Of a DNA stretch of 64,000 nt, positions 1 to 64,000 are shown piece after piece. Numbering within the stretch: the first letter of the stretch is position 1; each line of letters starts with the position of its first letter. The stretch spans positions 496,001 to 560,000 of the forward strand of contig NZ_FPEJ01000013.1 of NCBI RefSeq assembly GCF_900117445.1. The letters are read 5' to 3'. The DNA is from Hyphomicrobium sp. NDB2Meth4 (GTDB lineage: Bacteria > Pseudomonadota > Alphaproteobacteria > Rhizobiales > Hyphomicrobiaceae). A model generated the notes under the pieces. The model did not search any database, was not told the DNA's origin, and saw only the letters and a list, made by a program, of their open reading frames with translations. The position numbers and the translations under genes are program-made.

Positions 1-285
1 CCGGTTGCGACCGGACTTCGAGACCAGCGTCCACGCTTGATCCTCACGGGGGCGCAGATTGAAGGTGAGCGGGATGGTGGTGCTGGTCGGCCGTTGAATG
101 TACCTGCGGAAATCCAGACTATGCTGGGAGTTGAATCGGCGCTGGTATCCCCGGCCAGAATCCTCATTGAGCACGTCCGCAAAGCTCAGTGAGCAGAGGA
201 GGGACGCGGGCGCGTAGCCGAGCAAGACCGGACGGTTGGCCGATTGACCAAGAAAACAATCAAGTGTGACGATTTTGGAGGCCAT
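1..285 (-). CDS. DGQHR/DndB-like domain protein (N-terminal 95 residues; cut by window edge)
   Basis: An ATG at 285 opens a leftward frame that stays open for 95 codons to the window edge. After about 35 residues comes a stretch with R-R-F-N-S-Q-H-S, D-F-R-R-Y-I-Q and T-T-I-P-L-T-F-N-L-R. This resembles the core of DGQHR-domain proteins, a family that includes DndB, the regulator of DNA phosphorothioation. It lies on the same strand as the four-gene operon ending at 411, after a 125-bp gap containing a nested palindrome. Reading the gene on this strand rather than the opposite one rests on this family-like motif. The assignment is from memory of the family; the C-terminal part, including any DGQHR signature itself, is outside the window. 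Confidence 0.6.
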   Translation of the reverse strand, partial: MASKIVTLDCFLGQSANRPVLLGYAPASLLCSLSFADVLNEDSGRGYQRRFNSQHSLDFRRYIQRPTSTTIPLTFNLRPREDQAWTLVSKSGRNR

Positions 286-295
286 TAGAGCTCCG

Positions 296-343
296 AATCT
301 GCAGCTGCCCACTGCATATTGCAGTGAAGGCTGGCTGCAGATT
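296..343. promoter_or_regulatory. Nested inverted repeat ahead of the DGQHR-like gene
   Basis: Outer arms AATCTGCAGC (296-305) and GCTGCAGATT (334-343) are perfect 10-bp complements. Inside them CACTGCA (310-316) and TGCAGTG (320-326) form a second perfect pair around TAT. The block begins 11 bp upstream of the ATG at 285. No T-tract follows in the leftward direction, so an intrinsic terminator is unlikely. An operator, a cruciform binding site or an mRNA leader hairpin are the options. Confidence 0.55.
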
Positions 344-410
344 AGGCAAGCTCAAGCACGATGTCGATCGATTTTTTGGAGAGGAGAGGAACTGGGGACA
401 CAGGGGGTGG

Positions 411-1445
411 TCAGTCGAGCTTGGCCTTTATTTTCTCAAGCTGTTCCCGGAACTTGCCTGCCCGTCGCTCGATATCCTTCAGCTCGTAGAGCATACGGTC
501 TCGGATCGGCTTTTCCGCATCCTGGATGTCGTCCTTGGTATCGGCGCGTGCAAGCCACTCCCGAAATCGCTTCAGTTTGTTGAGAGCGTCGTTCTCGGCA
601 CCGGCGTTCTTGGCGCTCTCGTACGCTTCCTCAAGGGAGTACCGGCCGTCGATGAAGCGGGTCAGAACCTTTTTGGGCGCGGTACAGATTGCAGGGAGCT
701 TATCGCGAAGGTCCATCGCTGTCGGGATGGCCTTCGATTGTACCTGTTGAACGATAAGAGCGTCGAAGCCTGAGTGTTCTTCTCGCGCCTTTCTGATTTT
801 TTGCGATTTTAGATACTCATCGTAGTAGCTCCAACGGTCGCGGTCAGTCTCGCCGTGAAGGATCATAAACTCAAAGACATTGACGATGTGCCGTGCTTCT
901 TTGTCACTGATCCCGATCTCCTGAGCAACGGTTGAGAGCGGAATGGAATGTTGCTTGTGTCGGCGGAACAGAAAACCGGCCCGTTCATAGGGCAACCAGT
1001 CCTTCTTCCCCTTGATGTGGTACTCGCCAAGCAACGCGAAGACGAGTTTCTCATCGATGGTATCAGGGAGAACCGTGCAACGGATCTGCGCCCATTTAAC
1101 GGGATCTTTGGTTGCCAGATGGCGATAGGCTGCTAGCCTGCTGTTCCCTTCCAGGACAACAAAATCACCTGCGCGGACGATGATGGGATCGATGAGACCG
1201 CCATTTTCAGCAATACTGACGATCAGTTCCTTGACATGTTCGTGGTCTAGAAGCTTCTCGCATATTTCGTCTTGATCCGGTGTCCGGTCGTCCGAGCGCA
1301 CAAGTGAATAAATGCGCGGATTGTCAACGTAGAAGCGTAGCTTTTTGTGGTCGAGGTCGAGCGTCTGCGTAGGGAACGTTTGTCCGCGCAACGTAAGCGA
1401 CCCGACGAAAACGTTCGATCCTTGTATGGTCGCCATGATGGTCAC
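411..1445 (-). CDS. ParB-N-domain protein with C-terminal coiled coil (second of the operon)
   Basis: 344 aa. Around residues 30-130 there is a ParB/sulfiredoxin-like N-terminal domain: N-P-R-I after a hydrophobic strand, then G-G-L-I-D-P-I-I-V and V-L-E-G-N-S-R-L-A-A-Y-R, which occupies the place of the ParB G-E-R-R box. A possible helix-turn-helix (V-A-Q-E-I-G-I-S-D-K-E-A) lies near residue 180. The last 60 residues are highly charged and likely helical. The first codon is GTG and overlaps the TGA of the upstream helicase gene (GTGA), so it is translationally coupled; an ATG nine bases further in is the alternative. Some ParB-N proteins are CTPases or nucleases, but which activity applies here is not visible. 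It is the last gene of the coupled set, 125 bp before the DGQHR-like gene. Confidence 0.75.
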   Translation of the reverse strand: MTIMATIQGSNVFVGSLTLRGQTFPTQTLDLDHKKLRFYVDNPRIYSLVRSDDRTPDQDEICEKLLDHEHVKELIVSIAENGGLIDPIIVRAGDFVVLEGNSRLAAYRHLATKDPVKWAQIRCTVLPDTIDEKLVFALLGEYHIKGKKDWLPYERAGFLFRRHKQHSIPLSTVAQEIGISDKEARHIVNVFEFMILHGETDRDRWSYYDEYLKSQKIRKAREEHSGFDALIVQQVQSKAIPTAMDLRDKLPAICTAPKKVLTRFIDGRYSLEEAYESAKNAGAENDALNKLKRFREWLARADTKDDIQDAEKPIRDRMLYELKDIERRAGKFREQLEKIKAKLD

Positions 1446-2908
1446 TCTAGTCCTAGAACGTTGCGAACGATGCGGCCAAAGTCGTAGTTGGCAATGGCCT
1501 TATATTCATCCGGCGAGATGTCTGATTGAGCGAGCTGCGCAGCGAGCCGTTTTGCCATAAGGAGGGAGTCTACCCATTCGTCGACCGTGCCCGTCGCGAT
1601 TAGATTCCAAATGTAGCAAGTGCTTTTCTGCGAAATGCGATGGATGCGGTCCTGCGCCTGCAGATAGTCGTCGAGACTGAAGGACCGATCATAAAAGACA
1701 GCATGACTGGCCATCGTAAGAGTCAGCCCCTCCTTCGCGGCACCGGGTGTCGCGACCAATACCCGAACGGAAGGATCGATCTTAAACGCGCGTATGGCAT
1801 CGTTTCTTTCGGCGATGGGACGCGAGCCATGAACGTAGACGCAGCCGAAACTTGAAAGTTGATCGGCTAGCCACTCCGCGTTGTCGATGAAGTTAGTCCA
1901 GACGATTATTTTCGTATTCTCAGCCACGGCTCGCCTTACGAGCTCGACCAAAGTAGGCAATTTACCGGGTGCAGAGCTGTATGAATGGTCAACCAGTCCT
2001 GGGTTCGAGGCAATCTGGACAAGGCGCAGGAGCCGTTTGAGAATATCTTCGGCGTCGTCATCGATAAGCACCCCATCGCGTACGATTTCGGCGCGCAACT
2101 CTTCTTGATAGCTATTATAAAGTTGCTGTTGATTGTCCTCCAGCTTGACAGGGATGTTCTCAATATTCTTTTGGGGCAGCTCAATTCCAGCCGTGTCCTT
2201 GGTTTCGCGGACTGTAAATGGTTGGATTTTGGCGAAAACGGCGGCTAGTGATCCCTCGAACTCAGCGCGGCGGGATTCATCCTCCCAAAGGTCGTTACGA
2301 AGATCGAGTTGCCGCTTAAAATCAGAGAAATCTTCTCCGAGCGACTTACCATGATCGAGAAAGTAGATTTGAGACCATAGGTCGTACGGCCGGTTCGCGA
2401 CCGGTGTGCCTGTCATGATCACGCGGCGGGCGAAACCAGAGGCGAGGCGGTGGAAGGATTTGGTGATATCCGCATCAGGATTCTTGATTTTATGGGATTC
2501 ATCCAAAATGACTCCTACTCGCCGCGTCCTGAGGAACAGTGCGAGCCGCTTCTCTTCGGTTTTGACGACTTCATAGTGGGCAAGCAAAAAGCGTGTCGGG
2601 CTGTTCAGTGCGAAAAAGTTCGACGCGTGGTTTTGATCCATTACCCGCGCAACGATATGGGTGTGCGCGCGGATTTCCTCGGACCAGTTGTCGATCAGCC
2701 CCCTTTTGGTGATGATCATCACAGTATCGACTTGATTTGTGGCGAGCCATTCCAAGCCGAGGTCGATACCGATCTTGGTTTTTCCGAGGCCCTGTTCGTG
2801 AAAGAGCGCCGCGTAGGGCAGCGACTTAACCGCCTCGACGGCCTGAACCTGATACGCGAAGGCCGCATGTTTGGCATCAAGCCGGATGTCGGGGCGAGGT
2901 CGAAGCAC
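1442..2908 (-). CDS. SNF2/DEAD-type ATP-dependent helicase or translocase
   Basis: 488 aa from a GTG at 2908. I prefer this start over the in-frame codon at 3010, which would overlap the upstream gene by about 97 bp, because the GTG follows that gene's stop by 5 bp and has a GAGG box 9 bp upstream. Walker A G-L-G-K-T is at about residues 40-44 and the DExH box D-E-S-H at about 136-139. T-G-T-P-V-A-N-R follows, and a C-terminal helicase lobe carries the motif-VI-like D-R-I-H-R-I-S-Q. The length fits a minimal two-lobe SNF2 core without accessory domains. Such motors move along or remodel double-stranded DNA and are common partners of nucleases in defence systems. Its 3' end overlaps the next ParB-like gene by 4 bp. 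Confidence 0.85.
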   Translation of the reverse strand: MLRPRPDIRLDAKHAAFAYQVQAVEAVKSLPYAALFHEQGLGKTKIGIDLGLEWLATNQVDTVMIITKRGLIDNWSEEIRAHTHIVARVMDQNHASNFFALNSPTRFLLAHYEVVKTEEKRLALFLRTRRVGVILDESHKIKNPDADITKSFHRLASGFARRVIMTGTPVANRPYDLWSQIYFLDHGKSLGEDFSDFKRQLDLRNDLWEDESRRAEFEGSLAAVFAKIQPFTVRETKDTAGIELPQKNIENIPVKLEDNQQQLYNSYQEELRAEIVRDGVLIDDDAEDILKRLLRLVQIASNPGLVDHSYSSAPGKLPTLVELVRRAVAENTKIIVWTNFIDNAEWLADQLSSFGCVYVHGSRPIAERNDAIRAFKIDPSVRVLVATPGAAKEGLTLTMASHAVFYDRSFSLDDYLQAQDRIHRISQKSTCYIWNLIATGTVDEWVDSLLMAKRLAAQLAQSDISPDEYKAIANYDFGRIVRNVLGLE

Positions 2909-2913
2909 GGATG

Positions 2914-3324
2914 TTAGCCTCGCGGAATGTCGGTAATGAAATGAAATTGGATTTCGTAGCGAGGCACGTACTGAAGGCTTCGAATGATGCCTTGAGCGCG
3001 CGGCAGGCAAATCCAGGGCACCGCAAGGTAGAATTGAGAGGAAGGGCGTAGGCTCAGATGCTCAAGAAAGGCCGCGATCTGCCTCGCAGACCGATCGCTT
3101 TCCAAATCCTCTGGGGTCTTCGCCTCGCCGAGCACATGGAAAGTTTCCGGTAGGTCCGATGCAAACACGTCTGGAGTGTAGCCGCCAATCTTTGGCGGTC
3201 GATCAGCGCCGTACGAATGGTGATCTGCCAGCATTAGAAAACTACCCACCGTCTTGTGCCGGGCACCGATGACATCGATGAGGCGTTCGACCAGCGAAAC
3301 GTGCTGGAAGGACTCGCCGGACAT
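2914..3324 (-). CDS. Predicted small PD-(D/E)XK nuclease
   Basis: 136 aa. Residues 50-70 carry P-D (51-52) followed 15 residues later by G-E-A-K-T with E67-x-K69, bracketed by hydrophobic strands. A glutamine at 82 in the following helix fits the usual PD-(D/E)XK arrangement. That pattern is seen directly; the nuclease assignment is inference from it. The ATG overlaps the stop codon of the upstream ParB-like gene (TGATG), and 5 bp after its own stop the helicase GTG begins, so it is made together with the motor protein. No other domain is present, so target choice would have to come from its partners. An inactive structural homologue is the alternative. Confidence 0.6.
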   Translation of the reverse strand: MSGESFQHVSLVERLIDVIGARHKTVGSFLMLADHHSYGADRPPKIGGYTPDVFASDLPETFHVLGEAKTPEDLESDRSARQIAAFLEHLSLRPSSQFYLAVPWICLPRAQGIIRSLQYVPRYEIQFHFITDIPRG

Positions 3325-4340
3325 CAGTCACCCTTGTTGAGTTCAGAGATGAGGCGCTTCAGCTCCTCGTGAGCGTCCGTCACGTATCGGACCGTATCGT
3401 CATTCGGACTCTCGCGCAGCCGGACAAGTTCCTGGAACGGAAGCGCGCCGACCTTCTCCGCGAGGGCGCGGGCAAGCTGTGCAATGGTCGCGTTTTTTAT
3501 TCCCGCCGAAAGCTCCGGCTTCTCGAGAACGTCCTGGGCGGCCTTGATGTCCTTTTTGATAAAGACGTCGCGCGCTTTTTTATCTGCAAGCACGCGAGGC
3601 AGAACACGAACCGAGGCTAGACCCTTGAACTTCCCGGCCTTCATCCATTGCCCGAAGTCCTTAAGGGAGAATCCGGCCCGCAGGATGCCATCCTTGACCG
3701 GTTGTGCTTGAAGCTCTACAAAACCTGAATACCGTTCGGTATCATAGTATTCGCCTGGCTCGAACAGCGGGCGAAAGTACGTCTCCATGTCCGCGTAAGC
3801 CTGGATTGCCTTGGTGACATCCCGGCGACTTCCGCCGCAGAGAGCGACGACGCGATCTAGCGGCATCTTCTCCTTATGACAGAGCTCCCAGAGATACTTT
3901 GCCTTGGAGTAGGCATCCCATTGCCTGGGGCCTACGAGATGCGCTTGCAATCGAATCGCATCGACATCGACAGCCGATAGCTGTTCGTGCACGAGGGCCG
4001 GGATCGCAGTCCAGTGCCCCGGCACCTTTTCCGCTACGAAAGACCGGTAGAGGTAGAGGCGGGTGTTGCCTTCGATGCAGAGATAGCGCCCATCAGCCTC
4101 CTTACGCACGATGATGGGCTGCATGATGCCGCCATTCGCCAGTATAGAATTCTTGAGCTTCTCCGCTGTCGTGCCGCCTTCTTGGTCGTCCTGCGACCCC
4201 GACGTGACGTCGAGCGCGAGCGCGATCTGCTCGTAAGTTGGCTCTCCCTCGTAAATCTCTAGGTAGCGGCGTATTCGAGGATTTGTCCTGTCCAGCTCGA
4301 CCTGATCGATTGGCAAGAGAGCAAACTTCCCCGCGTCCAT
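3324..4340 (-). CDS. ParB-N-domain protein (first gene of the operon)
   Basis: 338 aa. Residues 8-100 resemble the ParB N-terminal/sulfiredoxin fold: L-P-I-D-Q-V, N-P-R-I, then L-K-N-S-I-L-A-N-G-G-I-M-Q-P-I-I-V and I-E-G-N-T-R-L-Y-L-Y-R. A helix-turn-helix-like stretch (L-D-R-V-V-A-L-C-G-G-S-R-R-D-V) sits at about residues 160-175. It is clearly different from the other ParB-like protein at 411-1445; the two share only the domain pattern. The ATG has an upstream GGGAGGA. It opens a leftward operon of nuclease, helicase and second ParB-like protein joined by overlaps of 1 and 4 bp and one 5-bp gap. Its role, such as sensing, CTP-dependent sliding or DNA nicking, cannot be told from sequence. 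Confidence 0.75.
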   Translation of the reverse strand: MDAGKFALLPIDQVELDRTNPRIRRYLEIYEGEPTYEQIALALDVTSGSQDDQEGGTTAEKLKNSILANGGIMQPIIVRKEADGRYLCIEGNTRLYLYRSFVAEKVPGHWTAIPALVHEQLSAVDVDAIRLQAHLVGPRQWDAYSKAKYLWELCHKEKMPLDRVVALCGGSRRDVTKAIQAYADMETYFRPLFEPGEYYDTERYSGFVELQAQPVKDGILRAGFSLKDFGQWMKAGKFKGLASVRVLPRVLADKKARDVFIKKDIKAAQDVLEKPELSAGIKNATIAQLARALAEKVGALPFQELVRLRESPNDDTVRYVTDAHEELKRLISELNKGD

Positions 4341-4703
4341 TCATTCCTCCCGGCAATAATTGCAGAACACACCTGCTTCCGGTCATGTCTCTGCAGAAAA
4401 TTTTAGAAGCATCGTGGAATCGAACGGAGCGCGAGCACCGTCATCGCTACAGAATCGGAGTTTTGTAGGCTACGAGCAGTACGTGAGACCTGCAAGCAAC
4501 GGTTGCCAGTCGGCCGCTTGTTTCCCAGGTTGATATACGAACTACCCGCGCCTTCGGCCGGGGGGATGGAACGGGGGCGCGCAGCGGGCCCCCTTCCCGA
4601 GGCGGGTGAAACCCGCCGAGACCAGATGTGCTGTCATACAGCACACATCTGGCGGAACACCATAACTGACGAATTCAGTTCCGGTCATCGTTGCCGGAGC
4701 AGG
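4341..4703. other. Intergenic stretch with two hairpins
   Basis: No convincing gene. GGCGGGT (4601-4607) pairs with ACCCGCC (4611-4617). An imperfect inverted repeat at 4622-4652 has CCAGATGTGCTGT facing ACAGCACACATCTGG, with a two-base insertion. Neither is followed by a clear T-run. The stretch lies between the start of the leftward ParB/nuclease/helicase operon and the end of the leftward resolvase pair, so it must hold the operon promoter and probably a transcript end. I could not define a promoter. Confidence 0.4.
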
Positions 4704-5039
4704 TTATTCGATCCCCTGTCTCAGATCGGTTGCCGCTCGTTTCCATGCCGCTGTGATCTTGTGCAGCACCAGGGCTTCGACTTTGTCCAGATTTGCGGGT
4801 GAGCACGCCATCTGCATGACACTGTGGATCAGCCTGACATAGGCTTCGATGCAGGCGGTGAGCGCATCGGCGGCTTCGGTTTTGCGCTTTTGTTCTTCCG
4901 CGATCCATTCGGCGTGCCACGGCGTGATGATCGTGAGGAGGCGTCCCGCGGAGGCAACGCGCGGGTCCTTGTCGATCAGCATGTCGGCGATGACGCGGAG
5001 CGCGCGCATACGCGCCTCCTCTTCGGATTTTTTGGACAT
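4704..5039 (-). CDS. Hypothetical protein downstream of resolvase
   Basis: 111 aa, not recognised. It is mostly helical in character, charged at the N-terminus (M-S-K-K-S-E-E-E-A-R), with no signal peptide or membrane segment. It starts 19 bp after the resolvase stop on the same strand, with GGGGGGAA just before its ATG, so the two form a short operon. An accessory role in recombination or control of the resolvase is possible from position only. Confidence 0.6.
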   Translation of the reverse strand: MSKKSEEEARMRALRVIADMLIDKDPRVASAGRLLTIITPWHAEWIAEEQKRKTEAADALTACIEAYVRLIHSVMQMACSPANLDKVEALVLHKITAAWKRAATDLRQGIE

Positions 5040-5058
5040 TGCGAATTCCCCCCAAGCT

Positions 5059-5670
5059 TCAGTGATGCAGCGCGAGCCCGGCCCACTTGAAGCCGCGCGT
5101 GAGCGTGGCGTGCGAGACTTCCAGCCGCTCTGCCACTTCGCCTATTGTGATGCCGACCTGCGTGACGTGGCGGTGGCCTTCGAGGATATCCTCGATACCC
5201 AAACGGCGCGGCCTTCCTAGCGTTGCGCCGCGCGCTTTGGCGGCGGCTAGTCCTAGCACCGTGTTCTCGCGGATCACGTCCCGCTGGAATTCGGCGAAGG
5301 CGGCGAAGAGGTGATAGACGAGCTTCCCTCCGGGCGTTGTCGTGTTGATGCCTTCGGCCAGCGAGCAGAAATGGATGCCCTCGTTCCCGAGCCGCACCAG
5401 CAGATCGGAGAGGTGCTGGACGGAGCGGCCCAGCCGGTCGAGCTTCAGGACCACCAGCGCATCGCCGCGCGTCAAGGTCCCCAAGGCTTTATCGAGGCCG
5501 GGGCGGCTCGCCTTGCCGCCCGAGATTCCGTGATCCTTGAAGATCTCATCGCACTGCGCGGCTTTGAGCGCATCGAGCTGCATGCGCAGCTTTTGGTCCG
5601 TGGTGGAAACCCGCGCATATCCGATGCGCTTGCCCGTCACCTCGATGCTTGGGAAAAAGAGGGCCGTCAT
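5059..5670 (-). CDS. Serine recombinase (resolvase/invertase family)
   Basis: 203 aa, the usual size of a small resolvase/invertase. The N-terminal catalytic domain begins R-I-G-Y-A-R-V-S-T with the nucleophilic serine at residue 22. The L-D-R-L-G-R-S motif sits at about residues 75-82, and the E-F-Q-R-D-V-I-R-E-N helix at about 130. The C-terminus has G-R-P-R followed by a Hin-like helix-turn-helix. The ATG at 5670 has GAGGTGACGTC directly upstream. Such enzymes resolve cointegrates or invert segments at short crossover sites; a matching palindrome lies 45 bp upstream of the gene. It probably belongs to the element's maintenance functions. Confidence 0.92.
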   Translation of the reverse strand: MTALFFPSIEVTGKRIGYARVSTTDQKLRMQLDALKAAQCDEIFKDHGISGGKASRPGLDKALGTLTRGDALVVLKLDRLGRSVQHLSDLLVRLGNEGIHFCSLAEGINTTTPGGKLVYHLFAAFAEFQRDVIRENTVLGLAAAKARGATLGRPRRLGIEDILEGHRHVTQVGITIGEVAERLEVSHATLTRGFKWAGLALHH

Positions 5671-5714
5671 GACGTCACCTCGTCAAAATCGATCCTTTTT
5701 GCCGAGGTGTGTGA

Positions 5715-5732
5715 CGCGCTAGTGCTAGCGCG
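5715..5732. promoter_or_regulatory. Palindrome upstream of resolvase (possible res/operator site)
   Basis: CGCGCTAG (5715-5722) and CTAGCGCG (5725-5732) form a perfect 8-2-8 inverted repeat. A related GTGCTAG half-site recurs about 60 bp further, inside CGTGCTAGTGT. Resolvase recognition sites commonly lie just upstream of the recombinase gene. The assignment is inference. Confidence 0.4.
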
Positions 5733-5817
5733 GTAATTTGGCGGAGTGCCGCCATTCTTCAAGTCGTCTCGTATCATTTTCGTGCTAGTGTTCCCTCCTG
5801 ATCAATAACGATCGTTT

Positions 5818-6165
5818 ATGTTGAGCAGGAAAGCACTGGCCGTTGCAAGCCTGAGTACCATCGTATGCAGCGTTGCTGCGGGCGCAGGCGCGGAAGACGC
5901 CTTCAAGAGTTCGAAGTTCCTCACCTATCCGGCAGATGCGCAGACGAGCTACATCAGCTCGTCGGTCATGATGGCGGGGACAATCGCATCGAAAAATGCC
6001 TTGAGCCAGTCACGCTGTATTGATGACTGGGCCGTCAAGAACGGAGCATCAGGCTTTCAGCCCATTGTCGAGGCGATGCGGAAGTTTCCCGACTACCACC
6101 CGACCGCAGTGATCTTTGCCGTGCTTCAGAAAGCGTGTGGTTCCTTCGAGTATGCGCGGAAGTAA
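5818..6165 (+). CDS. Secreted hypothetical protein
   Basis: 115 aa. The N-terminus reads as a signal peptide (basic M-L-S-R-K, then a hydrophobic run ending A-G-A-G-A-E-D near residue 26). The mature part has two cysteines (in S-R-C-I-D-D-W and K-A-C-G) that could form a disulfide. The layout, with a helical segment, a central Cys and a Y-H-P...K-A-C end, is faintly like the small periplasmic Rap1a/Tai immunity family, but I cannot confirm it. It runs divergently from the resolvase and ends one base before the stop of the leftward gene at 6166. Confidence 0.6.
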   Translation: MLSRKALAVASLSTIVCSVAAGAGAEDAFKSSKFLTYPADAQTSYISSSVMMAGTIASKNALSQSRCIDDWAVKNGASGFQPIVEAMRKFPDYHPTAVIFAVLQKACGSFEYARK

Positions 6166-6936
6166 CTAGCCAAGATCCGGGACGGGCAACGACGATGTAG
6201 CGACGGGTTCAATCGCGGCTCTCATCGAAACGGGTGGCGCTATCTCGAAGCGTTTCAGACCGTTTCGCATATCTGTCTGGGCGGAATGAAGCTCGTGCTC
6301 GGTAAGGGGATTGTCCCGGTCCATCATCCGGTCGCGGATGCGCCCGAGAGTATCGACGCGAAAGCCTTGAAGCCCTTCAAGGCGAGTGAGTCTGTCTTTG
6401 GCAGACTCACTGTCTTCTAAAAACTGCTCGTAAGCAGGCTCATCGCCGCGCCATTCGATTCCAGCAGCGGCCTCGTCGCCGACGCGCTCGCGGCGCTCGT
6501 TCCAAACTTCCCCCCGTGCATCGCGGAAGACCCGTGTACCGTCAGGCAGCTTGGCGGCCTTGTCCAAAGTCCGTTGAAGCTGGGCTTGCGCCGCCTCGAG
6601 GTCAGCCTGCGCTTTCGCGATGGCGCGATCGGTTGCGTCTTCCGCATCGCCTAATTCGTCCAAGGTTTGGGTATAGGCCCGCGCATAAGCGGGGTTGGAA
6701 GCCAGCAGCATCTGGAGGCGGGAGAGGTTTTCGGTCTTGCGGGCGTCACCGCTGGAGCGGCCATGACGGCGCTCGTCCCGGTGATCCTCGCCCAGGAACC
6801 GCGCCATCTTGCCGTTGGGGAGCCCGGCCATCTCAGCCTTGAGATCAGCGTCGTCTTCCCGGCGCTTGAGCTCAACCTCCGCCAGCCTGAAAACGTCCCG
6901 CAAATCGCTATCGTCGTATGCCAATCCCACCCACAC
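6166..6936 (-). CDS. Hypothetical coiled-coil protein
   Basis: About 256 aa, not recognised. Residues 85-140 are rich in A, E, Q and K with heptad character and likely form a coiled coil. A segment with D-G-T-R-V-F-R-D-A-R-G-E-V-W-N near residue 155 looks like a short beta element. No signal or membrane segment is present. The first codon would be GTG at 6936, with in-frame GTG/TTG alternatives within 20 bp; no clear ribosome site decides between them. The 240 bp to its right is AT-rich and holds its promoter and that of the rightward gene at 7175. Confidence 0.6.
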   Translation of the reverse strand: MWVGLAYDDSDLRDVFRLAEVELKRREDDADLKAEMAGLPNGKMARFLGEDHRDERRHGRSSGDARKTENLSRLQMLLASNPAYARAYTQTLDELGDAEDATDRAIAKAQADLEAAQAQLQRTLDKAAKLPDGTRVFRDARGEVWNERRERVGDEAAAGIEWRGDEPAYEQFLEDSESAKDRLTRLEGLQGFRVDTLGRIRDRMMDRDNPLTEHELHSAQTDMRNGLKRFEIAPPVSMRAAIEPVATSSLPVPDLG

Positions 6937-7174
6937 CCGTTTTTATGGATATTGTACCGTATACGCATGATTGAAGTCAAAATCTGGCGTGTTTGCCGAG
7001 CTTCTCGAACTTTTTTCAAATTTTTTTGCCCATATATTTCCGTTGGTTACGCATGAAATTCGTTCCTCCCCGCCGCAAGTTGTGAACTTTTCGGAAGCCC
7101 GTGGCCATCCTCTTCAGTGCACCAGATGGCACGTCGCGCCACCGCCCTTCTGGTGATCCTGTTTAGGAGGATCA

Positions 7175-7600
7175 ATGAAAGAAGATCGGCCGCCCCTTCA
7201 CCTCATCGTCCCCGCAACGTCTCGTGAAATCAAAGCAGCCGACCGGGTCATCCGCGTCGCCAGTGACACAGAACTTCGCCGCCGTTCGCATTTCCAGCGG
7301 CTGGCCATCGCGACCGCGGCCCTTGAAGTCTCGCGGCGCGGGCTAATTCAGTTGATGGCCGATACCCTCTACGAATTCCAAGGGAGCATCCTCCATCCCA
7401 ACGGTGCGCCCTACGAAGTGCCGGACATCGACGATGCCTTCGGCAATGATGGCAGCTTCCGCTGGGTCACCGATTTCATCCGCTTCGCAGAGGAGCCGCC
7501 CCGGCAGCTCCCGCAAGCGCGGATCATTGAGCGCCTGCGCCTGATCGATCTCTACTTCCGCATCAAGCACCCCGAGCGGGCGCGGCTGATCGCGGAGTAA
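7175..7600 (+). CDS. Hypothetical protein, paralogue of 11325-11759
   Basis: 141 aa. From residue 25 on it aligns throughout with the protein at 11325: V-A-S-D, R-R-S-H-F-Q-R-L-A, a middle A-D-T-x-Y-x-F, F-x-N-D-G-S-F-R-W and R-L-R-L-I-D-L-x-F-R-I. The family is unknown to me. The S-H-F-Q-R-L...L-x-x-S-R-R block could be a small helix-turn-helix, suggesting a regulator, but that is a guess. A good ribosome site (TTAGGAGG) precedes the ATG. A duplicated, conserved gene in one element suggests a maintained function. Confidence 0.75.
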   Translation: MKEDRPPLHLIVPATSREIKAADRVIRVASDTELRRRSHFQRLAIATAALEVSRRGLIQLMADTLYEFQGSILHPNGAPYEVPDIDDAFGNDGSFRWVTDFIRFAEEPPRQLPQARIIERLRLIDLYFRIKHPERARLIAE

Positions 7601-7676
7601 TCCTCGCTACCAAAGCGCCCGGCTCCCGCAAGGGCTGGACGCTGTCTGCTACACGAGGAAAAAGGAGCGAACCGAT

Positions 7677-8111
7677 ATGAAGCACTACCATCTGACCTGG
7701 ACCGTAAGTCTCGGATCTGGAAACAGCGAATACCAGATCGTCGAAACGGACACGGAGGACGCAGATCCTGACGAACGAAAGGTGGTGTTTGCCCTCCCCT
7801 TCGATAGTCCCACCGGGGAGTATGAGTTTCCGGAGGAGATGCGAAAGAAATACCAGGAGCTTACCGGGAAACCGGAATTCGGGCCCGACGTCATCGCCCC
7901 CTACTTGCGCAGGGAGGAGTTGAAGCATGTGGTTTATGAAAGCCCATGTCGGTGGGCGCAACGGCACAGGGGCTGCGGCCTTTATTGCGGGCATATCGGA
8001 TGGCTTTACGCGCCGCGCAAATGTCGCCGGGGCATCGAGAACGGCGAAGGATCGCCGCCCCAGGAAACCTGTCCCGGCTTTGAGCCCAATCTACGCCAGC
8101 CGCAGGAATAG
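7677..8111 (+). CDS. Hypothetical protein (N-terminal part convincing)
   Basis: 144 aa. The first 90 residues look like real acidic soluble protein (M-K-H-Y-H-L-T-W, many D/E, E-F-P-E-E-M-R-K-K-Y). AAAGGAG precedes the ATG. The last 50 residues are Cys/Arg/Gly-rich and less protein-like. A second frame starting at 7927 with its own GGAGGAG box overlaps this tail and could encode an 85-aa product instead, so either a frameshift or two overlapping genes is possible. Function unknown. Confidence 0.5.
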   Translation: MKHYHLTWTVSLGSGNSEYQIVETDTEDADPDERKVVFALPFDSPTGEYEFPEEMRKKYQELTGKPEFGPDVIAPYLRREELKHVVYESPCRWAQRHRGCGLYCGHIGWLYAPRKCRRGIENGEGSPPQETCPGFEPNLRQPQE

Positions 8112-8492
8112 GCTTGCGGGAGTGCGCTGTTGCAGCTCGTTCTGCAATATCTGTTTATTTATTTACGATAATAGTATAGAATAGTAAAAGCTGGAGTTTT
8201 TCCAGCCGGGGCATCGAAACCCCTAACTTCATTCGGCAGGCATCAGCCGATATTGGTGCGTCTTCCTCACATACTGGCGAAGCGCGCCATAGATGCCGCC
8301 TTCTCGGTGTTAGACCGGGAGGCGGCAGTGCATGTTCAGGCTCACTGCCTGGCCTCGCGCTTCGGCGCGAACAGGCTCGCGGCTAAAGACTGCCGCGCCG
8401 TTCTGATGAAGTTACGGTTTCGAACTCCCGGTCACCAAGAGCTTTGCTCTGGTGGCCGTTTCATTTCGAGCAATGATTTTGTGGGGGAGTTC
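8112..8492. other. Structured non-coding block with four consecutive hairpins (candidate ncRNA or leader)
   Basis: No supported gene. Hairpin 1 is 8294-8327 (TGCCGCCT/AGGCGGCA outer stem, CGGT/ACCG inner). Hairpin 2 is 8347-8376 (GCCTG/CAGGC outer, CGCGC-TTCG-GCGCG inner with a UUCG tetraloop). Hairpin 3 is 8378-8397 (CGCGGC/GCCGCG). Hairpin 4 is 8430-8457 (GGTCACCA-AGAGC against GCTCT-GGTGGCC, one bulge and one GU pair). They follow one another up to 36 bp before the secreted-protein gene at 8493. An AT-rich stretch at about 8150-8190 could hold a promoter. An in-frame extension of the 8493 gene runs through here by chance. Confidence 0.5.
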
Positions 8493-8771
8493 ATGCGTCA
8501 TTTTATTCTAGCAGCCGCGATGACCGCGGCGTTCACCGGATATCCAGCCTTAGCCGAAGAGGCGGCAGACCCGCTTCCAACGCGCGTCGAGATCAATCAG
8601 GCCACCAAGACCTTCACCTTCATCATTGACAATAAGCCCGTCGCGCTGCTCGACAAAAATGGTCTGCACGTGCGCGAGGCCATCGTTTACGGCGGCACGC
8701 TGACCGATGCGGGTGCCGTCTCCTTCGATAAGCGCATAGTCGAGATGAAGAAGGAGGCCGGTCATGACTAA
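8493..8771 (+). CDS. Small exported hypothetical protein
   Basis: 92 aa from the ATG at 8493, chosen because GGGGGAG lies just upstream and a clear signal peptide follows (M-R-H-F-I-L-A-A-A-M-T ... A-L-A-E-E near residue 22). An open frame extends 80 codons upstream but crosses the hairpin block. The mature part (about 70 aa) alternates hydrophobic and charged residues, with T-F-T-F-I-I-D and V-S-F-D-K-R, suggesting beta strands. The stop overlaps the ATG of the next gene by 8 bp, so the two exported proteins are co-translated and may form one surface structure. Function unknown. Confidence 0.7.
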   Translation: MRHFILAAAMTAAFTGYPALAEEAADPLPTRVEINQATKTFTFIIDNKPVALLDKNGLHVREAIVYGGTLTDAGAVSFDKRIVEMKKEAGHD

Positions 8772-10476
8772 GCGCCTTCTTTCCCTGCTGGTTTTTCTGT
8801 TTCTCGCAGTCCCGGCCTACGCCGCACTTCAGGGGACAGACAGCAAGCCAGGTGATGCCTGTAGCGCCGGAGAAGCCGGACATACGAGGCGCAATGCCAG
8901 TTCCACGCAGGACCCTAAGGAGATCACGCTGATCTGCAACGGCAGCCAGTGGGTCTCGGCCAACGGGGGCGGCGCTATGAAGGGAACGAACGTGACCGGC
9001 GCGTGCACGCCGGCGCTTGACGGGACGGTCAAATATAACGCCTCAGCCAGCCCGCCCTGGCAGTATTGCGACGGAGGTACGACGTCCTGGCTCCCTTTTA
9101 GATTGCCCCAGTGCGCGGACGACGACACTGGGGAGTGCACACTGGCTGCGTTGCGATCAAGCAGCGATCCCAACTTGGTGGCCTCCAGTATCCGCTGCGG
9201 GCAGAACATTCTGGGCGTGACGGGCACCTATGACTGCACGGCCGACCCCGCCGCGTTTTCGGTTAACGATCTCACGGGGCAGGCGACTGCCAGCCTTATA
9301 TCCTCCAATACCCTGACGCCCACAGGTTACACCGATCCGCGGCCTGTGAGCGTGACAGGGCAAGGCAGCCCGCAGGTATCGGTCAATGGCGGGGCGTGGG
9401 TGACATCGGGCTGGATACTGCCCGGCTATACGGTGCAAGCGCGCCTCACTTCGGCCAGCGCGTACGATACGCCCTATGCCGCGACGATCAGCATCGGGGG
9501 CGTCAGCGACACATGGAATGTGCGCACCAAGGTGCAGGACACGACGCCCGATGCCTTCAACTTCACCGACCAGACGAATGTGCAGCTCAGCACGCTGACG
9601 ACCTCGGCCAGCATCACACCCACGGGATATGACGGCCCTGTCAGCGTTTCCGTGAGCGGGCAGGGCAGTCCGGAAATTTCGATCAACGGCGGGGCGTGGG
9701 GCAGCGGCGGCAGTATCAACCCGGGGCAGACGCTCGCCGTGCGCCTGACATCGAGCGGTTCGTATCTGACCACACTGACAGCGACCGTAACGGTCGGCGG
9801 CACGAGCGATAGCTGGAGCGTGCAGACGCGGCCCGATGTGACGGTCATCAATATCAGCGCCAACACGGGGAACGTGAACTTGTTCACGCTGGCGGGTAGC
9901 CCCGTCGCCGCCGGAAGCTGGGAGTTCGTGATTGCATCCGGGGTGTATGTCTATTCAACCAACACAGGAAATGCCGCAATCACGACGGGGGTTTTTCCGG
10001 CGGGCTCTGGTGTCAAGATTACCAATAACGGTTATATCCTCGGCATGGGAGGGGGTGGAGGCTATTCTGCCGCTGGGGGTGAGGCTGGCGGCCCCGCCAT
10101 TTCCCTCGCTAATAATGTAACAATCGACAATTCCGCTGGCTTGATCTACGGCGGCGGCGATGGCGGCTCCGGTGGATGGACGTTTGATTTTATGAGTAAT
10201 TCCTATTACGGCGGCGGCGGTGGTGGTGGTCAAAGCTACCATACATCACTTGGCGGCGGCAGCCCTCAAGGAGGTGCAGGCAATGGCGGCAATGGGACAT
10301 TTTCCGGGCCAGGCGGCGGCGGCATAGGAGGCGCTACAGGTTGGACCGCTTACAACAATAACGGAGCCTCCGGCGGAAGTTGGGGTAACAGCGGCAAAGC
10401 CGTTGCCGTCAATGGCAAGACCATCACCTGGCTCGGGGGCAATGACTCAACGCATGTGAAGGGTGCGGTGAATTGA
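8764..10476 (+). CDS. Secreted fibre-like protein with two Ig-like repeats and glycine-rich C-terminus
   Basis: 570 aa. Signal peptide at 1-21 (basic K-R, hydrophobic core, A-Y-A-A). Residues 30-160 hold several Cys pairs around T-G-E-C-T and Y-D-C-T. Two tandem repeats of about 95 residues follow (about 165-258 and 259-355). Each has F-x-x-x-D-x-T, L-T-P-T-G-Y or I-T-P-T-G-Y, V-S-G-Q-G-S-P, N-G-G-A-W, R-L-T-S and T-x-G-x-S-D-x-W, a pattern of bacterial Ig-like beta-sandwich modules. After about residue 420 the sequence is glycine-rich (G-G-G-G-G, A-G-G-x-A-G-G) as in phage tail-fibre tips. It probably sits on the cell surface or on an appendage and binds a partner cell or surface. That role is inference. 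Confidence 0.8.
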   Translation: MTKRLLSLLVFLFLAVPAYAALQGTDSKPGDACSAGEAGHTRRNASSTQDPKEITLICNGSQWVSANGGGAMKGTNVTGACTPALDGTVKYNASASPPWQYCDGGTTSWLPFRLPQCADDDTGECTLAALRSSSDPNLVASSIRCGQNILGVTGTYDCTADPAAFSVNDLTGQATASLISSNTLTPTGYTDPRPVSVTGQGSPQVSVNGGAWVTSGWILPGYTVQARLTSASAYDTPYAATISIGGVSDTWNVRTKVQDTTPDAFNFTDQTNVQLSTLTTSASITPTGYDGPVSVSVSGQGSPEISINGGAWGSGGSINPGQTLAVRLTSSGSYLTTLTATVTVGGTSDSWSVQTRPDVTVINISANTGNVNLFTLAGSPVAAGSWEFVIASGVYVYSTNTGNAAITTGVFPAGSGVKITNNGYILGMGGGGGYSAAGGEAGGPAISLANNVTIDNSAGLIYGGGDGGSGGWTFDFMSNSYYGGGGGGGQSYHTSLGGGSPQGGAGNGGNGTFSGPGGGGIGGATGWTAYNNNGASGGSWGNSGKAVAVNGKTITWLGGNDSTHVKGAVN

Positions 10477-10517
10477 TTTTCCTGGCGCGGCGTTGCCGGT
10501 GTCTTGATCCCCTTAGA

Positions 10518-11138
10518 TCACAGCGGGTTCTTGAGCAGATATCGCCTATAATCCTCATACAGCCGCAGCTCTGGATGCGCGTGGGGTTTTGCGCCGGGGA
10601 TGAAGTCGGCCAGCTTCTGCAGCGGATCGCGCGGGTGCAGCGCGGTGAAGGCTTCCGCAATCTGCGCCAGCAGATGCTCATCAACGTCCACACCCCTTAG
10701 ATCCAGGGCGCAGAAAATGCGCACGGCTTTCTCTATAAGGAAGAGCTGCCCATCCTTGCTGGAGGCGAGCCTGGGAGCGTGGCGTTTAAGATAGCGCGCG
10801 AAACGCCGCGACTTCTCAATCCCGGCAAGCATGGTCCTGCCGGTGGCTGAGACACCCTCACTATCAAACAGCAAGAGGCCCGCGCTGGCAAAGTGCGCCA
10901 GTTTGTTCTGTGCTGCCTTCGGCAGGTTGATCCGCAGCGCGCAATAGGTGATGCGGATGGTCTTCCCGCTCACATGCGTGGTGGGCTCCAGCACTTTGAC
11001 AGGCACCCCATCGGCATAACCGCTCAGGATGCGCAGAAATTTATGTTCGGTGAGCTTGGCTCCCCGGCAGTAGCGATTCTTGAGAGCGCCACTGCGTTCG
11101 ATTTTTGGTGTTTTGATCTCCCCGCGATCCGCCCCCAT
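10518..11138 (-). CDS. Hypothetical protein, possible HTH DNA-binding
   Basis: 206 aa. The segment at about residues 28-70 (A-K-L-T-E-H-K-F-L-R-I-L, then T-H-V-S-G-K-T-I-R-I-T-Y-C-A-L-R) resembles the N-terminal helix-turn-helix of some transposases, such as the IS1595 type. No catalytic DDE segment is present, so this is not an intact transposase. The C-terminal half is helical and charged. It is convergent with the fibre gene (41 bp apart) and divergent from 11325. A domesticated DNA-binding protein or an unknown family are both possible. Confidence 0.6.
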   Translation of the reverse strand: MGADRGEIKTPKIERSGALKNRYCRGAKLTEHKFLRILSGYADGVPVKVLEPTTHVSGKTIRITYCALRINLPKAAQNKLAHFASAGLLLFDSEGVSATGRTMLAGIEKSRRFARYLKRHAPRLASSKDGQLFLIEKAVRIFCALDLRGVDVDEHLLAQIAEAFTALHPRDPLQKLADFIPGAKPHAHPELRLYEDYRRYLLKNPL

Positions 11139-11324
11139 AGCGACTTTGCGCTTGAGTGTGTGCGGCTATGCTTCCCTTCGATTTTGCGGGGAATGATCTC
11201 TTCGATTAATTTGTCATAACTTGCATGGATTTCAAGGCATTACACGCCCGCGTATGCGGGTGCGTGCGAGGATTTGCGCGGGGTTTGGCCCCGCCAAAAA
11301 CAACAAGAAAAGGAGACTTGAGTA

Positions 11325-11759
11325 ATGAGTATCTGTGACCGCTGCGGACGCGATGTCTGCAAACCCTGCACCGTTAAACCCGTCAACGACAACAAGCGCA
11401 CTGTGGTGGTGGCGAGCGATGATGAGCTGCTGCGCCGCTCACATTTTCAGCGGCTGGCGACCGCTACGCGCGCGCTTGGAATATCCCGCCGCGAGATCCC
11501 GAACTGGATCGCCGATACGATCTACGGTTTTCGGGGCAAGATCGTCTGGCCGGGCGGCAAGGCGTTTGAAGTGGACGATGAGGACATCGATGCGGCGTTC
11601 AACGATGACGGTTCGTTCCGCTGGCTCTCGGGCTTTTTGTATTTCGATGAGATTGACCCGAAGCAAAACCCGCAACGGCGCATCTTATCGCGCCTGCGCC
11701 TGATCGATCTCGCGTTTCGCATTTCAAACCCTGTGCGCGCCGGGTTCATCGCAAAGTGA
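11325..11759 (+). CDS. Hypothetical protein with N-terminal four-cysteine knuckle, paralogue of 7175-7600
   Basis: 144 aa. The first 16 residues hold C4, C7, C12 and C15 (C-D-R-C, C-K-P-C), a possible zinc knuckle that the 7175 paralogue lacks. Residues 27-144 align with that paralogue along their whole length (R-R-S-H-F-Q-R-L-A, F-N-D-D-G-S-F-R-W, R-L-R-L-I-D-L-A-F-R-I). AAAAGGAGAC precedes the ATG. The upstream gap contains two GC hairpins (about 11247-11270 and 11278-11295). Function unknown; a DNA- or nucleic-acid-binding role would fit the knuckle. Confidence 0.75.
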   Translation: MSICDRCGRDVCKPCTVKPVNDNKRTVVVASDDELLRRSHFQRLATATRALGISRREIPNWIADTIYGFRGKIVWPGGKAFEVDDEDIDAAFNDDGSFRWLSGFLYFDEIDPKQNPQRRILSRLRLIDLAFRISNPVRAGFIAK

Positions 11760-11873
11760 GCGGGCGGGGAAGTTTCCCCCAGATCAGCTTCAACACTCGC
11801 TTATTTCTAGGCTCAGGCAAGCGCCGGTTCGATGGGTTCGGACCGGCTCCCCTGACGAAAGGCTGGTGCTTCA

Positions 11874-12173
11874 TTGAAATTCGATCCCTACGAACACCAA
11901 CGAAAACAGCAGAGCGAATTCATGAGCGCGGTCGAGTGGCTGGCGATCCTGCTCGCCATCATGACAGCGTTCCTGCTCACGCCGGAAGTCTACGCGCGCA
12001 CGGTCAACTGGATCGTGGCGTACACGGCCTCGCGCTACGGAGCGGGTTTTGAAGACCTCACCCGCTTCGCTTGGTTCGTCATGACGGCGCTTTTGATCTT
12101 CTTCGGAGCCCGCGCCACGCTCGCAACGGCCATCGTCGGAGCCGGGCTCGCATTGGCAACCCGTCTGATCTGA
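11874..12173 (+). CDS. Small membrane protein
   Basis: 99 aa from TTG at 11874, or about 83 aa from the in-frame ATG at 11922; no ribosome site is decisive. Two hydrophobic helices are visible (L-A-I-L-L-A-I-M-T-A-F-L-L and F-V-M-T-A-L-L-I-F-F-G-A), with an N-terminal charged tail. It precedes another small membrane protein and the coupling-protein gene, as accessory membrane genes often do in mobilization clusters. Not recognised. Confidence 0.55.
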   Translation: MKFDPYEHQRKQQSEFMSAVEWLAILLAIMTAFLLTPEVYARTVNWIVAYTASRYGAGFEDLTRFAWFVMTALLIFFGARATLATAIVGAGLALATRLI

Positions 12174-12195
12174 AAACTCGAAAGGAGAACTGGCC

Positions 12196-12420
12196 ATGTC
12201 ACGTACCCCGGAAGTCATTATCAGCAAGCCCCGGAAGCTGCTTAACCGTCTGGTCGGCTGTGCCAGCGCCGGATGCGCGCTGCTCAGCGTAGCCTCATTC
12301 TTACAGGGAGGTCCCTACCTGCTTCTGCTGATCGCCGGCCTTGTGCTGGCGTTCATCGCCGATAGCATCAAGTTCAAATACGTCAAGACCTACGAAGAAG
12401 GCGGCTACAAGCTCGTCTGA
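12196..12420 (+). CDS. Small membrane protein
   Basis: 74 aa with a strong ribosome site (AAAGGAGAA) before the ATG. Two hydrophobic segments lie at about residues 18-36 and 40-56, followed by a charged tail (K-F-K-Y-V-K-T-Y-E-E). It is 22 bp after the previous small membrane protein and 67 bp before the coupling-protein start. It is probably part of the mobilization membrane complex, by position only. Confidence 0.65.
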   Translation: MSRTPEVIISKPRKLLNRLVGCASAGCALLSVASFLQGGPYLLLLIAGLVLAFIADSIKFKYVKTYEEGGYKLV

Positions 12421-12487
12421 TCACAATCCTGAAGGGGCCGCATCGCCAGCGGCCCCGTTTGCTGTCCAGCCTTGGGAGTTCGCAGCA

Positions 12488-14107
12488 ATGTCCTCCTCCT
12501 CCTTCAATGAGCAATACCGGCACGGCAGCGCGCGGTGGGCGGATGACTATGAGCTGCGCGCCGCAGGACTGCTGAATGGGCGCGGTCTGCCGATAGGGTT
12601 TGCCGGTCATCACCATCTGCGGCTGGAGGGCGATGCGCCGCTGGTGACGATTGGCGGTGCGGGCTCGGGGAAGCTGCGCGATGTGATCGGCCATATCTTC
12701 GGTGCCCTCGGTCACGGGGGCCCAATGATCGTGCTGGACCCGCGCGGGGAGATTGCCGCGACGTTCCTGCCCGCGCTCGCCCATGCGGGCATTCAAGGGT
12801 ATCTCTGGAATCCTTATGGGCTGCACGGGCTGCCCTCTCATTCGTGCAACCCGCTCGACCCGATTGATCCGCGCGCGCCCACGTTTCATGCGGACTGCAA
12901 GCTCTCGGCCCGCTCGCTCATCACCGTTACCAGCAAAGCGGAGGGAAAGTATTTCGAGCAGCGGGGCAGCGGCTGGGCTGACGTTCTCTTGAAGCGCCTT
13001 GCAGAAGTGACGGGCGGGGCGAGCCTGCCTGCGCTGATGCGCACCGTGAACCTCATTGAATCCGGCGCGCGCAGCTGGCCGGAATTTCTGGAGGGGATGG
13101 TGCAATCCGCCTTTGAAGACGTGCGCCGCACGGCGGGCGAGATGCTGACCAAGCAACAGGATTCCCCGCGCGAGTTCGGCTCCATTATGGGCGAGATCTA
13201 TGGCAGCCTTTCATTCCTCGATGACCCCGCGCTCCAAAGGTCTTTAGAGTACCCGGACTTCTCACTGGCGGAGCTTTGCCGGAGCGATAAAACCGTCGTC
13301 GTCTTCCTGATGATGCCCGCCGAGTATTTGCACCAGAGCAGCGCGGTGCTCCGGCAGTTCTTCATGGCATCCATGCTCTATAAATCGCGCGCGCCGGGCT
13401 CGGGCCGCGTGCTGATGCTGATTGACGAAGCCGCGCAACTCGGCTCGTTTCCCGGCCTGCAGATGGCCTACACCTACGGGCGCGGCATCGGCATTCGCCC
13501 GTGGACGTTCTGGCAGGATATCGGCCAGATCATTCATAACTTCGGCCCTACAGGCGTGCAGACGTTTCTGGGCTCCTCCCAGATGCGGCAGTTCTTCGGC
13601 GTGCGGGATTATCAGACCGCCAAGCTGATCTCGGACATGCTGGGCAGCGAGACGCTGGAATATGACGACAAGCGCCTGCAGGAAGCGGCAAAGCGCCAGA
13701 AGGTGCAGGCCGTGCAGCGCCTCATCGCGGGTGATGACCCGCTGAATGCGCTGCTCGACGTGGCGCATTACGGTCAGGCCGCAAAGCTCCGCACCAAGCA
13801 GGCGCGGAAACTCGTGACCGAAGATGAGATTTTATCGATGCCGGAGGACCGGCAGATTCTTTTTATCTCGGGCAAGAACCTGCCGCCTGTCTCAGCATTG
13901 AAGCTTCCGTATTTCTCGCGGCCCGAGATGGCGGGCCTGTATCTGCCCAACCCGTATCACCCGCCGCAGGACAGCGTGCAGATCGCAACGCGGTGGGGCA
14001 CCAGGCGTGCGCGCGTGATCCGGGAGCCCGTGCCGGGGAAGTTCGCATCTTTCGCCCAATATCGCGAGGGAAGTTGGGCATACGTAGAAGGCTACAAACC
14101 AACCTGA
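12488..14107 (+). CDS. VirD4/TraG-type type IV coupling protein (cytoplasmic ATPase)
   Basis: 539 aa from the ATG at 12488; a longer frame would run into the previous gene. Walker A is G-G-A-G-S-G-K at about residues 56-62, and Walker B is V-L-M-L-I-D-E-A-A-Q-L-G at about 307-318. The segments W-N-P-Y-G, S-C-N-P-L-D-P-I-D and F-F-G-V-R-D-Y-Q-T-A fit the TraG/VirD4 family. No transmembrane helices are found at the N-terminus, unlike classical VirD4, so membrane contact may come from the two small membrane proteins just upstream. The protein would bring the relaxase-DNA complex to a secretion channel supplied from elsewhere. Confidence 0.85.
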   Translation: MSSSSFNEQYRHGSARWADDYELRAAGLLNGRGLPIGFAGHHHLRLEGDAPLVTIGGAGSGKLRDVIGHIFGALGHGGPMIVLDPRGEIAATFLPALAHAGIQGYLWNPYGLHGLPSHSCNPLDPIDPRAPTFHADCKLSARSLITVTSKAEGKYFEQRGSGWADVLLKRLAEVTGGASLPALMRTVNLIESGARSWPEFLEGMVQSAFEDVRRTAGEMLTKQQDSPREFGSIMGEIYGSLSFLDDPALQRSLEYPDFSLAELCRSDKTVVVFLMMPAEYLHQSSAVLRQFFMASMLYKSRAPGSGRVLMLIDEAAQLGSFPGLQMAYTYGRGIGIRPWTFWQDIGQIIHNFGPTGVQTFLGSSQMRQFFGVRDYQTAKLISDMLGSETLEYDDKRLQEAAKRQKVQAVQRLIAGDDPLNALLDVAHYGQAAKLRTKQARKLVTEDEILSMPEDRQILFISGKNLPPVSALKLPYFSRPEMAGLYLPNPYHPPQDSVQIATRWGTRRARVIREPVPGKFASFAQYREGSWAYVEGYKPT

Positions 14108-14126
14108 CACTTAAAGGAGATCAGAC

Positions 14127-14414
14127 ATGACCAATGACGACAAACAGCCCCCTCGCAAACCTGACCTCGAAGTCAGCTACATGCGCGGGGCCGCGTGGGA
14201 CAACCGCGCTAGTGGCGGAGGCATCAACGTCAATCTGCGCTTCACGTTGAAAGATGTGGCCGAGCGCATTCAGGAAGCCAAAGACAACGCACGTGACGGA
14301 GACCGCAAGGATGATCGCCGCGAACCCTCACGCGAATCCTCGCGCGAGGACAAGCGCAGCTCCGGCAGGGAGGATCGCCAAAGCCGCGACAACGGTCCCC
14401 GTTATGAGCGGTGA
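14127..14414 (+). CDS. Hypothetical charged protein
   Basis: 95 aa. A structured first half contains I-N-V-N-L-R-F-T-L-K-D-V. The second half is almost entirely R, D, E, S and K in repeated short R-E-D or S-R-E units and is probably disordered. AAAGGAGA precedes the ATG, 19 bp after the coupling-protein stop. The stop overlaps the GTG of the next gene, so the three genes are one transcript. Confidence 0.65.
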   Translation: MTNDDKQPPRKPDLEVSYMRGAAWDNRASGGGINVNLRFTLKDVAERIQEAKDNARDGDRKDDRREPSRESSREDKRSSGREDRQSRDNGPRYER

Positions 14415-14686
14415 GTAAGGAGTTTGGCCGGGCCGCTTCGGGCGTAGTCACCAAAGCGGAACTCGACCAGAAAATCGCAGCTCAACCCAAGCCGCGGGTT
14501 GAGCTGCATCTCACGCCTCAGGGCTATGAGGTGCAGGAGATCAACACCGAGCAGTTCAGGGCCTTTCGTGATCGCATCCATCATCTCCGCGAACGCCTCA
14601 ACGGCGCGCATGATAGACTTCGCGATCAGCGCGCCAGAGCCCTGCAGCGCGGACGGGCCAAACAGGATTTCGACCGAGGGCGGTAG
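14411..14686 (+). CDS. Hypothetical protein
   Basis: 91 aa, starting with GTG that overlaps the preceding TGA (GTGA). The C-terminal half is a long basic helix (R-I-H-H-L-R-E-R-L-N ... R-D-Q-R-A-R-A). Not recognised. Translational coupling places it with the charged protein upstream. Confidence 0.6.
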   Translation: MSKEFGRAASGVVTKAELDQKIAAQPKPRVELHLTPQGYEVQEINTEQFRAFRDRIHHLRERLNGAHDRLRDQRARALQRGRAKQDFDRGR

Positions 14687-14722
14687 CGCCGCCCCGGTTC
14701 TCTCAAACGCCAAGGCCTTGCC

Positions 14723-14992
14723 ATGACGCACTTCACCAAGCTGGATGCCATCCGCAAACATCTGCGCCTTGGGTCATCATCACGGCCTCCATCGCCGCCG
14801 CCCGAGACCGGCAAGCGCGTGCAGAAAAACCTCTCCATCCTTGAGCGCGATGCCGCGCGGCTCACCGCGCTCGCCAAACGCGATGGCCTTTCTCAGGCGA
14901 GGCTGCTATCAGCCGCGCTGGATGCGTATGAGCATTCAATGGATCGACATAACGACGCCAAAGTTTGTTTTTCAGATTTTCCCATGATATAA
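14723..14992 (+). CDS. Possible ribbon-helix-helix protein
   Basis: 89 aa. The segment K-N-L-S-I-L-E-R-D-A-A-R-L-T-A-L-A-K-R, followed by L-S-Q-A-R-L-L-S-A-A-L, looks like a strand-helix-helix DNA-binding unit of plasmid accessory proteins. It is the last gene before a strong terminator at 15026. A role in regulation or in the relaxosome is inference. Confidence 0.55.
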   Translation: MTHFTKLDAIRKHLRLGSSSRPPSPPPETGKRVQKNLSILERDAARLTALAKRDGLSQARLLSAALDAYEHSMDRHNDAKVCFSDFPMI

Positions 14993-15025
14993 AGTAATTG
15001 CAGACGCAATGAATCTATCCAAATG

Positions 15026-15049
15026 GCCCCGCGACCGGGGCTTTTTTTT
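15026..15049 (+). terminator. Intrinsic terminator after the coupling-protein operon
   Basis: GCCCCG (15026-15031) and CGGGGC (15036-15041) flank CGAC and are followed by eight T. It ends the rightward run that begins near 11.8 kb. Confidence 0.85.
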
Positions 15050-15157
15050 ATAGCCAGCACGCGTCCGTCGCTGGCTCGCTCTGCAAAATCACAAGCCGAA
15101 CATCCCAACCCACCGCCAAGGCCACAGCCTTGCGCGGCAAACGCCATTGGAGCCGCC

Positions 15158-15637
15158 ATGACTCAGACGTTTATTTCAGAACGCCTATCCTACGGAGGTC
15201 AGGACACCTGCAAGGCCCATCCGCCTGACCAGGCGGTTGTCCATGCCTGCAAGGAGCCTTGCCACCGGAGCGCCGTTGGCTACACCGCTAAAAGCCTCGC
15301 GCCCGCGCATCCGAACTACCTCGCGCACCGCACCAAGACGGATTTATATCTGAATTTGATCGACCCGCCGGTGCCGCTCTTCAAGCTTGAGAGCTTCGAG
15401 ATTGCCCTCGATTTCATGCACACCGCCTACAAGGCCGGACCGCTTCATATCCACTGCAACCAGGGACAATCGCGTGCGCCATCCCTCGCGCTGTTGCTGA
15501 TGGCCAAGCGGCTCGGTCATCTGCCGAACTCCAGTTACGCCGAGGCCCGTTCCGCCTTTGAGGCGCTCTATCCCTATAGTCCCGGTAAAGGCATCGCCCG
15601 TTTTCTCACCGACAACTGGGGCGGCTTAAGTTCCTAG
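15158..15637 (+). CDS. Protein phosphatase-like protein (PTP/dual-specificity signature)
   Basis: 159 aa from the ATG at 15158. An upstream frame extension crosses the terminator and is not used. H-C-N-Q-G-Q-S-R at residues 99-106 matches the H-C-x5-R phosphatase loop, with C100 as nucleophile and R106 binding phosphate. It is preceded by a hydrophobic strand and followed by a helix, as in the fold. A candidate general-acid Asp is in the L-I-D-P-P loop at about residue 69. It would dephosphorylate a phosphoprotein, phosphoinositide or RNA 5' end; the substrate is unknown. It overlaps the stop of the convergent gene at 15634. Such phosphatases are seen in mobile elements, but I know of no described role. 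Confidence 0.75.
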   Translation: MTQTFISERLSYGGQDTCKAHPPDQAVVHACKEPCHRSAVGYTAKSLAPAHPNYLAHRTKTDLYLNLIDPPVPLFKLESFEIALDFMHTAYKAGPLHIHCNQGQSRAPSLALLLMAKRLGHLPNSSYAEARSAFEALYPYSPGKGIARFLTDNWGGLSS

Positions 15638-15927
15638 TCGCGGTCCACGGATAGCGCCAGTGTCCGCCGATCGGGATAGTCCTTTTTGGGGTCCGGCTGC
15701 TCTTCCTTGCCATCTTCCACCCATGCAAGGCACCCTTCACGAAATGACCGCGAACGCGCTGTGCAGTCGCGCGCGTCCTGCACCGCTTTCCGCTCCGCCC
15801 AAGCGTATCCGGCCTTGTGGCCAGAGCAATCTTTGGTGCAGCGATAGCCGTGAAACTCCGCCAGCGCAGGCGTGGAAGACAAAACGGCCATTCCGGCGAG
15901 AATGATAAACCCATTGAAAATATTCAT
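15634..15927 (-). CDS. Small exported cysteine-rich protein
   Basis: 97 aa. Signal peptide at 1-22 (hydrophobic I-I-L-A-G-M-A-V-L, then A-L-A). The mature part has Y-R-C-T-K-D-C-S-G-H-K-A-G-Y-x-W-A-E and R-D-C-T...F-R-E-G-C, that is four cysteines likely in two disulfides. The C-S-G-H-x-A-G-Y-x-W-A pattern recurs in small proteobacterial periplasmic proteins of unknown role. The start is the ATG at 15927; a much longer frame on this strand is only the shadow of the gene opposite. Confidence 0.65.
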   Translation of the reverse strand: MNIFNGFIILAGMAVLSSTPALAEFHGYRCTKDCSGHKAGYAWAERKAVQDARDCTARSRSFREGCLAWVEDGKEEQPDPKKDYPDRRTLALSVDRD

Positions 15928-16059
15928 TACAATGAACAATACAGAATCTTTGACACGCCTTGCAATGCAAAAGAGCTGATCAATTACAGGCGACAAGCCC
16001 CCGGCCGTTGCGCGCTGTCGTGCTTTCCTCAGCCGAATATTTGGCAGGACCGCGGCCCT

Positions 16060-17115
16060 TTGCGAACGATCCTCTCCACCCTTGGCATGTGCGCCGCGCT
16101 CGTGATGTGCGTTGTCTCGGGCGCGATGAACTATCTGTTCCTCTCCTCGCTCGGCAAGACGGCGCTGGAAGGCCAGGTGCTGGGCGCGGCCTCGGCGGCG
16201 GCAGATATCCTGAAAGACTTGATGCCGTTCTTTATCGCGTGGAGCTGGCAGGCAAGGCGGTTCGTGGCGGCGCTCGCAGGATCGCTTGCCTTTGCGTTCT
16301 TCGCCGCGTTCTCGTTCTTCAGCGCCCTCGGGTTTGCGGCTGACAATCGCGGCGCGCTTGTGGAAGGCCGCGAGGCTCTGACCGCTACATACAAGAGTGT
16401 GCAAGCTGAACAAGCGGCGCTTGAGGCGCGTCTCACGGCGCTGCCTCCCCATCGCCCGGCCCCCGTCGTGCGCGAAGACCTGGAAAGCCACAAGCAGAAC
16501 CGCCGCTGGAGCGCCACCAAAGACTGCACGGATGCGACGGAAGCCGAGAGCCGCGCCTATTGCGCGCGCTATTTCAAGCTTCGCGCTGAACTGGCGGCGG
16601 GCACGGAAGTCGAGAGCCTCACTGGGAAGATCGCGGCGCTTAAAAGTGAAGCCTCGCGCCTGCGCGATGCCGGGGCCGGACAGGTGACAGATCCGCAAGT
16701 ATCGCTCTTGAGCCGCATCTTCGGCCAAGCATCCGAACCTGTGCGCCTCGCTCTCACCATCGCCATCGCGCTGCTGGTTGAGATCGGCGCTTCGCTGGGG
16801 CTGTTTCTGGCGAGCGGACATGGCGTAGCCAAACCGACGTCTGCGCCTCCGGCCTCCATCCCGCAAACGGGATCGGTCGAAGATTTTTGTCTGGAGGCTC
16901 TGATGCCAGCCAAGAGCGGAGCCGTCAGCGTTGAAGACCTATTCGCCGCGTACCGGGACTGGTGCCGCGAACGAGAGTTCGGCGCGCTCAACGCCGCACA
17001 GTTCAAGGCGACGTTTACTGGTCTCGCCGCGAGCATCGGCATCCCGGAAGAGGCAGGAGGATTCCGCGGCATCGCCGTCGCAGGCCCCGCGGGTGACGAG
17101 CGCATGGCGGCTTGA
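16060..17115 (+). CDS. Membrane protein with coiled coil and soluble C-terminal domain
   Basis: 351 aa from TTG at 16060 with AGGA 9 bp upstream. ATG 16090 is an alternative, and the frame is open upstream to about 15817 without protein character. Hydrophobic segments lie at about 8-30, 48-66 and 68-90. A coiled coil rich in A, E and L follows (T-A-T-Y-K-S-V-Q-A-E-Q-A-A-L-E), then a charged region with two Cys, another membrane helix near residue 235, and a C-terminal domain with V-E-D-L-F-A-A-Y-R-D-W-C. That last pattern resembles the small C-terminal domain of some phage/plasmid primases. Function unknown; no partner is obvious. Confidence 0.6.
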   Translation: MRTILSTLGMCAALVMCVVSGAMNYLFLSSLGKTALEGQVLGAASAAADILKDLMPFFIAWSWQARRFVAALAGSLAFAFFAAFSFFSALGFAADNRGALVEGREALTATYKSVQAEQAALEARLTALPPHRPAPVVREDLESHKQNRRWSATKDCTDATEAESRAYCARYFKLRAELAAGTEVESLTGKIAALKSEASRLRDAGAGQVTDPQVSLLSRIFGQASEPVRLALTIAIALLVEIGASLGLFLASGHGVAKPTSAPPASIPQTGSVEDFCLEALMPAKSGAVSVEDLFAAYRDWCREREFGALNAAQFKATFTGLAASIGIPEEAGGFRGIAVAGPAGDERMAA

Positions 17116-17117
17116 GC

Positions 17118-18611
17118 TTATCGCTCACGATCAATGTCACGATTGCGCGCGGGCGGCGGGGTACGGTCGCCATTACGGAGCCGGTCAAGGCGCTGCTCCA
17201 TCGAAGGCTGACGCGGTTGCTCGGGGGCTTCCTGCTGCAGGGGCGCGCGTGCGGGCGTGCTCGAACCATCTTTCGCGCGTTCCGGCGCTTTGGGCATCTC
17301 CCGCTCTTGCTGCGCCTTCGGCCTGCTTGAGCGCGCCGCTTCTGCCCGTTTCGATGCAGGCCTTGCCTGCGCCTCGAACTCCTTCATCACGGGCGGGGCT
17401 TCGAGCGTGCGCTTGATCTGGCTCTGATCGGTGCGAAGCTCGCGCAGCAACGCGGCGTGCCGGTCACGCACGTCTTTGATGTCGGCCTGCAGCCGCTGGC
17501 GATCAGACATCTGTGCGTCGATCAGGGCCTGACGCTGGTCCCGGTCGCGTGCGAGGGCCAGATAGGCTTCGCGCTCATTTTGCTTCTGCACGGCAGCATG
17601 CTTGCCGCTTACGCGGGCCCATAGGCCCCGGACTCCGGTATCAAACCGCGCGGCGCGGGCTTTGGACTCGTCCTGACGGCGCTGCTGCTGTCCGGCATCG
17701 AGGCGTTGGCGTTCCTGCCGGTGCGCGAGCACCATCTCTTTGCGCTTATGGTCGAGCGGCGCAAGATCGCGGCGCTTTTGAAGCTCTGCCTCGGCGCGGT
17801 GGCGCTGGAAGGTGCCCGCCAGATCCTTGGCCAGCTGCGCGCGGGCCTCGGCAACGCCGGGCAACTTGTCCGGCTCCCCCAGACGCTTGGCAATATCCTT
17901 CGTCTTCTTGCCGACGGCCCGCGCCACAGAGAACACTTCGCCTTCCGGCGAGAGGGCGACATGCCCGCGCCGGTCGCCGCGGGCCAGCGTAAAGCCCCGG
18001 CTTTTGAGCGCCTGCATGAAGGCAGCCATCGAGTCTGAAACCGCCCAGCATTCCTGCATCATGGATTTGAGATCGCGGGCATCGCGCCCCGCGCGCTTGG
18101 CCTGATGCCATTCGGCGAGCGTGAAGTTGCGGGGATCGGCCTCGCGGCTGTTCATCAGGCCGCGCGGCATCTTCCAGCCATTCTCGATGTAAAGCTCGCG
18201 GCTCAAGTCCCGCAGCTTGGTCTTGAAAAAGGGGAGGTTCTTCGCCGTCATGGTGTCGGCGTCAATCCGGCTCCAGACAGCGTGCGCGTGCCTGCGGCCC
18301 TCCTTCTCATGGAAGACGACGATGCGCGGCTGGCCCTTGAGGCCGTTCTTCTCCTCAACCCATTCGATGGCAGATTCAAACGTCTCCACCGGCACCCGCT
18401 CTTGGGGAGGCGGGTTCAGCGAGACCGAGAAGAGGAATTGTCTGCACTTCGTGCCCCGGCTCATCCCATGAGCCTCTTTCAGCGCGCCGACGATATCGTC
18501 CGAGGCGAATCCCCGGATTTCATGAACCTCAATATGCTCGTTGTCACGGCTATTCAAAAGATGAAGCGCAAGCTGTTTGCCGCCGCCGCGTTGCGCACCC
18601 TTCAGGATCAT
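17118..18611 (-). CDS. Relaxase/mobilization nuclease
   Basis: 497 aa. The relaxase metal-binding motif is seen as H-E-K-E-G-R-R-H-A-H-A-V-W-S-R-I-D, with H101, H108 and H110. The N-terminal domain (about 1-200) fits MOB relaxases. The rest is a long Arg/Gln/Ala-rich coiled coil and a proline-rich tail. I see no tyrosine in the first 135 residues, where MOBP/MOBQ relaxases normally keep the nicking tyrosine, so nicking chemistry may differ. It starts 6 bp after the MobC-like gene, as in many mobilization operons. It would nick at an oriT that I could not locate. Confidence 0.85.
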   Translation of the reverse strand: MILKGAQRGGGKQLALHLLNSRDNEHIEVHEIRGFASDDIVGALKEAHGMSRGTKCRQFLFSVSLNPPPQERVPVETFESAIEWVEEKNGLKGQPRIVVFHEKEGRRHAHAVWSRIDADTMTAKNLPFFKTKLRDLSRELYIENGWKMPRGLMNSREADPRNFTLAEWHQAKRAGRDARDLKSMMQECWAVSDSMAAFMQALKSRGFTLARGDRRGHVALSPEGEVFSVARAVGKKTKDIAKRLGEPDKLPGVAEARAQLAKDLAGTFQRHRAEAELQKRRDLAPLDHKRKEMVLAHRQERQRLDAGQQQRRQDESKARAARFDTGVRGLWARVSGKHAAVQKQNEREAYLALARDRDQRQALIDAQMSDRQRLQADIKDVRDRHAALLRELRTDQSQIKRTLEAPPVMKEFEAQARPASKRAEAARSSRPKAQQEREMPKAPERAKDGSSTPARAPLQQEAPEQPRQPSMEQRLDRLRNGDRTPPPARNRDIDRER

Positions 18612-18617
18612 CCGGGC

Positions 18618-19016
18618 CTACCTTTCCCGGATGCCGAGACCCTTCATCAGGAGGGCCTTCAAGTCGGAAATATCGGCGCAGGCTTTGAGAAGCGCAGCCT
18701 CCGTCTCCGGCGTGACCGGCAATGCGCCCATGCGGGCCAGCCCGGCCATCTCCCTCAGGCTGCTTCCGGCATCCGATTTGCCGAGAAGGGCTAGCACCTT
18801 CGCAAGAGCCGCATGATCTTTGACGGGAGCGCCCCCGCGCGGCCGCCGCTTCGCAGCGGGCTCATTGTCATTGGCGGGAAACAGCCGCTCCCGCGCATAG
18901 GCACTTTTGGATTGTCTGCCCGCGCGGCGCTCAAGCTCGGCATCCTGCTCCGGGGTGAGCGGAACAGAGAGAATTCGCCGGGCTTTGGTTTGTTTCGGGC
19001 GCTCTTCGGGCATCAT
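18618..19016 (-). CDS. MobC-like relaxosome accessory protein
   Basis: 132 aa. R-I-L-S-V-P-L-T-P-E-Q-D-A-E-L-E-R-R-A near residue 15, then S-A-Y-A-R-E-R-L-F, is the ribbon-helix-helix type N-terminus common in MobC proteins that open DNA at oriT. The C-terminal half is helical. The gene ends 6 bp before the relaxase on the same strand. The 54 bp upstream (19017-19070) contains CAGCC and GGCTG arms on the leftward strand and is a possible oriT location, unproven. Confidence 0.7.
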   Translation of the reverse strand: MMPEERPKQTKARRILSVPLTPEQDAELERRAGRQSKSAYARERLFPANDNEPAAKRRPRGGAPVKDHAALAKVLALLGKSDAGSSLREMAGLARMGALPVTPETEAALLKACADISDLKALLMKGLGIRER

Positions 19017-19070
19017 GCCCGTGAGAATGCCACGCCTTTTGCAACCAGCCGGGCGGAAGGCTGCCGGGGT

Positions 19071-20249
19071 CTAGGCAGAAGAGCCTCCTGCGCCGGACTT
19101 GAGATCGTCAACGTCCAGAAACCGGCGTGACCGAACAGGATCGATCCGCTCCGCCTGCGCCAGCGCCCAATGGGCCCACTGCTCAAGGGCATCATCCGGC
19201 ATGGGCGGATCAAGCGTAGGGTTCAGCGTTCGAACCTGCGCGACATACTCACGTATATCGCGGGCTCGTTGAAGGGCCTGGGCTTCGTCCAGCAATCGAT
19301 CGACCCGGGCTTTCTCCAACGCGGCGATCCGCTCGCGCTCCTTGCGCACGGCCTCCTCGCGCGCTTTTCGTGCCTCCGCGATGCGCTCATGGCGGCGCTG
19401 CACCGTCCATTTGTGGCTTTGAATCTGGTCTGCGCGGTATCGCTCCTCGCCGATGACCATGAGATCAACGATGATGGCTCTTAGGCGCTGCTCGATTGGT
19501 TTCTCAGGCTCGTCATCGGCAAGCGTTTGCGGCGGACCATCGTGACGGTAGGACTTAAGGCTCAAACGAAGGCGTTCGCGCTTTGACGCGTCAGCGTCTT
19601 TAGCGGCGTGCCCTCGCAGGGGAATAATCTCCAAGGTGAGCCGAAGATGGGAAATGCCAATGCTGGCTGTTATCTCCTGTGCCTTCTCATCGTTGATGGA
19701 GCCGCTGCACCCCTGGGCCGACAGCGCGAGCAAGAGTGCATTCCAGATGCGCAGCCGCCGCCTTTGCAGCGGCGTGTCAAAGACGGGTTTGTACCAGGCG
19801 TATTGGCGCTGCTGCTCCCGGAGCTTCTCGTCCTTCTCCAGAAGTTTGCGGATGGCCGGGTGCGCAATGCTGAAATCTTTCCGCACACGAACGGCATCAG
19901 TGCGCTTCTCTACGCGGGCGCGTACCGCCTCAATGGGCTCTGCAAACGTAGGCGCAGGAGGGTCGGGTTCGTTCTCGTCAATCGGCTCCGGCGGGTAGTG
20001 CCAGTACCGATCCTGCCCAATCGTCACCGCGTCGCGGTGGCCCGGTTCGCGCGGCGGCAAAGGAAACTGGGCGACCCGGTGCCCAGCCTTCTTCTTGTTC
20101 CAAAAGCCGCGTGGCGGAACCGGGATGGCAGCGTTCCGGCAAGCCTTGGCGAGGCCCACGTCCGAAATCTGGAACCGGGCTGCGATGTCCCGCATCGGCT
20201 CCGACCAGACCAGATTGTAGAGTTCCTGCCGCGCAAAACTGTGCCCCAT
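19071..20249 (-). CDS. Conserved hypothetical protein of mobile elements
   Basis: 392 aa. The N-terminus, with R-Q-E-L-Y-N-L-V-W-S-E-P, I-A-A-R-F-Q-I-S-D-V-G-L-A-K-A-C and I-P-V-P-P-R-G-F-W-N-K, is a recurrent helix-turn-helix-like module in element-borne proteins whose role I do not know. Residues 270-350 form a long charged coiled coil. No enzymatic motif is seen. It is upstream of mobC on the same strand (54 bp gap) and is the last recognised gene of the element before the chromosomal junction. Confidence 0.65.
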   Translation of the reverse strand: MGHSFARQELYNLVWSEPMRDIAARFQISDVGLAKACRNAAIPVPPRGFWNKKKAGHRVAQFPLPPREPGHRDAVTIGQDRYWHYPPEPIDENEPDPPAPTFAEPIEAVRARVEKRTDAVRVRKDFSIAHPAIRKLLEKDEKLREQQRQYAWYKPVFDTPLQRRRLRIWNALLLALSAQGCSGSINDEKAQEITASIGISHLRLTLEIIPLRGHAAKDADASKRERLRLSLKSYRHDGPPQTLADDEPEKPIEQRLRAIIVDLMVIGEERYRADQIQSHKWTVQRRHERIAEARKAREEAVRKERERIAALEKARVDRLLDEAQALQRARDIREYVAQVRTLNPTLDPPMPDDALEQWAHWALAQAERIDPVRSRRFLDVDDLKSGAGGSSA

Positions 20250-20706
20250 GATCGCCCCCTTCGATTTTCAGGGCAGTATAGCCACGGAGGGAGGCTCAGC
20301 TAAGCGCTTATGGTTCCGGGGAAAATGCCGTGTTTACGGCTTCCAGAGCGTTGTTCCACTCCCGCAACTCATCCAAGATTTGGTTCGAACATTGTGCGTC
20401 TAGGTCCACCAACCACGCATGACCTTTGGTCCGGCCCGTAGGGTCCGCGTTGGTCCGCGATATTTCTTCCAGCCTCCCAGACTGTGAGTCCGCTCCCCTG
20501 CTGCCGAGCGTTCATCCATGGATACGGCGCCGCCTATTCGGGTTTCCCCAGGTAGCGTAATTCCACCTGCGTTCCTGGCGTAACTGACGGAGTCGTGCCC
20601 CGTGCCTACGCACCGAGGCGGATGCTAGCTTTGGCATCCAGCACGCCTCCACATTCGCCATCTCCGCGCCTAGCCGCAGATGGTCACAAACAAAAAGGAA
20701 CAAGCG
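20250..20706. other. Element/chromosome junction region with a possible gene remnant
   Basis: No intact gene is seen. On the minus strand a frame from 20511 to a TAA at 20308-20310 has protein-like composition in its last 45 codons (G-R-T-K-G-H-A-W-L-V-D-L-D, then L-D-E-L-R-E-W-N-N-A-L-E-A). It lacks a start codon in a useful position, so it may be the broken tail of a gene. No tRNA gene, direct repeat or insertion sequence is recognised. This is the likely right-hand side of the element. Confidence 0.35.
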
Positions 20707-21753
20707 GTGGAATTGGATATGGCAAAGCTCGAGCCCCTGCTCGGGACGATGGTGAATGAGATCGGCGCGGCAGCAAACGCCGCCCTAGTCCTTACCGGCG
20801 ATAAGCTGGGTCTCTATCGCGCTCTCGCCGACGGACCCATCAATTCCGCCGAGCTTGCCCAGAAGACTGCAACGCATGAGCGTTATGTACGTGAGTGGCT
20901 GAGTGCGCAGGCTGCATCAGGCTACGTCTCGTGCGACGCAGCAGCGGGTACGTTCTGGCTCTCCCCTGAGCAAACTGCGGTTTTCGCGGACGAAGAGAGT
21001 CCCGTGCTCATGACAGGTGGGTTCTACTCGCTGTCAGCGGTCTTTGCTGATGAGCCGAGACTCACTGAAGCGTTCAAGAGCGGGAAGGGGCTGGGTTGGG
21101 GAGATCGATGCAACTGCCTGTTCTGTGGTGTCGAGCGGTTCTTTCGCCCCGGCTACAAGCAGCACTTGGTCAGCGATTGGCTGTCGGCACTCGATGGCGT
21201 GATTGAGAAGCTCGAGCGCGGCGCAAAGGTTGCCGATGTTGGCTGCGGCCACGGCGCTTCAACTTTGATAATGGCGCAAGCATTCCCAAACTCGCAGTTC
21301 GTCGGCTACGACTTTCATGACGCTTCGATAGATCATGCACGCCGTCACGGAAACGGCGTTGCCAACGTGCGCTTCGAGACGGCGAGTGCGCAAAATTACG
21401 CAGGCACCGGATTTGACCTCGTTACGATCTTTGATGCCTTTCACGACATGGGAGATCCAGAGGGCGCAGCAAGACACGCCCGCAACTCGCTCAAAAGCGA
21501 CGGCACTCTGATGCTCGTTGAGCCCATGGCTGGCGACACGCTGAGTGAGAACCTGAACCCGGTAGGCCGCGTCTATTACGCATTCTCGACCAGCGTGTGC
21601 GTCCCTTGCTCGCTGGGCCAGGAAGTAGGCGCTGCGCTCGGGGCCCAGGCGGGCGAGAAGCGCCTCTCAGAGGTCATTCGGCAGGGAGGCTTCTCAAAAG
21701 TTCGCCGGGCTGCCGAGACCCCATTCAACATGGTGCTCGAAGCCCGCCTATAA
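20707..21753 (+). CDS. Class I SAM-dependent methyltransferase with winged-helix N-terminus
   Basis: 348 aa from GTG at 20707, chosen because AAAGGA sits 7 bp upstream; ATG at 20680 (nine codons more, no ribosome site) is the alternative. Residues 15-90 look like a winged helix (L-G-L-Y-R-A-L-A-D-G-P, E-R-Y-V-R-E-W-L). The SAM-binding glycine motif V-A-D-V-G-C-G-H-G-A-S is at about residue 180. F-D-L-V-T-I-F-D-A-F-H-D-M and L-V-E-P-M-A-G-D follow. This layout matches Rv2258c-like methyltransferases, which act on small molecules; the substrate is unknown. First chromosomal gene right of the element. Confidence 0.85.
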   Translation: MELDMAKLEPLLGTMVNEIGAAANAALVLTGDKLGLYRALADGPINSAELAQKTATHERYVREWLSAQAASGYVSCDAAAGTFWLSPEQTAVFADEESPVLMTGGFYSLSAVFADEPRLTEAFKSGKGLGWGDRCNCLFCGVERFFRPGYKQHLVSDWLSALDGVIEKLERGAKVADVGCGHGASTLIMAQAFPNSQFVGYDFHDASIDHARRHGNGVANVRFETASAQNYAGTGFDLVTIFDAFHDMGDPEGAARHARNSLKSDGTLMLVEPMAGDTLSENLNPVGRVYYAFSTSVCVPCSLGQEVGAALGAQAGEKRLSEVIRQGGFSKVRRAAETPFNMVLEARL

Positions 21754-21861
21754 CGTGAACCAGATGCGCTCCCGTCGGCCATTCTGGCCGACGGGCAATT
21801 GGCTGCAGCCGTTCATCGTCTTCGATACCCTGAAGACGATGAACTCTGCGATGGATCGGTT

Positions 21862-22197
21862 CTACCGTTGATCAACGGGGCGAACCGTAAGGTTGTTGTC
21901 GTCCCGGCTCAGCTCGACACTCTCCAGCCCGGACTCACCCTTTGCGGTGGAGAGGACGACTGACTGCCCAGGGGAGAGCAGGGTCTCCACACGGATGGGC
22001 AGACCCTCCTGCTGGGAAAGCGTAGCGACAACACGGAAGCGGCCGGCTTCCTCGGTGTAGTAGGCGACCCCGTTGATGGCCCCAAGGTTGATCGAGTGGG
22101 CGCGCGGGCCATCCGCCGAGGCGGAACCCATGCTCGCCGAGCCGATCGATGCCGCTGCAATGCCCGCGGCGACGAGGGCGATTTTCCGAATGCTCAT
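21862..22197 (-). CDS. Small exported hypothetical protein
   Basis: 111 aa from the ATG at 22197, preceded by GGAGGC. A signal peptide with hydrophobic core V-A-A-G-I-A-A-A-S-I ends near A-S-A-D-G. The mature part (about 80 aa) alternates polar and hydrophobic residues like a beta sandwich (F-R-V-V-A-T-L, I-R-V-E-T-L-L, S-V-V-L-S-T). It is divergent from the LysR gene with a palindrome between them, so it is a likely LysR target. Not recognised. Confidence 0.7.
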   Translation of the reverse strand: MSIRKIALVAAGIAAASIGSASMGSASADGPRAHSINLGAINGVAYYTEEAGRFRVVATLSQQEGLPIRVETLLSPGQSVVLSTAKGESGLESVELSRDDNNLTVRPVDQR

Positions 22198-22281
22198 GAC
22201 AGCCTCCAATTGCTGATGTGAAGGCCAGGCACCGATGTGCTGGTCTGTTGCCAGGGAAGATGATACGGAGGGGTCTATTAG

Positions 22282-22295
22282 TCCAATGGATTGGA
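22282..22295. promoter_or_regulatory. Palindrome between exported protein and LysR gene
   Basis: TCCAAT (22282-22287) and ATTGGA (22290-22295) are perfect arms around GG, 6 bp before the LysR start and 84 bp before the divergent start. A LysR-type binding site and autoregulation are plausible. Confidence 0.4.
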
Positions 22296-22301
22296 TTGAT
22301 A

Positions 22302-23255
22302 ATGCCCATCGATCATATCAATTTAGCCCGGGTCGACCTCAATCTGCTCGTCGCCCTCGATGCCTTGCTCAGCGAGCGCAGCGTCACCAAGGCGGCGGCG
22401 CGGATCGGCATCGGCCAGTCGGCCATGAGCCACAACCTTGCGCGCTTGCGCGAGCTGTTCGGCGATGAGCTGATGACGCGCGGACCTGCGGGAATGCAGC
22501 CGACTCCCCGCGCCATGGCGTTGGCCGATCCTGTGCGTGTCGCGCTGGGGCAGATCGAGACGCTGGTCTCGCGTGAGCAGGTATTCGATCCCGCCACGGC
22601 CGAACGCGTGTTTCGCATAGGCCTGCCCGACAGTACCGAAGTCCTCATTGGGCCCGCACTGCTCGCGTACGTGTGCGAGCACGCCCCTGGTATCCGCTTC
22701 CGCTTCTACGCCGCCGAGGGCCAGGGACTACTCGATGATCTCGACGCTGACCGCCTCGACCTCGGCATTGGTGTCGGAGCATTTCCAGGCGGACAGGTGC
22801 ATCACAAGCGCCGCGTGCTGGCGACCGACAGCTACCTCGTCATGTTCAATGCCCGCAAAGTGCCGGTGTCGACGCCGATGTCGCTGGAGGATTACGTCCG
22901 CCTGCCGCAGGTACTGACCAGCTTGCGTCGCGGCGAGCGCGGCGTCGTGGATGACGCGCTTGAGAAGCTCGGCCTCAGCCGGACGATCGCACTCGTAACG
23001 CCGCGGTTCGTCGCCGTGCCCTTTCTTGTCGCCGGTGCGGCGGTCATAACCACGATGCACGCAAGGCTGGCCCGCTACTTCGCCGCGCAGATGGATTTGA
23101 GTCTCAGCCCGCCACCCATCGAACTCCCGCAGTTGACGACATCGCTGCTGTGGCACGCGTCCTACGACAGTGATCCCGCTCACATCTGGCTCCGCGATAC
23201 CATCATCCGCGTCGCCGCCGAGGAGCGCGAGAAAACCGCCAAGACGTCACGCTGA
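22302..23255 (+). CDS. LysR-family transcriptional regulator
   Basis: 317 aa from the ATG at 22302, where the typical L-A-R-V-D-L-N-L-L-V-A-L-D-A-L-L start begins. The helix-turn-helix is S-V-T-K-A-A-A-R-I-G-I-G-Q-S-A-M-S-H-N-L-A-R-L. A periplasmic-binding-like effector domain covers about residues 95-300. Sequence style is close to the NodD/LinR-like branch (L-F-x-D-E-L-M-T-R, P-T-P-R-A). The effector is unknown. It probably controls the divergent exported-protein gene. It is convergent with the response regulator gene, 20 bp apart. Confidence 0.9.
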   Translation: MPIDHINLARVDLNLLVALDALLSERSVTKAAARIGIGQSAMSHNLARLRELFGDELMTRGPAGMQPTPRAMALADPVRVALGQIETLVSREQVFDPATAERVFRIGLPDSTEVLIGPALLAYVCEHAPGIRFRFYAAEGQGLLDDLDADRLDLGIGVGAFPGGQVHHKRRVLATDSYLVMFNARKVPVSTPMSLEDYVRLPQVLTSLRRGERGVVDDALEKLGLSRTIALVTPRFVAVPFLVAGAAVITTMHARLARYFAAQMDLSLSPPPIELPQLTTSLLWHASYDSDPAHIWLRDTIIRVAAEEREKTAKTSR

Positions 23256-23275
23256 AGATCGACGCTGCCTCCGCG

Positions 23276-23938
23276 CTACACCGGGCCCGGCGCCACTACG
23301 GGGGCGACCAGGCCCTGGCGCATGCACAGGTATACGAGCTCGATATCGGAGCGCACGCCGAGCTTCGATTTGATCTCGTAGTGATAGTTCGCCACCGTCT
23401 TCGGACTGAGGTTGAATGCCTTTGCAATCTCTTCCGTCGACTTCGCCTCCAGGATCATGCGCAGGATCTCGAACTCGCGCGGCGAAAGCTCGTCGACGGG
23501 CGATGCGTCATCGCACAGCCGGCTGGTCGCCACGATGTAGTTGATCTCAGCGCACAGCGCCGGACGCCCCGCGTAGACGCTGCGTATCGCGCTGACGAGA
23601 ATGTCGGGCGGGCTGCTCTTGGTAACATACCCGCGTGCACCGGCGCGGAATGCCTGCTGCGCATAGGTTGCGCTGGCGTGCATCGTGAAAATCAAAACGC
23701 GCGCAGCAGAATCGCGCTGGCGTATCTGCCGCACGAGATCGATCCCGCCGCGCCCGGGCATCGAGATGTCGACGACGACCACGTCCGGCGCCGCGTCCTT
23801 GTATGCCTGGTAGCCGCTGCGTGCGTCCTCGGCCTCCGCGACGACGGCGATGTCGTCATGCATTTCTATCAGCCGGCGATAGCCCTGGCGCACGATAGCA
23901 TGATCATCGACAAGCAGAACGCGGATGGCCGTTCCCAT
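23276..23938 (-). CDS. NarL/FixJ-family response regulator
   Basis: 220 aa. The receiver domain (1-120) has the acidic pair D-D at 11-12, phosphoacceptor D57 in V-V-D-I-S-M-P-G, and the T-K-S lysine loop near 106. A LuxR-type helix-turn-helix lies at about 150-210 (L-S-P-R-E-F-E-I-L, T-E-E-I-A-K-A-F-N-L-S, T-V-A-N-Y-H). The ATG overlaps the stop of the histidine kinase gene (TGATG), making the two a coupled pair. Targets are unknown; the divergent cupin gene is the nearest candidate. Confidence 0.93.
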   Translation of the reverse strand: MGTAIRVLLVDDHAIVRQGYRRLIEMHDDIAVVAEAEDARSGYQAYKDAAPDVVVVDISMPGRGGIDLVRQIRQRDSAARVLIFTMHASATYAQQAFRAGARGYVTKSSPPDILVSAIRSVYAGRPALCAEINYIVATSRLCDDASPVDELSPREFEILRMILEAKSTEEIAKAFNLSPKTVANYHYEIKSKLGVRSDIELVYLCMRQGLVAPVVAPGPV

Positions 23939-25314
23939 CAGGCGCCTCGCTGCGAATACGGAAATTCCACCTCGAGCCCGAAGCCGCCGCCAGGCAGGCT
24001 ACCGGCGGAAATTTTTCCGCTGAGGGCGACGACGCGTTCTCGCATGCCGATCAGACCAGCACCGGCCGGCGGCGTGGATCTGTCGCCGGCGGGCGGCCCC
24101 TGTCCGTCGTCAACGACGGACAGGTGAATCAAGTTGCGGTCGCTCTCTTTGCCTTGCCGCAGCATGACCTTCACGTTGCGAGCGTTGGCATGCTTCGAGG
24201 CGTTCGTCAGCGCTTCCTGAACGATGCGGTAGACGTGGGCGCTGGTCTCCGCCTGTAGGCCTTCCATCCCGCGTGCTGTCTCTATGGAGTACCGCGTCTG
24301 TCCGTGCGCACCTTCGTTGTGCTGGGCGACCAGCGCCTCGAGGCTTTGAATGAGCCCGAGATCGTCGATTTCCTGCGGCCGCAGATACGTGAGCGTACGC
24401 CGCAGCGTCACCATCAGGCCGGTCGCCATCTTCTCGAGCTGCGATGCGTCGTCGACGAATGCAGGCGCCTCGCGCTGCGCACGCGTCCTGAGACATGCCG
24501 CGTTCGCATTGAGAGCACTGAGCTTCTGCGCAATCTCGTCATGCAGCTCCCGTGCGATGTGGCGGCGCTCCTGCTCTTGCGTATCGACCAGCCGCCGTGC
24601 GAGTTCGGCCCGCTCCGCCGTCGCCTTGCCGAGGTCCGCTGAAAGCCCGTTGAACACTTCGCTGATCCGATTGAGCTCGGCCAGCTTGAAGGATGGCAAA
24701 CGATGATCGAGGTTGCCTTTCGCTAGGTTGTTCATGCCGTCGAGAATTTCCCGGGTTGGCGCGAGCGCTCGGCTGATCACCAAGTACGTGACGAGGCAAA
24801 GAACAGCGACGAGCGCAGCCGAAAAGCCTAGCAGCGGCGAGATGGATGCCCATGCGCGTTCGGCGGTGGCAAGCAGGTCGTATTCGACGACCACCGTGGC
24901 ATGCAGTACGTCGTGGAAGAAGATGGGGCGGGTGGCTGTCTGCCGCCCGTCAGTCAGCCCACCGTAAATCCACCGGAACCACTGCGGCGCCTTGAGTGCG
25001 CCCGTATCGATCCCTGCGCAGCTCGATCGGCGCAGTTGCTGAGGCGCCGACGCCCCGCGCAGCTCGACGCATTGTCCCGGCTGCAGCGACAGCCCCGTGA
25101 CGAGGTCCCAGTCTGGAAAGCGCTCGTGGATATCGGTCGCTCGCTTAATGCGTGAAAGCTGCAGATTGAGCTGCCGACTGATCAGATCGGCAAGCGCGTC
25201 GTTCTGGTGCTTCGCACTGAGCGCTGTCTGGTAAAGCGCCAACCCGGCACCCGCGATGAAGCACAGGAGCGCCACCAGGGTGATCCTGCGCACCAGCAGC
25301 CATTTGAGATCCAT
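23938..25314 (-). CDS. NarX-like sensor histidine kinase (HisKA_3)
   Basis: 458 aa from the ATG at 25314, preceded by GAGG at good spacing; an open frame beyond it to 25593 lacks protein character. Membrane helix at about 10-30, a periplasmic sensor of about 130 aa with two cysteines (Q-C-V-E-L, S-S-C-A-G), a second helix at about 160-182, then a HAMP-like linker. The phosphoacceptor motif is R-E-L-H-D-E-I-A-Q with H258. The ATPase domain holds E-A-L-T-N-A-S-K-H and D-D-G-Q-G. The periplasmic cysteines might sense redox or metal. It pairs with the coupled response regulator. Confidence 0.92.
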   Translation of the reverse strand: MDLKWLLVRRITLVALLCFIAGAGLALYQTALSAKHQNDALADLISRQLNLQLSRIKRATDIHERFPDWDLVTGLSLQPGQCVELRGASAPQQLRRSSCAGIDTGALKAPQWFRWIYGGLTDGRQTATRPIFFHDVLHATVVVEYDLLATAERAWASISPLLGFSAALVAVLCLVTYLVISRALAPTREILDGMNNLAKGNLDHRLPSFKLAELNRISEVFNGLSADLGKATAERAELARRLVDTQEQERRHIARELHDEIAQKLSALNANAACLRTRAQREAPAFVDDASQLEKMATGLMVTLRRTLTYLRPQEIDDLGLIQSLEALVAQHNEGAHGQTRYSIETARGMEGLQAETSAHVYRIVQEALTNASKHANARNVKVMLRQGKESDRNLIHLSVVDDGQGPPAGDRSTPPAGAGLIGMRERVVALSGKISAGSLPGGGFGLEVEFPYSQRGA

Positions 25315-25786
25315 GGGGCAACCTCGCTCGGAACCCGGTTCCGAGAGGCTATGGACAGCCGCGGACCCTGTGAAGGGGTGAGGCCATTTCTCAGGAAATT
25401 TGCCCAAGACCTGACGTGGCAATCTCCGTAGGCACCCGAGGACAGAACGGTCGATCCTGCGCTGGCTAGGCGGAGGAAGGCAGCAGATGCAGCAGTTGGA
25501 GACCATAAGGTCGAAGCAGGGGATGTGCGCAGCCCCCCACGGCAACGCGGTTGCCTGGAAGGACGCCCTTGGTCTCGCCCTGGTCGTCGCCACTGCAGGC
25601 TCGCTCGCGTTTCTCGCGATCGGCCATCAGCTTCACGCTTCGAGCCGCGTGCAGCAGCGGCGCGCCGAGGAGATCGCCTCACTGCTCGCCACCCTCCGAA
25701 AGGATGAAGCGAACTGCACCACGCCAGCAGCCGATACCGTCCAGGCCGAGATGCAACCCGATCAACAGGCAGTCCAAGGAGGAACT
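25315..25786. other. Divergent intergenic region (kinase/cupin) with in-frame open stretch
   Basis: 472 bp between divergent starts. From 25487, an ATG with GGAGGA upstream opens a frame that continues without stop into the cupin gene. It would add 100 residues including one hydrophobic helix. Because the cupin has its own ribosome site and signal peptide, this is probably a regulatory region open by chance in GC-rich DNA. No palindrome was recognised. Confidence 0.45.
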
Positions 25787-26260
25787 ATGAGAAAGATGCT
25801 CGTCGCAGCGGCCATGATGGCGGTAGCAGGCACCGGCTTCGCGCACGACGCCAGCGAGGCAGACGGCGCCAAGGAATTAGCACCTGCCGAAATCGTCTTC
25901 CGCGATGACCCGGCATTCCCGAAGGGCGCGCAGACCGCACTCCTGCACGGCGATCCAACGAAACCTGGCCTTTTCATTCTGAGGCTGAAGTTTCCGCCCA
26001 ACTATCTTGTCCCGCCGCACACGCATCCGGGCTTCGAGACGGTGACGGTGCTCAGCGGCTCCATGGGAAGTGGCATGGGCAAGAAGGCCGATCTCACCAA
26101 AGGCAAGATGCTCGACGCCGGCGGTATGCTCGCCCTGCCGGCCAACCACGCCCACTACGTTTGGACGACCGACAAGGAAACGATCATCCAGGTCGCCGCC
26201 GTCGGACCGTTCGACCTCATCTACATCAATCCGGAAGACGATCCCCGCACCAAGAAGTAG
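25787..26260 (+). CDS. Exported cupin-domain protein
   Basis: 157 aa from the ATG at 25787, preceded by GGAGGA and followed by a signal peptide (cut near A-H-D, residue 20). The cupin motif 1 reads P-P-H-T-H-P-G-F-E-T-V-T-V-L-S-G, with candidate metal ligands H78, H80 and E84. Motif 2 supplies H121/H123 (P-A-N-H-A-H). Single-domain periplasmic cupins bind a metal, but the activity here is unknown. It lies beside a two-component pair and convergent with a cupredoxin gene, a metal- or redox-related setting. Confidence 0.85.
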   Translation: MRKMLVAAAMMAVAGTGFAHDASEADGAKELAPAEIVFRDDPAFPKGAQTALLHGDPTKPGLFILRLKFPPNYLVPPHTHPGFETVTVLSGSMGSGMGKKADLTKGKMLDAGGMLALPANHAHYVWTTDKETIIQVAAVGPFDLIYINPEDDPRTKK

Positions 26261-26422
26261 CGCGAGGCATCAACAGTGACAGGGAGCGGGCATGGCGTCT
26301 GCTCCCTGCCGCTTCTTCACCAGCCTTGCGATAGTCGCGCGTAGTAGACGATCGGCGAGGGCTCGATGCTCACCGTCCGGCTGTCGATGCGAAGCGGCGC
26401 TTTTGTCCCGCCAACGCGTCCA

Positions 26423-26965
26423 TTACTTCACCGAGACTTCGCCCTTCATGCCGGATTCATAGTGGCCGGGAATGAGGCATGCGATTTCAAACGTGCCGGG
26501 CTTCGTAAAGCGCCACACAAGCTCCGTCTTCTCGCCGGGCTTCAGCCGGCGGCCGTTTGGCTCGTCGTGCTGCATCTCGGGGTTGGCGGCCATCGCATCT
26601 TTGTGGGCGGCATTGTTGGCGACGCTGTCGATGAGGAATTCGTGGTCGACGGCTCCCGCGTTCGTCAGCACGAAGCGCACCTGTTCGCCCTTCTTCACCT
26701 CGAGCGCGTTGGGCGAGAAGCTCATCTCGCCGCCGTCGTCGCGCATCACGATTTCGACCGTCCGCGCGGCTTCGTGGGCGGCGCCCGGCTCCCCCGCCGC
26801 AAACGAAGCATCGTGGCTGGCGTGAGCGTCATGCCCCGCGTGTTCGCCGTGACCTTCATGCGCACTGTGGGCGAGAGCGGTGTTTATCGCCATCGGGCCG
26901 CCGCTGATCGCGATGACTACGGCCGCCGCGCTGGCGAGCGCTGGGACGATCAATCTCTGCCGCAT
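26423..26965 (-). CDS. His-rich periplasmic cupredoxin
   Basis: 180 aa from the ATG at 26965, with AGGGGAG upstream; the frame extends further up without protein character. Signal peptide at 1-32. Residues 33-51 form a His cluster (H-E-G-H-G-E-H-A-G-H-D-A-H). The cupredoxin domain (about 68-180) has type 1 copper ligands H108, C163, H168 and M173 in the order H...C-x4-H-x4-M. The His segment probably binds extra copper, as in periplasmic copper-tolerance proteins. No oxidase gene is adjacent, so copper storage, delivery or tolerance is the likely role. Confidence 0.88.
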   Translation of the reverse strand: MRQRLIVPALASAAAVVIAISGGPMAINTALAHSAHEGHGEHAGHDAHASHDASFAAGEPGAAHEAARTVEIVMRDDGGEMSFSPNALEVKKGEQVRFVLTNAGAVDHEFLIDSVANNAAHKDAMAANPEMQHDEPNGRRLKPGEKTELVWRFTKPGTFEIACLIPGHYESGMKGEVSVK

Positions 26966-27315
26966 GGGTGGTCTCCCCTTAAGCTTGGATGTCTTCCGGC
27001 ATGGTAACCGAACCGGCCCCTCGGCGAATCCATACTTTTGCCGCAGCTTCGGATTGGCCATTTGCGATGGCCTGGCAGGCGAAGGCATTGATGCAGAACA
27101 TGGTTTTCCACACTTTTTGCCCGTCAATCGAAGCCGGAGGAATGGCAGACGGGCTGACGAAAGTGCCCCCGAACCGCGCGATTGGCGAACGCGGCGCGTG
27201 ATCTCAGTGTTGCGCGAAAGCCCGCCCGCCACCGGTTTGACACTCAGTGGTGCTCATTTCGCTCCCACGGGCTGCTAAAGCTGCTCCGAAGCGACCTAGG
27301 GTGAGGGAGGACGCA
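26966..27315. other. Divergent promoter region (cupredoxin/TAXI receptor)
   Basis: 350 bp between divergent starts. Short frames exist on both strands but none has a ribosome site with protein-like composition. TTTGACAC near 27236 could be part of a -35 element for the rightward gene. Nothing else is recognised. Confidence 0.4.
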
Positions 27316-28728
27316 ATGAACCTGCCCAAAGCAATCACGTTCATTGCCGTTGCTGCAATTGCGCTGCTGTCGGCTGGCTACTACTGGGCGACCGGTCAGC
27401 GCGGGGCCGAGGGCAAGATTGTTCTCGCCACCGGCGATGTCGCAAACTACCGCGAGCTCGCTGCCGCCTACGAGAAGGCGCTCGATCCCTACGGCGTCGA
27501 TGTGCAGCTCCGTCCGGCCGTCGAAGGCTTCCAGACACTCAAAGGTCTCGTCTCCGACCCGCCGCAGTTCGATGCCGCCTTCATCAAGGGCGGTCTCGTC
27601 GGCAGCATGCAGGGCAGGCTGGCGCGAGCCAAGGCGCAGGAGTGGCAGCAGAAGGAGCTTGGCAAGCTGCGCTCCTTGGGCCGTCTTTTCTATGAGCCAA
27701 TCTGGGTCTTCGTCCGCTCCGACTTCGCAGGCCAGAGCCTGCGCGATCTGAAGGGCAAGGCCGTACTAACCGGCACGCGTGAAAGTGGTGGCCGCCGCAT
27801 CGCCGCCCAGCTTCTGCGTGCCAATGGCATCGAGTTCAGCAAAGACAATCCGCTGATGATCGCCGAGGACATTGCGCCCGACGGCAACCAGCTTCTGTCC
27901 GGCAAGGCCGAAGCGGCATTCCTCGTACAGCCGGCCGACACGCCGCTCATCCAGAGCCTTCTGCACGTTGAAGGCATCCGTCTGCTCAATTTTGCGCTGG
28001 AAGCCGATGCCTACGCCAATCGCTTCCCGGCGCTCACCAAGGTGACGCTCAATCGCGGGGCCGTCGAATTCGAGCCGCTGTCGCCGCCCGAGGACGTGAC
28101 GCTGCTGGCCACCAGCACCGCGCTTGTCGTCCGCGCCGATCTCGACCCTTCTCTCATCAGCTTGCTGTCTTTCGCCGTGCTGCAGAACCCGCGCTCCGGC
28201 TTCGACAAGGCCGGCGACCCTGTGCTGTTCCACCGGCCGGGAACATTCCCGCATATCTCTGATCCCGAGTATCGCGTCCCCGAAGAAACGCGCCAGGTCT
28301 ATAAGTCGGGCGAGTTGCCGGTCGCGCTGCGCTCCATTGCGCCGGCCGTGAAGGAGGCGGGCTTCCCGTTCTCCGTATCGGCCTTCATCTCCAACCACGG
28401 CGCGCAAACCGTGCTGCTGCTGATCCCCTCGCTGGTGATCCTGCTGCCGATCCTGCGCGTGCTGCCGAGCGTCTACAACTGGACTGTGCGCCGCCGGCTT
28501 CTTTACTGGTATCGCCAGCTCAAGGCGCTCGAGAAGCAGCTCGACGACCCGGTCGAGGGTGACCTTGCCGCCCATCAGGCCGAGATCGAGCGCATCGATT
28601 CCGGTGTTCGAAAAATCCGCTACCCGCTGGCGTTCTCCGACCAGTTCTATCACTTGCGCTTGCACATCAATCTGGTGCGGCAGCGATTGTTCCAGAAGCC
28701 GCACGTCGTACGCATGGCGGCCGAATAA
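27316..28728 (+). CDS. TAXI-family TRAP transporter solute receptor with C-terminal membrane region
   Basis: 470 aa from the ATG at 27316 (GGGAGGA upstream). An N-terminal membrane anchor (about 7-25) is followed by a two-lobe periplasmic binding fold typical of TAXI receptors (L-A-T-G-D, F-I-K-G-G-L-V, L-S-G-K-A-E-A-A-F-L-V). Unlike plain receptors it has a second hydrophobic segment near 375-395 (V-L-L-L-I-P-S-L-V-I-L-L-P-I-L) and a charged, helical cytoplasmic-looking tail of about 75 residues. No TRAP membrane subunits (DctQ/DctM) lie nearby, so it either works with a remote permease or is a sensor. It is convergent with the RND gene. Confidence 0.85.
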   Translation: MNLPKAITFIAVAAIALLSAGYYWATGQRGAEGKIVLATGDVANYRELAAAYEKALDPYGVDVQLRPAVEGFQTLKGLVSDPPQFDAAFIKGGLVGSMQGRLARAKAQEWQQKELGKLRSLGRLFYEPIWVFVRSDFAGQSLRDLKGKAVLTGTRESGGRRIAAQLLRANGIEFSKDNPLMIAEDIAPDGNQLLSGKAEAAFLVQPADTPLIQSLLHVEGIRLLNFALEADAYANRFPALTKVTLNRGAVEFEPLSPPEDVTLLATSTALVVRADLDPSLISLLSFAVLQNPRSGFDKAGDPVLFHRPGTFPHISDPEYRVPEETRQVYKSGELPVALRSIAPAVKEAGFPFSVSAFISNHGAQTVLLLIPSLVILLPILRVLPSVYNWTVRRRLLYWYRQLKALEKQLDDPVEGDLAAHQAEIERIDSGVRKIRYPLAFSDQFYHLRLHINLVRQRLFQKPHVVRMAAE

Positions 28729-28739
28729 ACGGTCGCCGC

Positions 28740-31700
28740 TCAGCCGGCGCTGGCATGTTCCGGCTTCGGCGCGAACGCCTTGTCGCGCGCCCCGAAGCGC
28801 CCGAGCTGCAACGCCAGTGTCGGCAGCACCATCAGGTTCAGCGCCATCGAGCTGGCAAGGCCGCCGACGATCACCAGCGCCATCGGTCCTTCGATCTCGC
28901 GCCCCGGCTCGTTCATGCCGATTGCCAGCGGTAGCAGCCCGAGCGCCGTCACGATCGATGTCATCAGGATCGGCGCTAGGCGGTCCGCCGCGCCGGCAAT
29001 CGCCGCATCCCGCCCCCAGATGACACCCTCTATCGAGACCATCTGCTCGTAGTGCGAGATCATCATGATCGAGTTGCGCAGCGTGATGCCGAACAGCGTC
29101 ACGAAGCCGACCATCGAGCCGATCGTCAGCACGCCGCCCGTCGCCAGCACGGCGAGCACGCCGCCCACCATCGCGAACGGCATGTTGGCGAGCACCAGGA
29201 TCACATTGCGCGTGCTGCCCGTTACCACCGACAGCAGCACCAAGATGCCGATCCCGGCAACCAGCGCATTCATGATCAGATCGCGCTGGGCCTGCGCCTG
29301 CGCTTGCGCCGAGCCCGCAAATTCAATGTGCACGCCCGGCGGAAGCTTCAGCTTTCGCGCCAGCGTCTCTTCGGCCTCGTCAACGAATGACCCGACATCG
29401 CGCCCGATCACATTCGACGTCACCGCCTGCAGCCGCTGTCCGCCGAAGTGATCGACCTGGTATCGGCCAGCGAGCTGGAACACGTCGGCGATCTGCTTCA
29501 GCAGGACGAAATTGCCGTTACGCGTGCGCAGCGGCAGGTCGGCGACATGAGAGATGTTCTCTCGCGTCGACTTGTCGAGAATGGCGATCACGTTGAATAC
29601 GCGGCTTCCCTCGTACGTCTGCCCGACGACGTCGCCCTGGTAGGCTGTGCGCACCGCGTTGAGAACATCGACAGTGTCCAGCCCCCAGCGTTCCAGATCG
29701 GACTTGCGCGGGCGGATTGTCAGCTGCGGCAGTCCTGGCGGCGACTGCAATTGCACCTCTGCCGCGCCTTCGATCCCGTTCAACTCCTGCGCCACCTGTT
29801 GCGCGGTCTCGTCCAGCGCGTTGAGGTCGTTGCCGTAGATGTTGACGATCACCGACGCCGTGTAGCCCGAGAGCGATTCCTCCACCCGCTCGGTGAGGAA
29901 CGGCTTCAGCGCGAAGTTCACGCCCGGAAATTCGGCGAGAACGCGCCGCATTTCGGTTTGTGCTTCCTCTGACTCTTCGCCCGATAAGCCCGGCTGCAGA
30001 TCGACCTCGAACTCGCTGTAATGCGTGCCCCAGGTATCGTCTGCCTGCTCTGCGCGTCCGATGCGTTGCGAGACCACGCGCACGAACGGCAGCTTCAGCA
30101 GCGCCTCGGTGACGCGTTTACCCATGCGCTCCGACTCCGCGATCGAAGTGCCGGGGACAGCTGCCATGTGCAGCGTGAAATGGCCTTCCTTCAACTCCGG
30201 CAGGAAGCCGATGCCGAACAGCGGTATCGCCGCACAACCCGCCAGAGTGAAGATGAACGCCGCCGCCAGCGTCGTCCGCGGACGCGCGATGATAACTCGC
30301 AGCATGCTGTCGTAATGCCGGCGAAGCCAGCGCGTTACCGGTGGATCGTGCGCGGTCTGCTCGTCGCCGGCAGCCGCGCGATCACGAAAAAGCAGCATGC
30401 ACAGCGCCGGCGTGACGATCATCGCCACGGCGAGCGAGGCGAGAATCGCCAGAACGTAGGAAAGGCCCAGCGGTGCGAAGAAGCGGCCAGCGAGGCCTGG
30501 CAACATGATCACCGGCAGGAACACGAGAATGACCGCAAAGGTGGCGTAGACCACCGATCCGCGCACTTCCAGCGAGGCATTAACGATGACATCGCCGATG
30601 GGCAGTGGGTTGGCGCTGCGCCGGTTCTCGCGTAGTCGCCGCGCGATATTCTCCACGTCGATCACCGCGTCGTCGACCACTTCGCCGATGGCAATGGCGA
30701 GGCCACCCAACGTCATGGCGTTGAGCGTCGCGCCCAGTGCATTGAGGACGACAACGGCCGCAAGCAGCGACAGGGGAATGGCAACTGACGAGATCGTCGC
30801 CGTGCGCAGGTCGTAGAGAAACAGGTAAAGCACGACAATGACCAGGATGCCGCCCAGCACCAGCGATTGCATCACGTTGCGCGTCGATATGGCGATGAAG
30901 TCGGCCGGCCGGAACAAATCCGCCCGCAGCTCCACGCCTTCCTTCTCGATCGACGGCCGCAGCGCCGTAAGTGCCTTCTCCACCCCTTCGGTGACATCGA
31001 CAGTGTTGGCGCCGAGCTGGCCGGACACGAGCAGCACCACGCCCGGCTCGCCCATGATCGTTGCGCCACCTATCGCCGGCTCTGGCGCTTCCGTGACCTC
31101 GGCCACGTCCTTCAACAGCACGCTGGCGCCGTTGACGCTGGTCACAACAGTACGCGCCAGCTCGCTCGGATCGATCGACTGACCTTCGGACTGGAACACC
31201 ACGCGCTGGTTCGACGTCTCGATGAAGCCGGCGCCAGTGATGGCTGTCGCCCGACGCGCTGCGTCCAGCACATCGTCGATCGAGAGATTGTAACGCAGCA
31301 GGTCATCCGGCCGGATCTGCACCTGCAGCGAGCGTACGTCTCGCCCGAACACGGCCACCTTGGAAACGCCCGGAACCGCCAGCAGCCGCTGCCGCAGCGT
31401 CCAGTCGGCAAGCGTTCGCAGATCCATGAGCGAGCGCGTCTTCGAGGTAAGGCCAAGCACCAGCACGGTGCTCGACGAAGAGGTGAGGGGCGTAATCGTC
31501 GGCTGCGGAATGTTCTGCGGCAGCTCGCGCACGGCCTCCGCCAGACGTTCCGATACAACCTGGCGGTCGCGATAAATGTCGCTCTTGGCCTCGAAGATCA
31601 CCGTGATGACCGAAAGGCCCTGAATGGAGACCGAGCGCATCGATTGAATGCCCGGCACGCCATTGACAGCATTTTCGATCGGCTGGGTGACGAGCACCTC

Positions 31701-31922
31701 GACCTGCTCGGCGGTAAGTCCGGGTGCCTCGGCCTGAATGCCCACCTGCGGCGGCGCAAACTCGGGGAAGACGTCGTATTTCGCCTGTGTCAGCGACACG
31801 ATCCCGTAGCCCAGCAGCACGATTGCAAGTGCTACGACGATGCCGCGGAAACGCACCGCAAATCGGATGATCGCGGCTTGCACCCCGCGCTGTTGCTCAG
31901 CGGATGTGGGCGCGGGCGTCAT
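28740..31922 (-). CDS. RND efflux pump, CusA/CzcA-like (HME type)
   Basis: 1060 aa, full length for an RND inner-membrane pump. Membrane helix 1 near 25-45, two large periplasmic loops and the central helix bundle are present. The TM4 motif reads G-L-A-I-A-I-G-E-V-V-D-D-A-V-I-D-V-E-N. This lacks the D-F-G of Zn/Co/Cd exporters and is closer to CusA-type or undefined HME groups, so the metal is uncertain. The start codon overlaps the stop of the adaptor gene upstream. No outer-membrane channel gene is adjacent. Copper or silver is a guess supported only by the cupredoxin nearby. Confidence 0.9.
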   Translation of the reverse strand: MTPAPTSAEQQRGVQAAIIRFAVRFRGIVVALAIVLLGYGIVSLTQAKYDVFPEFAPPQVGIQAEAPGLTAEQVEVLVTQPIENAVNGVPGIQSMRSVSIQGLSVITVIFEAKSDIYRDRQVVSERLAEAVRELPQNIPQPTITPLTSSSSTVLVLGLTSKTRSLMDLRTLADWTLRQRLLAVPGVSKVAVFGRDVRSLQVQIRPDDLLRYNLSIDDVLDAARRATAITGAGFIETSNQRVVFQSEGQSIDPSELARTVVTSVNGASVLLKDVAEVTEAPEPAIGGATIMGEPGVVLLVSGQLGANTVDVTEGVEKALTALRPSIEKEGVELRADLFRPADFIAISTRNVMQSLVLGGILVIVVLYLFLYDLRTATISSVAIPLSLLAAVVVLNALGATLNAMTLGGLAIAIGEVVDDAVIDVENIARRLRENRRSANPLPIGDVIVNASLEVRGSVVYATFAVILVFLPVIMLPGLAGRFFAPLGLSYVLAILASLAVAMIVTPALCMLLFRDRAAAGDEQTAHDPPVTRWLRRHYDSMLRVIIARPRTTLAAAFIFTLAGCAAIPLFGIGFLPELKEGHFTLHMAAVPGTSIAESERMGKRVTEALLKLPFVRVVSQRIGRAEQADDTWGTHYSEFEVDLQPGLSGEESEEAQTEMRRVLAEFPGVNFALKPFLTERVEESLSGYTASVIVNIYGNDLNALDETAQQVAQELNGIEGAAEVQLQSPPGLPQLTIRPRKSDLERWGLDTVDVLNAVRTAYQGDVVGQTYEGSRVFNVIAILDKSTRENISHVADLPLRTRNGNFVLLKQIADVFQLAGRYQVDHFGGQRLQAVTSNVIGRDVGSFVDEAEETLARKLKLPPGVHIEFAGSAQAQAQAQRDLIMNALVAGIGILVLLSVVTGSTRNVILVLANMPFAMVGGVLAVLATGGVLTIGSMVGFVTLFGITLRNSIMMISHYEQMVSIEGVIWGRDAAIAGAADRLAPILMTSIVTALGLLPLAIGMNEPGREIEGPMALVIVGGLASSMALNLMVLPTLALQLGRFGARDKAFAPKPEHASAG

Positions 31923-33007
31923 CAGTCGTCATCGCCCTCAATCTGGATCTGCGAGCGGAATTCCTCCGATAAAAGCATCTGCGCACCCGTCGTCACCACG
32001 TCGCCGGCGTCGGCGAGCAGAGCAGTCGGAACGACAAAGCCGCCGTTGTTCTCAGCGGGCATATCGGTCGGGATCTCGAGACGCGAGAACGTCTCGTCTC
32101 CGGTGCGCCGATAGACCCATCCGCGCCCTGCCCACCACACCACCGCCGAGGCAGGGACGGTGACACCATCCACCGGCTTTCCGTCGACGAGGAATGCCCG
32201 CACGTTCATGCCCGGCAGCACGCCACTGTTGGCCGGCGCGGCGTAGAAGTACGTTGCGCCCTGGATGCGCGAGTCGGTGCGCGTTCCCGGCGAGATATAG
32301 CGCGCCTCAGAGCGATGGGTTTTGCCCACGACCTCGATCGCAGCTTTCGGCGGCACGTCCTCCAGCTGCACCCCAGGCGGCAGCGTGATCTGCAACAGGA
32401 ACTCCACCCGCTCGATCAGCCGCGTGATGAGGCCGCCATCGACCACCATGGCGTTGCCAATGACGGGGCCCCACTCCTGCATGGCCGTGGCCCGCAATGT
32501 CCGCACCTGCGATTCAGCCGCCTCAACCGCAGCGCGATCCGCGATCAATGTTGCCTCGCTGCTCTGCACCTGGACGAGATTGCCGATACTCTTGGCGTAC
32601 AGCGCCTTGGCCCGTTCGAATGCGGGGAGGGAGGCGGCCATCCGCGCCCGCGCCGTGTTGAGCTGCGAGACCGCGGAAATGTAGTTGGTGTTGAGGGTCG
32701 TCAGCGATGTGAGATCGAGGACGGTCCCGTAGGCGCGCACCTGGTCCTGGTACTTGGCCGGCTCGAGTCTCTTGAGCTCCAGCCCGATGGCCTGTTGCGC
32801 TTCGTCGCCGAGGGTGATGATCGGTTGCCCGCGTTCAGGCATCGTCACCCGCAACGGCGGCTTGATCGGCTGCTCGCGCTTGGCCTCGAGCGCAGCTTCC
32901 TCGCGCCCCTCGACGTAGCCGACGATGACCACCGCCGCGAGCCCGGCAAGCAAAGCGACACCGATCAGGACCAGCAGCAGGCTGCGGCCCATACGCATTA
33001 ACTTCAT
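31922..33007 (-). CDS. RND periplasmic adaptor (membrane fusion protein)
   Basis: 361 aa. N-terminal anchor helix at about 8-28, an alpha-helical hairpin (about 125-175), then beta-barrel and membrane-proximal segments (A-T-Y-F-Y-A-A-P, G-M-N-V-R-A-F-L-V-D-G, V-T-V-P-A-S-A-V). The gene overlaps the pump gene, as in cusBA/czcBA operons. The lipoyl half before the hairpin looks short. It would link the inner-membrane pump to an outer-membrane channel encoded elsewhere. No Met-rich or His-rich metal-binding tail is seen, in contrast to the second adaptor of this window. Confidence 0.87.
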   Translation of the reverse strand: MKLMRMGRSLLLVLIGVALLAGLAAVVIVGYVEGREEAALEAKREQPIKPPLRVTMPERGQPIITLGDEAQQAIGLELKRLEPAKYQDQVRAYGTVLDLTSLTTLNTNYISAVSQLNTARARMAASLPAFERAKALYAKSIGNLVQVQSSEATLIADRAAVEAAESQVRTLRATAMQEWGPVIGNAMVVDGGLITRLIERVEFLLQITLPPGVQLEDVPPKAAIEVVGKTHRSEARYISPGTRTDSRIQGATYFYAAPANSGVLPGMNVRAFLVDGKPVDGVTVPASAVVWWAGRGWVYRRTGDETFSRLEIPTDMPAENNGGFVVPTALLADAGDVVTTGAQMLLSEEFRSQIQIEGDDD

Positions 33008-33153
33008 GCCACGCCCATTGCGGGCCGCCGTCGAGGGCAGCCTCGTGTTCTAGTGAAGCCCCGTATCTAAGGACGGAGGACCGAAAAATAGCAAGGGTCT
33101 ACCGCCGAGCAGCGAGCCTAGGCGGGCCTTCCTGACGGCTCGCTGACGCGACG

Positions 33154-34896
33154 TCAGTCGTCGTCCCGTTGCGGTACCGTGAAGCCGCCTTCCTCCACCA
33201 TCCGGGCGAACGGCCCGGAGCCGCTGGCGAGGGTATGGAAGCTTCCCCGTTCCACGATCCGCCCCTGCTCGAAAACGAGGATTTCGTCGGCATCGGCGAC
33301 CGTTGAAAGCCGGTGTGCGATGATGAAGGTCGTGCGCCCCTTGCGCAGCCGGTCGAGCGCCCGCTTGATGCGCGCCTCGGTCGAGGCATCCAGCGCGCTC
33401 GTCGCCTCGTCGAGGATGAGGATGGGTGCATCCTTTAGGATGGCGCGCGCGATGGCAATGCGCTGCCGCTCACCCCCCGAGAGGGCATTCCCCCGCTCGC
33501 CGATGACGAAGTCGAACCCGCCCGGCTTGCGCATGGTGAAGTCGTACGCCTCTGCAAGCCGCGCGGCCTCTTCGATCTCCGCCAGCGTGGCTCCTGGCCG
33601 GCCCACGGCGATGTTCTCGGCAATGGATCGGTTGAACAGCCCCGCCTCCTGAAACACCACCGCGATCGAGGCGCGCAGCGATGCCAGCGTCACATCCGCG
33701 ATATCGTGCCCGTCGATGAGAATGCGTCCGCGGTCCGGCGCGCGTAGACGTTGCAGCAAGGACAGCGTCGTCGTCTTGCCTGATCCAGTCGCCCCGACCA
33801 GAGCCACTGTTTCTCCCGGTGCCGCACCAAAGCTGAGATCGAAGACGCCCTGCTCAGTTCCCGGAAAGTGGAAAGTGACATCCTCGTAGCGCACATCGCC
33901 GCTGATCGAGGGGAGGGCCTGCGCATCGGGCTTTTCCTCGACGCCCTGCGCGGCATCGATCAACTCGAAATAACCACGCAGCGCCGGCGCGCGGCGATGG
34001 ATGGCGACGACGAAGTTCGTCACCTGGTCGAGCTTGCCGATGAGCAGTCCGGCAAATGCGACGAACGCCACGATTTCGCCGACCGTCAGCTCGCCGCGCC
34101 CGGCCAGCACAGCGCCCGTCGCCAGCACGGCCACCATGGTGATCGTCGCCGCCGAGCGTTGCAGCACCGTCAGCAAGCCCCACCACGTGAGTACCGGATA
34201 TTGGGCGGCGAGAAGGTCGCTCATCACGCCGCGCATGGCGTCCGCTTCCGCCTGCAAGCGCGTGAAGCTCTGCACCACCGTGACGTTCGAGATAACATCG
34301 CCCACACGTCCGAACACCGCGGAATTGTATCGTTCGACAATGGCTTGCCCTGTACGTGTCTTGGTGATCACCACCGCGTTCATCACAACGTAGGCGACCG
34401 CCAGCAAGGCGAGGATCGCTGCCATGCGCGCGTCCATGCTGATCGCAGTGGGAACCAGCAGCACGATGCCGGCAAGGGCCGTGAGCTGCTCGCGCATGGC
34501 CCCGAGCCACAGCCAGAACAGTCCGTCTGTTCCTTGCAGAATGGATCGGACCACGGCGCCCGAGCCGCGCTCGGCGTGATATCCGGCGGGCAACGTCATC
34601 GCCCGTTCGAATGCTTCCGCCATCGCGGCCAGATGCCGGCGATGCGCCAGCCGGTCGGCATAAACGGCGACCGCTGCTCCTGCGATGATGCCGAACAGGC
34701 CGAGCAGTGCCCACAGCGCGATATAGGTGAATGCGGCCTGTCCCTTCGACAGGCTGTCCACGACGCGCCCGAACAGCACCGGTTCGGCCAGTTGCACCAG
34801 GCCGATGGCGACCGATGCCGTCGCCAGCAGGAGAGCAATGCCACGCTCGGCCTTCAGCATGCCGATCGCACGCATGTAAAGAGTTAGGAGGGACAT
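33154..34896 (-). CDS. ndvA: Cyclic beta-1,2-glucan ABC exporter NdvA/ChvA
   Basis: 580 aa half-transporter, close to the usual 588. The six-helix permease (about 1-300) begins M-S-L-L-T-L-Y-M-R-A as NdvA does and shares S-A-V-F-G-R-V-G-D-V-I-S-N-V. The ATPase has Walker A G-A-T-G-S-G-K-T-T, signature L-S-G-G-E-R-Q and Walker B I-L-I-L-D-E-A-T-S. In rhizobia NdvA exports periplasmic cyclic glucans made by NdvB, needed for osmotic adaptation and surface interactions. ndvB is not in the window. The start is 18 bp after eutC, so it may be cotranscribed with eutBC, an unusual pairing. Confidence 0.88.
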   Translation of the reverse strand: MSLLTLYMRAIGMLKAERGIALLLATASVAIGLVQLAEPVLFGRVVDSLSKGQAAFTYIALWALLGLFGIIAGAAVAVYADRLAHRRHLAAMAEAFERAMTLPAGYHAERGSGAVVRSILQGTDGLFWLWLGAMREQLTALAGIVLLVPTAISMDARMAAILALLAVAYVVMNAVVITKTRTGQAIVERYNSAVFGRVGDVISNVTVVQSFTRLQAEADAMRGVMSDLLAAQYPVLTWWGLLTVLQRSAATITMVAVLATGAVLAGRGELTVGEIVAFVAFAGLLIGKLDQVTNFVVAIHRRAPALRGYFELIDAAQGVEEKPDAQALPSISGDVRYEDVTFHFPGTEQGVFDLSFGAAPGETVALVGATGSGKTTTLSLLQRLRAPDRGRILIDGHDIADVTLASLRASIAVVFQEAGLFNRSIAENIAVGRPGATLAEIEEAARLAEAYDFTMRKPGGFDFVIGERGNALSGGERQRIAIARAILKDAPILILDEATSALDASTEARIKRALDRLRKGRTTFIIAHRLSTVADADEILVFEQGRIVERGSFHTLASGSGPFARMVEEGGFTVPQRDDD

Positions 34897-34914
34897 GCGC
34901 CGCGCCTTCTGATG

Positions 34915-35688
34915 CTAGCGCTCGATCGCCGGCTGCTGGACGCCTTCCAGCTGGAACGCGCTCTCATCCTTCAGCGTCACCCCTGTCAGCCCGCGCCGGA
35001 ACGCCTCGCGCAGCAGCCAGTGAATCTTGAACGCACCTTCCATAGCGCTGAGCCCGCCAGTGCGAATGTTGGATACGCAGTTGCGCTCGCCGTCCTTGCG
35101 TCCGACGCGCGGTGCAAAGGTGAGATAGGCGCCGAGGCTGTCCGGCGATGACAGGCCCGGCCGTTCGCCGATCAACACCAGAACCGCACGCGCATTGAGG
35201 ATTTCCCCAGCCTCATCGCCGATCGCCACCCGGGCCTGACTGGCCAGCACCACCGGTCCGACGCTCCAGCCGCTCTTCTGCACCATCGGCAGCAGCGCGC
35301 CGATCAGTGCTCCTGCGTTTGCAGCAACGCCCGTCGACGAAAGGCCATCCGCAACGACGATCGCAAGATCGGGATGCGGTCCCGTCGCCTTTTCGGCAAG
35401 CAACTCCCGCGATGCCGGACTGAGGCGTCGGCCCAGGTCTGGCCGGCGCAGGTAGACGTCGCGGTCGGTCGCGGCGCTCGCAGCCGAGAGCGTATCCAGA
35501 CCCATCGCGGAAAGCTCGGCGGCAATCGGCGCCCAGTCCATCGGCGTCGTCACGGCATCGCGCGCCTGCGCGTGGGCCATGGCAAAGCTGAGCACCTCAC
35601 GGATCGGCAGAGCCGATCCAGCACGCCCAAGGCCAATGCGAGCGTCCGTAAAGCGGCGCAACTCCGGCCAAGGCGCATCGTTGCTCAT
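34915..35688 (-). CDS. eutC: Ethanolamine ammonia-lyase small subunit EutC
   Basis: 257 aa. Family features are T-D-A-R-I-G-L-G-R-A-G near the N-terminus, D-L-A-I-V-V-A-D-G-L-S-S, L-I-G-E-R-P-G-L-S-S-P-D-S-L-G and the C-terminal R-x-N-C-V-S-N-I. With EutB it forms the adenosylcobalamin-dependent lyase that turns ethanolamine into acetaldehyde and ammonia; the small subunit helps hold the cobalamin. The ATG overlaps the eutB stop by 4 bp. No microcompartment shell gene and no eutA reactivase are near. Confidence 0.93.
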   Translation of the reverse strand: MSNDAPWPELRRFTDARIGLGRAGSALPIREVLSFAMAHAQARDAVTTPMDWAPIAAELSAMGLDTLSAASAATDRDVYLRRPDLGRRLSPASRELLAEKATGPHPDLAIVVADGLSSTGVAANAGALIGALLPMVQKSGWSVGPVVLASQARVAIGDEAGEILNARAVLVLIGERPGLSSPDSLGAYLTFAPRVGRKDGERNCVSNIRTGGLSAMEGAFKIHWLLREAFRRGLTGVTLKDESAFQLEGVQQPAIER

Positions 35689-37082
35689 GCGGCGATCCCC
35701 TTGATGTGATCGAGCAGCACCGGCGCGGGATCGGCCAGCAGGCGCCCCTCGGCGTCCGCCAGCCCGATACGCGCGAGCCAGGCTTCGAACTCGGGCGCGC
35801 GCCGCAGCCCCAACGCCTCGCGCACATAGAGTGCGTCATGGAACGAGGTCGACTGGTAGTTCAGCATGATGTCGTCGGCGCCCGGCACGCCCATCACGAA
35901 GGTCACGCCGGCCGCGCCCAGCAGCATCAGCAACACGTCCATGTCGTCCTGATCGGCCTCGGCGTGGTTCGTGTAGCAGACATCGCATCCCATCGGCAGA
36001 CCCATCAGCTTGCCGCAGAAATGGTCTTCGAGGCCCGCGCGAATGATCTCCTTGCCGTTGTAGAGATATTCCGGCCCGATGAAGCCGACGACGGAATTGA
36101 CCAGCAGCGGCTTGAACGTCCGCGCCACCGCGTAAGCGCGCGCTTCCAGCGTTTGCTGGTCGACGCCGTGATGGGCATCCGCCGACAGCGCCGAGCCTTG
36201 CCCTGTCTCGAAATACATGACGTTGTCGCCGACGGTGCCACGATTGAGCGACAGCGCCGCCTCACGCCCTTCCTTCAGCATGGCGAGGGTGACGCCGAAC
36301 GAGGCATTGACCGCCTGCGTCCCTCCGATCGACTGGAACACGAGGTCGACCGGGGCGCCGCGCGATATCGCCTCGATGGACGTCGTCACGTGCGTCAGCA
36401 CGCAGCTCTGCGTCGGAATGTCGAACCGTTGAATGATTTCATCGAGCATGGCGATGAGATCGAGGATCACCCCCACGTTGTCGCTCGCCGGATTGATGCC
36501 GATGACTGCATCGCCGCACCCCAGCATCAGCCCGTCCACGATGGAGGCGGCAATGCCGCGCTTGTCGTCGGTGGGGTGGTTCGGCTGCAGCCGTACCGAC
36601 ATGCGTCCTTTGAGGCCGATGGTATCGCGAAACCGGGTTACCACCTCGGCCTTGCGCGCCGCTAAGATAAGATCCTGGTTGCGCATGATCTTCGCGGTGG
36701 CCGCTGCCATTTCCGGAGTTATTCCGGGCGCCAGCGCGGCCAGCGCCTCGGTCGTCGCAGCCTCCGACAACAGCCAGTCACGCAACTCCCCGACCGTCAT
36801 GTGCGCGATCGGGCTGAACGCGCGCTCATCGTGCGTATCGACGATCAGCCGCGTAACGTCATCGCTTTCGTAGGAGATCAGCAGCTCTTCCAAGAACCGC
36901 TTAAGCGGCAGATCCGCCAGCACCATCTTGGCGGCGACATTCTCTTCCGCGCTACGCGCAGCAACGCCGGCCAGCACGTCGCCCGAACGCGGCGGCGTCG
37001 CCTTCGCCATCACCTCTTTGAGGTCTGCGAACCGGTATTCGGTCTGCCGCCACGCTGCCCGATACATGACGGCCTCCGCCAT
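35685..37082 (-). CDS. eutB: Ethanolamine ammonia-lyase large subunit EutB
   Basis: 465 aa, normal for the TIM-barrel subunit that carries the active site. N-terminal Y-R-F-A-D-L-K-E-V-M-A-K-A, N-P-A-S-D-N-V near 200, and F-I-G-P-E-Y-L-Y-N-G-K-E-I near 330 are family segments. It lies 78 bp downstream of a response regulator gene on the same strand; that gap is too short for a cobalamin riboswitch. No acetaldehyde dehydrogenase lies beside it, so the acetaldehyde must be handled elsewhere. Confidence 0.94.
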   Translation of the reverse strand: MAEAVMYRAAWRQTEYRFADLKEVMAKATPPRSGDVLAGVAARSAEENVAAKMVLADLPLKRFLEELLISYESDDVTRLIVDTHDERAFSPIAHMTVGELRDWLLSEAATTEALAALAPGITPEMAAATAKIMRNQDLILAARKAEVVTRFRDTIGLKGRMSVRLQPNHPTDDKRGIAASIVDGLMLGCGDAVIGINPASDNVGVILDLIAMLDEIIQRFDIPTQSCVLTHVTTSIEAISRGAPVDLVFQSIGGTQAVNASFGVTLAMLKEGREAALSLNRGTVGDNVMYFETGQGSALSADAHHGVDQQTLEARAYAVARTFKPLLVNSVVGFIGPEYLYNGKEIIRAGLEDHFCGKLMGLPMGCDVCYTNHAEADQDDMDVLLMLLGAAGVTFVMGVPGADDIMLNYQSTSFHDALYVREALGLRRAPEFEAWLARIGLADAEGRLLADPAPVLLDHIKGIAA

Positions 37083-37160
37083 CGATATCCCTCAGAAAAG
37101 GATAGCGCGCGAATGCATTACCGCACAATCGGCACATGCTGCGGCGTTGCGGCAGAGCGA

Positions 37161-37820
37161 TCAGAGAAACATGGGGAGTTCGGCGAACAACAGGTAGCCC
37201 AGCGGTGAGGCAACGATCTTCTGTTCCACCGCGATACGGATCAGCTGCATCGGCGTGCGCGCGTTGAACTTGGAGCGCAGCGCTGAGCAGGTCGTGGCGA
37301 CCGTCTTGTAGGACACGTTGATGAGGGCGGCGATCTCCGACATGCTCTTGCCCCTCGCCAACAGCCGCAGCACCTCACGCTCGCGCGAGTTCAGCGCCAC
37401 CTGATCGCCCGCGTTGCGCAAGAAAGCGATCTTCTGCGCCATGTCCTGCGGCAGCCAATGCCCGCCGGCGTAGACCTCGCGAATGGCGGTGAGAAAGGCG
37501 CTAGGGTCGTCGCTCTTGCTGATGTACCCGTGCGCGCCGCCCTCGATCGCCTGCGCGGCGAACATTGGGTCATCGTTCATGGAGAACATGATGATGCGCG
37601 CGCGGGGCTCCCGCACCAGAAGGCGGCGGGCGAGCTCGAACCCAGATACGTCGGGCAGATTGATGTCGATGACGCACACATCCGGCTTGTGGCCAACGAA
37701 CAGGTCATGCGCGGCGGCCGCGGTCCGAGCCTCCAGCATGGTCATGTCATCGGTCTCAGCCAGCAGGGCCCTGCAGCCGGAGAGCACGATCGGGTGATCG
37801 TCGACGATTAGTACTTTCAC
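37161..37820 (-). CDS. NarL-family response regulator upstream of eutBC
   Basis: 219 aa. Receiver domain with D-D at 7-8, phosphoacceptor D52 in V-I-D-I-N-L-P, and K in Y-I-S-K-S-D. LuxR-type helix-turn-helix at about 145-205 (L-N-S-R-E-R-E-V-L-R-L-L, M-S-E-I-A-A-L-I-N-V-S-Y-K-T-V). It is divergent from a sensor kinase (37974) with 153 bp between, and upstream of eutBC on the same strand, so control of ethanolamine use is the simplest guess. It is only moderately similar to the regulator at 23276. Confidence 0.92.
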   Translation of the reverse strand: MKVLIVDDHPIVLSGCRALLAETDDMTMLEARTAAAAHDLFVGHKPDVCVIDINLPDVSGFELARRLLVREPRARIIMFSMNDDPMFAAQAIEGGAHGYISKSDDPSAFLTAIREVYAGGHWLPQDMAQKIAFLRNAGDQVALNSREREVLRLLARGKSMSEIAALINVSYKTVATTCSALRSKFNARTPMQLIRIAVEQKIVASPLGYLLFAELPMFL

Positions 37821-37973
37821 GTTGTCCGTCTCGGCTTATGCCAAGTGATTGTATAACGTACGAATAGCGGCCGGAAAGTGGACCGTCAAACTATGCGGTA
37901 TGACTTTTGCTTGAAGTCGTGAACTCCAAGTCCAGTTGCATAATGCCCAGACGGCACGAACGAGGATCAACGT

Positions 37974-39380
37974 ATGTCCATCCGCTTCCGGCTCAATGCG
38001 TTGATCATCATCGTCGCCGCCCTCGGACTGGGGGTTCTCGTCGCCGGCCTCGTGCTCAGCGCCGGCCCGCGCATCAGGGCCGAAAGTGAAAGCACGATGC
38101 GGCTGGCCAAGGAGTTCGTCGAGACGACGATCGCCAGCTTGCAGGGCACCGAGGATCCGGGCTCGCGGCTGAAAGTTCTCCTGGGCGGCCTGAAAGAGCT
38201 TCGCCACGTCCACATTTACCGTAGTGACGAGCCAGTGCCCGACGCGGTGCAGGCAGAGGAGCTGGATGCGCAGGGCGTCCCGGGCGTGCCGCAGTGGCTG
38301 GCCCGCATGGGGCGGCCGGTTGCCGCGATGGAGGTGCCGGTCATTGTCGACGGTCGGGACTTCGGAACTCTCATCATCGCTCCGCGTCTTGCCGACGAGG
38401 CCGCCGAGATATGGGACTCGATCATCAACTTCACTTTGGGCGCAGCCGCGCTGGCGATAGCCGCGGCGCTGCTGATCAGCCTCACGATTGCACGCCTGCT
38501 GAAGCCCATCGGGGACGTCGGCGACGCGCTGCTGGTGCTGGAGCAAGGGCACTACGCAGTGAAGGTCCCGGAGGGCGGCCCCCCAGAGATCTCAGGCATC
38601 TGCCGAAAGCTCAATCGCCTCGCCGCGACCCTCGATGAAACGGTCTCCGAGAACAAGCGCCTCGCGCAACGGCTGGTGCGTGTGCAGGACGAGGAGCGCA
38701 AAGATCTCGCGCGCGAGCTGCACGATGAATTTGGTCCGTATTTGTTCGCAGCCCGCGCGGCCGTGAGCACGCTCAGCGCGGACATCAAGCGCGGCCTTTC
38801 TGACAAGCAAAAGCTGCTTGCGAGTTGCGACACGCTCGTCACGCACATTGAAACGATCCAGCGTATGAACCGCAATGTGCTCCATAAGCTGCGGCCCATG
38901 GGCCTGGAGGAGTACGGGCTCAAGGCAAAGCTGACGTCGCTTTTGGCGTTGCTGCGCGAGAGCCACCCGCATGTCGCCATCAGGCTGAGCGTTGACGATG
39001 ACCTGCCCGTGGGTGACGAGACCAGCACGCTGACCATCTATCGCTTGGCGCAGGAGGGTCTGACCAACGCGCTTCGCCACGCGGACGCCAGTCGTATTGA
39101 TGTCGCGATCCGTCTCGCGTCATCGAGTGAATCTCCCATCGCGATGCGGGGTAAGGAACGGCCCATTGTGCACATTACCGTTGCCGATGATGGCCGAGGG
39201 CTGCCTGAAATTCCCAAGCCCAGCTATGGCATCGCCGGGATGAGTGAGCGGGTCTGGGCATCGGGCGGTGAAATGCGTCTCGCCAGCCCTGCTTCCGGCG
39301 GCGTGCAACTCGATGCCTGGGTGCCGGTCGCCGTATCAGGTGGCAACGAAAAGCGGGCCAATCTGCTGGCCCAGGCCTGA
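37974..39380 (+). CDS. Sensor histidine kinase (HisKA_3), divergent from response regulator
   Basis: 468 aa. Membrane helix at about 10-30, a periplasmic domain of about 120 aa (H-V-H-I-Y-R-S-D-E, then V-I-V-D-G-R-D-F-G-T-L-I), a second helix at about 153-173, and a HAMP-type linker. The phosphoacceptor region is K-D-L-A-R-E-L-H-D-E-F-G with H250. The ATPase domain has E-G-L-T-N-A-L-R-H-A-D and A-D-D-G-R-G-L. It lacks cysteines in the periplasmic sensor, unlike the kinase at 23938. The likely partner is the divergent NarL-type regulator. Confidence 0.9.
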   Translation: MSIRFRLNALIIIVAALGLGVLVAGLVLSAGPRIRAESESTMRLAKEFVETTIASLQGTEDPGSRLKVLLGGLKELRHVHIYRSDEPVPDAVQAEELDAQGVPGVPQWLARMGRPVAAMEVPVIVDGRDFGTLIIAPRLADEAAEIWDSIINFTLGAAALAIAAALLISLTIARLLKPIGDVGDALLVLEQGHYAVKVPEGGPPEISGICRKLNRLAATLDETVSENKRLAQRLVRVQDEERKDLARELHDEFGPYLFAARAAVSTLSADIKRGLSDKQKLLASCDTLVTHIETIQRMNRNVLHKLRPMGLEEYGLKAKLTSLLALLRESHPHVAIRLSVDDDLPVGDETSTLTIYRLAQEGLTNALRHADASRIDVAIRLASSSESPIAMRGKERPIVHITVADDGRGLPEIPKPSYGIAGMSERVWASGGEMRLASPASGGVQLDAWVPVAVSGGNEKRANLLAQA

Positions 39381-39410
39381 TGCCCGCATACCGTGCCTGT
39401 TGCTTCCCTG

Positions 39411-39607
39411 ACACAGACAACTGTGTAACGTGTGTCTCGTGTGACTAATTTTGGAAGCGCTTTTCTCAATCTATGAAATTCCGGGCTGCCACTCTCGCCA
39501 TTACTCATTGTCATACGGGAGAAGTAGAACGCGGCAGTTTTTGCCATAAAGTACAGCGCCTTTTTTCTCCCGAGTAACGCGTAGCTGGCGGCGCCTGCCA
39601 AGGCGCC
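39411..39607 (+). promoter_or_regulatory. Inverted repeats in the TonB-receptor upstream region
   Basis: ACACAG (39411-39416) and CTGTGT (39421-39426) surround ACAA, and a further GTGTGTCTCGTGTG tail repeats the theme, suggesting an operator. GGCGCCT (39590-39596) and AGGCGCC (39601-39607) form a hairpin 24 bp before the ATG at 39632, probably in the mRNA leader, with the GGGGGGA ribosome site after it. Confidence 0.4.
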
Positions 39608-39631
39608 GACGGCAGGGGGGAGTAAAAAGTA

Positions 39632-42304
39632 ATGCGTATGTACCGCGTGGGGTCTGTCTCCGTTGCAGCCCTCTTTGCCGCTTTATCCACGGCCGCAGTC
39701 GCTCAAGATGCACCAACACCGGCACCCGCCGGAGAGCAGCTTCCACCGGTCGAGGTTATCCAAAAGCAACCGACTCCGGCACCTGCAGCCAAGAAGAAGT
39801 CAGCCGCCAAGAAGAAGTCGGTATCGCCAGCGCCTCAGCCGCCCGCATCCGCAGCCGCCAATCCCGCCGCGATCAACCCCAATTCCGTTTATGGGTCGCC
39901 CGCCGCTGGCGGTGCGGCCGAACGCGCTTATGAAAGCGCGACGACCCCCATCAACCCGAGCCAGCTCATCCCGACAAATCTGCACGGCTACTCGAGCTCG
40001 GCTTCGCACATCACGCCGGCGCAGATCGAAGAAAATCAGCCGCGCAACGTCAACGAGGCGCTGACCCGCATACCTGGCGTCGTCGTCATCAATGACGATG
40101 CCGATGCACACCACGGTGGCATCGGCCTGCGCGGCTCGCCGCCCCGCCGCTCACGCAAGATGCTGGTGATGGAGGACGGCCACACGGTCAACCTCGCGCT
40201 TTGGCTCGACCCGTCCGTGCATTATTGGGCGCCGATGGAGCGTATGGAGAGCATCGAGGTGATCCGCGGCACGGTGATCAGCCACGGCCCCAACAACAAC
40301 TTCGGCGTCATCAACTCGCGCAACCTGTCGCCCTTCGGACCCGACGAGACCGTCATCAGCTCGGCCATCGGTTTCACCAGCATGCGCGGTGGCTGCTACG
40401 AATATGAGGATGAGAACGGCGACGATCAGGAGCGCTGCAAAGGTGACTCGACGGAGGAATCCTATCGCTGGCACGTCCATACCCGCCAGCATTCGGGCAA
40501 CGTCGGCATCGTGGCCTCATACACGGGCTCAGACATCCAAGGCGCCTGGGATACCGAACGCCTGCGCGTAAACGACTTCTATGGCGCCATCGGCTGGAAA
40601 GGCTCCAGTTCGGACGTCGTCGTGTCGGCAATCCACGCCCGCCAGAAGGACAAATACGACGAGCAGAACTTCCTCATGGAGTTCGAGGAGGAGATCGACG
40701 CTACCGATGCCGAAGCGGCGGCCGAGGCGATGGCCGCGGAATATCGCGGCGGCGCCGAAAAGGCCTTCATGGCACTTGGAAGCTGCAAGTCCTGCTACGC
40801 ACCAGATGCACACTTCAACACCTACACGGGCGAGATCTGGCGTGGTCAGGTCGTGCACAATGCCTACCTCGACGACGACACCACCATCACCAGCCGCGTC
40901 TACGCCGGCTATCACCGTCGTGATCGCTACCAGCTTATCTCGCCTGACGCGGATGTAGGCGGCTCGATCGGAGACGCGCCGGAGTACGAGGAAGGCAATG
41001 GTATCCCGGGCGATGACGACGAATATGGTGCCATCGAGCTGAGCGAAAACTCCATGTTCGGCCGGCTTCGCACCTTCCGTCACTTGGGCGGCGAAGTGCG
41101 CGGCGAATGGGCGAACCGCAATGTCCTCGGCTTCAACCAGACCCTGCAGGCGGGTATTCGCTATGAATACCAGGACATGACCAACAAGAACGTGCTTGGT
41201 CGCGAAGGCGAGGTGCTCGAGGACGGCAACAAAGGCGTTCTTTCGTTCTTCGACCGCTCGCTTCAGGCCAATACGGTCTCAGCGTTCATGCAGTCCAACA
41301 TCGAGGTGGCGCGTAATTTCAACGTTGTGCCGGGCGTTCGCTTCGAGTGGTTCGATGTCAGTCGCCGCAACCGTGTCGTGGCTGCCGAGGAAGGTGAAGC
41401 CGAGGGCGGAGATGACGACGGCGAACTGGAGATCGAGAACATCGATTTCAACCCCGATCCGTCGCGTGAAAGCTACTCCAGCTTCAACGCCCTGCCGGGT
41501 ATCGCCTTCGCCTATACCGGCTTCAAGCGCACGACGCTCTATGGCGGCTACCACCGCGGTCTGACCACCACCGTTCTTCGCAACGAGGACTTCCCGGCCC
41601 CGGACGAAATCGGTGACAACTTCAACATCGGCATCCGCAGCTCGGCGATCAAAGGCGTCGACTTCGAGGTGGCAGGCTTCTACCAGCTGTTCAAGGATTT
41701 CCAGTACGGCGAATCCTTCTCCGCCGTCACCAGCGACCGCGAGTTCGGCCGCGCGGCGGAAGTCACCATCAGTGGCGTCGAACTCTACGGTCGCATCAAT
41801 TCGCAGCCGTTCACGGGCGGTCCGCTCAACTTCTTCGCTGAAGGCAACTACACCTATGCCCGCAGTGTGCTGGAGAAGGCCTACGCCGACGGCGAGGACT
41901 ACAGCGGCAATCGCGTGCCGGAAGTGCCCTGGCATGTCGCGGCCCTGACCCTGGGTATCGAGGGCAAGACGGGGTGGCGCTGGAACGCCAGCACGACCTG
42001 GACCTATCGCGGCTCCTTCTTCACCGATGCGGCCAATACGCCATACGGTGCCTACGAGGCGGAGTGTGAAGAAGAAGATCCCGGCGAGTACGAATGCGAG
42101 ATCGAGGAAGCCGGCGAGGGCGGCGGTGTGCCGAGCGTCTGGCTCCTGTCGGCGCGCTTCAACCTCGACATCGGCGATACGGGTGCCAGCGTCTACGTCG
42201 CCGGCGACAACCTGACCAACGAGTTCTACATCACCGACCGCGAGGACGGCATGAAGCCCGGTCTGGGCCGCACCATCTGGACCGGCTTCAAGTACAAGTT
42301 CTAA
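39632..42304 (+). CDS. TonB-dependent outer-membrane receptor with acidic insertions
   Basis: 890 aa. Signal peptide at 1-25 (A-A-V-A-Q-D), then a Pro/Ala/Lys-rich linker, plug domain (about 130-260: N-E-A-L-T-R-I-P-G-V-V, G-I-G-L-R-G-S, E-S-I-E-V-I-R-G) and a beta-barrel ending in G-F-K-Y-K-F with terminal Phe. FecA-like plug features are present. The barrel contains strongly acidic stretches (E-G-E-A-E-G-G-D-D-D-G-E near 590, E-C-E-E-E-D-P-G near 810, and a D-E-N-G-D-D loop near 265) that could bind divalent or trivalent cations. The substrate is unknown. A strong terminator follows. Confidence 0.9.
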   Translation: MRMYRVGSVSVAALFAALSTAAVAQDAPTPAPAGEQLPPVEVIQKQPTPAPAAKKKSAAKKKSVSPAPQPPASAAANPAAINPNSVYGSPAAGGAAERAYESATTPINPSQLIPTNLHGYSSSASHITPAQIEENQPRNVNEALTRIPGVVVINDDADAHHGGIGLRGSPPRRSRKMLVMEDGHTVNLALWLDPSVHYWAPMERMESIEVIRGTVISHGPNNNFGVINSRNLSPFGPDETVISSAIGFTSMRGGCYEYEDENGDDQERCKGDSTEESYRWHVHTRQHSGNVGIVASYTGSDIQGAWDTERLRVNDFYGAIGWKGSSSDVVVSAIHARQKDKYDEQNFLMEFEEEIDATDAEAAAEAMAAEYRGGAEKAFMALGSCKSCYAPDAHFNTYTGEIWRGQVVHNAYLDDDTTITSRVYAGYHRRDRYQLISPDADVGGSIGDAPEYEEGNGIPGDDDEYGAIELSENSMFGRLRTFRHLGGEVRGEWANRNVLGFNQTLQAGIRYEYQDMTNKNVLGREGEVLEDGNKGVLSFFDRSLQANTVSAFMQSNIEVARNFNVVPGVRFEWFDVSRRNRVVAAEEGEAEGGDDDGELEIENIDFNPDPSRESYSSFNALPGIAFAYTGFKRTTLYGGYHRGLTTTVLRNEDFPAPDEIGDNFNIGIRSSAIKGVDFEVAGFYQLFKDFQYGESFSAVTSDREFGRAAEVTISGVELYGRINSQPFTGGPLNFFAEGNYTYARSVLEKAYADGEDYSGNRVPEVPWHVAALTLGIEGKTGWRWNASTTWTYRGSFFTDAANTPYGAYEAECEEEDPGEYECEIEEAGEGGGVPSVWLLSARFNLDIGDTGASVYVAGDNLTNEFYITDREDGMKPGLGRTIWTGFKYKF

Positions 42305-42338
42305 ACGTTACTGACCGCGTGCTAGCGCACGTTGCAAA

Positions 42339-42374
42339 CCGCCCCCAGCACCCCAGGCTGGGGGCGGCTTTTTT
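42339..42374 (+). terminator. Intrinsic terminator after the TonB receptor
   Basis: CCGCCCCCAGC (42339-42349) and GCTGGGGGCGG (42357-42367) form an 11-bp perfect stem with a seven-base loop, followed by six T (42369-42374). Confidence 0.93.
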
Positions 42375-42486
42375 GGTAACGGGCGCACATCGCTGGCGCA
42401 CGCATCCGGCGGATCGAACGGCCGCAAGGCCTCCTGCGCCTAAAGCACGAAAGTTCACACGATTGAATTTGATGCGTGCCCGCCGG

Positions 42487-43230
42487 TCAGCTTGCGGCTT
42501 TGCTGTAGCTCGACAGCCCGCGTACGGGCCGCTGGGCAAACTGAGCCGTTGCAAGATCCGGGGGCGCCGTCGCGAGCTTGTCCTCGTGCAGCAGCCGATG
42601 CTTCTGCATGATCTTCGTCAGAAGCGCGCTCAACAGGATGCCGGCGGACCCGTTCAGCGGCTCGCCTGCGCACTCGATGAAGGCGAGGCCCTGATTGTGT
42701 GCTTCGCGGTAGCGCGCCCGTTCGACCACTGCACCAGGCAACAGACTGAAATCGGCGACTTCGACGTAAGCGCGGGCGGCCTCTTCCTCGGCGGGATCGA
42801 GCAGGCGCGACAGCGCAATGTGCAACCGTGACTTGGGCACGCCGCCTGCGCGCAGCTCGTAGAACAGCTCCATCGCGGGCTGCAGGTCATCGAACGAGGA
42901 GCCGGCGGGCTGCACTGTGAAATGGGCAACGCTGGCAATTTCCCCCGTCAGCTCAGGCGTATTGCTCGGCGCATCGACGATCAGAAGATCGCAGTCGCCC
43001 TCCCGCGTGATGGCGGAATCGACGTTCCCGTAGCGTTGCACGGCGAGGGGAGGGTAGGCGCCCTCGCGCTCACGCAGATGCTGCCATCGCGTCGAAGTCT
43101 GGTGCGTGGCATCGAGATCGGCGAGGGTGGTAATGAGGCCGCGCCGTGCGGCAACGGTTGCGAGGGCTCGGGCAAGCGTTGACTTACCAACCCCGCCTTT
43201 TCGGCTTACGAACGCGACGACGACTGTCAT
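42487..43230 (-). CDS. ParA/MinD-family ATPase (orphan)
   Basis: 247 aa. Deviant Walker A K-G-G-V-G-K-S-T at residues 11-18; L-A-D-L-D-A-T-H-Q-T and L-L-I-V-D-A-P-S-N-T-P are the switch and Walker B regions. The C-terminal third is variable. No parB, origin or chemotaxis gene is adjacent, so it is not the chromosome-segregation parA. Orphan ParA-like proteins position cargo such as chemoreceptor clusters, carboxysomes or plasmids. The cargo is unknown. Confidence 0.85.
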   Translation of the reverse strand: MTVVVAFVSRKGGVGKSTLARALATVAARRGLITTLADLDATHQTSTRWQHLREREGAYPPLAVQRYGNVDSAITREGDCDLLIVDAPSNTPELTGEIASVAHFTVQPAGSSFDDLQPAMELFYELRAGGVPKSRLHIALSRLLDPAEEEAARAYVEVADFSLLPGAVVERARYREAHNQGLAFIECAGEPLNGSAGILLSALLTKIMQKHRLLHEDKLATAPPDLATAQFAQRPVRGLSSYSKAAS

Positions 43231-43374
43231 TGTGACGCTGCCGGACTACCAAAAACAACCCGCTCGACCTATCGGGTATGATTAAAAAGCGGCAGATTGG
43301 CGGCCGCTCTTGTGGCGATCATGTGTCGCGTACTCCACTGTCGTCTCAACTCACGCCCCTCAGAGATTGATCGA

Positions 43375-44727
43375 ATGACCGAAACGAAGCTCGAAGTTCC
43401 TCACGCTGGCGAGCCGAGACCGAACGACCTCGGCGCCTTTTGGATGCCCTTCACCGCCAACCGGGACTTCAAGCGCGCCCCACGCCTTTTCGTTGGCGCC
43501 AAGGGCATGCGCTTCGTGACGGACGACGGTCGCAAGGTGCTCGACGGAACCTCGGGACTCTGGTGCGTCAACGCCGGACATTGCCGTGAACCGATTGTCG
43601 AGGCGATCCGCCGTCAGGCTGGCGAACTGGACTTCGCCGGCACTTTCCAGATGGGCCACACCAAGGCATTCGAGGCGGCAGCGCGACTTGCCGGCATCGC
43701 GCCCGCCGGCTTCAACCACGTGTTCTTCACCAACTCCGGATCGGAAGCCGTCGACACCGCACTCAAGATCGCAATCGCCTACCATCGCGCACGCGGCAAC
43801 GGCGGCAAGACCCGCCTGATCGGCCGCGAGCGCGGCTATCACGGCTCCAACCTCGGCGGGACTGCAGTCGGCGGCATCCCCGGCAACCGCCGCATGTTCG
43901 GCGCCATCGTCGCCGGTGTCGACCATCTCCGGCATACGCATGATCCTGCCCGCAACGCATTCGCACGCGGGCAGCCGGAGCACGGGGAGGAACTGGCGGA
44001 CGACCTGGAACGGCTCGTCGCCCTGCACGACGCTTCGACCATCGCTGCCGTCATCGTCGAGCCGGTGGCCTGCTCAGCCGGCGTCTACATCCCGCCCAAA
44101 GGCTACCTCCAGCGCCTGGCGTCGATATGTGCACGCAATGACATCCTGCTGATCCTCGACGAGGTGATCACCGCATTCGGCCGCCTCGGCACGCCCTTCG
44201 CGGCGGATTACTTCGGCATCAGCGCGGACATCATCACTACCGCCAAGGGCCTCACCAACGGCGCGGTGCCGATGGGCGCAGTGCTCGTCAAGGACAATGT
44301 ACACGACGCATTCATGACCGGCCCGGAGGCTGCAATAGAGCTGGCGCACGGCTACACCTATTCCGGTCATCCGCTTGCGTCCGCTGCCGCCATCGCCACC
44401 ATCGACCTGCTCCAGCGCGAAGGCCTGCTGACCCGCGCTGCCGAACTCGCACCCTATTGGCAGGAAGCCGTGCAGTCGCTCGAGGGCCTGCCTCACGTCA
44501 TTGACGTGCGCAACATCGGGCTCATCGGCGCCATCGAGCTCGCACCTCTGCCTGATGCTGCGGGCAGGCGCGCACACGCGCGCTTCCTCGAAGCGTTCAA
44601 GCGCGGCATCCTCGTGCGTGCGACGGGCGACGTCATCGCGCTCGCGCCCCCGCTCATCATCCAGAAGAACGAGATCGACGAGTTGATCAGCACGCTCGCC
44701 GGCGTCCTCCGCGACGTGCGCGATTAG
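43375..44727 (+). CDS. Class III omega-amino-acid:pyruvate aminotransferase
   Basis: 450 aa from the ATG at 43375; a longer frame upstream lacks a ribosome site. PLP enzyme fold type I: phosphate-binding N-S-G-S-E-A-V near 125, L-I-L-D-E-V-I-T-A-F-G-R near 260, and catalytic lysine K291 in T-T-A-K-G-L-T-N-G. The F-W-M-P-F-T-A-N-R start is typical of beta-alanine (omega-amino acid)-pyruvate aminotransferases, which make alanine and malonate semialdehyde. The gene stands alone, convergent with the RND gene. Confidence 0.9.
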   Translation: MTETKLEVPHAGEPRPNDLGAFWMPFTANRDFKRAPRLFVGAKGMRFVTDDGRKVLDGTSGLWCVNAGHCREPIVEAIRRQAGELDFAGTFQMGHTKAFEAAARLAGIAPAGFNHVFFTNSGSEAVDTALKIAIAYHRARGNGGKTRLIGRERGYHGSNLGGTAVGGIPGNRRMFGAIVAGVDHLRHTHDPARNAFARGQPEHGEELADDLERLVALHDASTIAAVIVEPVACSAGVYIPPKGYLQRLASICARNDILLILDEVITAFGRLGTPFAADYFGISADIITTAKGLTNGAVPMGAVLVKDNVHDAFMTGPEAAIELAHGYTYSGHPLASAAAIATIDLLQREGLLTRAAELAPYWQEAVQSLEGLPHVIDVRNIGLIGAIELAPLPDAAGRRAHARFLEAFKRGILVRATGDVIALAPPLIIQKNEIDELISTLAGVLRDVRD

Positions 44728-44734
44728 TCGTTCG

Positions 44735-47700
44735 TCAGTACGCCTCCCGCGCCTCGGCGTGCGCACCGTCATGCTGGCTCTGCAGCCTCTCTAACGGCTT
44801 GCGGCCGAACAGCAGGAATAGCGTCGGCGTCAGGAACGCATCGAGCAGCGTCGCGGAAATGAGGCCACCGAAGATCGTCACCGCTACCGGGTTCAGGATT
44901 TCCTTGCCCGGCTCGTCGGCGCCGATCATCAGCGGCACCAGTGCGATTCCCGCCGACAACGCCGTCATCAGCACCGGCCGCAGCCGCTCCAGTGTACCGC
45001 GGATAACCATCTGTGCGCCGAAATGCTCACCCTCGAACAGCACCAGGTTGATGTAATGGCTGATCTTCAGAATGCCGTTGCGAGTCGCAATGCCAGCCAG
45101 CGTGATGAAGCCGATGGCGCTTGCAACCGAGAACGGCTGCCCCGCAATCCATAGCGCCGTCACGCTTCCAATCAGCGCGAGGGGCACGTTGCCCATGATG
45201 ATCAGCGCGAGCCGCGCCGAGGTGTAGCGCGAGTAGAGCACCACGAAGATGAGCAGCAGCGACGCCGCGGAAAGAGCGCCGATGAGTGTCGAAGCTTCTT
45301 CCTGCGCCTGGAACTGCCCCTCGAGACTAGCGAAATATCCTTGCGGAAACGGGGCCGTATCGATCGCTCTGCGAATGTCGTCGACGATCCGCGCCATGTC
45401 CGATCCATCAGTGTTGGCGAACACCGCGATACGCCGCTTGCCATTCTCGCGCTGGATCTGGTTCGGCCCATCCGTCTCGAACACGTCGGCTATGGTGCCG
45501 AGCGGGATCCGCCCCGCCGGGCTCTCGATCAGCATTTCGCCGAGCGCGCGTGTGCTGCGGTCGGCGTCCGCCAGCCGGATCACCACGTCGAAGCGCTTCG
45601 ATTGATCGACGATCTGCGATACGACCAGCCCGTTCGACAACGCACCGAGTGCTTCTGTCACCTGGCTGGGATTGAGGCCATAGAGCGCTGCCTTCGCGTA
45701 ATCGACGCGCACCTGAAGCTGCGGAATGCGCACCTGCTTCTCGGTCTGCAGATCGACCACGCCCGGGATCGTCTTGAGCTTCTGTTCCAGCGTCGAGGCG
45801 AGCCCACGCAGAGTGTCGTAGTCATCGCCGTATATCTTCAGTGCAATCTGCGCCCTGACGCCCGAAAGCATGTGATCGAGCCTATGCGCAATCGGTTGGC
45901 CCACTGTAATGCTTGCCGGTAGCACCGACAGACGCTTGCGGATATCGGCCAGCACCTCCTCACGGCTGCGTGCCGACTTGCCAAGATCGATGTCGAGCTC
46001 ACTGTTGTGAACGCCCTCGGCGTGCTCATCGAGCTCTGCGCGTCCCGTTCGCCGGCCAACCGAGTGGACCTCTGGAACCTCCGCTACGATTTTCTCGGCA
46101 AGGCGCCCGATACGATCGGATTCAGCGAGGCTGATCCCCGGCTGCAGCACGACGCTGACCAGTACGGTGCCCTCGTTGAAGGTCGGAAGGAATGCGCGCG
46201 GTAGCGCAACCCCGGCAATGGCAGCGGCAAACACCGCCGCCAGCGGCACGCCGAGCACGAACACAGGCCTCGCAAAGCACCATTTGAGACCGGCTTCCTG
46301 CCAGCGCTTCAGCACCCGAACCAGGGCGCCATCATGCTCCGATAGCGAGCGCATCCGCGGCAGCAGCCAGAAGCTGAGCACCGGCGTCACCGTAAGAGAT
46401 ACGACGAGGCTGGCGAGGATTGAGACGATGAACGCGATACCCAGCGGCGTAAACAGCCGCCCTTCGATGCCTGAGAGCGCGAACACTGGCAGGAACACCA
46501 GCACGATCACCAAAGTCGCGTAGAGAATGCCCGATCTCACCTCCATGGCCGCCGAGGCGATCACATCGATCAGTGTCCGCTCGTCCTTGCTGCCGCCCGC
46601 CGCGCGGTGCAGCCCAAGCCGCCGGAAAATGTTCTCCACGTCCACCACGGCGTCATCCACCAGCGCACCGATGGCAATGGCGATACCGCCGAGCGTCATG
46701 GTGTTGATGGACATGCCCATGATCTGGAACACGATCAGCGTGGTCAGCACCGATAGCGGGATGGCCACCAGCGAGATGAAAGTCGTCTGCCAGTTGAGCA
46801 GGAACAGGAACAGCACGATGGCCACGCACACCAGCGCCTCGACCAGCACCCGCAGCATGTTCGAGATCGACGTCTCGATGAACGTCGCCTGCCTGAACTG
46901 GATGTCGCTCGCGCGCACACCTTCCGGCATCACCCGCTGCAGCTCCGGCAGCATGGTCTCGATGCGCTCGGTGATGCGCACAGTATCCGCACCCGGCTGC
47001 TTCTGCACCGCCAGGATCACCGCCGGTTTGCCGTTATGCCCGGCATCGCCGCGTTTGGTGCGTGCCGCGAAATCGACGTCGGCTACCTGATGCAGCGCCA
47101 CGACGTGGCCATCGCGATAGGCGACGACGAGATTACGCAGGTCTTCGATGCGCGTCGTGCGCGCGATATTGCGGATGAGGAATTCGCGCGCCTTGAGGTC
47201 GACGAACCCGCCACCCGTGTTGGACCCGAATTCCTTCAGCGCCTTTTCGATCGCTTCGAAGCTGACGTCGAGGCTGGTCATCCGTCGCGGATCGGGGATC
47301 ACGCGATACTGACGCACCTCTCCCCCGATTGGGATCACCTGCGCCACGCCCGGAACGGTGAGGATCTGCGGGCGTAAGGTGAAGTCGGCCAGCTCGCGCA
47401 GCTCCATCGGGCTCACCGTCTCGCTCGACATGGCGATGAGCATGATCTCACCCATCACCGAGGAGATCGGTCCCATCTGCGCCGAGACACCGCGCGGCAG
47501 TTGCTCACGCACGAGCTGTAGACGTTCCGCGATCTGCTGGCGCGCGCGATAGATCTCCACCGACCAGTCGAATTCGACATAGACGATGGACAGACCGACG
47601 CCCGAGACGGAGCGCACGCGTGAGACGCCCGGCATGCCGTTCATGGCCGTCTCGATCGGGTAGGTGACGAGCTGCTCGACTTCCTCGGGAGCAAGGCCCT

Positions 47701-47860
47701 CCGCCTCCGTCATGAGCGTGACGGTCGGCCTGTTGAGGTCGGGGAAGACGTCCACTGGAAGCTCGCGCAGCGTCATCAGGCCATAGAATGACAACGCCAA
47801 GGCGCCCACGAGAACGAACAGGCGGTGCTTCAGGCTGGAGCGGATGATCCAATCGAACAT
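44735..47860 (-). CDS. RND heavy-metal efflux pump (HME type), second copy
   Basis: 1041 aa. It starts M-F-D-W-I-I-R-S-S-L-K-H-R, then the helix V-L-V-G-A-L-A-L. V-T-Y-P-I-E-T-A-M-N-G and the TM4 motif G-I-A-I-A-I-G-A-L-V-D-D-A-V-V-D-V-E-N are HME-RND features. As in the other pump, D-F-G is absent from TM4, so Zn/Co/Cd specificity is not supported. It is 9 bp downstream of a long adaptor gene. It is clearly a diverged relative of the pump at 28740, not a recent duplicate. Confidence 0.9.
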   Translation of the reverse strand: MFDWIIRSSLKHRLFVLVGALALSFYGLMTLRELPVDVFPDLNRPTVTLMTEAEGLAPEEVEQLVTYPIETAMNGMPGVSRVRSVSGVGLSIVYVEFDWSVEIYRARQQIAERLQLVREQLPRGVSAQMGPISSVMGEIMLIAMSSETVSPMELRELADFTLRPQILTVPGVAQVIPIGGEVRQYRVIPDPRRMTSLDVSFEAIEKALKEFGSNTGGGFVDLKAREFLIRNIARTTRIEDLRNLVVAYRDGHVVALHQVADVDFAARTKRGDAGHNGKPAVILAVQKQPGADTVRITERIETMLPELQRVMPEGVRASDIQFRQATFIETSISNMLRVLVEALVCVAIVLFLFLLNWQTTFISLVAIPLSVLTTLIVFQIMGMSINTMTLGGIAIAIGALVDDAVVDVENIFRRLGLHRAAGGSKDERTLIDVIASAAMEVRSGILYATLVIVLVFLPVFALSGIEGRLFTPLGIAFIVSILASLVVSLTVTPVLSFWLLPRMRSLSEHDGALVRVLKRWQEAGLKWCFARPVFVLGVPLAAVFAAAIAGVALPRAFLPTFNEGTVLVSVVLQPGISLAESDRIGRLAEKIVAEVPEVHSVGRRTGRAELDEHAEGVHNSELDIDLGKSARSREEVLADIRKRLSVLPASITVGQPIAHRLDHMLSGVRAQIALKIYGDDYDTLRGLASTLEQKLKTIPGVVDLQTEKQVRIPQLQVRVDYAKAALYGLNPSQVTEALGALSNGLVVSQIVDQSKRFDVVIRLADADRSTRALGEMLIESPAGRIPLGTIADVFETDGPNQIQRENGKRRIAVFANTDGSDMARIVDDIRRAIDTAPFPQGYFASLEGQFQAQEEASTLIGALSAASLLLIFVVLYSRYTSARLALIIMGNVPLALIGSVTALWIAGQPFSVASAIGFITLAGIATRNGILKISHYINLVLFEGEHFGAQMVIRGTLERLRPVLMTALSAGIALVPLMIGADEPGKEILNPVAVTIFGGLISATLLDAFLTPTLFLLFGRKPLERLQSQHDGAHAEAREAY

Positions 47861-47869
47861 GATGAGCCC

Positions 47870-49576
47870 TCAGCGCACTTGGTTGAGCAACTCGGCGCCG
47901 TCAACGACGACATGGCTTCCAGCTTCGATGCCGCTCAGCACGACAATGTTGTCGCCATCGAGGGGGGCAATGCGAACCGGCTGCGGTCGGAACAGCTGCG
48001 GGCCCTCCTTCACCCACACCCTTGGCAATCCATCCGGTCCACGCACCACGGCTGCATCGGGCAGTACGATGCCGTCGACCGTCTCGCCTTGTTGAACCAG
48101 CACTTTCACCGCCGAGCCGATGACGAGCCCGTCATGCCGCTCTTCGACCTTGAACTGCAGCGGCTGTGTCTGCTGGCGGAGCGCTGGAGCGCGTCCGATA
48201 TAAGAGAGCCTGATCGAGTGCCCGTCCGGGTCGTTGGCGTAGGCGCCGTGAATGAGCGGAGCAGCGTGCTCGGCGCCGCTGATGGCTTCGATCCATAGCC
48301 TGTGCGGATCGACGATCTCGAACAGCGTTTCCCGGGTCGTCACCACCTGTCCAGCGCGCACATTGGCGACGGAAATGACACCGGCAACCGGCGCCTTGAG
48401 TGGGATCAGCTCGACGTCCTTCTGCGCCAGCACGCGTTGCTGCTCGCGCAGCGCTTCCAGTTCGGCGCGCGTGTCGTCGATTTCGCGCTGAGCGACGACG
48501 CTGGAAATCCGCGTCAACCGCGCCAGCTTCTGCTCGGCGATCCGCAGTTTGCCCGCAACGTCGGCGCGCAGCTGCTGCATGGTGCCGAGGTCGGCGATCG
48601 GAATGCTCGGAGCAAGATAGGCCAATACCTCGCCCGCTGTGACCTTCTGGCCCACATGGGAGACACCGCGTTCGGCGATCTCGATTCGCCCATCCATCGG
48701 CGCCTGCACCTGTCCAAACGAGGAAGGATCGGGAACCACAGTGCCGATCAACTCGCGACTGGGGAGCGCCTTTTTCAGCTCGGCGACAACCGTCCTCACG
48801 TGCAAGAGCCGCTGACTGGGCTTCGGGAGATGAACGTCGCCATCCGGCAAGCGTCGCGGTGTATTGGGTGCGCCAGCCGCCGCCACAGGTGCCTCGTCGG
48901 CGTGGTCATCGCCACCGTGCGCTCTCGTCGGCTCCGTCTGTGTCACCAGCATGGTGGTGGTCAGCAGCGCGAACAAAAGCGCCGTGGTTGTGCCCGGCGC
49001 ACGCGGAGAATCGATGCGCGCGCCGTCCGCCGATGTGTCAGGGACCCTGAGGGGGCGGAACGCAAATGCCAACACAAAGCCGGCTGCTGCAGCAAAAGCA
49101 GCCACCAGCCACATGAGCGGTGATGCTAATAAGGCGGCCAGAGAAACGCGACCGTCAGTAGCCTGTGCCTGCTCCGCGGCGACGTCCATCTCGCCCTCGA
49201 GCACTGCCTTCTGGCCGCTTAAGGTGATGACGAACCGCAGCGGCTTGTGCCCTGCCTCGTCGGCCCACGGTGCAGGGATCGAGTAGATTCCATTGCCGAT
49301 GCCCGTCGCCGTTCCGGCGGCGATGCCATCTGCCTTCAATTCGATCGTGGCACCGGCGACAGGTTCGTTCGTCGCTTGGCGGTCGAGATAGATCGTCAGC
49401 TTGCGATCGCTGACGGTGCCGACGAGCTCCAGCCCGTCGCCGCTCAGTTCCACCTGCGGCTGATGCTGCGCGGCAACTGGCGGTGCGTCTTCGTGTGCGT
49501 GATCGTCTCCGCCATGCGCCAACGCAGCACTGGCGAGGAGCAGCAAGCTGAGCGAGGTAACGAGAAAGCGTGTCAT
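47870..49576 (-). CDS. Long RND periplasmic adaptor with His-rich segments and N-terminal beta domain
   Basis: 568 aa from the ATG at 49576, where a signal peptide begins; ATG 49603 is an alternative. After cleavage the mature N-terminus is H-G-G-D-D-H-A-H-E-D, followed by a beta-rich domain of about 90 residues (A-G-A-T-I-E-L-K-A-D-G) and two hydrophobic helices (about 150-172 and 190-210). The His motif then occurs again (A-H-G-G-D-D-H-A-D-E). A standard adaptor (lipoyl, coiled hairpin, barrel) occupies about 245-568. The repeat suggests fusion of a second exported protein to the adaptor. It is coupled to the pump downstream. Confidence 0.85.
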   Translation of the reverse strand: MTRFLVTSLSLLLLASAALAHGGDDHAHEDAPPVAAQHQPQVELSGDGLELVGTVSDRKLTIYLDRQATNEPVAGATIELKADGIAAGTATGIGNGIYSIPAPWADEAGHKPLRFVITLSGQKAVLEGEMDVAAEQAQATDGRVSLAALLASPLMWLVAAFAAAAGFVLAFAFRPLRVPDTSADGARIDSPRAPGTTTALLFALLTTTMLVTQTEPTRAHGGDDHADEAPVAAAGAPNTPRRLPDGDVHLPKPSQRLLHVRTVVAELKKALPSRELIGTVVPDPSSFGQVQAPMDGRIEIAERGVSHVGQKVTAGEVLAYLAPSIPIADLGTMQQLRADVAGKLRIAEQKLARLTRISSVVAQREIDDTRAELEALREQQRVLAQKDVELIPLKAPVAGVISVANVRAGQVVTTRETLFEIVDPHRLWIEAISGAEHAAPLIHGAYANDPDGHSIRLSYIGRAPALRQQTQPLQFKVEERHDGLVIGSAVKVLVQQGETVDGIVLPDAAVVRGPDGLPRVWVKEGPQLFRPQPVRIAPLDGDNIVVLSGIEAGSHVVVDGAELLNQVR

Positions 49577-49727
49577 TTGAGCCGTCCGAAGCTTGAGAAG
49601 CATCGGGATCGGCGCGCCGCCAGCGCTAGCCGTCGGCGTTACGAGGACGAAAAATCGGGAGGGACTATTCGCCCGCGCACATATCGCGCCGATCCATCAA
49701 ACGCACCGCAATGCGGCGCGTGTCGGA

Positions 49728-50189
49728 TCAGGCTAAGCCGCGGGGCGGGCGGAGCGGGGGACGAGCAAGCTGGCCGTAGGGAATGGCGTAGCTGAGTTCA
49801 CGGTAGCGTGCGGCTGGTGACATGTAGGGTGGCGCAGAGGCGACCGCGGTAATGATGGCCGTGGCGGAACAGCAGTGCGCATGGACGTGCGTGCACCCGT
49901 GATCGGAACCCGGTTGCCGGTCGCCGTCGCTATGATCGTGAGCCGCGCCGACGTCCATCAGTGCACCCACGTCGGAATGCTTATGGTCGCCAGCGTCCAA
50001 ATGCTGGTGCACGAACGCGTGCGCCTCGGCAAACTGCGGCGCGTGCAGGATCGGCAGCTCTCCGCCACCCAGCATGGCGACGGCGAACAGAACGACGACC
50101 AGCAGTTGTTTCACAATCCGGTTCACGCGCTTAGCAGACCCGCATTGGCGCCATTCGTCAAGTCGCGGCCGAAGGCGACAAAGTTTCAC
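49728..50189 (-). CDS. His-rich exported protein of the metal-efflux region
   Basis: 153 aa from GTG 50189, or about 132 aa from GTG 50126, which directly precedes the hydrophobic signal (K-Q-L-L-V-V-V-L-F-A-V-A-M-L). Residues 55-110 are rich in His, Asp and Cys (H-A-F-V-H-Q-H-L-D-A-G-D-H-K-H, H-V-H-A-H-C-C). It is upstream of the long adaptor/pump pair on the same strand, recalling CzcI-like or other small metal-binding proteins of such operons. Metal binding is inference from composition. Confidence 0.7.
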   Translation of the reverse strand: MKLCRLRPRLDEWRQCGSAKRVNRIVKQLLVVVLFAVAMLGGGELPILHAPQFAEAHAFVHQHLDAGDHKHSDVGALMDVGAAHDHSDGDRQPGSDHGCTHVHAHCCSATAIITAVASAPPYMSPAARYRELSYAIPYGQLARPPLRPPRGLA

Positions 50190-50196
50190 CCTGTCA

Positions 50197-50209
50197 TTTG
50201 ACCGTCAAA
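50197..50209. promoter_or_regulatory. Palindrome between His-rich and PepSY genes
   Basis: TTTGAC (50197-50202) and GTCAAA (50204-50209) are perfect arms around one C, in the divergent gap. GACCGTCAAACTAT here also occurs at 37881-37894 upstream of a kinase gene. It may be an operator, or overlap a -35 element (TTGACC). Confidence 0.4.
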
Positions 50210-50267
50210 CTATCGTCCCCATCTCTAGGTCAGTTCGCATTCGAACACCCCATGAAAGAGGACACTC

Positions 50268-50555
50268 ATGACAATTCAAACGAAAGCCACCAGAGCCGCC
50301 ATCGCCGTCCTGACCCTCGCGGTGGCAAGCCCCGCTTTCGCCCATGGGTTCGACGATTGCACCAAGGAGCCGAAGGACAAGTGGAAGTCTCAGGCTGAGG
50401 CAGAGGCCACGGCAACCGCAGCCGGCTACACCGTCACTAGGTCGAAAGTCGAAGGCTCTTGCTACGAGGTCTACGCCAAGGACAAGGACGGCAAGAAGTT
50501 CGAGCTTTTCTACAATCCGGTGGATTTGTCTCTCGTGAAAAAGCACGACGACTGA
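50268..50555 (+). CDS. Exported PepSY-like small protein
   Basis: 95 aa. Signal peptide at about 1-25 (A-S-P-A-F-A-H). The mature part, with W-K-S-Q-A-E-A-E-A-T-A-T-A-A-G-Y-T-V, G-S-C-Y-E-V-Y-A-K-D-K-D-G-K-K-F-E-L and F-Y-N-P-V, matches the PepSY pattern of an alpha helix followed by strands. Such proteins are often linked to peptidase inhibition or to metal-responsive two-component systems. Two cysteines may pair. Confidence 0.8.
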   Translation: MTIQTKATRAAIAVLTLAVASPAFAHGFDDCTKEPKDKWKSQAEAEATATAAGYTVTRSKVEGSCYEVYAKDKDGKKFELFYNPVDLSLVKKHDD

Positions 50556-50653
50556 GTTCGTCACGAGGCGGCGGCAGTGGCCTATTAAGGGTGTGTCTAC
50601 AGTTGACGCCCCTCAATGCCATGGAGGCAGGTTTGCCCTCATGACAAGACTAA

Positions 50654-50676
50654 GGGTGGCGCACGGCGCGCCACCC
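50654..50676 (+). promoter_or_regulatory. Hairpin upstream of the acyl-CoA ligase/GNAT gene
   Basis: GGGTGGCGC (50654-50662) and GCGCCACCC (50668-50676) are perfect 9-bp arms with a five-base loop. It ends 23 bp before the GTG start and has no T-run, so it may act in the leader or as an operator. Confidence 0.4.
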
Positions 50677-50699
50677 GAGCCCGCAACCCCGCATGTGCC

Positions 50700-53375
50700 G
50701 TGACCATCAGAAACCTCGATAAGCTTCTGTCCCCCCGCTCGGTCGCACTGGTCGGGGCGAGCCCGGAGCCGCACACCGTCGGCTCGATCGTTGCCCGCAA
50801 TCTGACCAACAGCGGCTTTTCCGGCCCGATCTGGTTCGTCAATCCGCGGCACTCCCAGATTGATGGCAGGAAGTGCTTTCCCTCGCTGGCGGACCTGCCC
50901 GAGGCGCCGGACCTCGTCGTCATCGTGACGCCGCCGACTGTGGTGCCCAGGATAATCGCCGAGGCTGGCGCGCGAGGCGCTCGTGCCGCCGTCGTCATCA
51001 CGGCGGGTGTAACGCGTGAGCTGCGCCAGGCGGCGCTCGATGCTGCGCGCCCCTACTGCTTGCGCATTCAGGGTCCGAATGGCCTCGGCCTCATCCTTCC
51101 GCACATCGGCCTCAACGCGAGCTTCTCGCACCGAATGCCGCTCGCCGGTGATCTGGCATTCCTTTCCCAGTCGGGCGCACTGATTACGGCCGTCATCGAT
51201 TGGGCCGCGTCGCGCGGCATCGGCTTGTCGCAGGTGCTATCGCTCGGCGACATGGCCGACGTCGACTTCGGCGACCTACTTGACTACCTCGCGGGTGATG
51301 TCACGAGCCGCGCCATCCTCATCTACATGGAGCAGATGACCAACGCGGCCAAGTTCGTCTCGGCCGCGCGGCGCGCCTCGCGTGCCAAGCCAGTCATCGT
51401 ATTGAAGCCGGGACGCAACGCGACGGCCGCCAAGGCGGCCATGTCGCATACGGGTGCGCTTGCCGGTGCCGATGCTGCATATAATGCGGCGTTCCGGCGC
51501 GCTGGCGTGCTGCGCGTCAAGGAATTGCGCCAGTTGTTCGATGCCGCAGAAATCCTCTCAGCGGCTCCGACGCTGACGGGCGAGCATCTCACCATGCTCA
51601 CCAACGGCGGCGGCGCAGGCGTTCTGGCTGCAGACGAGCTTGCCGACCTTGGTGGCCGACTGACCGATTTGCCGGCCGAGACGCTCGCCAAGCTCGATGT
51701 GGCGCTGCCGAAGACGTGGTCCGGCGCCAATCCCGTCGACATCATCGGTGACGCCCCACCAGAGCGCTACGCCAACGCCACGCGCATCCTTCTGGAAGAC
51801 AGGGCAACCGACGCGTTGCTCATCATGAACTGCCCAACTGCGCTGGCCTCCAGCGAGGCGGCAGCCAAAGTCGTCGTCAAAGAGGTTGCCGACTTTAAGG
51901 CCAAGCAGCGCCGCAAGGTCGTGCTGACCAACTGGCTTGGCGACGGTGCAGCCGAAGCTAGCCGCCACCTCTTCATCGATGCTGGCATCCCGACATTCGA
52001 AACCCCCGAAGCCGCCGTAGAAGGGTTTATGCAACTTGTGCGCTATCGCCGCGCACAAGACGAGCTGATGCAGGTGCCGCCGTCCGCTCCCGAGGCCCTC
52101 AACTTCAATGCAGCGGAAGCCGACAAGATCTTGCACGGCGCGCTGGCCGCCCATCGCTATACGCTGTCGGAGATCGAGGCCAAGCACCTTCTCGCCAGCT
52201 ACGGCATTCCCGTCGTTCCAACTGAGATCGCAACCAGCCCCGCCGAGGTCGAAAGCAAAGCACGCGACATTCTCGAATTCCATCATGCGTGCGTCATCAA
52301 GATCCTTTCGGACGACATCACCCACAAATCCGACGTCGGTGGCGTACGGCTTGCTTTGACGACACCGACCGAAGCGCGCGTTGCTGCCGAGGAAATGCTC
52401 GTCAACATCGGCAAGCTGCGCCCCAAGGCCGTCATCCGCGGCTTCACCGTTCAGGCAATGATCGAGCGCCACGGCGCGCACGAGTTGATCCTCGGCGCCA
52501 GCGAGGATGCCACCGTCGGCCCGCTGATGATGTTCGGCGCCGGCGGAACCGCCGTCGAGGTGACGGCTGATACATCCCACGCTTTGCCGCCACTCGATCT
52601 GAAGCTCGCCTACCAGATGATGCGCGAGACGCGCGTCTTTAAGTTGCTCAAAGGCTACCGCGATCGCCCCGCCGCCGACATCGAGGCGATCGCCATGGTC
52701 CTCGTGCGCCTCAGCTATCTCGTGGCACGCCACAAGGAAATCCGCGAGATCGACATCAACCCGTTGCTCGCCGACGAGAACGGTGTGATCGCTCTCGACG
52801 CCCGCGTTGCCATCGCCGACCCGGCAGAAAAGCCACGTAAGCCGCTGTCGGTCCGCCCGTATCCGGTGCAATGGGAGCGCACCGAGAAAATCGAAGGCAT
52901 CGGCGAGGTTACGCTTCGGCCGATCCGCCCTGACGACGAGCCCCAATACGAAAAGTTCTTCACCTTCATCACGCCGGAAGACTTGCGCATGCGCTTCTTC
53001 ACGGCAGCGCCCGAGCGCACCTTGCGCTTCTACGCGCGCATGACCCAGATCGACTACGCGCGCGAAATGGCGTTCACCGCCGTTTCCGGCAACGACATCC
53101 TGGGTGTCGCCCGCTTGATTTCAGACCCGGACTACCGCCGCGCCGAATTCGCCGTCATCGTGCGCTCGGACATCAAAGGCAAGGGTCTCGGTTATCGGCT
53201 CATGCAGCATCTCGTTGCCTATGCCCGCGCTGAAGGGCTGAGCGAGCTCTATGGGGACGTACTGGCCGCCAATACGACGATGCTGAAGCTCTGCCGCGAA
53301 CTGGGGTTCAAGGCCGAGCTGGACGACGGCGCCGATGTTTTCCACGTCACACTGCCCCTCGCGCCTGCCGACTGA
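50700..53375 (+). CDS. ADP-forming acyl-CoA ligase-like/GNAT acetyltransferase fusion (Pat-like)
   Basis: 892 aa from GTG 50700, where the usual start T-I-R-N-L-D-K-L-L begins; a longer frame adds 28 poorly conserved residues. CoA-binding domain at about 10-130 (V-A-L-V-G-A-S), ligase domains (S-H-T-G near 240 with the phosphorylatable His), ATP-grasp domain at about 485-710, and GNAT domain at about 730-890 (V-R-S-D-I-K-G-K-G-L-G as acetyl-CoA loop). The same order and length occur in PatZ/YfiQ, a protein lysine acetyltransferase that represses acetyl-CoA synthetase. Whether the ligase half is active is not decided by sequence. Confidence 0.88.
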   Translation: MTIRNLDKLLSPRSVALVGASPEPHTVGSIVARNLTNSGFSGPIWFVNPRHSQIDGRKCFPSLADLPEAPDLVVIVTPPTVVPRIIAEAGARGARAAVVITAGVTRELRQAALDAARPYCLRIQGPNGLGLILPHIGLNASFSHRMPLAGDLAFLSQSGALITAVIDWAASRGIGLSQVLSLGDMADVDFGDLLDYLAGDVTSRAILIYMEQMTNAAKFVSAARRASRAKPVIVLKPGRNATAAKAAMSHTGALAGADAAYNAAFRRAGVLRVKELRQLFDAAEILSAAPTLTGEHLTMLTNGGGAGVLAADELADLGGRLTDLPAETLAKLDVALPKTWSGANPVDIIGDAPPERYANATRILLEDRATDALLIMNCPTALASSEAAAKVVVKEVADFKAKQRRKVVLTNWLGDGAAEASRHLFIDAGIPTFETPEAAVEGFMQLVRYRRAQDELMQVPPSAPEALNFNAAEADKILHGALAAHRYTLSEIEAKHLLASYGIPVVPTEIATSPAEVESKARDILEFHHACVIKILSDDITHKSDVGGVRLALTTPTEARVAAEEMLVNIGKLRPKAVIRGFTVQAMIERHGAHELILGASEDATVGPLMMFGAGGTAVEVTADTSHALPPLDLKLAYQMMRETRVFKLLKGYRDRPAADIEAIAMVLVRLSYLVARHKEIREIDINPLLADENGVIALDARVAIADPAEKPRKPLSVRPYPVQWERTEKIEGIGEVTLRPIRPDDEPQYEKFFTFITPEDLRMRFFTAAPERTLRFYARMTQIDYAREMAFTAVSGNDILGVARLISDPDYRRAEFAVIVRSDIKGKGLGYRLMQHLVAYARAEGLSELYGDVLAANTTMLKLCRELGFKAELDDGADVFHVTLPLAPAD

Positions 53376-53513
53376 TCGACCTGGCCACGTTTTTCCCGTC
53401 CAGGTCACGGGTTGGTGCTAGCATCGCCTTGCGCCAGCTCAATGCGCGCGTCGAAGAGGGCTGGCTCGATGGGCCAGGGTCGGGGGGCAACTTGTTTGGC
53501 AAGGAGTTGAACC

Positions 53514-53780
53514 ATGATCACGCTCGAAGACTGCATCGCCTTGTGCGGCCTGTCGGAGGCCGAGGTTCTGGCCATCGCTGAGCACGAGCACGTTCCCGAA
53601 ATTGCTGCCGCAGCGCTTGCCGAGCATCTGCTGAAGCAGCGGCGCGGCACCGACACGATCCACCGCATGATCGTTGAGGACATGCGTGCCGCGCTGCAAA
53701 GAGGCGACCGCAAGCACGCCAGCGAGCTGTTTGCGGCCCTCCGCCACTTCCTCGCGACCCATCCCGAGCATTTCCACTAG
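53514..53780 (+). CDS. Hypothetical helical protein upstream of P-type ATPase
   Basis: 88 aa, almost all helical (L-E-D-C-I-A-L-C-G-L-S-E-A-E-V-L-A-I-A-E-H). It is His-rich at the end (H-P-E-H-F-H), with no signal or membrane segment. GCAAGGAGTTGA precedes the ATG. It ends 12 bp before the ATPase gene, so the two are probably cotranscribed and it may be a cytoplasmic partner or regulator. Not recognised. Confidence 0.7.
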   Translation: MITLEDCIALCGLSEAEVLAIAEHEHVPEIAAAALAEHLLKQRRGTDTIHRMIVEDMRAALQRGDRKHASELFAALRHFLATHPEHFH

Positions 53781-53792
53781 CGCCGAGGTCCC

Positions 53793-56486
53793 GTGCCTGC
53801 CGACACGACAAGAATGCCCGATCACCACGAGGCTTCGGGCAAGGTCACCGAGGGTTTGCCGGCCGGACTGACGAGCGCGGAGGTGAGCGCTGCGTTGGCG
53901 ACGTTTGGACCCAACATCCTGCCGAGCGCCAGGAAGGACGGTATTATCAAGCGCGTCATCGCGCAGATCACCAATCCGCTGATCTACGTGCTGCTGGGCT
54001 CGGCGACTATCAGCGTCGCTCTGGGACACTTCGTCGACGCTGCGGTTATTCTCGCCGTCGTTGTGATCAATGCCGCGGTCGGCATAGTGCAGGAGGGCAG
54101 GGCCGAAAAGGCGCTCGACGCCATCCGCAATCTGCTCGCCCCACAAGCGACCGTCCGTCGAAACGGTCGCCGCATCTCTATCCCTGCGGCCGATGTCGTG
54201 CCCGGTGACGTCCTGCTTCTCGAAGCCGGTGATCGCGTCGTCGCCGACGCGCGCATCGTCAAAGAGCGCAACCTGCGTATTGATGAATCCATCCTCACCG
54301 GGGAATCAGTCGCCGTCACCAAGTCCGCCGTTCCCGCCGGCGATCCGGGCGAGGGCTCGCAAGCCTTCTCCGGAACGCTGGTCGTCGCCGGCCAGGCGAC
54401 AGCGCTGGTGACGGCCACCGGAGCGCGCTCGCGCCTCGGCCAGATCACTGCATTGCTCGAAGGCGTGGAGGAATTACAGACCCCGCTGGTGCGCCAGATG
54501 AACGTCTTCGCGCAACAGGCGACGGCCGTTGTATTGGGGCTATCGGCGCTGACGTTTCTTTATGCGTGGCGCATCGGTGGCTATCCGATCTCCGACGCCT
54601 TTATGATCGTCGTCGGCATGGCCGTAGCCGCGATTCCCGAGGGCCTGCCGGCCGTAACGACCATCACCATGGCCATTGGCGTTCAGCGCATGGCACGTCG
54701 CAATGCCATCCTGCGCCGCCTGCCGGCCATCGAAGCGCTGGGCTGCGTCTCGACGATCTGCTCCGACAAGACCGGGACGCTGACCAAGAACGAGATGACC
54801 GTGAAGCGCGCCGTCACCGCCGCCGGAACCTTCGACATCACCGGTGTTGGCTACGCGCCCGCAGGCACCTTTCATCAGGGCGGCATTGAGATCGACGCGC
54901 GCAACTTCCACCCGTTGCAGGCACTCATGCGCAGCGCGGCCCTATGCAATGAGGCCAGTGTGCGCCACACGAACGACGGGTGGATCGTCGATGGCGACCC
55001 CCTCGAAGGTGCACTGCTCGTGGCGGCGGCAAAGGCAGGTGAGGAGCGCGAGCGCATGCGCGCCGAGTTTCCGCGCCTCGATGAAATCCCCTTCGACGCC
55101 GCATATCGCTACATGGCGACGCTGCACCACGACCATGATGGCTCGGCCTTCGTGTGCGTAAAGGGTGCGCCCGAGCAGATCATCGAGATGTGCGCGCACC
55201 AGCTTGAAGTGTCCGGCCAGACGCCAATCGACCGCGCCTACTGGCTTGCCGCCATCGACGAGATGGCGCGATCGGGCTTCCGCATCATCGCCCTTGCCTC
55301 GAAGAAGCTGCCATCGCGCAAGCATATCGCCTTCGCGGACATCGATCAGCTCTCCCTCGAAGGGCTGCTCGGGCTCATCGACCCGCCGCGCGAGGAAGCA
55401 ATGACGGCCATTGCAGAGTGCCGCACCGCCGGCATCTCCGTGAAGATGATCACCGGCGACCATCTCATCACCGCGGCGGCAATCGCGGGACAGCTCGGCA
55501 TCGACACCAGGCAGCCACCCGTCTCCGGCGACGAACTCGAAGCGCTCGATGATGCCGCCCTCGCTCAGCTCGCCGAGAAAACCAGCGTCTTCGCCCGCAC
55601 CACCCCAGAGCACAAGCTGCGCCTCGTCGAGGCACTCCAAAGCGACGGTGACGTCGTCGCCATGACTGGCGACGGCGTCAACGATGCACCGGCACTGAAG
55701 CGCGCCGACGTCGGGGTCGCCATGGGGCGCAACGGCACCGAGGCCGCCAAGGAAGCGGCAGAGATGGTGCTTCTTGACGACAACTTTGCCTCCATCGTCG
55801 CTGCGGTGAAGGAAGGGCGCGCCGTCTACGACAATCTCGCCAAGGTGATCGGCTGGACGTTGCCGACGAGCTGCGGACAGATGTTCGTCATCATGCTGGC
55901 GATCCTGTTCGGCCTCACCCTGCCGATCACGCCGGTACAGATCCTCTGGGTGAACACCATCTCTGCCGGCATCTTGGGGCTCATCCTCGCGTTCGAACCG
56001 GCCGAGCCCGACATCATGTTGCGCAGACCGCGCGCCACGGGCGAGGCCCTGCTATCGCGCTTTCTCGTTTGGCGCGTCCTGCTCGTCTCGGCGCTGATGG
56101 CGGCCGGCGCCTTTGGCGTCTTCCAATGGGCGATCGATAGCGGCGCCGACGTCGAAACAGCACGAACCATGGTCGTCAACGCCGTTGTCGCCATGGGCAT
56201 CGCCTACCTTTTCAATGTCCGCTACCTGCACGCGCCATCGCTCAGCTGGCATGGCGTCGTCGGCACGCCCGCTGTGCTCATCGGCGTCGGGGCGGTGCTG
56301 CTTCTCCAATTGGCTCTGACCTATTTACCGCCCATGAACCAGATCTTTGAAACGCAGCCGCTGACGCTGCTTCAGGGTGCAGCAACACTGGCGACTGGCG
56401 CGATACTGTTCTTCTTGCTTGAGCTGGAGAAGCAACTGCAGCGCCTTTTGAACCCTGCGATGCAAAAGCAGCGCCCGCGGGTTTGA
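53793..56486 (+). CDS. Cation-transporting P-type ATPase (P-IIA, Ca2+-type)
   Basis: 897 aa from GTG 53793, or about 890 from ATG 53814. The A domain has T-G-E-S near 167-170. TM4 has I-P-E-G-L-P-A near 285. Phosphorylated D325 is in C-S-D-K-T-G-T-L-T, and T-G-D-G-V-N-D-A-P-A-L lies near 625. Six C-terminal helices are visible, and no N-terminal heavy-metal domain or C-P-C motif is present. I-P-E-G-L places it with Ca2+/Mn2+ pumps of bacteria. It likely exports calcium or a similar divalent ion. Confidence 0.92.
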   Translation: MPADTTRMPDHHEASGKVTEGLPAGLTSAEVSAALATFGPNILPSARKDGIIKRVIAQITNPLIYVLLGSATISVALGHFVDAAVILAVVVINAAVGIVQEGRAEKALDAIRNLLAPQATVRRNGRRISIPAADVVPGDVLLLEAGDRVVADARIVKERNLRIDESILTGESVAVTKSAVPAGDPGEGSQAFSGTLVVAGQATALVTATGARSRLGQITALLEGVEELQTPLVRQMNVFAQQATAVVLGLSALTFLYAWRIGGYPISDAFMIVVGMAVAAIPEGLPAVTTITMAIGVQRMARRNAILRRLPAIEALGCVSTICSDKTGTLTKNEMTVKRAVTAAGTFDITGVGYAPAGTFHQGGIEIDARNFHPLQALMRSAALCNEASVRHTNDGWIVDGDPLEGALLVAAAKAGEERERMRAEFPRLDEIPFDAAYRYMATLHHDHDGSAFVCVKGAPEQIIEMCAHQLEVSGQTPIDRAYWLAAIDEMARSGFRIIALASKKLPSRKHIAFADIDQLSLEGLLGLIDPPREEAMTAIAECRTAGISVKMITGDHLITAAAIAGQLGIDTRQPPVSGDELEALDDAALAQLAEKTSVFARTTPEHKLRLVEALQSDGDVVAMTGDGVNDAPALKRADVGVAMGRNGTEAAKEAAEMVLLDDNFASIVAAVKEGRAVYDNLAKVIGWTLPTSCGQMFVIMLAILFGLTLPITPVQILWVNTISAGILGLILAFEPAEPDIMLRRPRATGEALLSRFLVWRVLLVSALMAAGAFGVFQWAIDSGADVETARTMVVNAVVAMGIAYLFNVRYLHAPSLSWHGVVGTPAVLIGVGAVLLLQLALTYLPPMNQIFETQPLTLLQGAATLATGAILFFLLELEKQLQRLLNPAMQKQRPRV

Positions 56487-56554
56487 CTTAAGTCATCGTC
56501 GGGTGCGGCAACACCAGCTAGTCATGCTCGTCAATTCCGAGCGGAGAAAAACCA

Positions 56555-56881
56555 ATGCAGCGCCTCGCGGGACTCTTCGCCCTCTGCTTTTTGGTGCTGG
56601 TGATACCGGCCGGTGCCGTCGAGCTTGGCAACAAGGCGGAAGGGCACGACTACGCGCAGAAATTCTGCACCGAATGCCATGCCATCGAAAAAGATGAGGC
56701 TATGCTCTTCTCGGAAGTCCCAAGCTTTCAGGAGGTAGCCAACTCGGAGGGCATGAGCCCGCGCGCTCTCTCCGTATGGTTGCGCACTTCGCACCCCAAC
56801 ATGCCCGACTTCATCATTCCGCCCGACGATATCGACAACCTCGTCGCCTACATCATGAGCTTGCGTACGCCCAAAGAGTGA
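56555..56881 (+). CDS. Small exported c-type cytochrome
   Basis: 108 aa. Signal peptide at 1-21. One heme site C38-x-x-C41-H42 (C-T-E-C-H), and a candidate axial Met in H-P-N-M-P-D-F near 84. The size fits a single-domain class I cytochrome c. It lies 70 bp upstream of an alcohol dehydrogenase gene. That enzyme type is NAD-dependent, so a direct redox link is not implied. Confidence 0.9.
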   Translation: MQRLAGLFALCFLVLVIPAGAVELGNKAEGHDYAQKFCTECHAIEKDEAMLFSEVPSFQEVANSEGMSPRALSVWLRTSHPNMPDFIIPPDDIDNLVAYIMSLRTPKE

Positions 56882-56951
56882 CGCGCTCTTTGACGTCTCG
56901 TTTGCGAAGCTGCTCTAGCTTTGCCGTCATCAGGCAACGTCGGACATCGCA

Positions 56952-57974
56952 ATGGATTCTATCCCCAAGCGCATGCATGCGATGGAGTTTGCGGGCGTCC
57001 ATCAGCCGCTTCATCCAACCGAGCGCCCCATAAGGAAGCCGACCGGGCGCAATCTTCTCATTCGCGTCGGCGCGTGCGGCATCTGCCGGACCGATCTGCA
57101 CGTCATTGACGGTGACTTGGAGCATCCAAAGGCCCACGTCATTCCGGGGCACGAGGTCGTCGGCCGCGTAGTTGCGATGGGCCCGGAAGCGCGCGGTTTC
57201 AAAATCGGCGAACGCGTCGGCGTACCCTGGCTCGGTTTCACCTGCGGGCGCTGCCACTTCTGCCGCTCAGGCAGGGAGAACCTTTGCGACAAGCCGAGGT
57301 TCACCGGGTACACACTCGATGGCGGCTACGCCGAATACATCACCGCCGATTCCCACTATTCATTCCCCATCCCCAAGATCTATTCCGATGCGGAAGCCGC
57401 CCCGCTGATGTGCGCTGGGCTCATCGGCTATCGCTGCTGGAAGCTGGTGCGTACCGCAAAGCGGCTCGGCATCTACGGTTTTGGGGCCGCGGCGCACATC
57501 GTTGCGCAGATTGCCAAGCACCACGGTCAGCAGGTCTACGCCTTCACCCGCAGCGGTGATGTGGCAGCACAGAAGCTCGCCCGCTCGCTCGGTGCTGTGT
57601 GGGCCGGATCATCCGAGGAAATGCCGCCAAAGCTACTCGACGCGGCAATCATCTTTGCTTCCGTTGGGCCTCTCGTGCCGCTCGCTCTCAAGGCGCTGGA
57701 GAAAGGCGGAACGCTCGTTCTCGGCGGGATTCACATGTCTGAGATCCCGGCCTTCTCCTACGACCTGTTGTGGGAAGAGCGCATAGTGCGCTCGGTCGCC
57801 AACCTGACGCGGCAGGATGCTATCGAGTTCCTGAAGCTCGCACCGCGCGTTCCCATCCGGCCGCACGTGACGACTTATCCGCTCGACGAAGCCAACGAGG
57901 CGATCGCTGCGCTTAGAAAGGGTAACCTCGTCGGCGCCGCTGTGCTCGTGCCCTCGGCACGCGAAGGCGACTGA
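56952..57974 (+). CDS. Zinc-dependent alcohol dehydrogenase (MDR family)
   Basis: 340 aa, usual for the family. Catalytic zinc segment C-G-I-C-R-T-D-L-H near 48-56 and G-H-E-V-V-G near 75. The structural zinc loop has four cysteines (C-G-R-C-H-F-C-R-S-G-R-E-N-L-C). Nucleotide-binding G-I-Y-G-F-G-A-A-A-H near 175 departs from the classical G-x-G-x-x-G by having F-G-A-A-A. It oxidises alcohols or reduces aldehydes with NAD(P); the preferred substrate is unknown. Confidence 0.9.
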   Translation: MDSIPKRMHAMEFAGVHQPLHPTERPIRKPTGRNLLIRVGACGICRTDLHVIDGDLEHPKAHVIPGHEVVGRVVAMGPEARGFKIGERVGVPWLGFTCGRCHFCRSGRENLCDKPRFTGYTLDGGYAEYITADSHYSFPIPKIYSDAEAAPLMCAGLIGYRCWKLVRTAKRLGIYGFGAAAHIVAQIAKHHGQQVYAFTRSGDVAAQKLARSLGAVWAGSSEEMPPKLLDAAIIFASVGPLVPLALKALEKGGTLVLGGIHMSEIPAFSYDLLWEERIVRSVANLTRQDAIEFLKLAPRVPIRPHVTTYPLDEANEAIAALRKGNLVGAAVLVPSAREGD

Positions 57975-58034
57975 ACACGGTTGCAGCCCCAGGTGCTTGA
58001 CTGCGCCGCGGCGCTCACTATTGAAGAGGGCAGC

Positions 58035-58108
58035 GCGGGTGTAGCTCAATGGTAGAGCAGCAGCCTTCCAAGCTGAATACGAGGGTTCGATTCCCTTCAC
58101 CCGCTCCA
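58035..58108 (+). tRNA. tRNA-Gly (anticodon TCC)
   Basis: 74 nt including the encoded CCA. Acceptor arms GCGGGTG (58035-58041) and CACCCGC (58098-58104) pair fully. The D-arm is GCTC...GAGC, the anticodon loop reads CTTCCAA with TCC, and the T-arm has GGTTCGA. Closed and complete. Confidence 0.96.
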
Positions 58109-58212
58109 ATCCCTTACCGATAGCGCATGTGCCGCGCGCTGCATTTGGCCTCCCCATGCGCGGCGTGCGCGGGTAATGTCCCCTCTTCCGAGCGCGAGGG
58201 ACACGCATCTCA

Positions 58213-58692
58213 ATGACAACCGTCTACGATTTCACCGTCCGCGGTATTGATGGGCAGGAGGTTTCGCTCGCCGATTTCCGCGGCAAAGTGCTCCTCATCG
58301 TCAACACCGCCAGCCGATGCGGCTTCACGCCCCAATACGAAGGTCTGGAGGCGCTCTACCGCGAGCTGAACGACCGTGGCCTCGTGGTGCTCGGTTTCCC
58401 GTGCAACCAGTTCGGTGCCCAGGAGCCCGTAAACGAGGCAGAAATCGCGGACTTCTGTAAGCGCACCTATGATGTCAGCTTCCCGATGTTCGCCAAGGTG
58501 GAAGTCAACGGCCCCGATGCCAGCCCGCTGTTCGTCTGGCTGAAGGATGAGGCGCCGAGCGAGCCGCCCTCCGCCCCTATCAAGTGGAACTTCGCCAAAT
58601 TCCTTCTCGATCGTCAGGGCAACGTGGTCGATCGCTTTGCCTCGGCCGTCACACCAGACATGCTGCGCCCGGATATCGAAGGCTTGCTTTGA
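58213..58692 (+). CDS. Glutathione peroxidase family protein
   Basis: 159 aa. N-T-A-S-R-C-G-F-T holds the peroxidatic Cys36 in place of selenocysteine. G-F-P-C-N-Q-F-G-A-Q-E near 71-81 gives the conserved Gln and a second Cys that could be resolving. W-N-F-A-K-F-L near 128 supplies the conserved Trp/Asn. Bacterial members often use thioredoxin rather than glutathione to reduce hydroperoxides. Cytoplasmic; the gene follows tRNA-Gly. Confidence 0.93.
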   Translation: MTTVYDFTVRGIDGQEVSLADFRGKVLLIVNTASRCGFTPQYEGLEALYRELNDRGLVVLGFPCNQFGAQEPVNEAEIADFCKRTYDVSFPMFAKVEVNGPDASPLFVWLKDEAPSEPPSAPIKWNFAKFLLDRQGNVVDRFASAVTPDMLRPDIEGLL

Positions 58693-58751
58693 TACGGCAA
58701 AATCTAGGCTAGGCTGCCGCTGCGTGCGGCGGTCTCGCGCGGGAGGGGCCA

Positions 58752-59075
58752 ATGCTCATCGTCACGACCAATGACCTGCCGGGCTACCGGGTGGTTAAGC
58801 ATCTTGGCGTCGCCCGCGGGCTGACGGTCAGGTCTCGCAGTCTGGTCGGCAATATTGGTGCGTCGATCCAGATTTTGTTCGGCGGCAACATCACACTATA
58901 TACAAGGCTGGCCGAGCAGGCCCGTCAGGAGGCGTTCGAGCACCTCATCGCGCAGGCTGAGGCCATGGGGGCCAATGCCGTTCTCGCAATGCGTTATGAT
59001 GCCAACGAAATCGCCGCGGCGGTGACTGAGGTTTTGGCCTATGGAACAGCGGTGATCGTCGAGCCGGCACCCTAA
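58752..59075 (+). CDS. YbjQ/UPF0145 family protein
   Basis: 107 aa. The T-T-N-D-L-P-G-Y-R-V-V-K-H-L-G-V-A-R-G-L start, the central S-L-V-G-N-I-G-A-S and G-A-N-A-V-L-A-M-R-Y-D fit the YbjQ family of small pentameric, putative heavy-metal-binding proteins. No cellular role is established. Confidence 0.88.
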   Translation: MLIVTTNDLPGYRVVKHLGVARGLTVRSRSLVGNIGASIQILFGGNITLYTRLAEQARQEAFEHLIAQAEAMGANAVLAMRYDANEIAAAVTEVLAYGTAVIVEPAP

Positions 59076-59179
59076 AAGGGAGCCTCTCGCGACAATTCCA
59101 TCACTAGCAAGTGACAAAGGGGAAAAGTTCGGCTAAGTATGCCGCCCCCGCGGTCTGGCGCACGCTTTTCCGCGACGAT

Positions 59180-59255
59180 AGGGGTGTAGCTCAATTGGTA
59201 GAGCGTCGGTCTCCAAAACCGAAGGTCGGGGGTTCGAGACCCTCCGCCCCTGCCA
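59180..59255 (+). tRNA. tRNA-Trp (anticodon CCA)
   Basis: 76 nt with encoded CCA (59253-59255). Acceptor arms AGGGGTG (59180-59186) and CGCCCCT at the 3' side pair, with one G-C/T-G variation. The anticodon loop CTCCAAA has CCA. It lies directly upstream of secE, a common alphaproteobacterial arrangement. Confidence 0.96.
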
Positions 59256-59355
59256 AATTCGTATGGATGCATCCGTGCAGAGGGCGCCGGATGCGCCAAC
59301 AGTCGGCGCTTGATCTGCGTCAGGTTGTCGCATGGCGCCCGGGAAAGTCAGATTA

Positions 59356-59553
59356 ATGGCCAAATACAACCCGGTCGAGTTTATTCAGGAGGTTCGCCAG
59401 GAGGTCTCCAAGGTTACTTGGCCGACCTGGAAAGAGGTGTGGATTACCACCCTCATGGTCATCATCATGGTCAGCCTTGCCTCGGTGTTCTTCCTCATCA
59501 CGGATCAAACCCTCGGTTATCTCGTCCGCCTTGTGCTGGGCGGGGGCCGTTGA
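59356..59553 (+). CDS. secE: Preprotein translocase subunit SecE
   Basis: 65 aa from the ATG at 59356 (M-A-K-Y-N-P-V-E-F); an upstream in-frame start would add eight residues before the conserved one. The amphipathic helix with R-Q-E-V-S-K-V-T-W-P-T-W-K-E precedes one membrane helix, as in short SecE proteins. It stabilises SecY in the inner membrane. Followed by nusG, as usual. Confidence 0.95.
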   Translation: MAKYNPVEFIQEVRQEVSKVTWPTWKEVWITTLMVIIMVSLASVFFLITDQTLGYLVRLVLGGGR

Positions 59554-59613
59554 GCCGGAGCTGAAACACTAGTGTCCACCCAAGTTGCGCAATCGCGCGG
59601 TGAAAGAGCAGCA

Positions 59614-60150
59614 ATGGCGAAGCGCTGGTACATCGTGCACGCGTACACGAACTTCGAGCGCAAGGTGGCGGACGCCATCAAGGAGCGCGCCAAGGCCGCC
59701 GGCCTTGAGGGTCTGTTTGAGGAAGTGCTCGTCCCGACCGAGGAAGTGGTCGAGGTGAAGCGCGGTCGCAAAGTGCAGGCCGAACGCAAGTTTCTTCCTG
59801 GCTACGTGCTGGTGAAGATGGAAATGACTGACCCGGCGTTTCTTCTCATCAAGAACACGCCCAAGGTCACCGGGTTTCTCGGCGCGGAAAATAAACCGAT
59901 GCCGATCTCGGAGGATGAAGCAATGCGCATCCTCCACCAGGTCAAGGAAGGCGTGGAGCGGCCGAAGCCCTCGATCACCTTCGAGGTGGGCGAGCAGGTA
60001 AAAGTCGCCGACGGTCCGTTCGCATCCTTCCAGGGCCACGTCGAAGAGGTCGACGAGGAGCGTTCGCGGCTCAAGGTTGCCGTGTCGATCTTCGGGCGCC
60101 CGACGCCGGTCGAACTCGAGTTCGGCCAAGTGGAGAAAGTGCCCGGCTAA
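59614..60150 (+). CDS. nusG: Transcription termination/antitermination factor NusG
   Basis: 178 aa from the ATG at 59614 ([11 protein letters not shown]), the normal NusG start; GTG 59572 would add 14 residues. NGN domain at about 1-115 and KOW domain at about 125-178 ([13 protein letters not shown]-x-V). It binds RNA polymerase and links it to Rho and to ribosomes. Confidence 0.96.
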
Positions 60151-60227
60151 CCCCGGGCCATTGCCGTTTTCCGACAGGTGCGCCACAAGCTCGCCTGTCT
60201 GTCCACGCCGCAGGACAGCCTCTCACG

Positions 60228-60260
60228 AGGCCTCCCTGCGGTTAAACCGCGGGAGGGCCT
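60228..60260 (+). promoter_or_regulatory. Strong hairpin in the nusG-rplK gap
   Basis: AGGCCTCCCTGCGGTT (60228-60243) faces AACCGCGGGAGGGCCT with few mismatches. No T-run follows, so it is not a simple terminator. It lies 68 bp before rplK and may be part of the L11-operon leader or an RNase processing site. Confidence 0.45.
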
Positions 60261-60327
60261 GCTGGGCCCGTTGGACCGCTAACCCTGGGAAGGAAAGCCC
60301 CTTCCCGTCAAGTGCTAAGGGGAGACC

Positions 60328-60774
60328 ATGGCAAAGAAAATTGACGGCTACATCAACTTGCAGGTGCCGGCGGGGGCGGCCAATCCATCGCCGCCCATCG
60401 GACCCGCGCTGGGTCAGCGCGGCGTGAACATCATGGAGTTCTGCAAGTCGTTCAACGCCAAGACGAAGGACCTGGAGCAGGGCACGCCCATCCCGGTGAA
60501 GATCACGGTCTATTCCGACCGCTCCTTCACCTTCGAGATGAAGACGCCCCCGGCCACCTTCCTCATCAAGAAGGCCGCCGGCATGAAGCCGACCGGCAAG
60601 CCGGGCTCCGGTTCCAAGAACCCCGGCCGTGACGTTGTCGGCAAGGTCAGCATGAACCAGCTTCGCGACATCGCGAAGGTCAAGCTGAAGGACATGAACA
60701 CGGACGATATCGAACAGGCGACGCGCACGCTCGCCGGCTCGGCCCGCTCGATGGGCCTGCAGGTGACGGAGTAA
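60328..60774 (+). CDS. rplK: 50S ribosomal protein L11
   Basis: 148 aa, normal length is about 142-148. It starts [13 protein letters not shown], with [19 protein letters not shown] and N-P-G-R-D-V-V-G-K characteristic of L11. Good AGGGGAGA ribosome site. Binds 23S rRNA at the GTPase centre. Confidence 0.97.
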
Positions 60775-60779
60775 GACCA

Positions 60780-61526
60780 ATGGCAAAGCTCAGCGCAGAA
60801 GCAATCAAAGAGACGCGTCTTGCCGGCGGCAAGCGCATGGCGGGCGTCCTCAAGGATCTCAATCGCGACAAGGCCTATTCGGTCGAGGAAGCGGTGAAGA
60901 TCCTCAAGGATCGGTCCAAGACCAAGTTCGACGAGACGATCGAGGTCGCCATGAACCTCGGCGTCGATCCCAAGCACGCCGACCAGCTCGTTCGCGGCGT
61001 CTGCAATCTGCCGAATGGCTCGGGCCGCACGGCTCGCGTCGCCGTGTTTGCGCGCGGCGCCAAGGCAGAAGAGGCAAAGGCCGCCGGCGCTGACGTCGTC
61101 GGTGCCGAGGACCTCGTCGAGCAGGTGTCCAAGGGCACGATCAATTTCGATCGCTGCATTGCGACGCCGGACATGATGGGCCTCGTCGGCCGCCTCGGTA
61201 AGGTGCTGGGCCCGCGCGGCCTGATGCCGAACCCGCGCGTCGGCACGGTGACGATGGACGTCACCAGCGCCGTTCAGGGCGCCAAGGGCGGCTCGGTCGA
61301 GTTCCGCGTCGAGAAGGCTGGCATCATTCACGCCGGCGTCGGCAAGGCCAGCTTCACCGACGCAGCGCTCGCCGAAAACATCAAGGCGTTTGTCGACGCC
61401 GTGGTGAAGGCGAAGCCGCCGGGTGCCAAGGGCACGTACGTGAAGAAGGTTTCGATCAGCTCGACCATGGGTCCCGGCCTCAAGGTCGACACCGCCAGCC
61501 TCGGCGGCGGTCAGGCCCTCGGCTAA
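60780..61526 (+). CDS. rplA: 50S ribosomal protein L1
   Basis: 248 aa. It is somewhat longer than the common 230-235 because of a C-terminal extension (S-L-G-G-G-Q-A-L-G). [18 protein letters not shown] and V-G-K-A-S-F are L1 signatures. It starts 5 bp after rplK. L1 typically represses its own operon by binding its mRNA. Confidence 0.97.
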
Positions 61527-61883
61527 CGAGGGAAGGAATTCGCACGCTGCCCGGCGACGGGCGGCGGGCGATCACGACCGGAGGCGCGGCCTCGTGCTGT
61601 TGCTTCCGGAAGCTGTCCGAGACTGTGGGTGCTGTCAGGGCTTCGGCCACGACAGCTTAAGCCTCGAAAAAGGGCCCGCATGAGACAGGAGCGAACCCGG
61701 ATTTTGGCTTTCCACAGGGAAGCAGAGAGCCGGTTTGAACCTGGGTCAGCACCGTGCCGCTCTGAGAGCGCCGCGGTTGGACAGACAAGGCGTCGCCCGA
61801 AGGCGGGGGTTTCTCGCTCACGGCGGCAAGGTGCAACCCGCGGAACAGTCCGATGAGGATGTTCTGTAAACTGGAGTGAGCAG
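61527..61883 (+). promoter_or_regulatory. rplJL leader region (L10-type autoregulation likely)
   Basis: 357 bp without a supported gene between rplA and rplJ. GC-rich with several short complementary stretches, among them AAGGCGTCGCCCGAAGGCGGG-like pairs near 61790, typical of an L10/L7-L12 autoregulatory leader. I could not fold it, so the assignment rests mainly on position. A short rightward frame inside (61629-61856) has no ribosome site and looks chance. Confidence 0.5.
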
Positions 61884-62402
61884 GTGGATAGAGCCGCGAA
61901 ACGTGAGCTCGTAGCTTCGCTCAACACCGCGTTGAAAGACTCGGGGTTGGTCGTTGTTGCCCACTATGCCGGCATGACGGTCGCTCAGCTCACCGAATAC
62001 CGCCAGAAGGTCAAAGAGGCCGGCGGTAAGGTGAAGGTGGCCAAGAACCTGCTGGCAAAGCTCGCGCTGAAGGACACTTCGTACGAGCCGATTTCGGATC
62101 TCTTCAAGGGGCAGACATGCGTTGCCTACTCGCAGGATCCGATCGCCGCTGCGAAGGCGTCGGTCACTTACGCCAAGGGGAATGACAAGCTCGTCATTCT
62201 CGGCGGCGCGATGGGTTCGACGGTCCTTGACGCGAACGGCATCAAGGCACTTGCCGATCTGCCATCACTGGACGAGCTGAGAGCAAAGCTCATCGGTCTC
62301 CTCAACGCGCCGGCGACGAAGATCGCCCGCACGGTCAAGGAGCCGGGTGCAAAGCTCGCACGCGTCATCCAGGCGAAGGCATCGCAAGGCGAGGCTGCCT
62401 AA
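61884..62402 (+). CDS. rplJ: 50S ribosomal protein L10
   Basis: 172 aa from GTG 61884 with GGAGTGAG upstream. It starts with D-R-A-A-K-R-E-L-V-A-S-L, with V-A-K-N-L-L-A-K-L-A and D-L-F-K-G-Q-T-C-V-A-Y as in L10. The C-terminal helix (A-K-L-A-R-V-I-Q-A-K-A) binds L7/L12 dimers. Confidence 0.96.
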   Translation: MDRAAKRELVASLNTALKDSGLVVVAHYAGMTVAQLTEYRQKVKEAGGKVKVAKNLLAKLALKDTSYEPISDLFKGQTCVAYSQDPIAAAKASVTYAKGNDKLVILGGAMGSTVLDANGIKALADLPSLDELRAKLIGLLNAPATKIARTVKEPGAKLARVIQAKASQGEAA

Positions 62403-62496
62403 GGCACGGGCGGCGCCGCAAGGCGCCACGACTTCAAAAGCGCGCAGTTCGAAAAACTGCATCAGTCATTAGGTTCAAACCGAAGGAACTTACACC

Positions 62497-62871
62497 ATGG
62501 CCGATCTGTCCAAGATCGTTGACGACCTTTCCAGCCTGACCGTCCTCGAGGCGGCTGAGCTTGCCAAGCTTCTCGAGGAGAAGTGGGGCGTGTCGGCGGC
62601 TGCTGCCGTCGCCGTTGCCGCTGCTCCCGGCGCTGCTGCTGCAGCCCCGGCTGAGGAGCAGACCGAGTTCACCGTCATCCTGAAGGCCGGCGGCGACAAG
62701 AAGATCAACGTCATTAAGGAAGTCCGCGCCATCACGGGTCTTGGCCTCAAGGAAGCCAAGGACCTCGTCGAGGCCGGCGGCAAGGCCGTCAAGGAAGGCG
62801 TGTCCAAGGACGAGGCTGCCAAGCTGAAGAAGCAGCTGGAAGACCAGGGCGCCACGGTCGAAGTGAAGTAA
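62497..62871 (+). CDS. rplL: 50S ribosomal protein L7/L12
   Basis: 124 aa. N-terminal dimer domain ([16 protein letters not shown]), alanine-rich hinge (about 35-50) and C-terminal domain with [10 protein letters not shown] and [12 protein letters not shown]. It recruits translation factors to the ribosome. Confidence 0.97.
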
Positions 62872-62961
62872 TTGCGGTGGGCGATCGGCATTCCGTGCCG
62901 GTCGCCTTCCTCGCCCGCTCCCAAAAGGCGCGGGCATCAAAACGTCTCTCCGGAGGGTCTT

Positions 62962-62985
62962 TTTAGGGGTTCTACAACCCCTAAA
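62962..62985 (+). promoter_or_regulatory. Perfect hairpin between rplL and rpoB
   Basis: TTTAGGGGTT (62962-62971) and AACCCCTAAA (62976-62985) are perfect 10-bp arms with a CTAC loop; flanking CCGGAGGG and CCTTCCGG extend it imperfectly. No T-run follows, so partial attenuation or RNase III processing, as known between rplL and rpoB in other bacteria, is likelier than full termination. Confidence 0.55.
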
Positions 62986-63092
62986 CGGGCCTTCCGGTGA
63001 GCCGTTTCAAGGCTAAAGCGAGGGTTGGCGGCCCTCGCCACGAAGGCAGCAGTAGCGCGGGCCGTCACCTGCGCGGATGACAAGGAGCGAAA

Positions 63093-64000
63093 ATGGCTGA
63101 GACGTTCAACGGCCGCAAGCGCATCCGGAAGAAATTCGGATCCATTCGCGAAGTTGCAGAGATGCCGAACCTCATCGAGGTTCAGAAGAGCTCTTACGAC
63201 GACTTCCTGATGGTCAAAGAGCCTCCCGGCGGCCGTTCTGACGATCACGGTCTGCAGGCGGTGTTCAAGTCCGTCTTCCCGATTTCCGACTTCTCGGGTC
63301 GCGCGACGCTCGAGTTCGTGCGCTATGAGTTCGAGCCGCCGAAGTACGACGTCGACGAGTGCATGCAGCGCGATATGACCTTCTCCGCGCCGCTGAAGGT
63401 CAAGCTGCGCCTGATCGTGTTCGATGTGAACGAGGAGACCGGCTCCAAGTCGATCAAGGACGTCAAGGAGCAGGACGTCTACATGGGCGACATGCCGCTC
63501 ATGACGTCGAATGGTACCTTCATCATCAACGGCACCGAGCGCGTCATCGTCTCGCAGATGCACCGTTCTCCGGGCGTGTTCTTCGATCACGACCGCGGCC
63601 GCACGCATGCCTCCGGCAAGCTGCTGTTCGCAGCCCGCATCATCCCCTATCGCGGCTCCTGGCTCGACTTCGAATTCGACGCCAAGGACATCGTCTACGT
63701 GCGCATCGACCGTCGCCGCAAACTGCCGGTGACGACGCTGCTGTATGCGCTCGGCCTCAATGACGAAGAGATCCTGAGCTTCTTCTACAACCACATCACC
63801 ATCAAGGAATCGAAGCGCGGCTGGAAGATGCCGTTCGTGCCCGAGAAGATGCGCGGCATGACGCCGACCGCCGATCTCGCCGATGCCAAGACGGGTGAGG
63901 TCGTGGTCAAGGCCGGCGAAAAGATCACCGCCCGCAAGGCGCGTGAGCTTGCCGAAGGCGGCCTCAAGGAAGTGCTCGTTTCCTCCGACGATCTCGCCGG
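63093..64000 (+). CDS. rpoB: RNA polymerase beta subunit (N-terminal 302 residues; cut by window edge)
   Basis: The ATG at 63093 with AAGGAG upstream opens a frame to the window end. It begins [20 protein letters not shown]. The sequence [18 protein letters not shown], followed by [11 protein letters not shown], is the conserved beta-subunit lobe. The rifampicin-binding clusters lie beyond the window. Confidence 0.97.

What the first reader, a model, noticed from the sequence alone, without database searches (positions are those of the whole stretch)
1..4340. Candidate undescribed defence or DNA-modification cassette: two ParB-N proteins, PD-(D/E)XK nuclease, SNF2 helicase, DGQHR-like protein
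Seen: four leftward genes joined by TGATG, a 5-bp gap and GTGA, then a fifth same-strand gene with DGQHR/DndB-like motifs, inside a mobilizable element. Known: DGQHR/DndB proteins accompany DNA phosphorothioation, and ParB-like plus SNF2-like proteins occur in the deazaguanine (dpd) clusters. Inference: helicase plus nuclease would restrict DNA while the ParB-like and DGQHR-like proteins sense or mark it. No modification enzyme (dndCDE, dpdA) is visible; one may lie left of the window, or the set may work without one.
Basis: partly seen in the sequence, partly recalled or inferred. Interest (0 to 1): 0.85.

Follow-up and report, generated by a model that had tools for sequence, protein, structure and literature searches.

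The report
Modular radical-SAM bacterial defence system
A seven-gene bacterial cassette, half of it just outside the window, pairs an unusual radical-chemistry enzyme and an Hsp90-like motor with swappable DNA- or RNA-cutting gene sets, and looks like an undescribed anti-phage system that may chemically mark nucleic acids.

Summary
The window holds ParB–nuclease–SNF2–ParB (411-4340) and 95 codons of a DGQHR gene. Left of position 1, in the window's own genome, that gene runs into a radical-SAM gene and an Hsp90/MORC-like (GHKL) ATPase gene. DndC and DpdA models find nothing in the genome. Radical-SAM–GHKL is the constant core: adjacent in 93 of 95 mapped loci from Proteobacteria to Chloroflexi. 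Modules around it are swapped: SNF2/ParB/nuclease (50 of 95), PIN nuclease plus second GHKL (30), large DndB-like DGQHR (19), none of these (19). Starting from the nuclease, 7 of 7 viral-contig loci carry the core. Genes co-diverge within modules (r 0.84-0.94; DGQHR 0.65) but little between them (0.04-0.40). Neighbours are rich in defence families. The enzyme model has the cobalamin-type radical-SAM fold; short homologues occur in phages. Best reading: a defence system whose core writes a nucleic-acid mark that exchangeable nucleases read. System and modularity are shown; defence is likely; chemistry and target are inferred. My searches found no description in print.

The parts
3324..4340 (-). 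ParB-fold protein ParB-N (338 aa), first gene of the module ParB-nuclease-SNF2-ParB
   Evidence: PF02195 27.9 bits; NPR, EGN-x-R invariant in 11 copies
2914..3324 (-). PD-(D/E)XK nuclease, 136 aa, no named family
   Evidence: 32 sequences: H8, D52, E67, K69, Q82 invariant; joins
1442..2908 (-). SNF2-type helicase, 488 aa, GTG start
411..1445 (-). ParB-fold protein ParB-C (344 aa), GTG start overlapping the SNF2 stop
1..285 (-). First 95 codons of the DGQHR (DndB/DpdB-like) gene, which runs to -746. It is followed outside the window, same strand, by the radical-SAM gene (-739 to -2376, 545 aa, 8-bp overlap) and the GHKL (Hsp90/MORC-like) ATPase gene (-2373 to -3944, 523 aa, 4-bp overlap); locus L002 = own contig, window position 1 = L002:16001
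5059..5670 (-). Resolvase of the carrier element; right border of the cargo slot (backbone, not part of the system)
   Evidence: 5088-5912 is 83% identical to a congener whose cargo differs

Best explanation
A mobile, modular nucleic-acid-modification and restriction-type defence system. Core (constant): a radical-SAM enzyme of the cobalamin-domain fold class plus an Hsp90/MORC-like GHKL ATPase encoded side by side, in about half of the loci with a DGQHR (DndB/DpdB-like) gene in front. Mechanism proposed: the radical-SAM enzyme, clamped on or fed with nucleic acid by the ATP-driven GHKL dimer and regulated by the DGQHR protein where present, installs a base or sugar modification on host DNA (or RNA); exchangeable effector modules tell marked from unmarked nucleic acid and cut: here two ParB-fold proteins, an SNF2 translocase and a PD-(D/E)XK nuclease. 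Shown: gene content, intact catalytic signatures, core pairing, module swapping, reciprocal association, defence-rich neighbourhoods, cargo status in a mobile element. Inferred: that it defends, that the mark is on nucleic acid, and who reads it.
For: Core pairing: GHKL directly downstream in 93 of 95 loci, 4-bp overlap in 50 of the 93. Modules: of 60 loci with at least 8 kb on both sides, 32 carry SNF2 with ParB, 28 PIN, 15 large DGQHR, 6 none of these. Reciprocal: the nuclease scan of IMG/VR gave 7 loci, all 7 with ParB-nuclease-SNF2-ParB, radical-SAM and GHKL; plasmids: the GHKL query hits exactly the 12 records that hold the close radical-SAM gene, SNF2 at E<=1e-60 7 of 7 within them, nuclease 5 of 5; 397 genomes of the order: radical-SAM in 3, GHKL in the same 3, nuclease in one of them. 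Exchange: Mantel r radical-SAM/GHKL 0.84, SNF2/ParB 0.90 and 0.94, PIN/GHKL2 0.92, but radical-SAM/SNF2 0.25 and radical-SAM/PIN 0.04. Active sites: C175, C179, C182 invariant in 53; GHKL N-box, G1 and G2 residues. Folds: AprD4 Z 15.1, MgmA 14.6, TsrM 13.7, OxsB 13.4, MiaB 13.2; Hsp90 Z 21.6, MORC3 19.4. Defence context: 108 PADLOC families at E<=1e-15 among 115 neighbour proteins against 7 among 109 control proteins from the same contigs. Seven aligned homologues, phage ones included, share CxxxCxxC, D142-N143 and Q169-G170; 2 of 5 inspected phage records (of 11 with a match) have a DNA methyltransferase gene within 5 kb. DGQHR and DndB matches link to modification systems.
Against: No modification, phage resistance or cobalamin use was measured. 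The radical-SAM fold class also acts on sugars, peptides and small molecules (recalled; titles), so the substrate is open. 19 of 95 loci (6 of 60 with full flanks) carry none of the three modules. DGQHR stands directly upstream in only 50 of 95 (45 small, 5 large), so it is not essential. The PIN module (PF18476) suggests RNA as a target in part of the loci. A ParB-C relative (26% identity) sits on a Vibrio record without a close core. Three of five inspected phage records show no annotated DNA methyltransferase near the radical-SAM gene (one of them is unannotated). The control neighbours were one 20-kb stretch per contig; PADLOC families overlap and some DndH matches may be HerA-like partner genes, so 108 against 7 overstates the number of distinct systems.
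Confidence: 0.5

Rival explanations
1. The core modifies a host RNA or protein (for example tRNA, as MiaB does, or a translation factor) and the nucleases are abortive effectors released when phage disturbs that state.
For: MiaB-RNA complexes are among the best fold matches (Z 13.2); PIN_8 nuclease module in 30 of 95 loci; RtcB or tRNA-ligase genes lie near two of the short radical-SAM homologues, one on a plasmid and one in a phage.
Against: The commonest module (SNF2, ParB, PD-(D/E)XK; 50 of 95) is DNA-type; only one set of three cysteines is invariant, so the second cluster of methylthiotransferases is missing (requirement recalled).
Confidence: 0.2
2. The radical-SAM enzyme makes a small antiviral nucleotide or signal, as viperins do, and the nuclease modules respond to it or are separate.
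For: OxsB is a close fold match (Z 13.4) and a viperin-like enzyme also appears (Z 8.0); OxsB works on a deoxynucleotide (recalled).
Against: Near-constant pairing with a GHKL ATPase and swappable nucleases is not seen with viperins (recalled); PADLOC finds no match for the enzyme up to E=1.
Confidence: 0.12
3. A plasmid and integrative-element competition or maintenance device (incompatibility, exclusion, post-segregational effect) rather than phage defence.
For: Found on plasmids, 7 of the 12 close records being typed conjugative, and in a mobilizable element; ParB-fold proteins.
Against: Also on chromosome-sized contigs and in defence-rich neighbourhoods across phyla; the same slot in a congener holds subtilase and trypsin-nuclease genes, which I read as defence-like cargo.
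Confidence: 0.15
4. ParB-nuclease-SNF2-ParB and the radical-SAM core are independent systems that share hot spots.
For: Weak co-divergence (r 0.22-0.40); variable orientation of the module relative to the core; one ParB-C plasmid-collection hit of 8 lacks a close core.
Against: 7 of 7 viral-contig loci found through the nuclease alone carry the core; SNF2 at E<=1e-60 on plasmids is with the core in 7 of 7.
Confidence: 0.03

Closest known systems
Dpd (7-deazaguanine DNA modification) clusters
   Same: DGQHR protein matches DpdB (43.8 bits, equivalog cut-off 300) and SNF2 matches DpdE models (up to 114.4 bits); modification plus helicase/nuclease logic
   Different: no DpdA match in the genome; a radical-SAM enzyme and a GHKL ATPase would take the place of the writer
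Dnd/Ssp DNA phosphorothioation systems
   Same: DndB-like DGQHR proteins, strongest in the large DGQHR gene (PF14072 54.9 bits, cut-off 29.1); writer combined with varying nucleases, as PMC10853773 argues for Dnd (abstract, outline and passages seen)
   Different: no DndC match in the genome
MORC/paraMORC restriction-modification operons (PMC2292703; passages and section 3 part 2 seen)
   Same: Hsp90/MORC-fold GHKL+S5 ATPase with SWI2/SNF2 helicase and RE-fold nuclease genes
   Different: the words 'radical' and 'ParB' do not occur in that text; here the GHKL gene pairs with a radical-SAM gene, and paralogues go with PIN or HerA-like partners
PADLOC PDC-M38A and PD-Lambda-5_A proteins
   Same: ParB-fold N-terminal part (36.0 and 29.2 bits)
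   Different: the match covers a part of those proteins only; other parts of those systems were not looked for
Prokaryotic viperins
   Same: radical-SAM enzyme in a presumed antiviral context
   Different: fold ranking puts cobalamin-domain enzymes far ahead; nuclease modules and GHKL partner

Membership tests
Dnd/Ssp phosphorothioation | sulfur-inserting enzyme DndC (TIGR03183) | tested here: not met
   0 matches in own genome at E<=0.001; the control search rings in 5 of 14 named genomes, none over the cut-off
Dnd/Ssp phosphorothioation | DndB-like protein | tested here: inconclusive
   DGQHR domain 115.3 bits, PF14072 DndB 24.8 bits, below cut-off 29.1
Dpd | DpdA transglycosylase (NF041059) | tested here: not met
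   0 matches in own genome at E<=0.001; controls ring in 3 of 14, none over the cut-off
Dpd | DpdB equivalog (NF041060, cut-off 300 bits) | tested here: not met
   43.8 bits
MORC/paraMORC R-M system | GHKL+S5 ATPase with intact ATP motifs | tested here: met
MORC/paraMORC R-M system | SF2 helicase and endonuclease genes beside it | tested here: met
   SNF2 and nuclease here; SNF2 in 50 of 95 loci, nuclease in 47 of those 50
MORC/paraMORC R-M system | MORC-specific S5 motif or one of the paraMORC1-5 family signatures | not tested
   the motifs are given in PMC2292703 but were not searched for; a DNA methylase, frequent there, is not among the seven genes
Zorya / DISARM (by the SNF2 gene) | ZorD or DrmD equivalog | tested here: not met
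   NCBIfam 77.1 of 1500 and 54.1 of 610 bits needed
PD-(D/E)XK nuclease superfamily | PD...(D/E)XK signature | tested here: met
   P51-D52, E67-A68-K69; fold not modelled
Radical-SAM superfamily | CxxxCxxC cluster and fold | tested here: met
   invariant C175, C179, C182; fold; Pfam only 23.5 bits, below cut-off 29.5
Cobalamin-dependent radical-SAM enzymes | binds cobalamin | not testable with these tools
   residues 3-135 align with a cobalamin-binding domain (AerR Z 10.0), which does not show binding
Methylthiotransferases (MiaB/RimO) | three further conserved cysteines for a second cluster | tested here: not met
   no other invariant or nearly invariant cysteine in 53 sequences; requirement recalled
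Viperin | viperin sequence or closest fold | tested here: inconclusive
   viperin-like 9dfw Z 8.0, far below the top group; no PADLOC match

The most novel reading that the evidence does not exclude
A new kind of bacterial immune system: a cobalamin-type radical-SAM enzyme with an Hsp90/MORC-like partner installs a so far unknown radical-chemistry mark on nucleic acid, and the GHKL ATPases serve as a common docking clamp through which whole effector sets (SNF2-ParB-nuclease, PIN, HerA-like) are plugged in, the PIN and most HerA-like sets bringing their own GHKL paralogue that pairs with the core one; phages carry solitary copies of the enzyme to copy the mark.
Probability: 0.35. Interest if true: 0.95.

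Novelty: new variant of a known kind. Interest (0 to 1): 0.85.

Why it matters
Known modification-based defences use methylases, sulfur insertion or base exchange (recalled). A radical-SAM writer would add a new chemistry to the epigenetic arsenal of bacteria, and with it likely a new DNA or RNA nucleoside. The writer is far better conserved (mean pairwise identity 0.65) than PIN (0.25) or the small nuclease (27% mean column identity), with SNF2 in between (0.49), and modules are shuffled: a natural experiment on how immune systems exchange effectors. It would also give Hsp90/MORC-like ATPases, relatives of animal gene-silencing proteins, a defined bacterial partner to test. Cultured carriers exist (for example Rhizobium leguminosarum WSM1325 plasmid pR132505, and Novosphingobium aromaticivorans plasmid pNL1), and the predictions are simple.

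Tried and rejected
Dnd, Ssp or Dpd membership: rejected as a filing; DndC and DpdA models find nothing in the genome. The MTase-like gene L002:11138-11770 as the writer: rejected, found in 1 of 97 loci searched, and a 72%-identical stretch is kept in a congener with other cargo, so I take it for element backbone. PIN+GHKL2 as part of this genome's system: no PIN match in the own genome (the tool warns that an empty answer proves little) and only one GHKL. tRNA-Tyr as attachment site with a repeat at the right end: no shared 16-mer between L002:8301-8900 and the window; the right end was not found. PIN scan of viral contigs: the tool found no stretch conserved enough; not repeated. TcmP / three-Cys-motif idea for the roughly 300-aa partner (cluster 1): recalled; the library match is a weak PP_RS20740 hit of 36.1 bits, dropped. 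'HerA' names outside L038: the L103 gene has no Pfam match and only 17.1 bits to an NCBIfam import ATPase; the Marinitoga virus gene is annotated HerA but Pfam does not confirm it. Fold look-ups re-rank Foldseek's own hits; families not listed there are not excluded.

Literature: nine searches, mostly seen as listings. Papers opened: PMC10853773 (abstract, outline, passages), PMC12839542, PMC10250203, PMC3710099, PMC12715929, PMC11291487 (passages only), PMC2292703 (passages, section 3 part 2). None of what I saw describes the radical-SAM-GHKL pair. Subscription papers and preprints are mostly not held, and PADLOC 2.0 is of 2023, so a description may exist.


Full report
Observation. Searches confirm the four leftward genes, their joins and a fifth gene with a DGQHR-type N-terminus. 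The 136-aa protein has no named family, but in 32 aligned sequences H8, P43, D52, E67, A68, K69 and Q82 are invariant and P51 and G66 at 90% or more, a PD-(D/E)XK signature. Eleven ParB copies keep NPR and EGN-x-R.

The missing half. The window is G000:C4:496001-560000. The DNA to its left (L002) completes the DGQHR gene (-746 to 285) and adds, on the same strand, a 545-aa radical-SAM gene (-2376 to -739, 8-bp overlap) and a 523-aa GHKL ATPase gene (-3944 to -2373, 4-bp overlap). G+C is 55.1% in the cassette, 62.7% in window 4400-58000 and 64.1% in L002:1-8500. Farther left are an MTase-like gene, a large serine recombinase and tRNA-Tyr. In the window lie a resolvase, a coupling protein and a relaxase. 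In a congener the MTase-like stretch (72% nucleotide identity) and the resolvase (83%) flank other cargo, with a subtilase and a trypsin-nuclease gene, so the seven genes fill a cargo slot of the element.

Distribution and anatomy. The radical-SAM gene is in 12 of 72,556 plasmid records at 72% identity or more, some of them near duplicates, with 5 further distant records. A genome scan confirmed 145 relatives; the best 80 kept are 55-76% identical and come, by record title, from Proteobacteria, Acidobacteria, Verrucomicrobia, Chloroflexi, Nitrospirae, Gemmatimonadetes, Latescibacterota, an Acidimicrobiia and a Binatia bin. Many are metagenome bins, whose contigs can be misplaced. IMG/VR gave 7. 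Of 95 mapped loci (own, 7 plasmids, 80 genome contigs, 7 viral contigs), GHKL lies directly downstream in 93; of the two misses, the contig of L074 ends after the gene, and L045 has a GHKL frame there whose start my frame caller set too far upstream. In 50 of the 93 the genes overlap by 4 bp. Upstream neighbour on the same strand: small DGQHR 45, ParB-C 11, large DGQHR 5, GHKL2 3, none of these 31.

Modules. A locus counts as SNF2 module if it has the SNF2 gene and at least one ParB; the nuclease was found in 47 of these 50 (not in L057, L058, L080), and the number and order of ParB genes vary. Over all 95 loci: SNF2 module 50, PIN (with GHKL2 as a rule) 30, large DGQHR 19, none of these 19. 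Among the 60 loci with at least 8 kb on both sides: 32, 28, 15 and 6. With radical-SAM redundancy removed at 95% identity 84 loci remain, 50 of them with full flanks: 25, 21, 14 and 6. Five of the six with none (L038, L041, L046, L054, L072) carry a second GHKL gene; L038, L054 and L072 also have a gene of one ATPase cluster, whose L038 member matches the HerA central domain (PF01935 32.0 bits). A faecal phage scaffold shows a possible HerA-like gene (weak evidence), GHKL and radical-SAM in a row.

Controls. GHKL as query finds the same 12 plasmid records as the close radical-SAM gene and no other; SNF2 at 1e-60 finds 7 records, nuclease 5, all within those 12; ParB-C finds 8, of which 7 are within and one, a Vibrio record at 26% identity, is not; PIN finds 15, all 12 plus three with 14-36% coverage. 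In Roseomonas the PIN gene is about 90 kb from the core on the same plasmid. In 397 genomes of the window's order: radical-SAM 3, GHKL at 1e-30 the same 3, nuclease 1 (own), full-length PIN 1 of the 3 plus three partial matches elsewhere; the first look scored few candidates per genome. G086, another, carries large DGQHR-radical-SAM-GHKL. The nuclease alone, used to scan IMG/VR, led to 7 loci; all 7 hold ParB-nuclease-SNF2-ParB, radical-SAM and a GHKL gene, two of them on contigs that the radical-SAM scan had missed. Mantel tests: radical-SAM/GHKL r 0.84 (n 82), radical-SAM/DGQHR 0.65 (39), SNF2/ParB 0.90 (41) and 0.94 (37), PIN/GHKL2 0.92 (22), against radical-SAM/SNF2 0.25 (43), /ParB 0.33 and 0.40, /PIN 0.04 (p 0.20), /GHKL2 0.35. 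Modules behave as units that move between cores. Host history was not removed from these correlations.

Defence context. Neighbour proteins of 20 loci matched 108 PADLOC families at E<=1e-15 (115 proteins); among the 25 listed are DndH, mad8, AbiEi, AbiEii, UzuA, a DRT and PtuA. Control stretches of the same contigs matched 7 (109 proteins). One plasmid has a patatin phospholipase and a DncV-like cyclase gene about 10 kb away.

The enzyme. The predicted model (the L020 protein, mean pLDDT 85.2, 53 sequences) matches AprD4 (Z 15.1, 3.7 A over 354), MgmA (14.6, 4.3 A, 330), TsrM (13.7), OxsB (13.4), CysS (13.2) and MiaB (13.2); residues 3-135 match a cobalamin-binding domain (AerR Z 10.0). Only C175, C179 and C182 are invariant cysteines. 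It matches no PADLOC model and only weakly NCBIfam and Pfam ones. Homologues occur in 11 of 50,697 phage records. Of the five records opened, a Bacteroides phage and Dulem virus 39 have DNA methyltransferase genes within 5 kb, Marinitoga virus 1 has genes annotated as HerA and a nuclease, the archaeal virus vir215 shows neither among annotated neighbours, and the faecal scaffold has the GHKL pair. Seven aligned homologues share CxxxCxxC, D142-N143 and Q169-G170. The phage context is the main hint towards nucleic acid, and only a hint.

The ATPase. The GHKL model (the L020 protein, mean pLDDT 90.5) matches Hsp90 (Z 21.6, about 300 residues), MORC3 (19.4) and topoisomerase VI (17.9). MORC-like genes with SNF2 and RE-fold nucleases in bacteria were described in PMC2292703; that text has no 'radical' and no 'ParB'. 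Whether this GHKL is one of its paraMORC families was not tested.

Mechanism. The most economical reading is writer plus readers. A conserved core writes, ATP-driven GHKL proteins clamp or remodel, and faster-changing nuclease sets cut. In this genome the readers would be two ParB-fold proteins, an SNF2 motor and a PD-(D/E)XK nuclease. That PIN and most HerA-like sets bring their own GHKL suggests GHKL heterodimers as the plug. Shown: genes, signatures, linkage, exchange, context. Inferred: marking, sensing, cutting. My odds: real conserved system about 0.97, defence about 0.8, nucleic-acid mark about 0.5.

Novelty. I found no description in nine full-text searches or in PADLOC 2.0. The logic resembles Dnd and Dpd, the writer and its partner do not, so I rate it a new variant of a known kind, with a fair chance of something categorically new.

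Noticed in passing
L103 (MT836743.1) 218-8078: Faecal phage scaffold with, in a row, a 383-aa gene that looks NurA-like by eye (no Pfam or NCBIfam match), a possible HerA-like ATPase (no Pfam match), GHKL, a 618-aa radical-SAM gene (4-bp overlap) and a Schlafen AlbA_2 gene (60.9 bits): a compact variant outside the main clade.
   Followed up: partly
L151 2436-10680 (congener G090): The same cargo slot of the same element backbone holds a subtilase (898 aa), a trypsin-like/nonspecific endonuclease fusion (769 aa) and a 783-aa protein without Pfam match: a protease-nuclease set that looks like another defence cargo.
   Followed up: partly
L023, L038, L048, L054, L072, L077, L086, L089: Further partner sets near the core: second GHKL with a roughly 300-aa unknown protein (cluster 1) and/or an ATPase of the cluster whose L038 member is HerA-like (cluster 2); L023, L038, L048 and L054 also share a gene family whose L048 member matches radical-SAM mobile pair A (77.4 bits, cut-off 355).
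   Followed up: partly
L009:8499-10859 (also L007:15183-17492): Large DGQHR protein (786 aa in L009) with a DGQHR domain at 229-535 and unassigned ends of about 230 and 250 aa.
   Followed up: partly
L098:8025-8954 (Bosea plasmid): Short radical-SAM homologue in a region with thymidylate synthase, dihydrofolate reductase, a PAPS sulfotransferase-annotated gene and RtcB.
   Followed up: no
L041 and L054: Two copies of the core on one contig (JAOAPE010000002.1, 331,692 bases), 69% and 71% identical to the query, with different neighbours.
   Followed up: no
L069:4930-5955: ParB-C is found in two short frames (184 and 136 aa) in this locus, so its module may be decayed.
   Followed up: no
window 8764-10476: 570-aa protein, glycine-rich towards its end and secreted-looking by eye, without Pfam match, inside the mobile element.
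   Followed up: no
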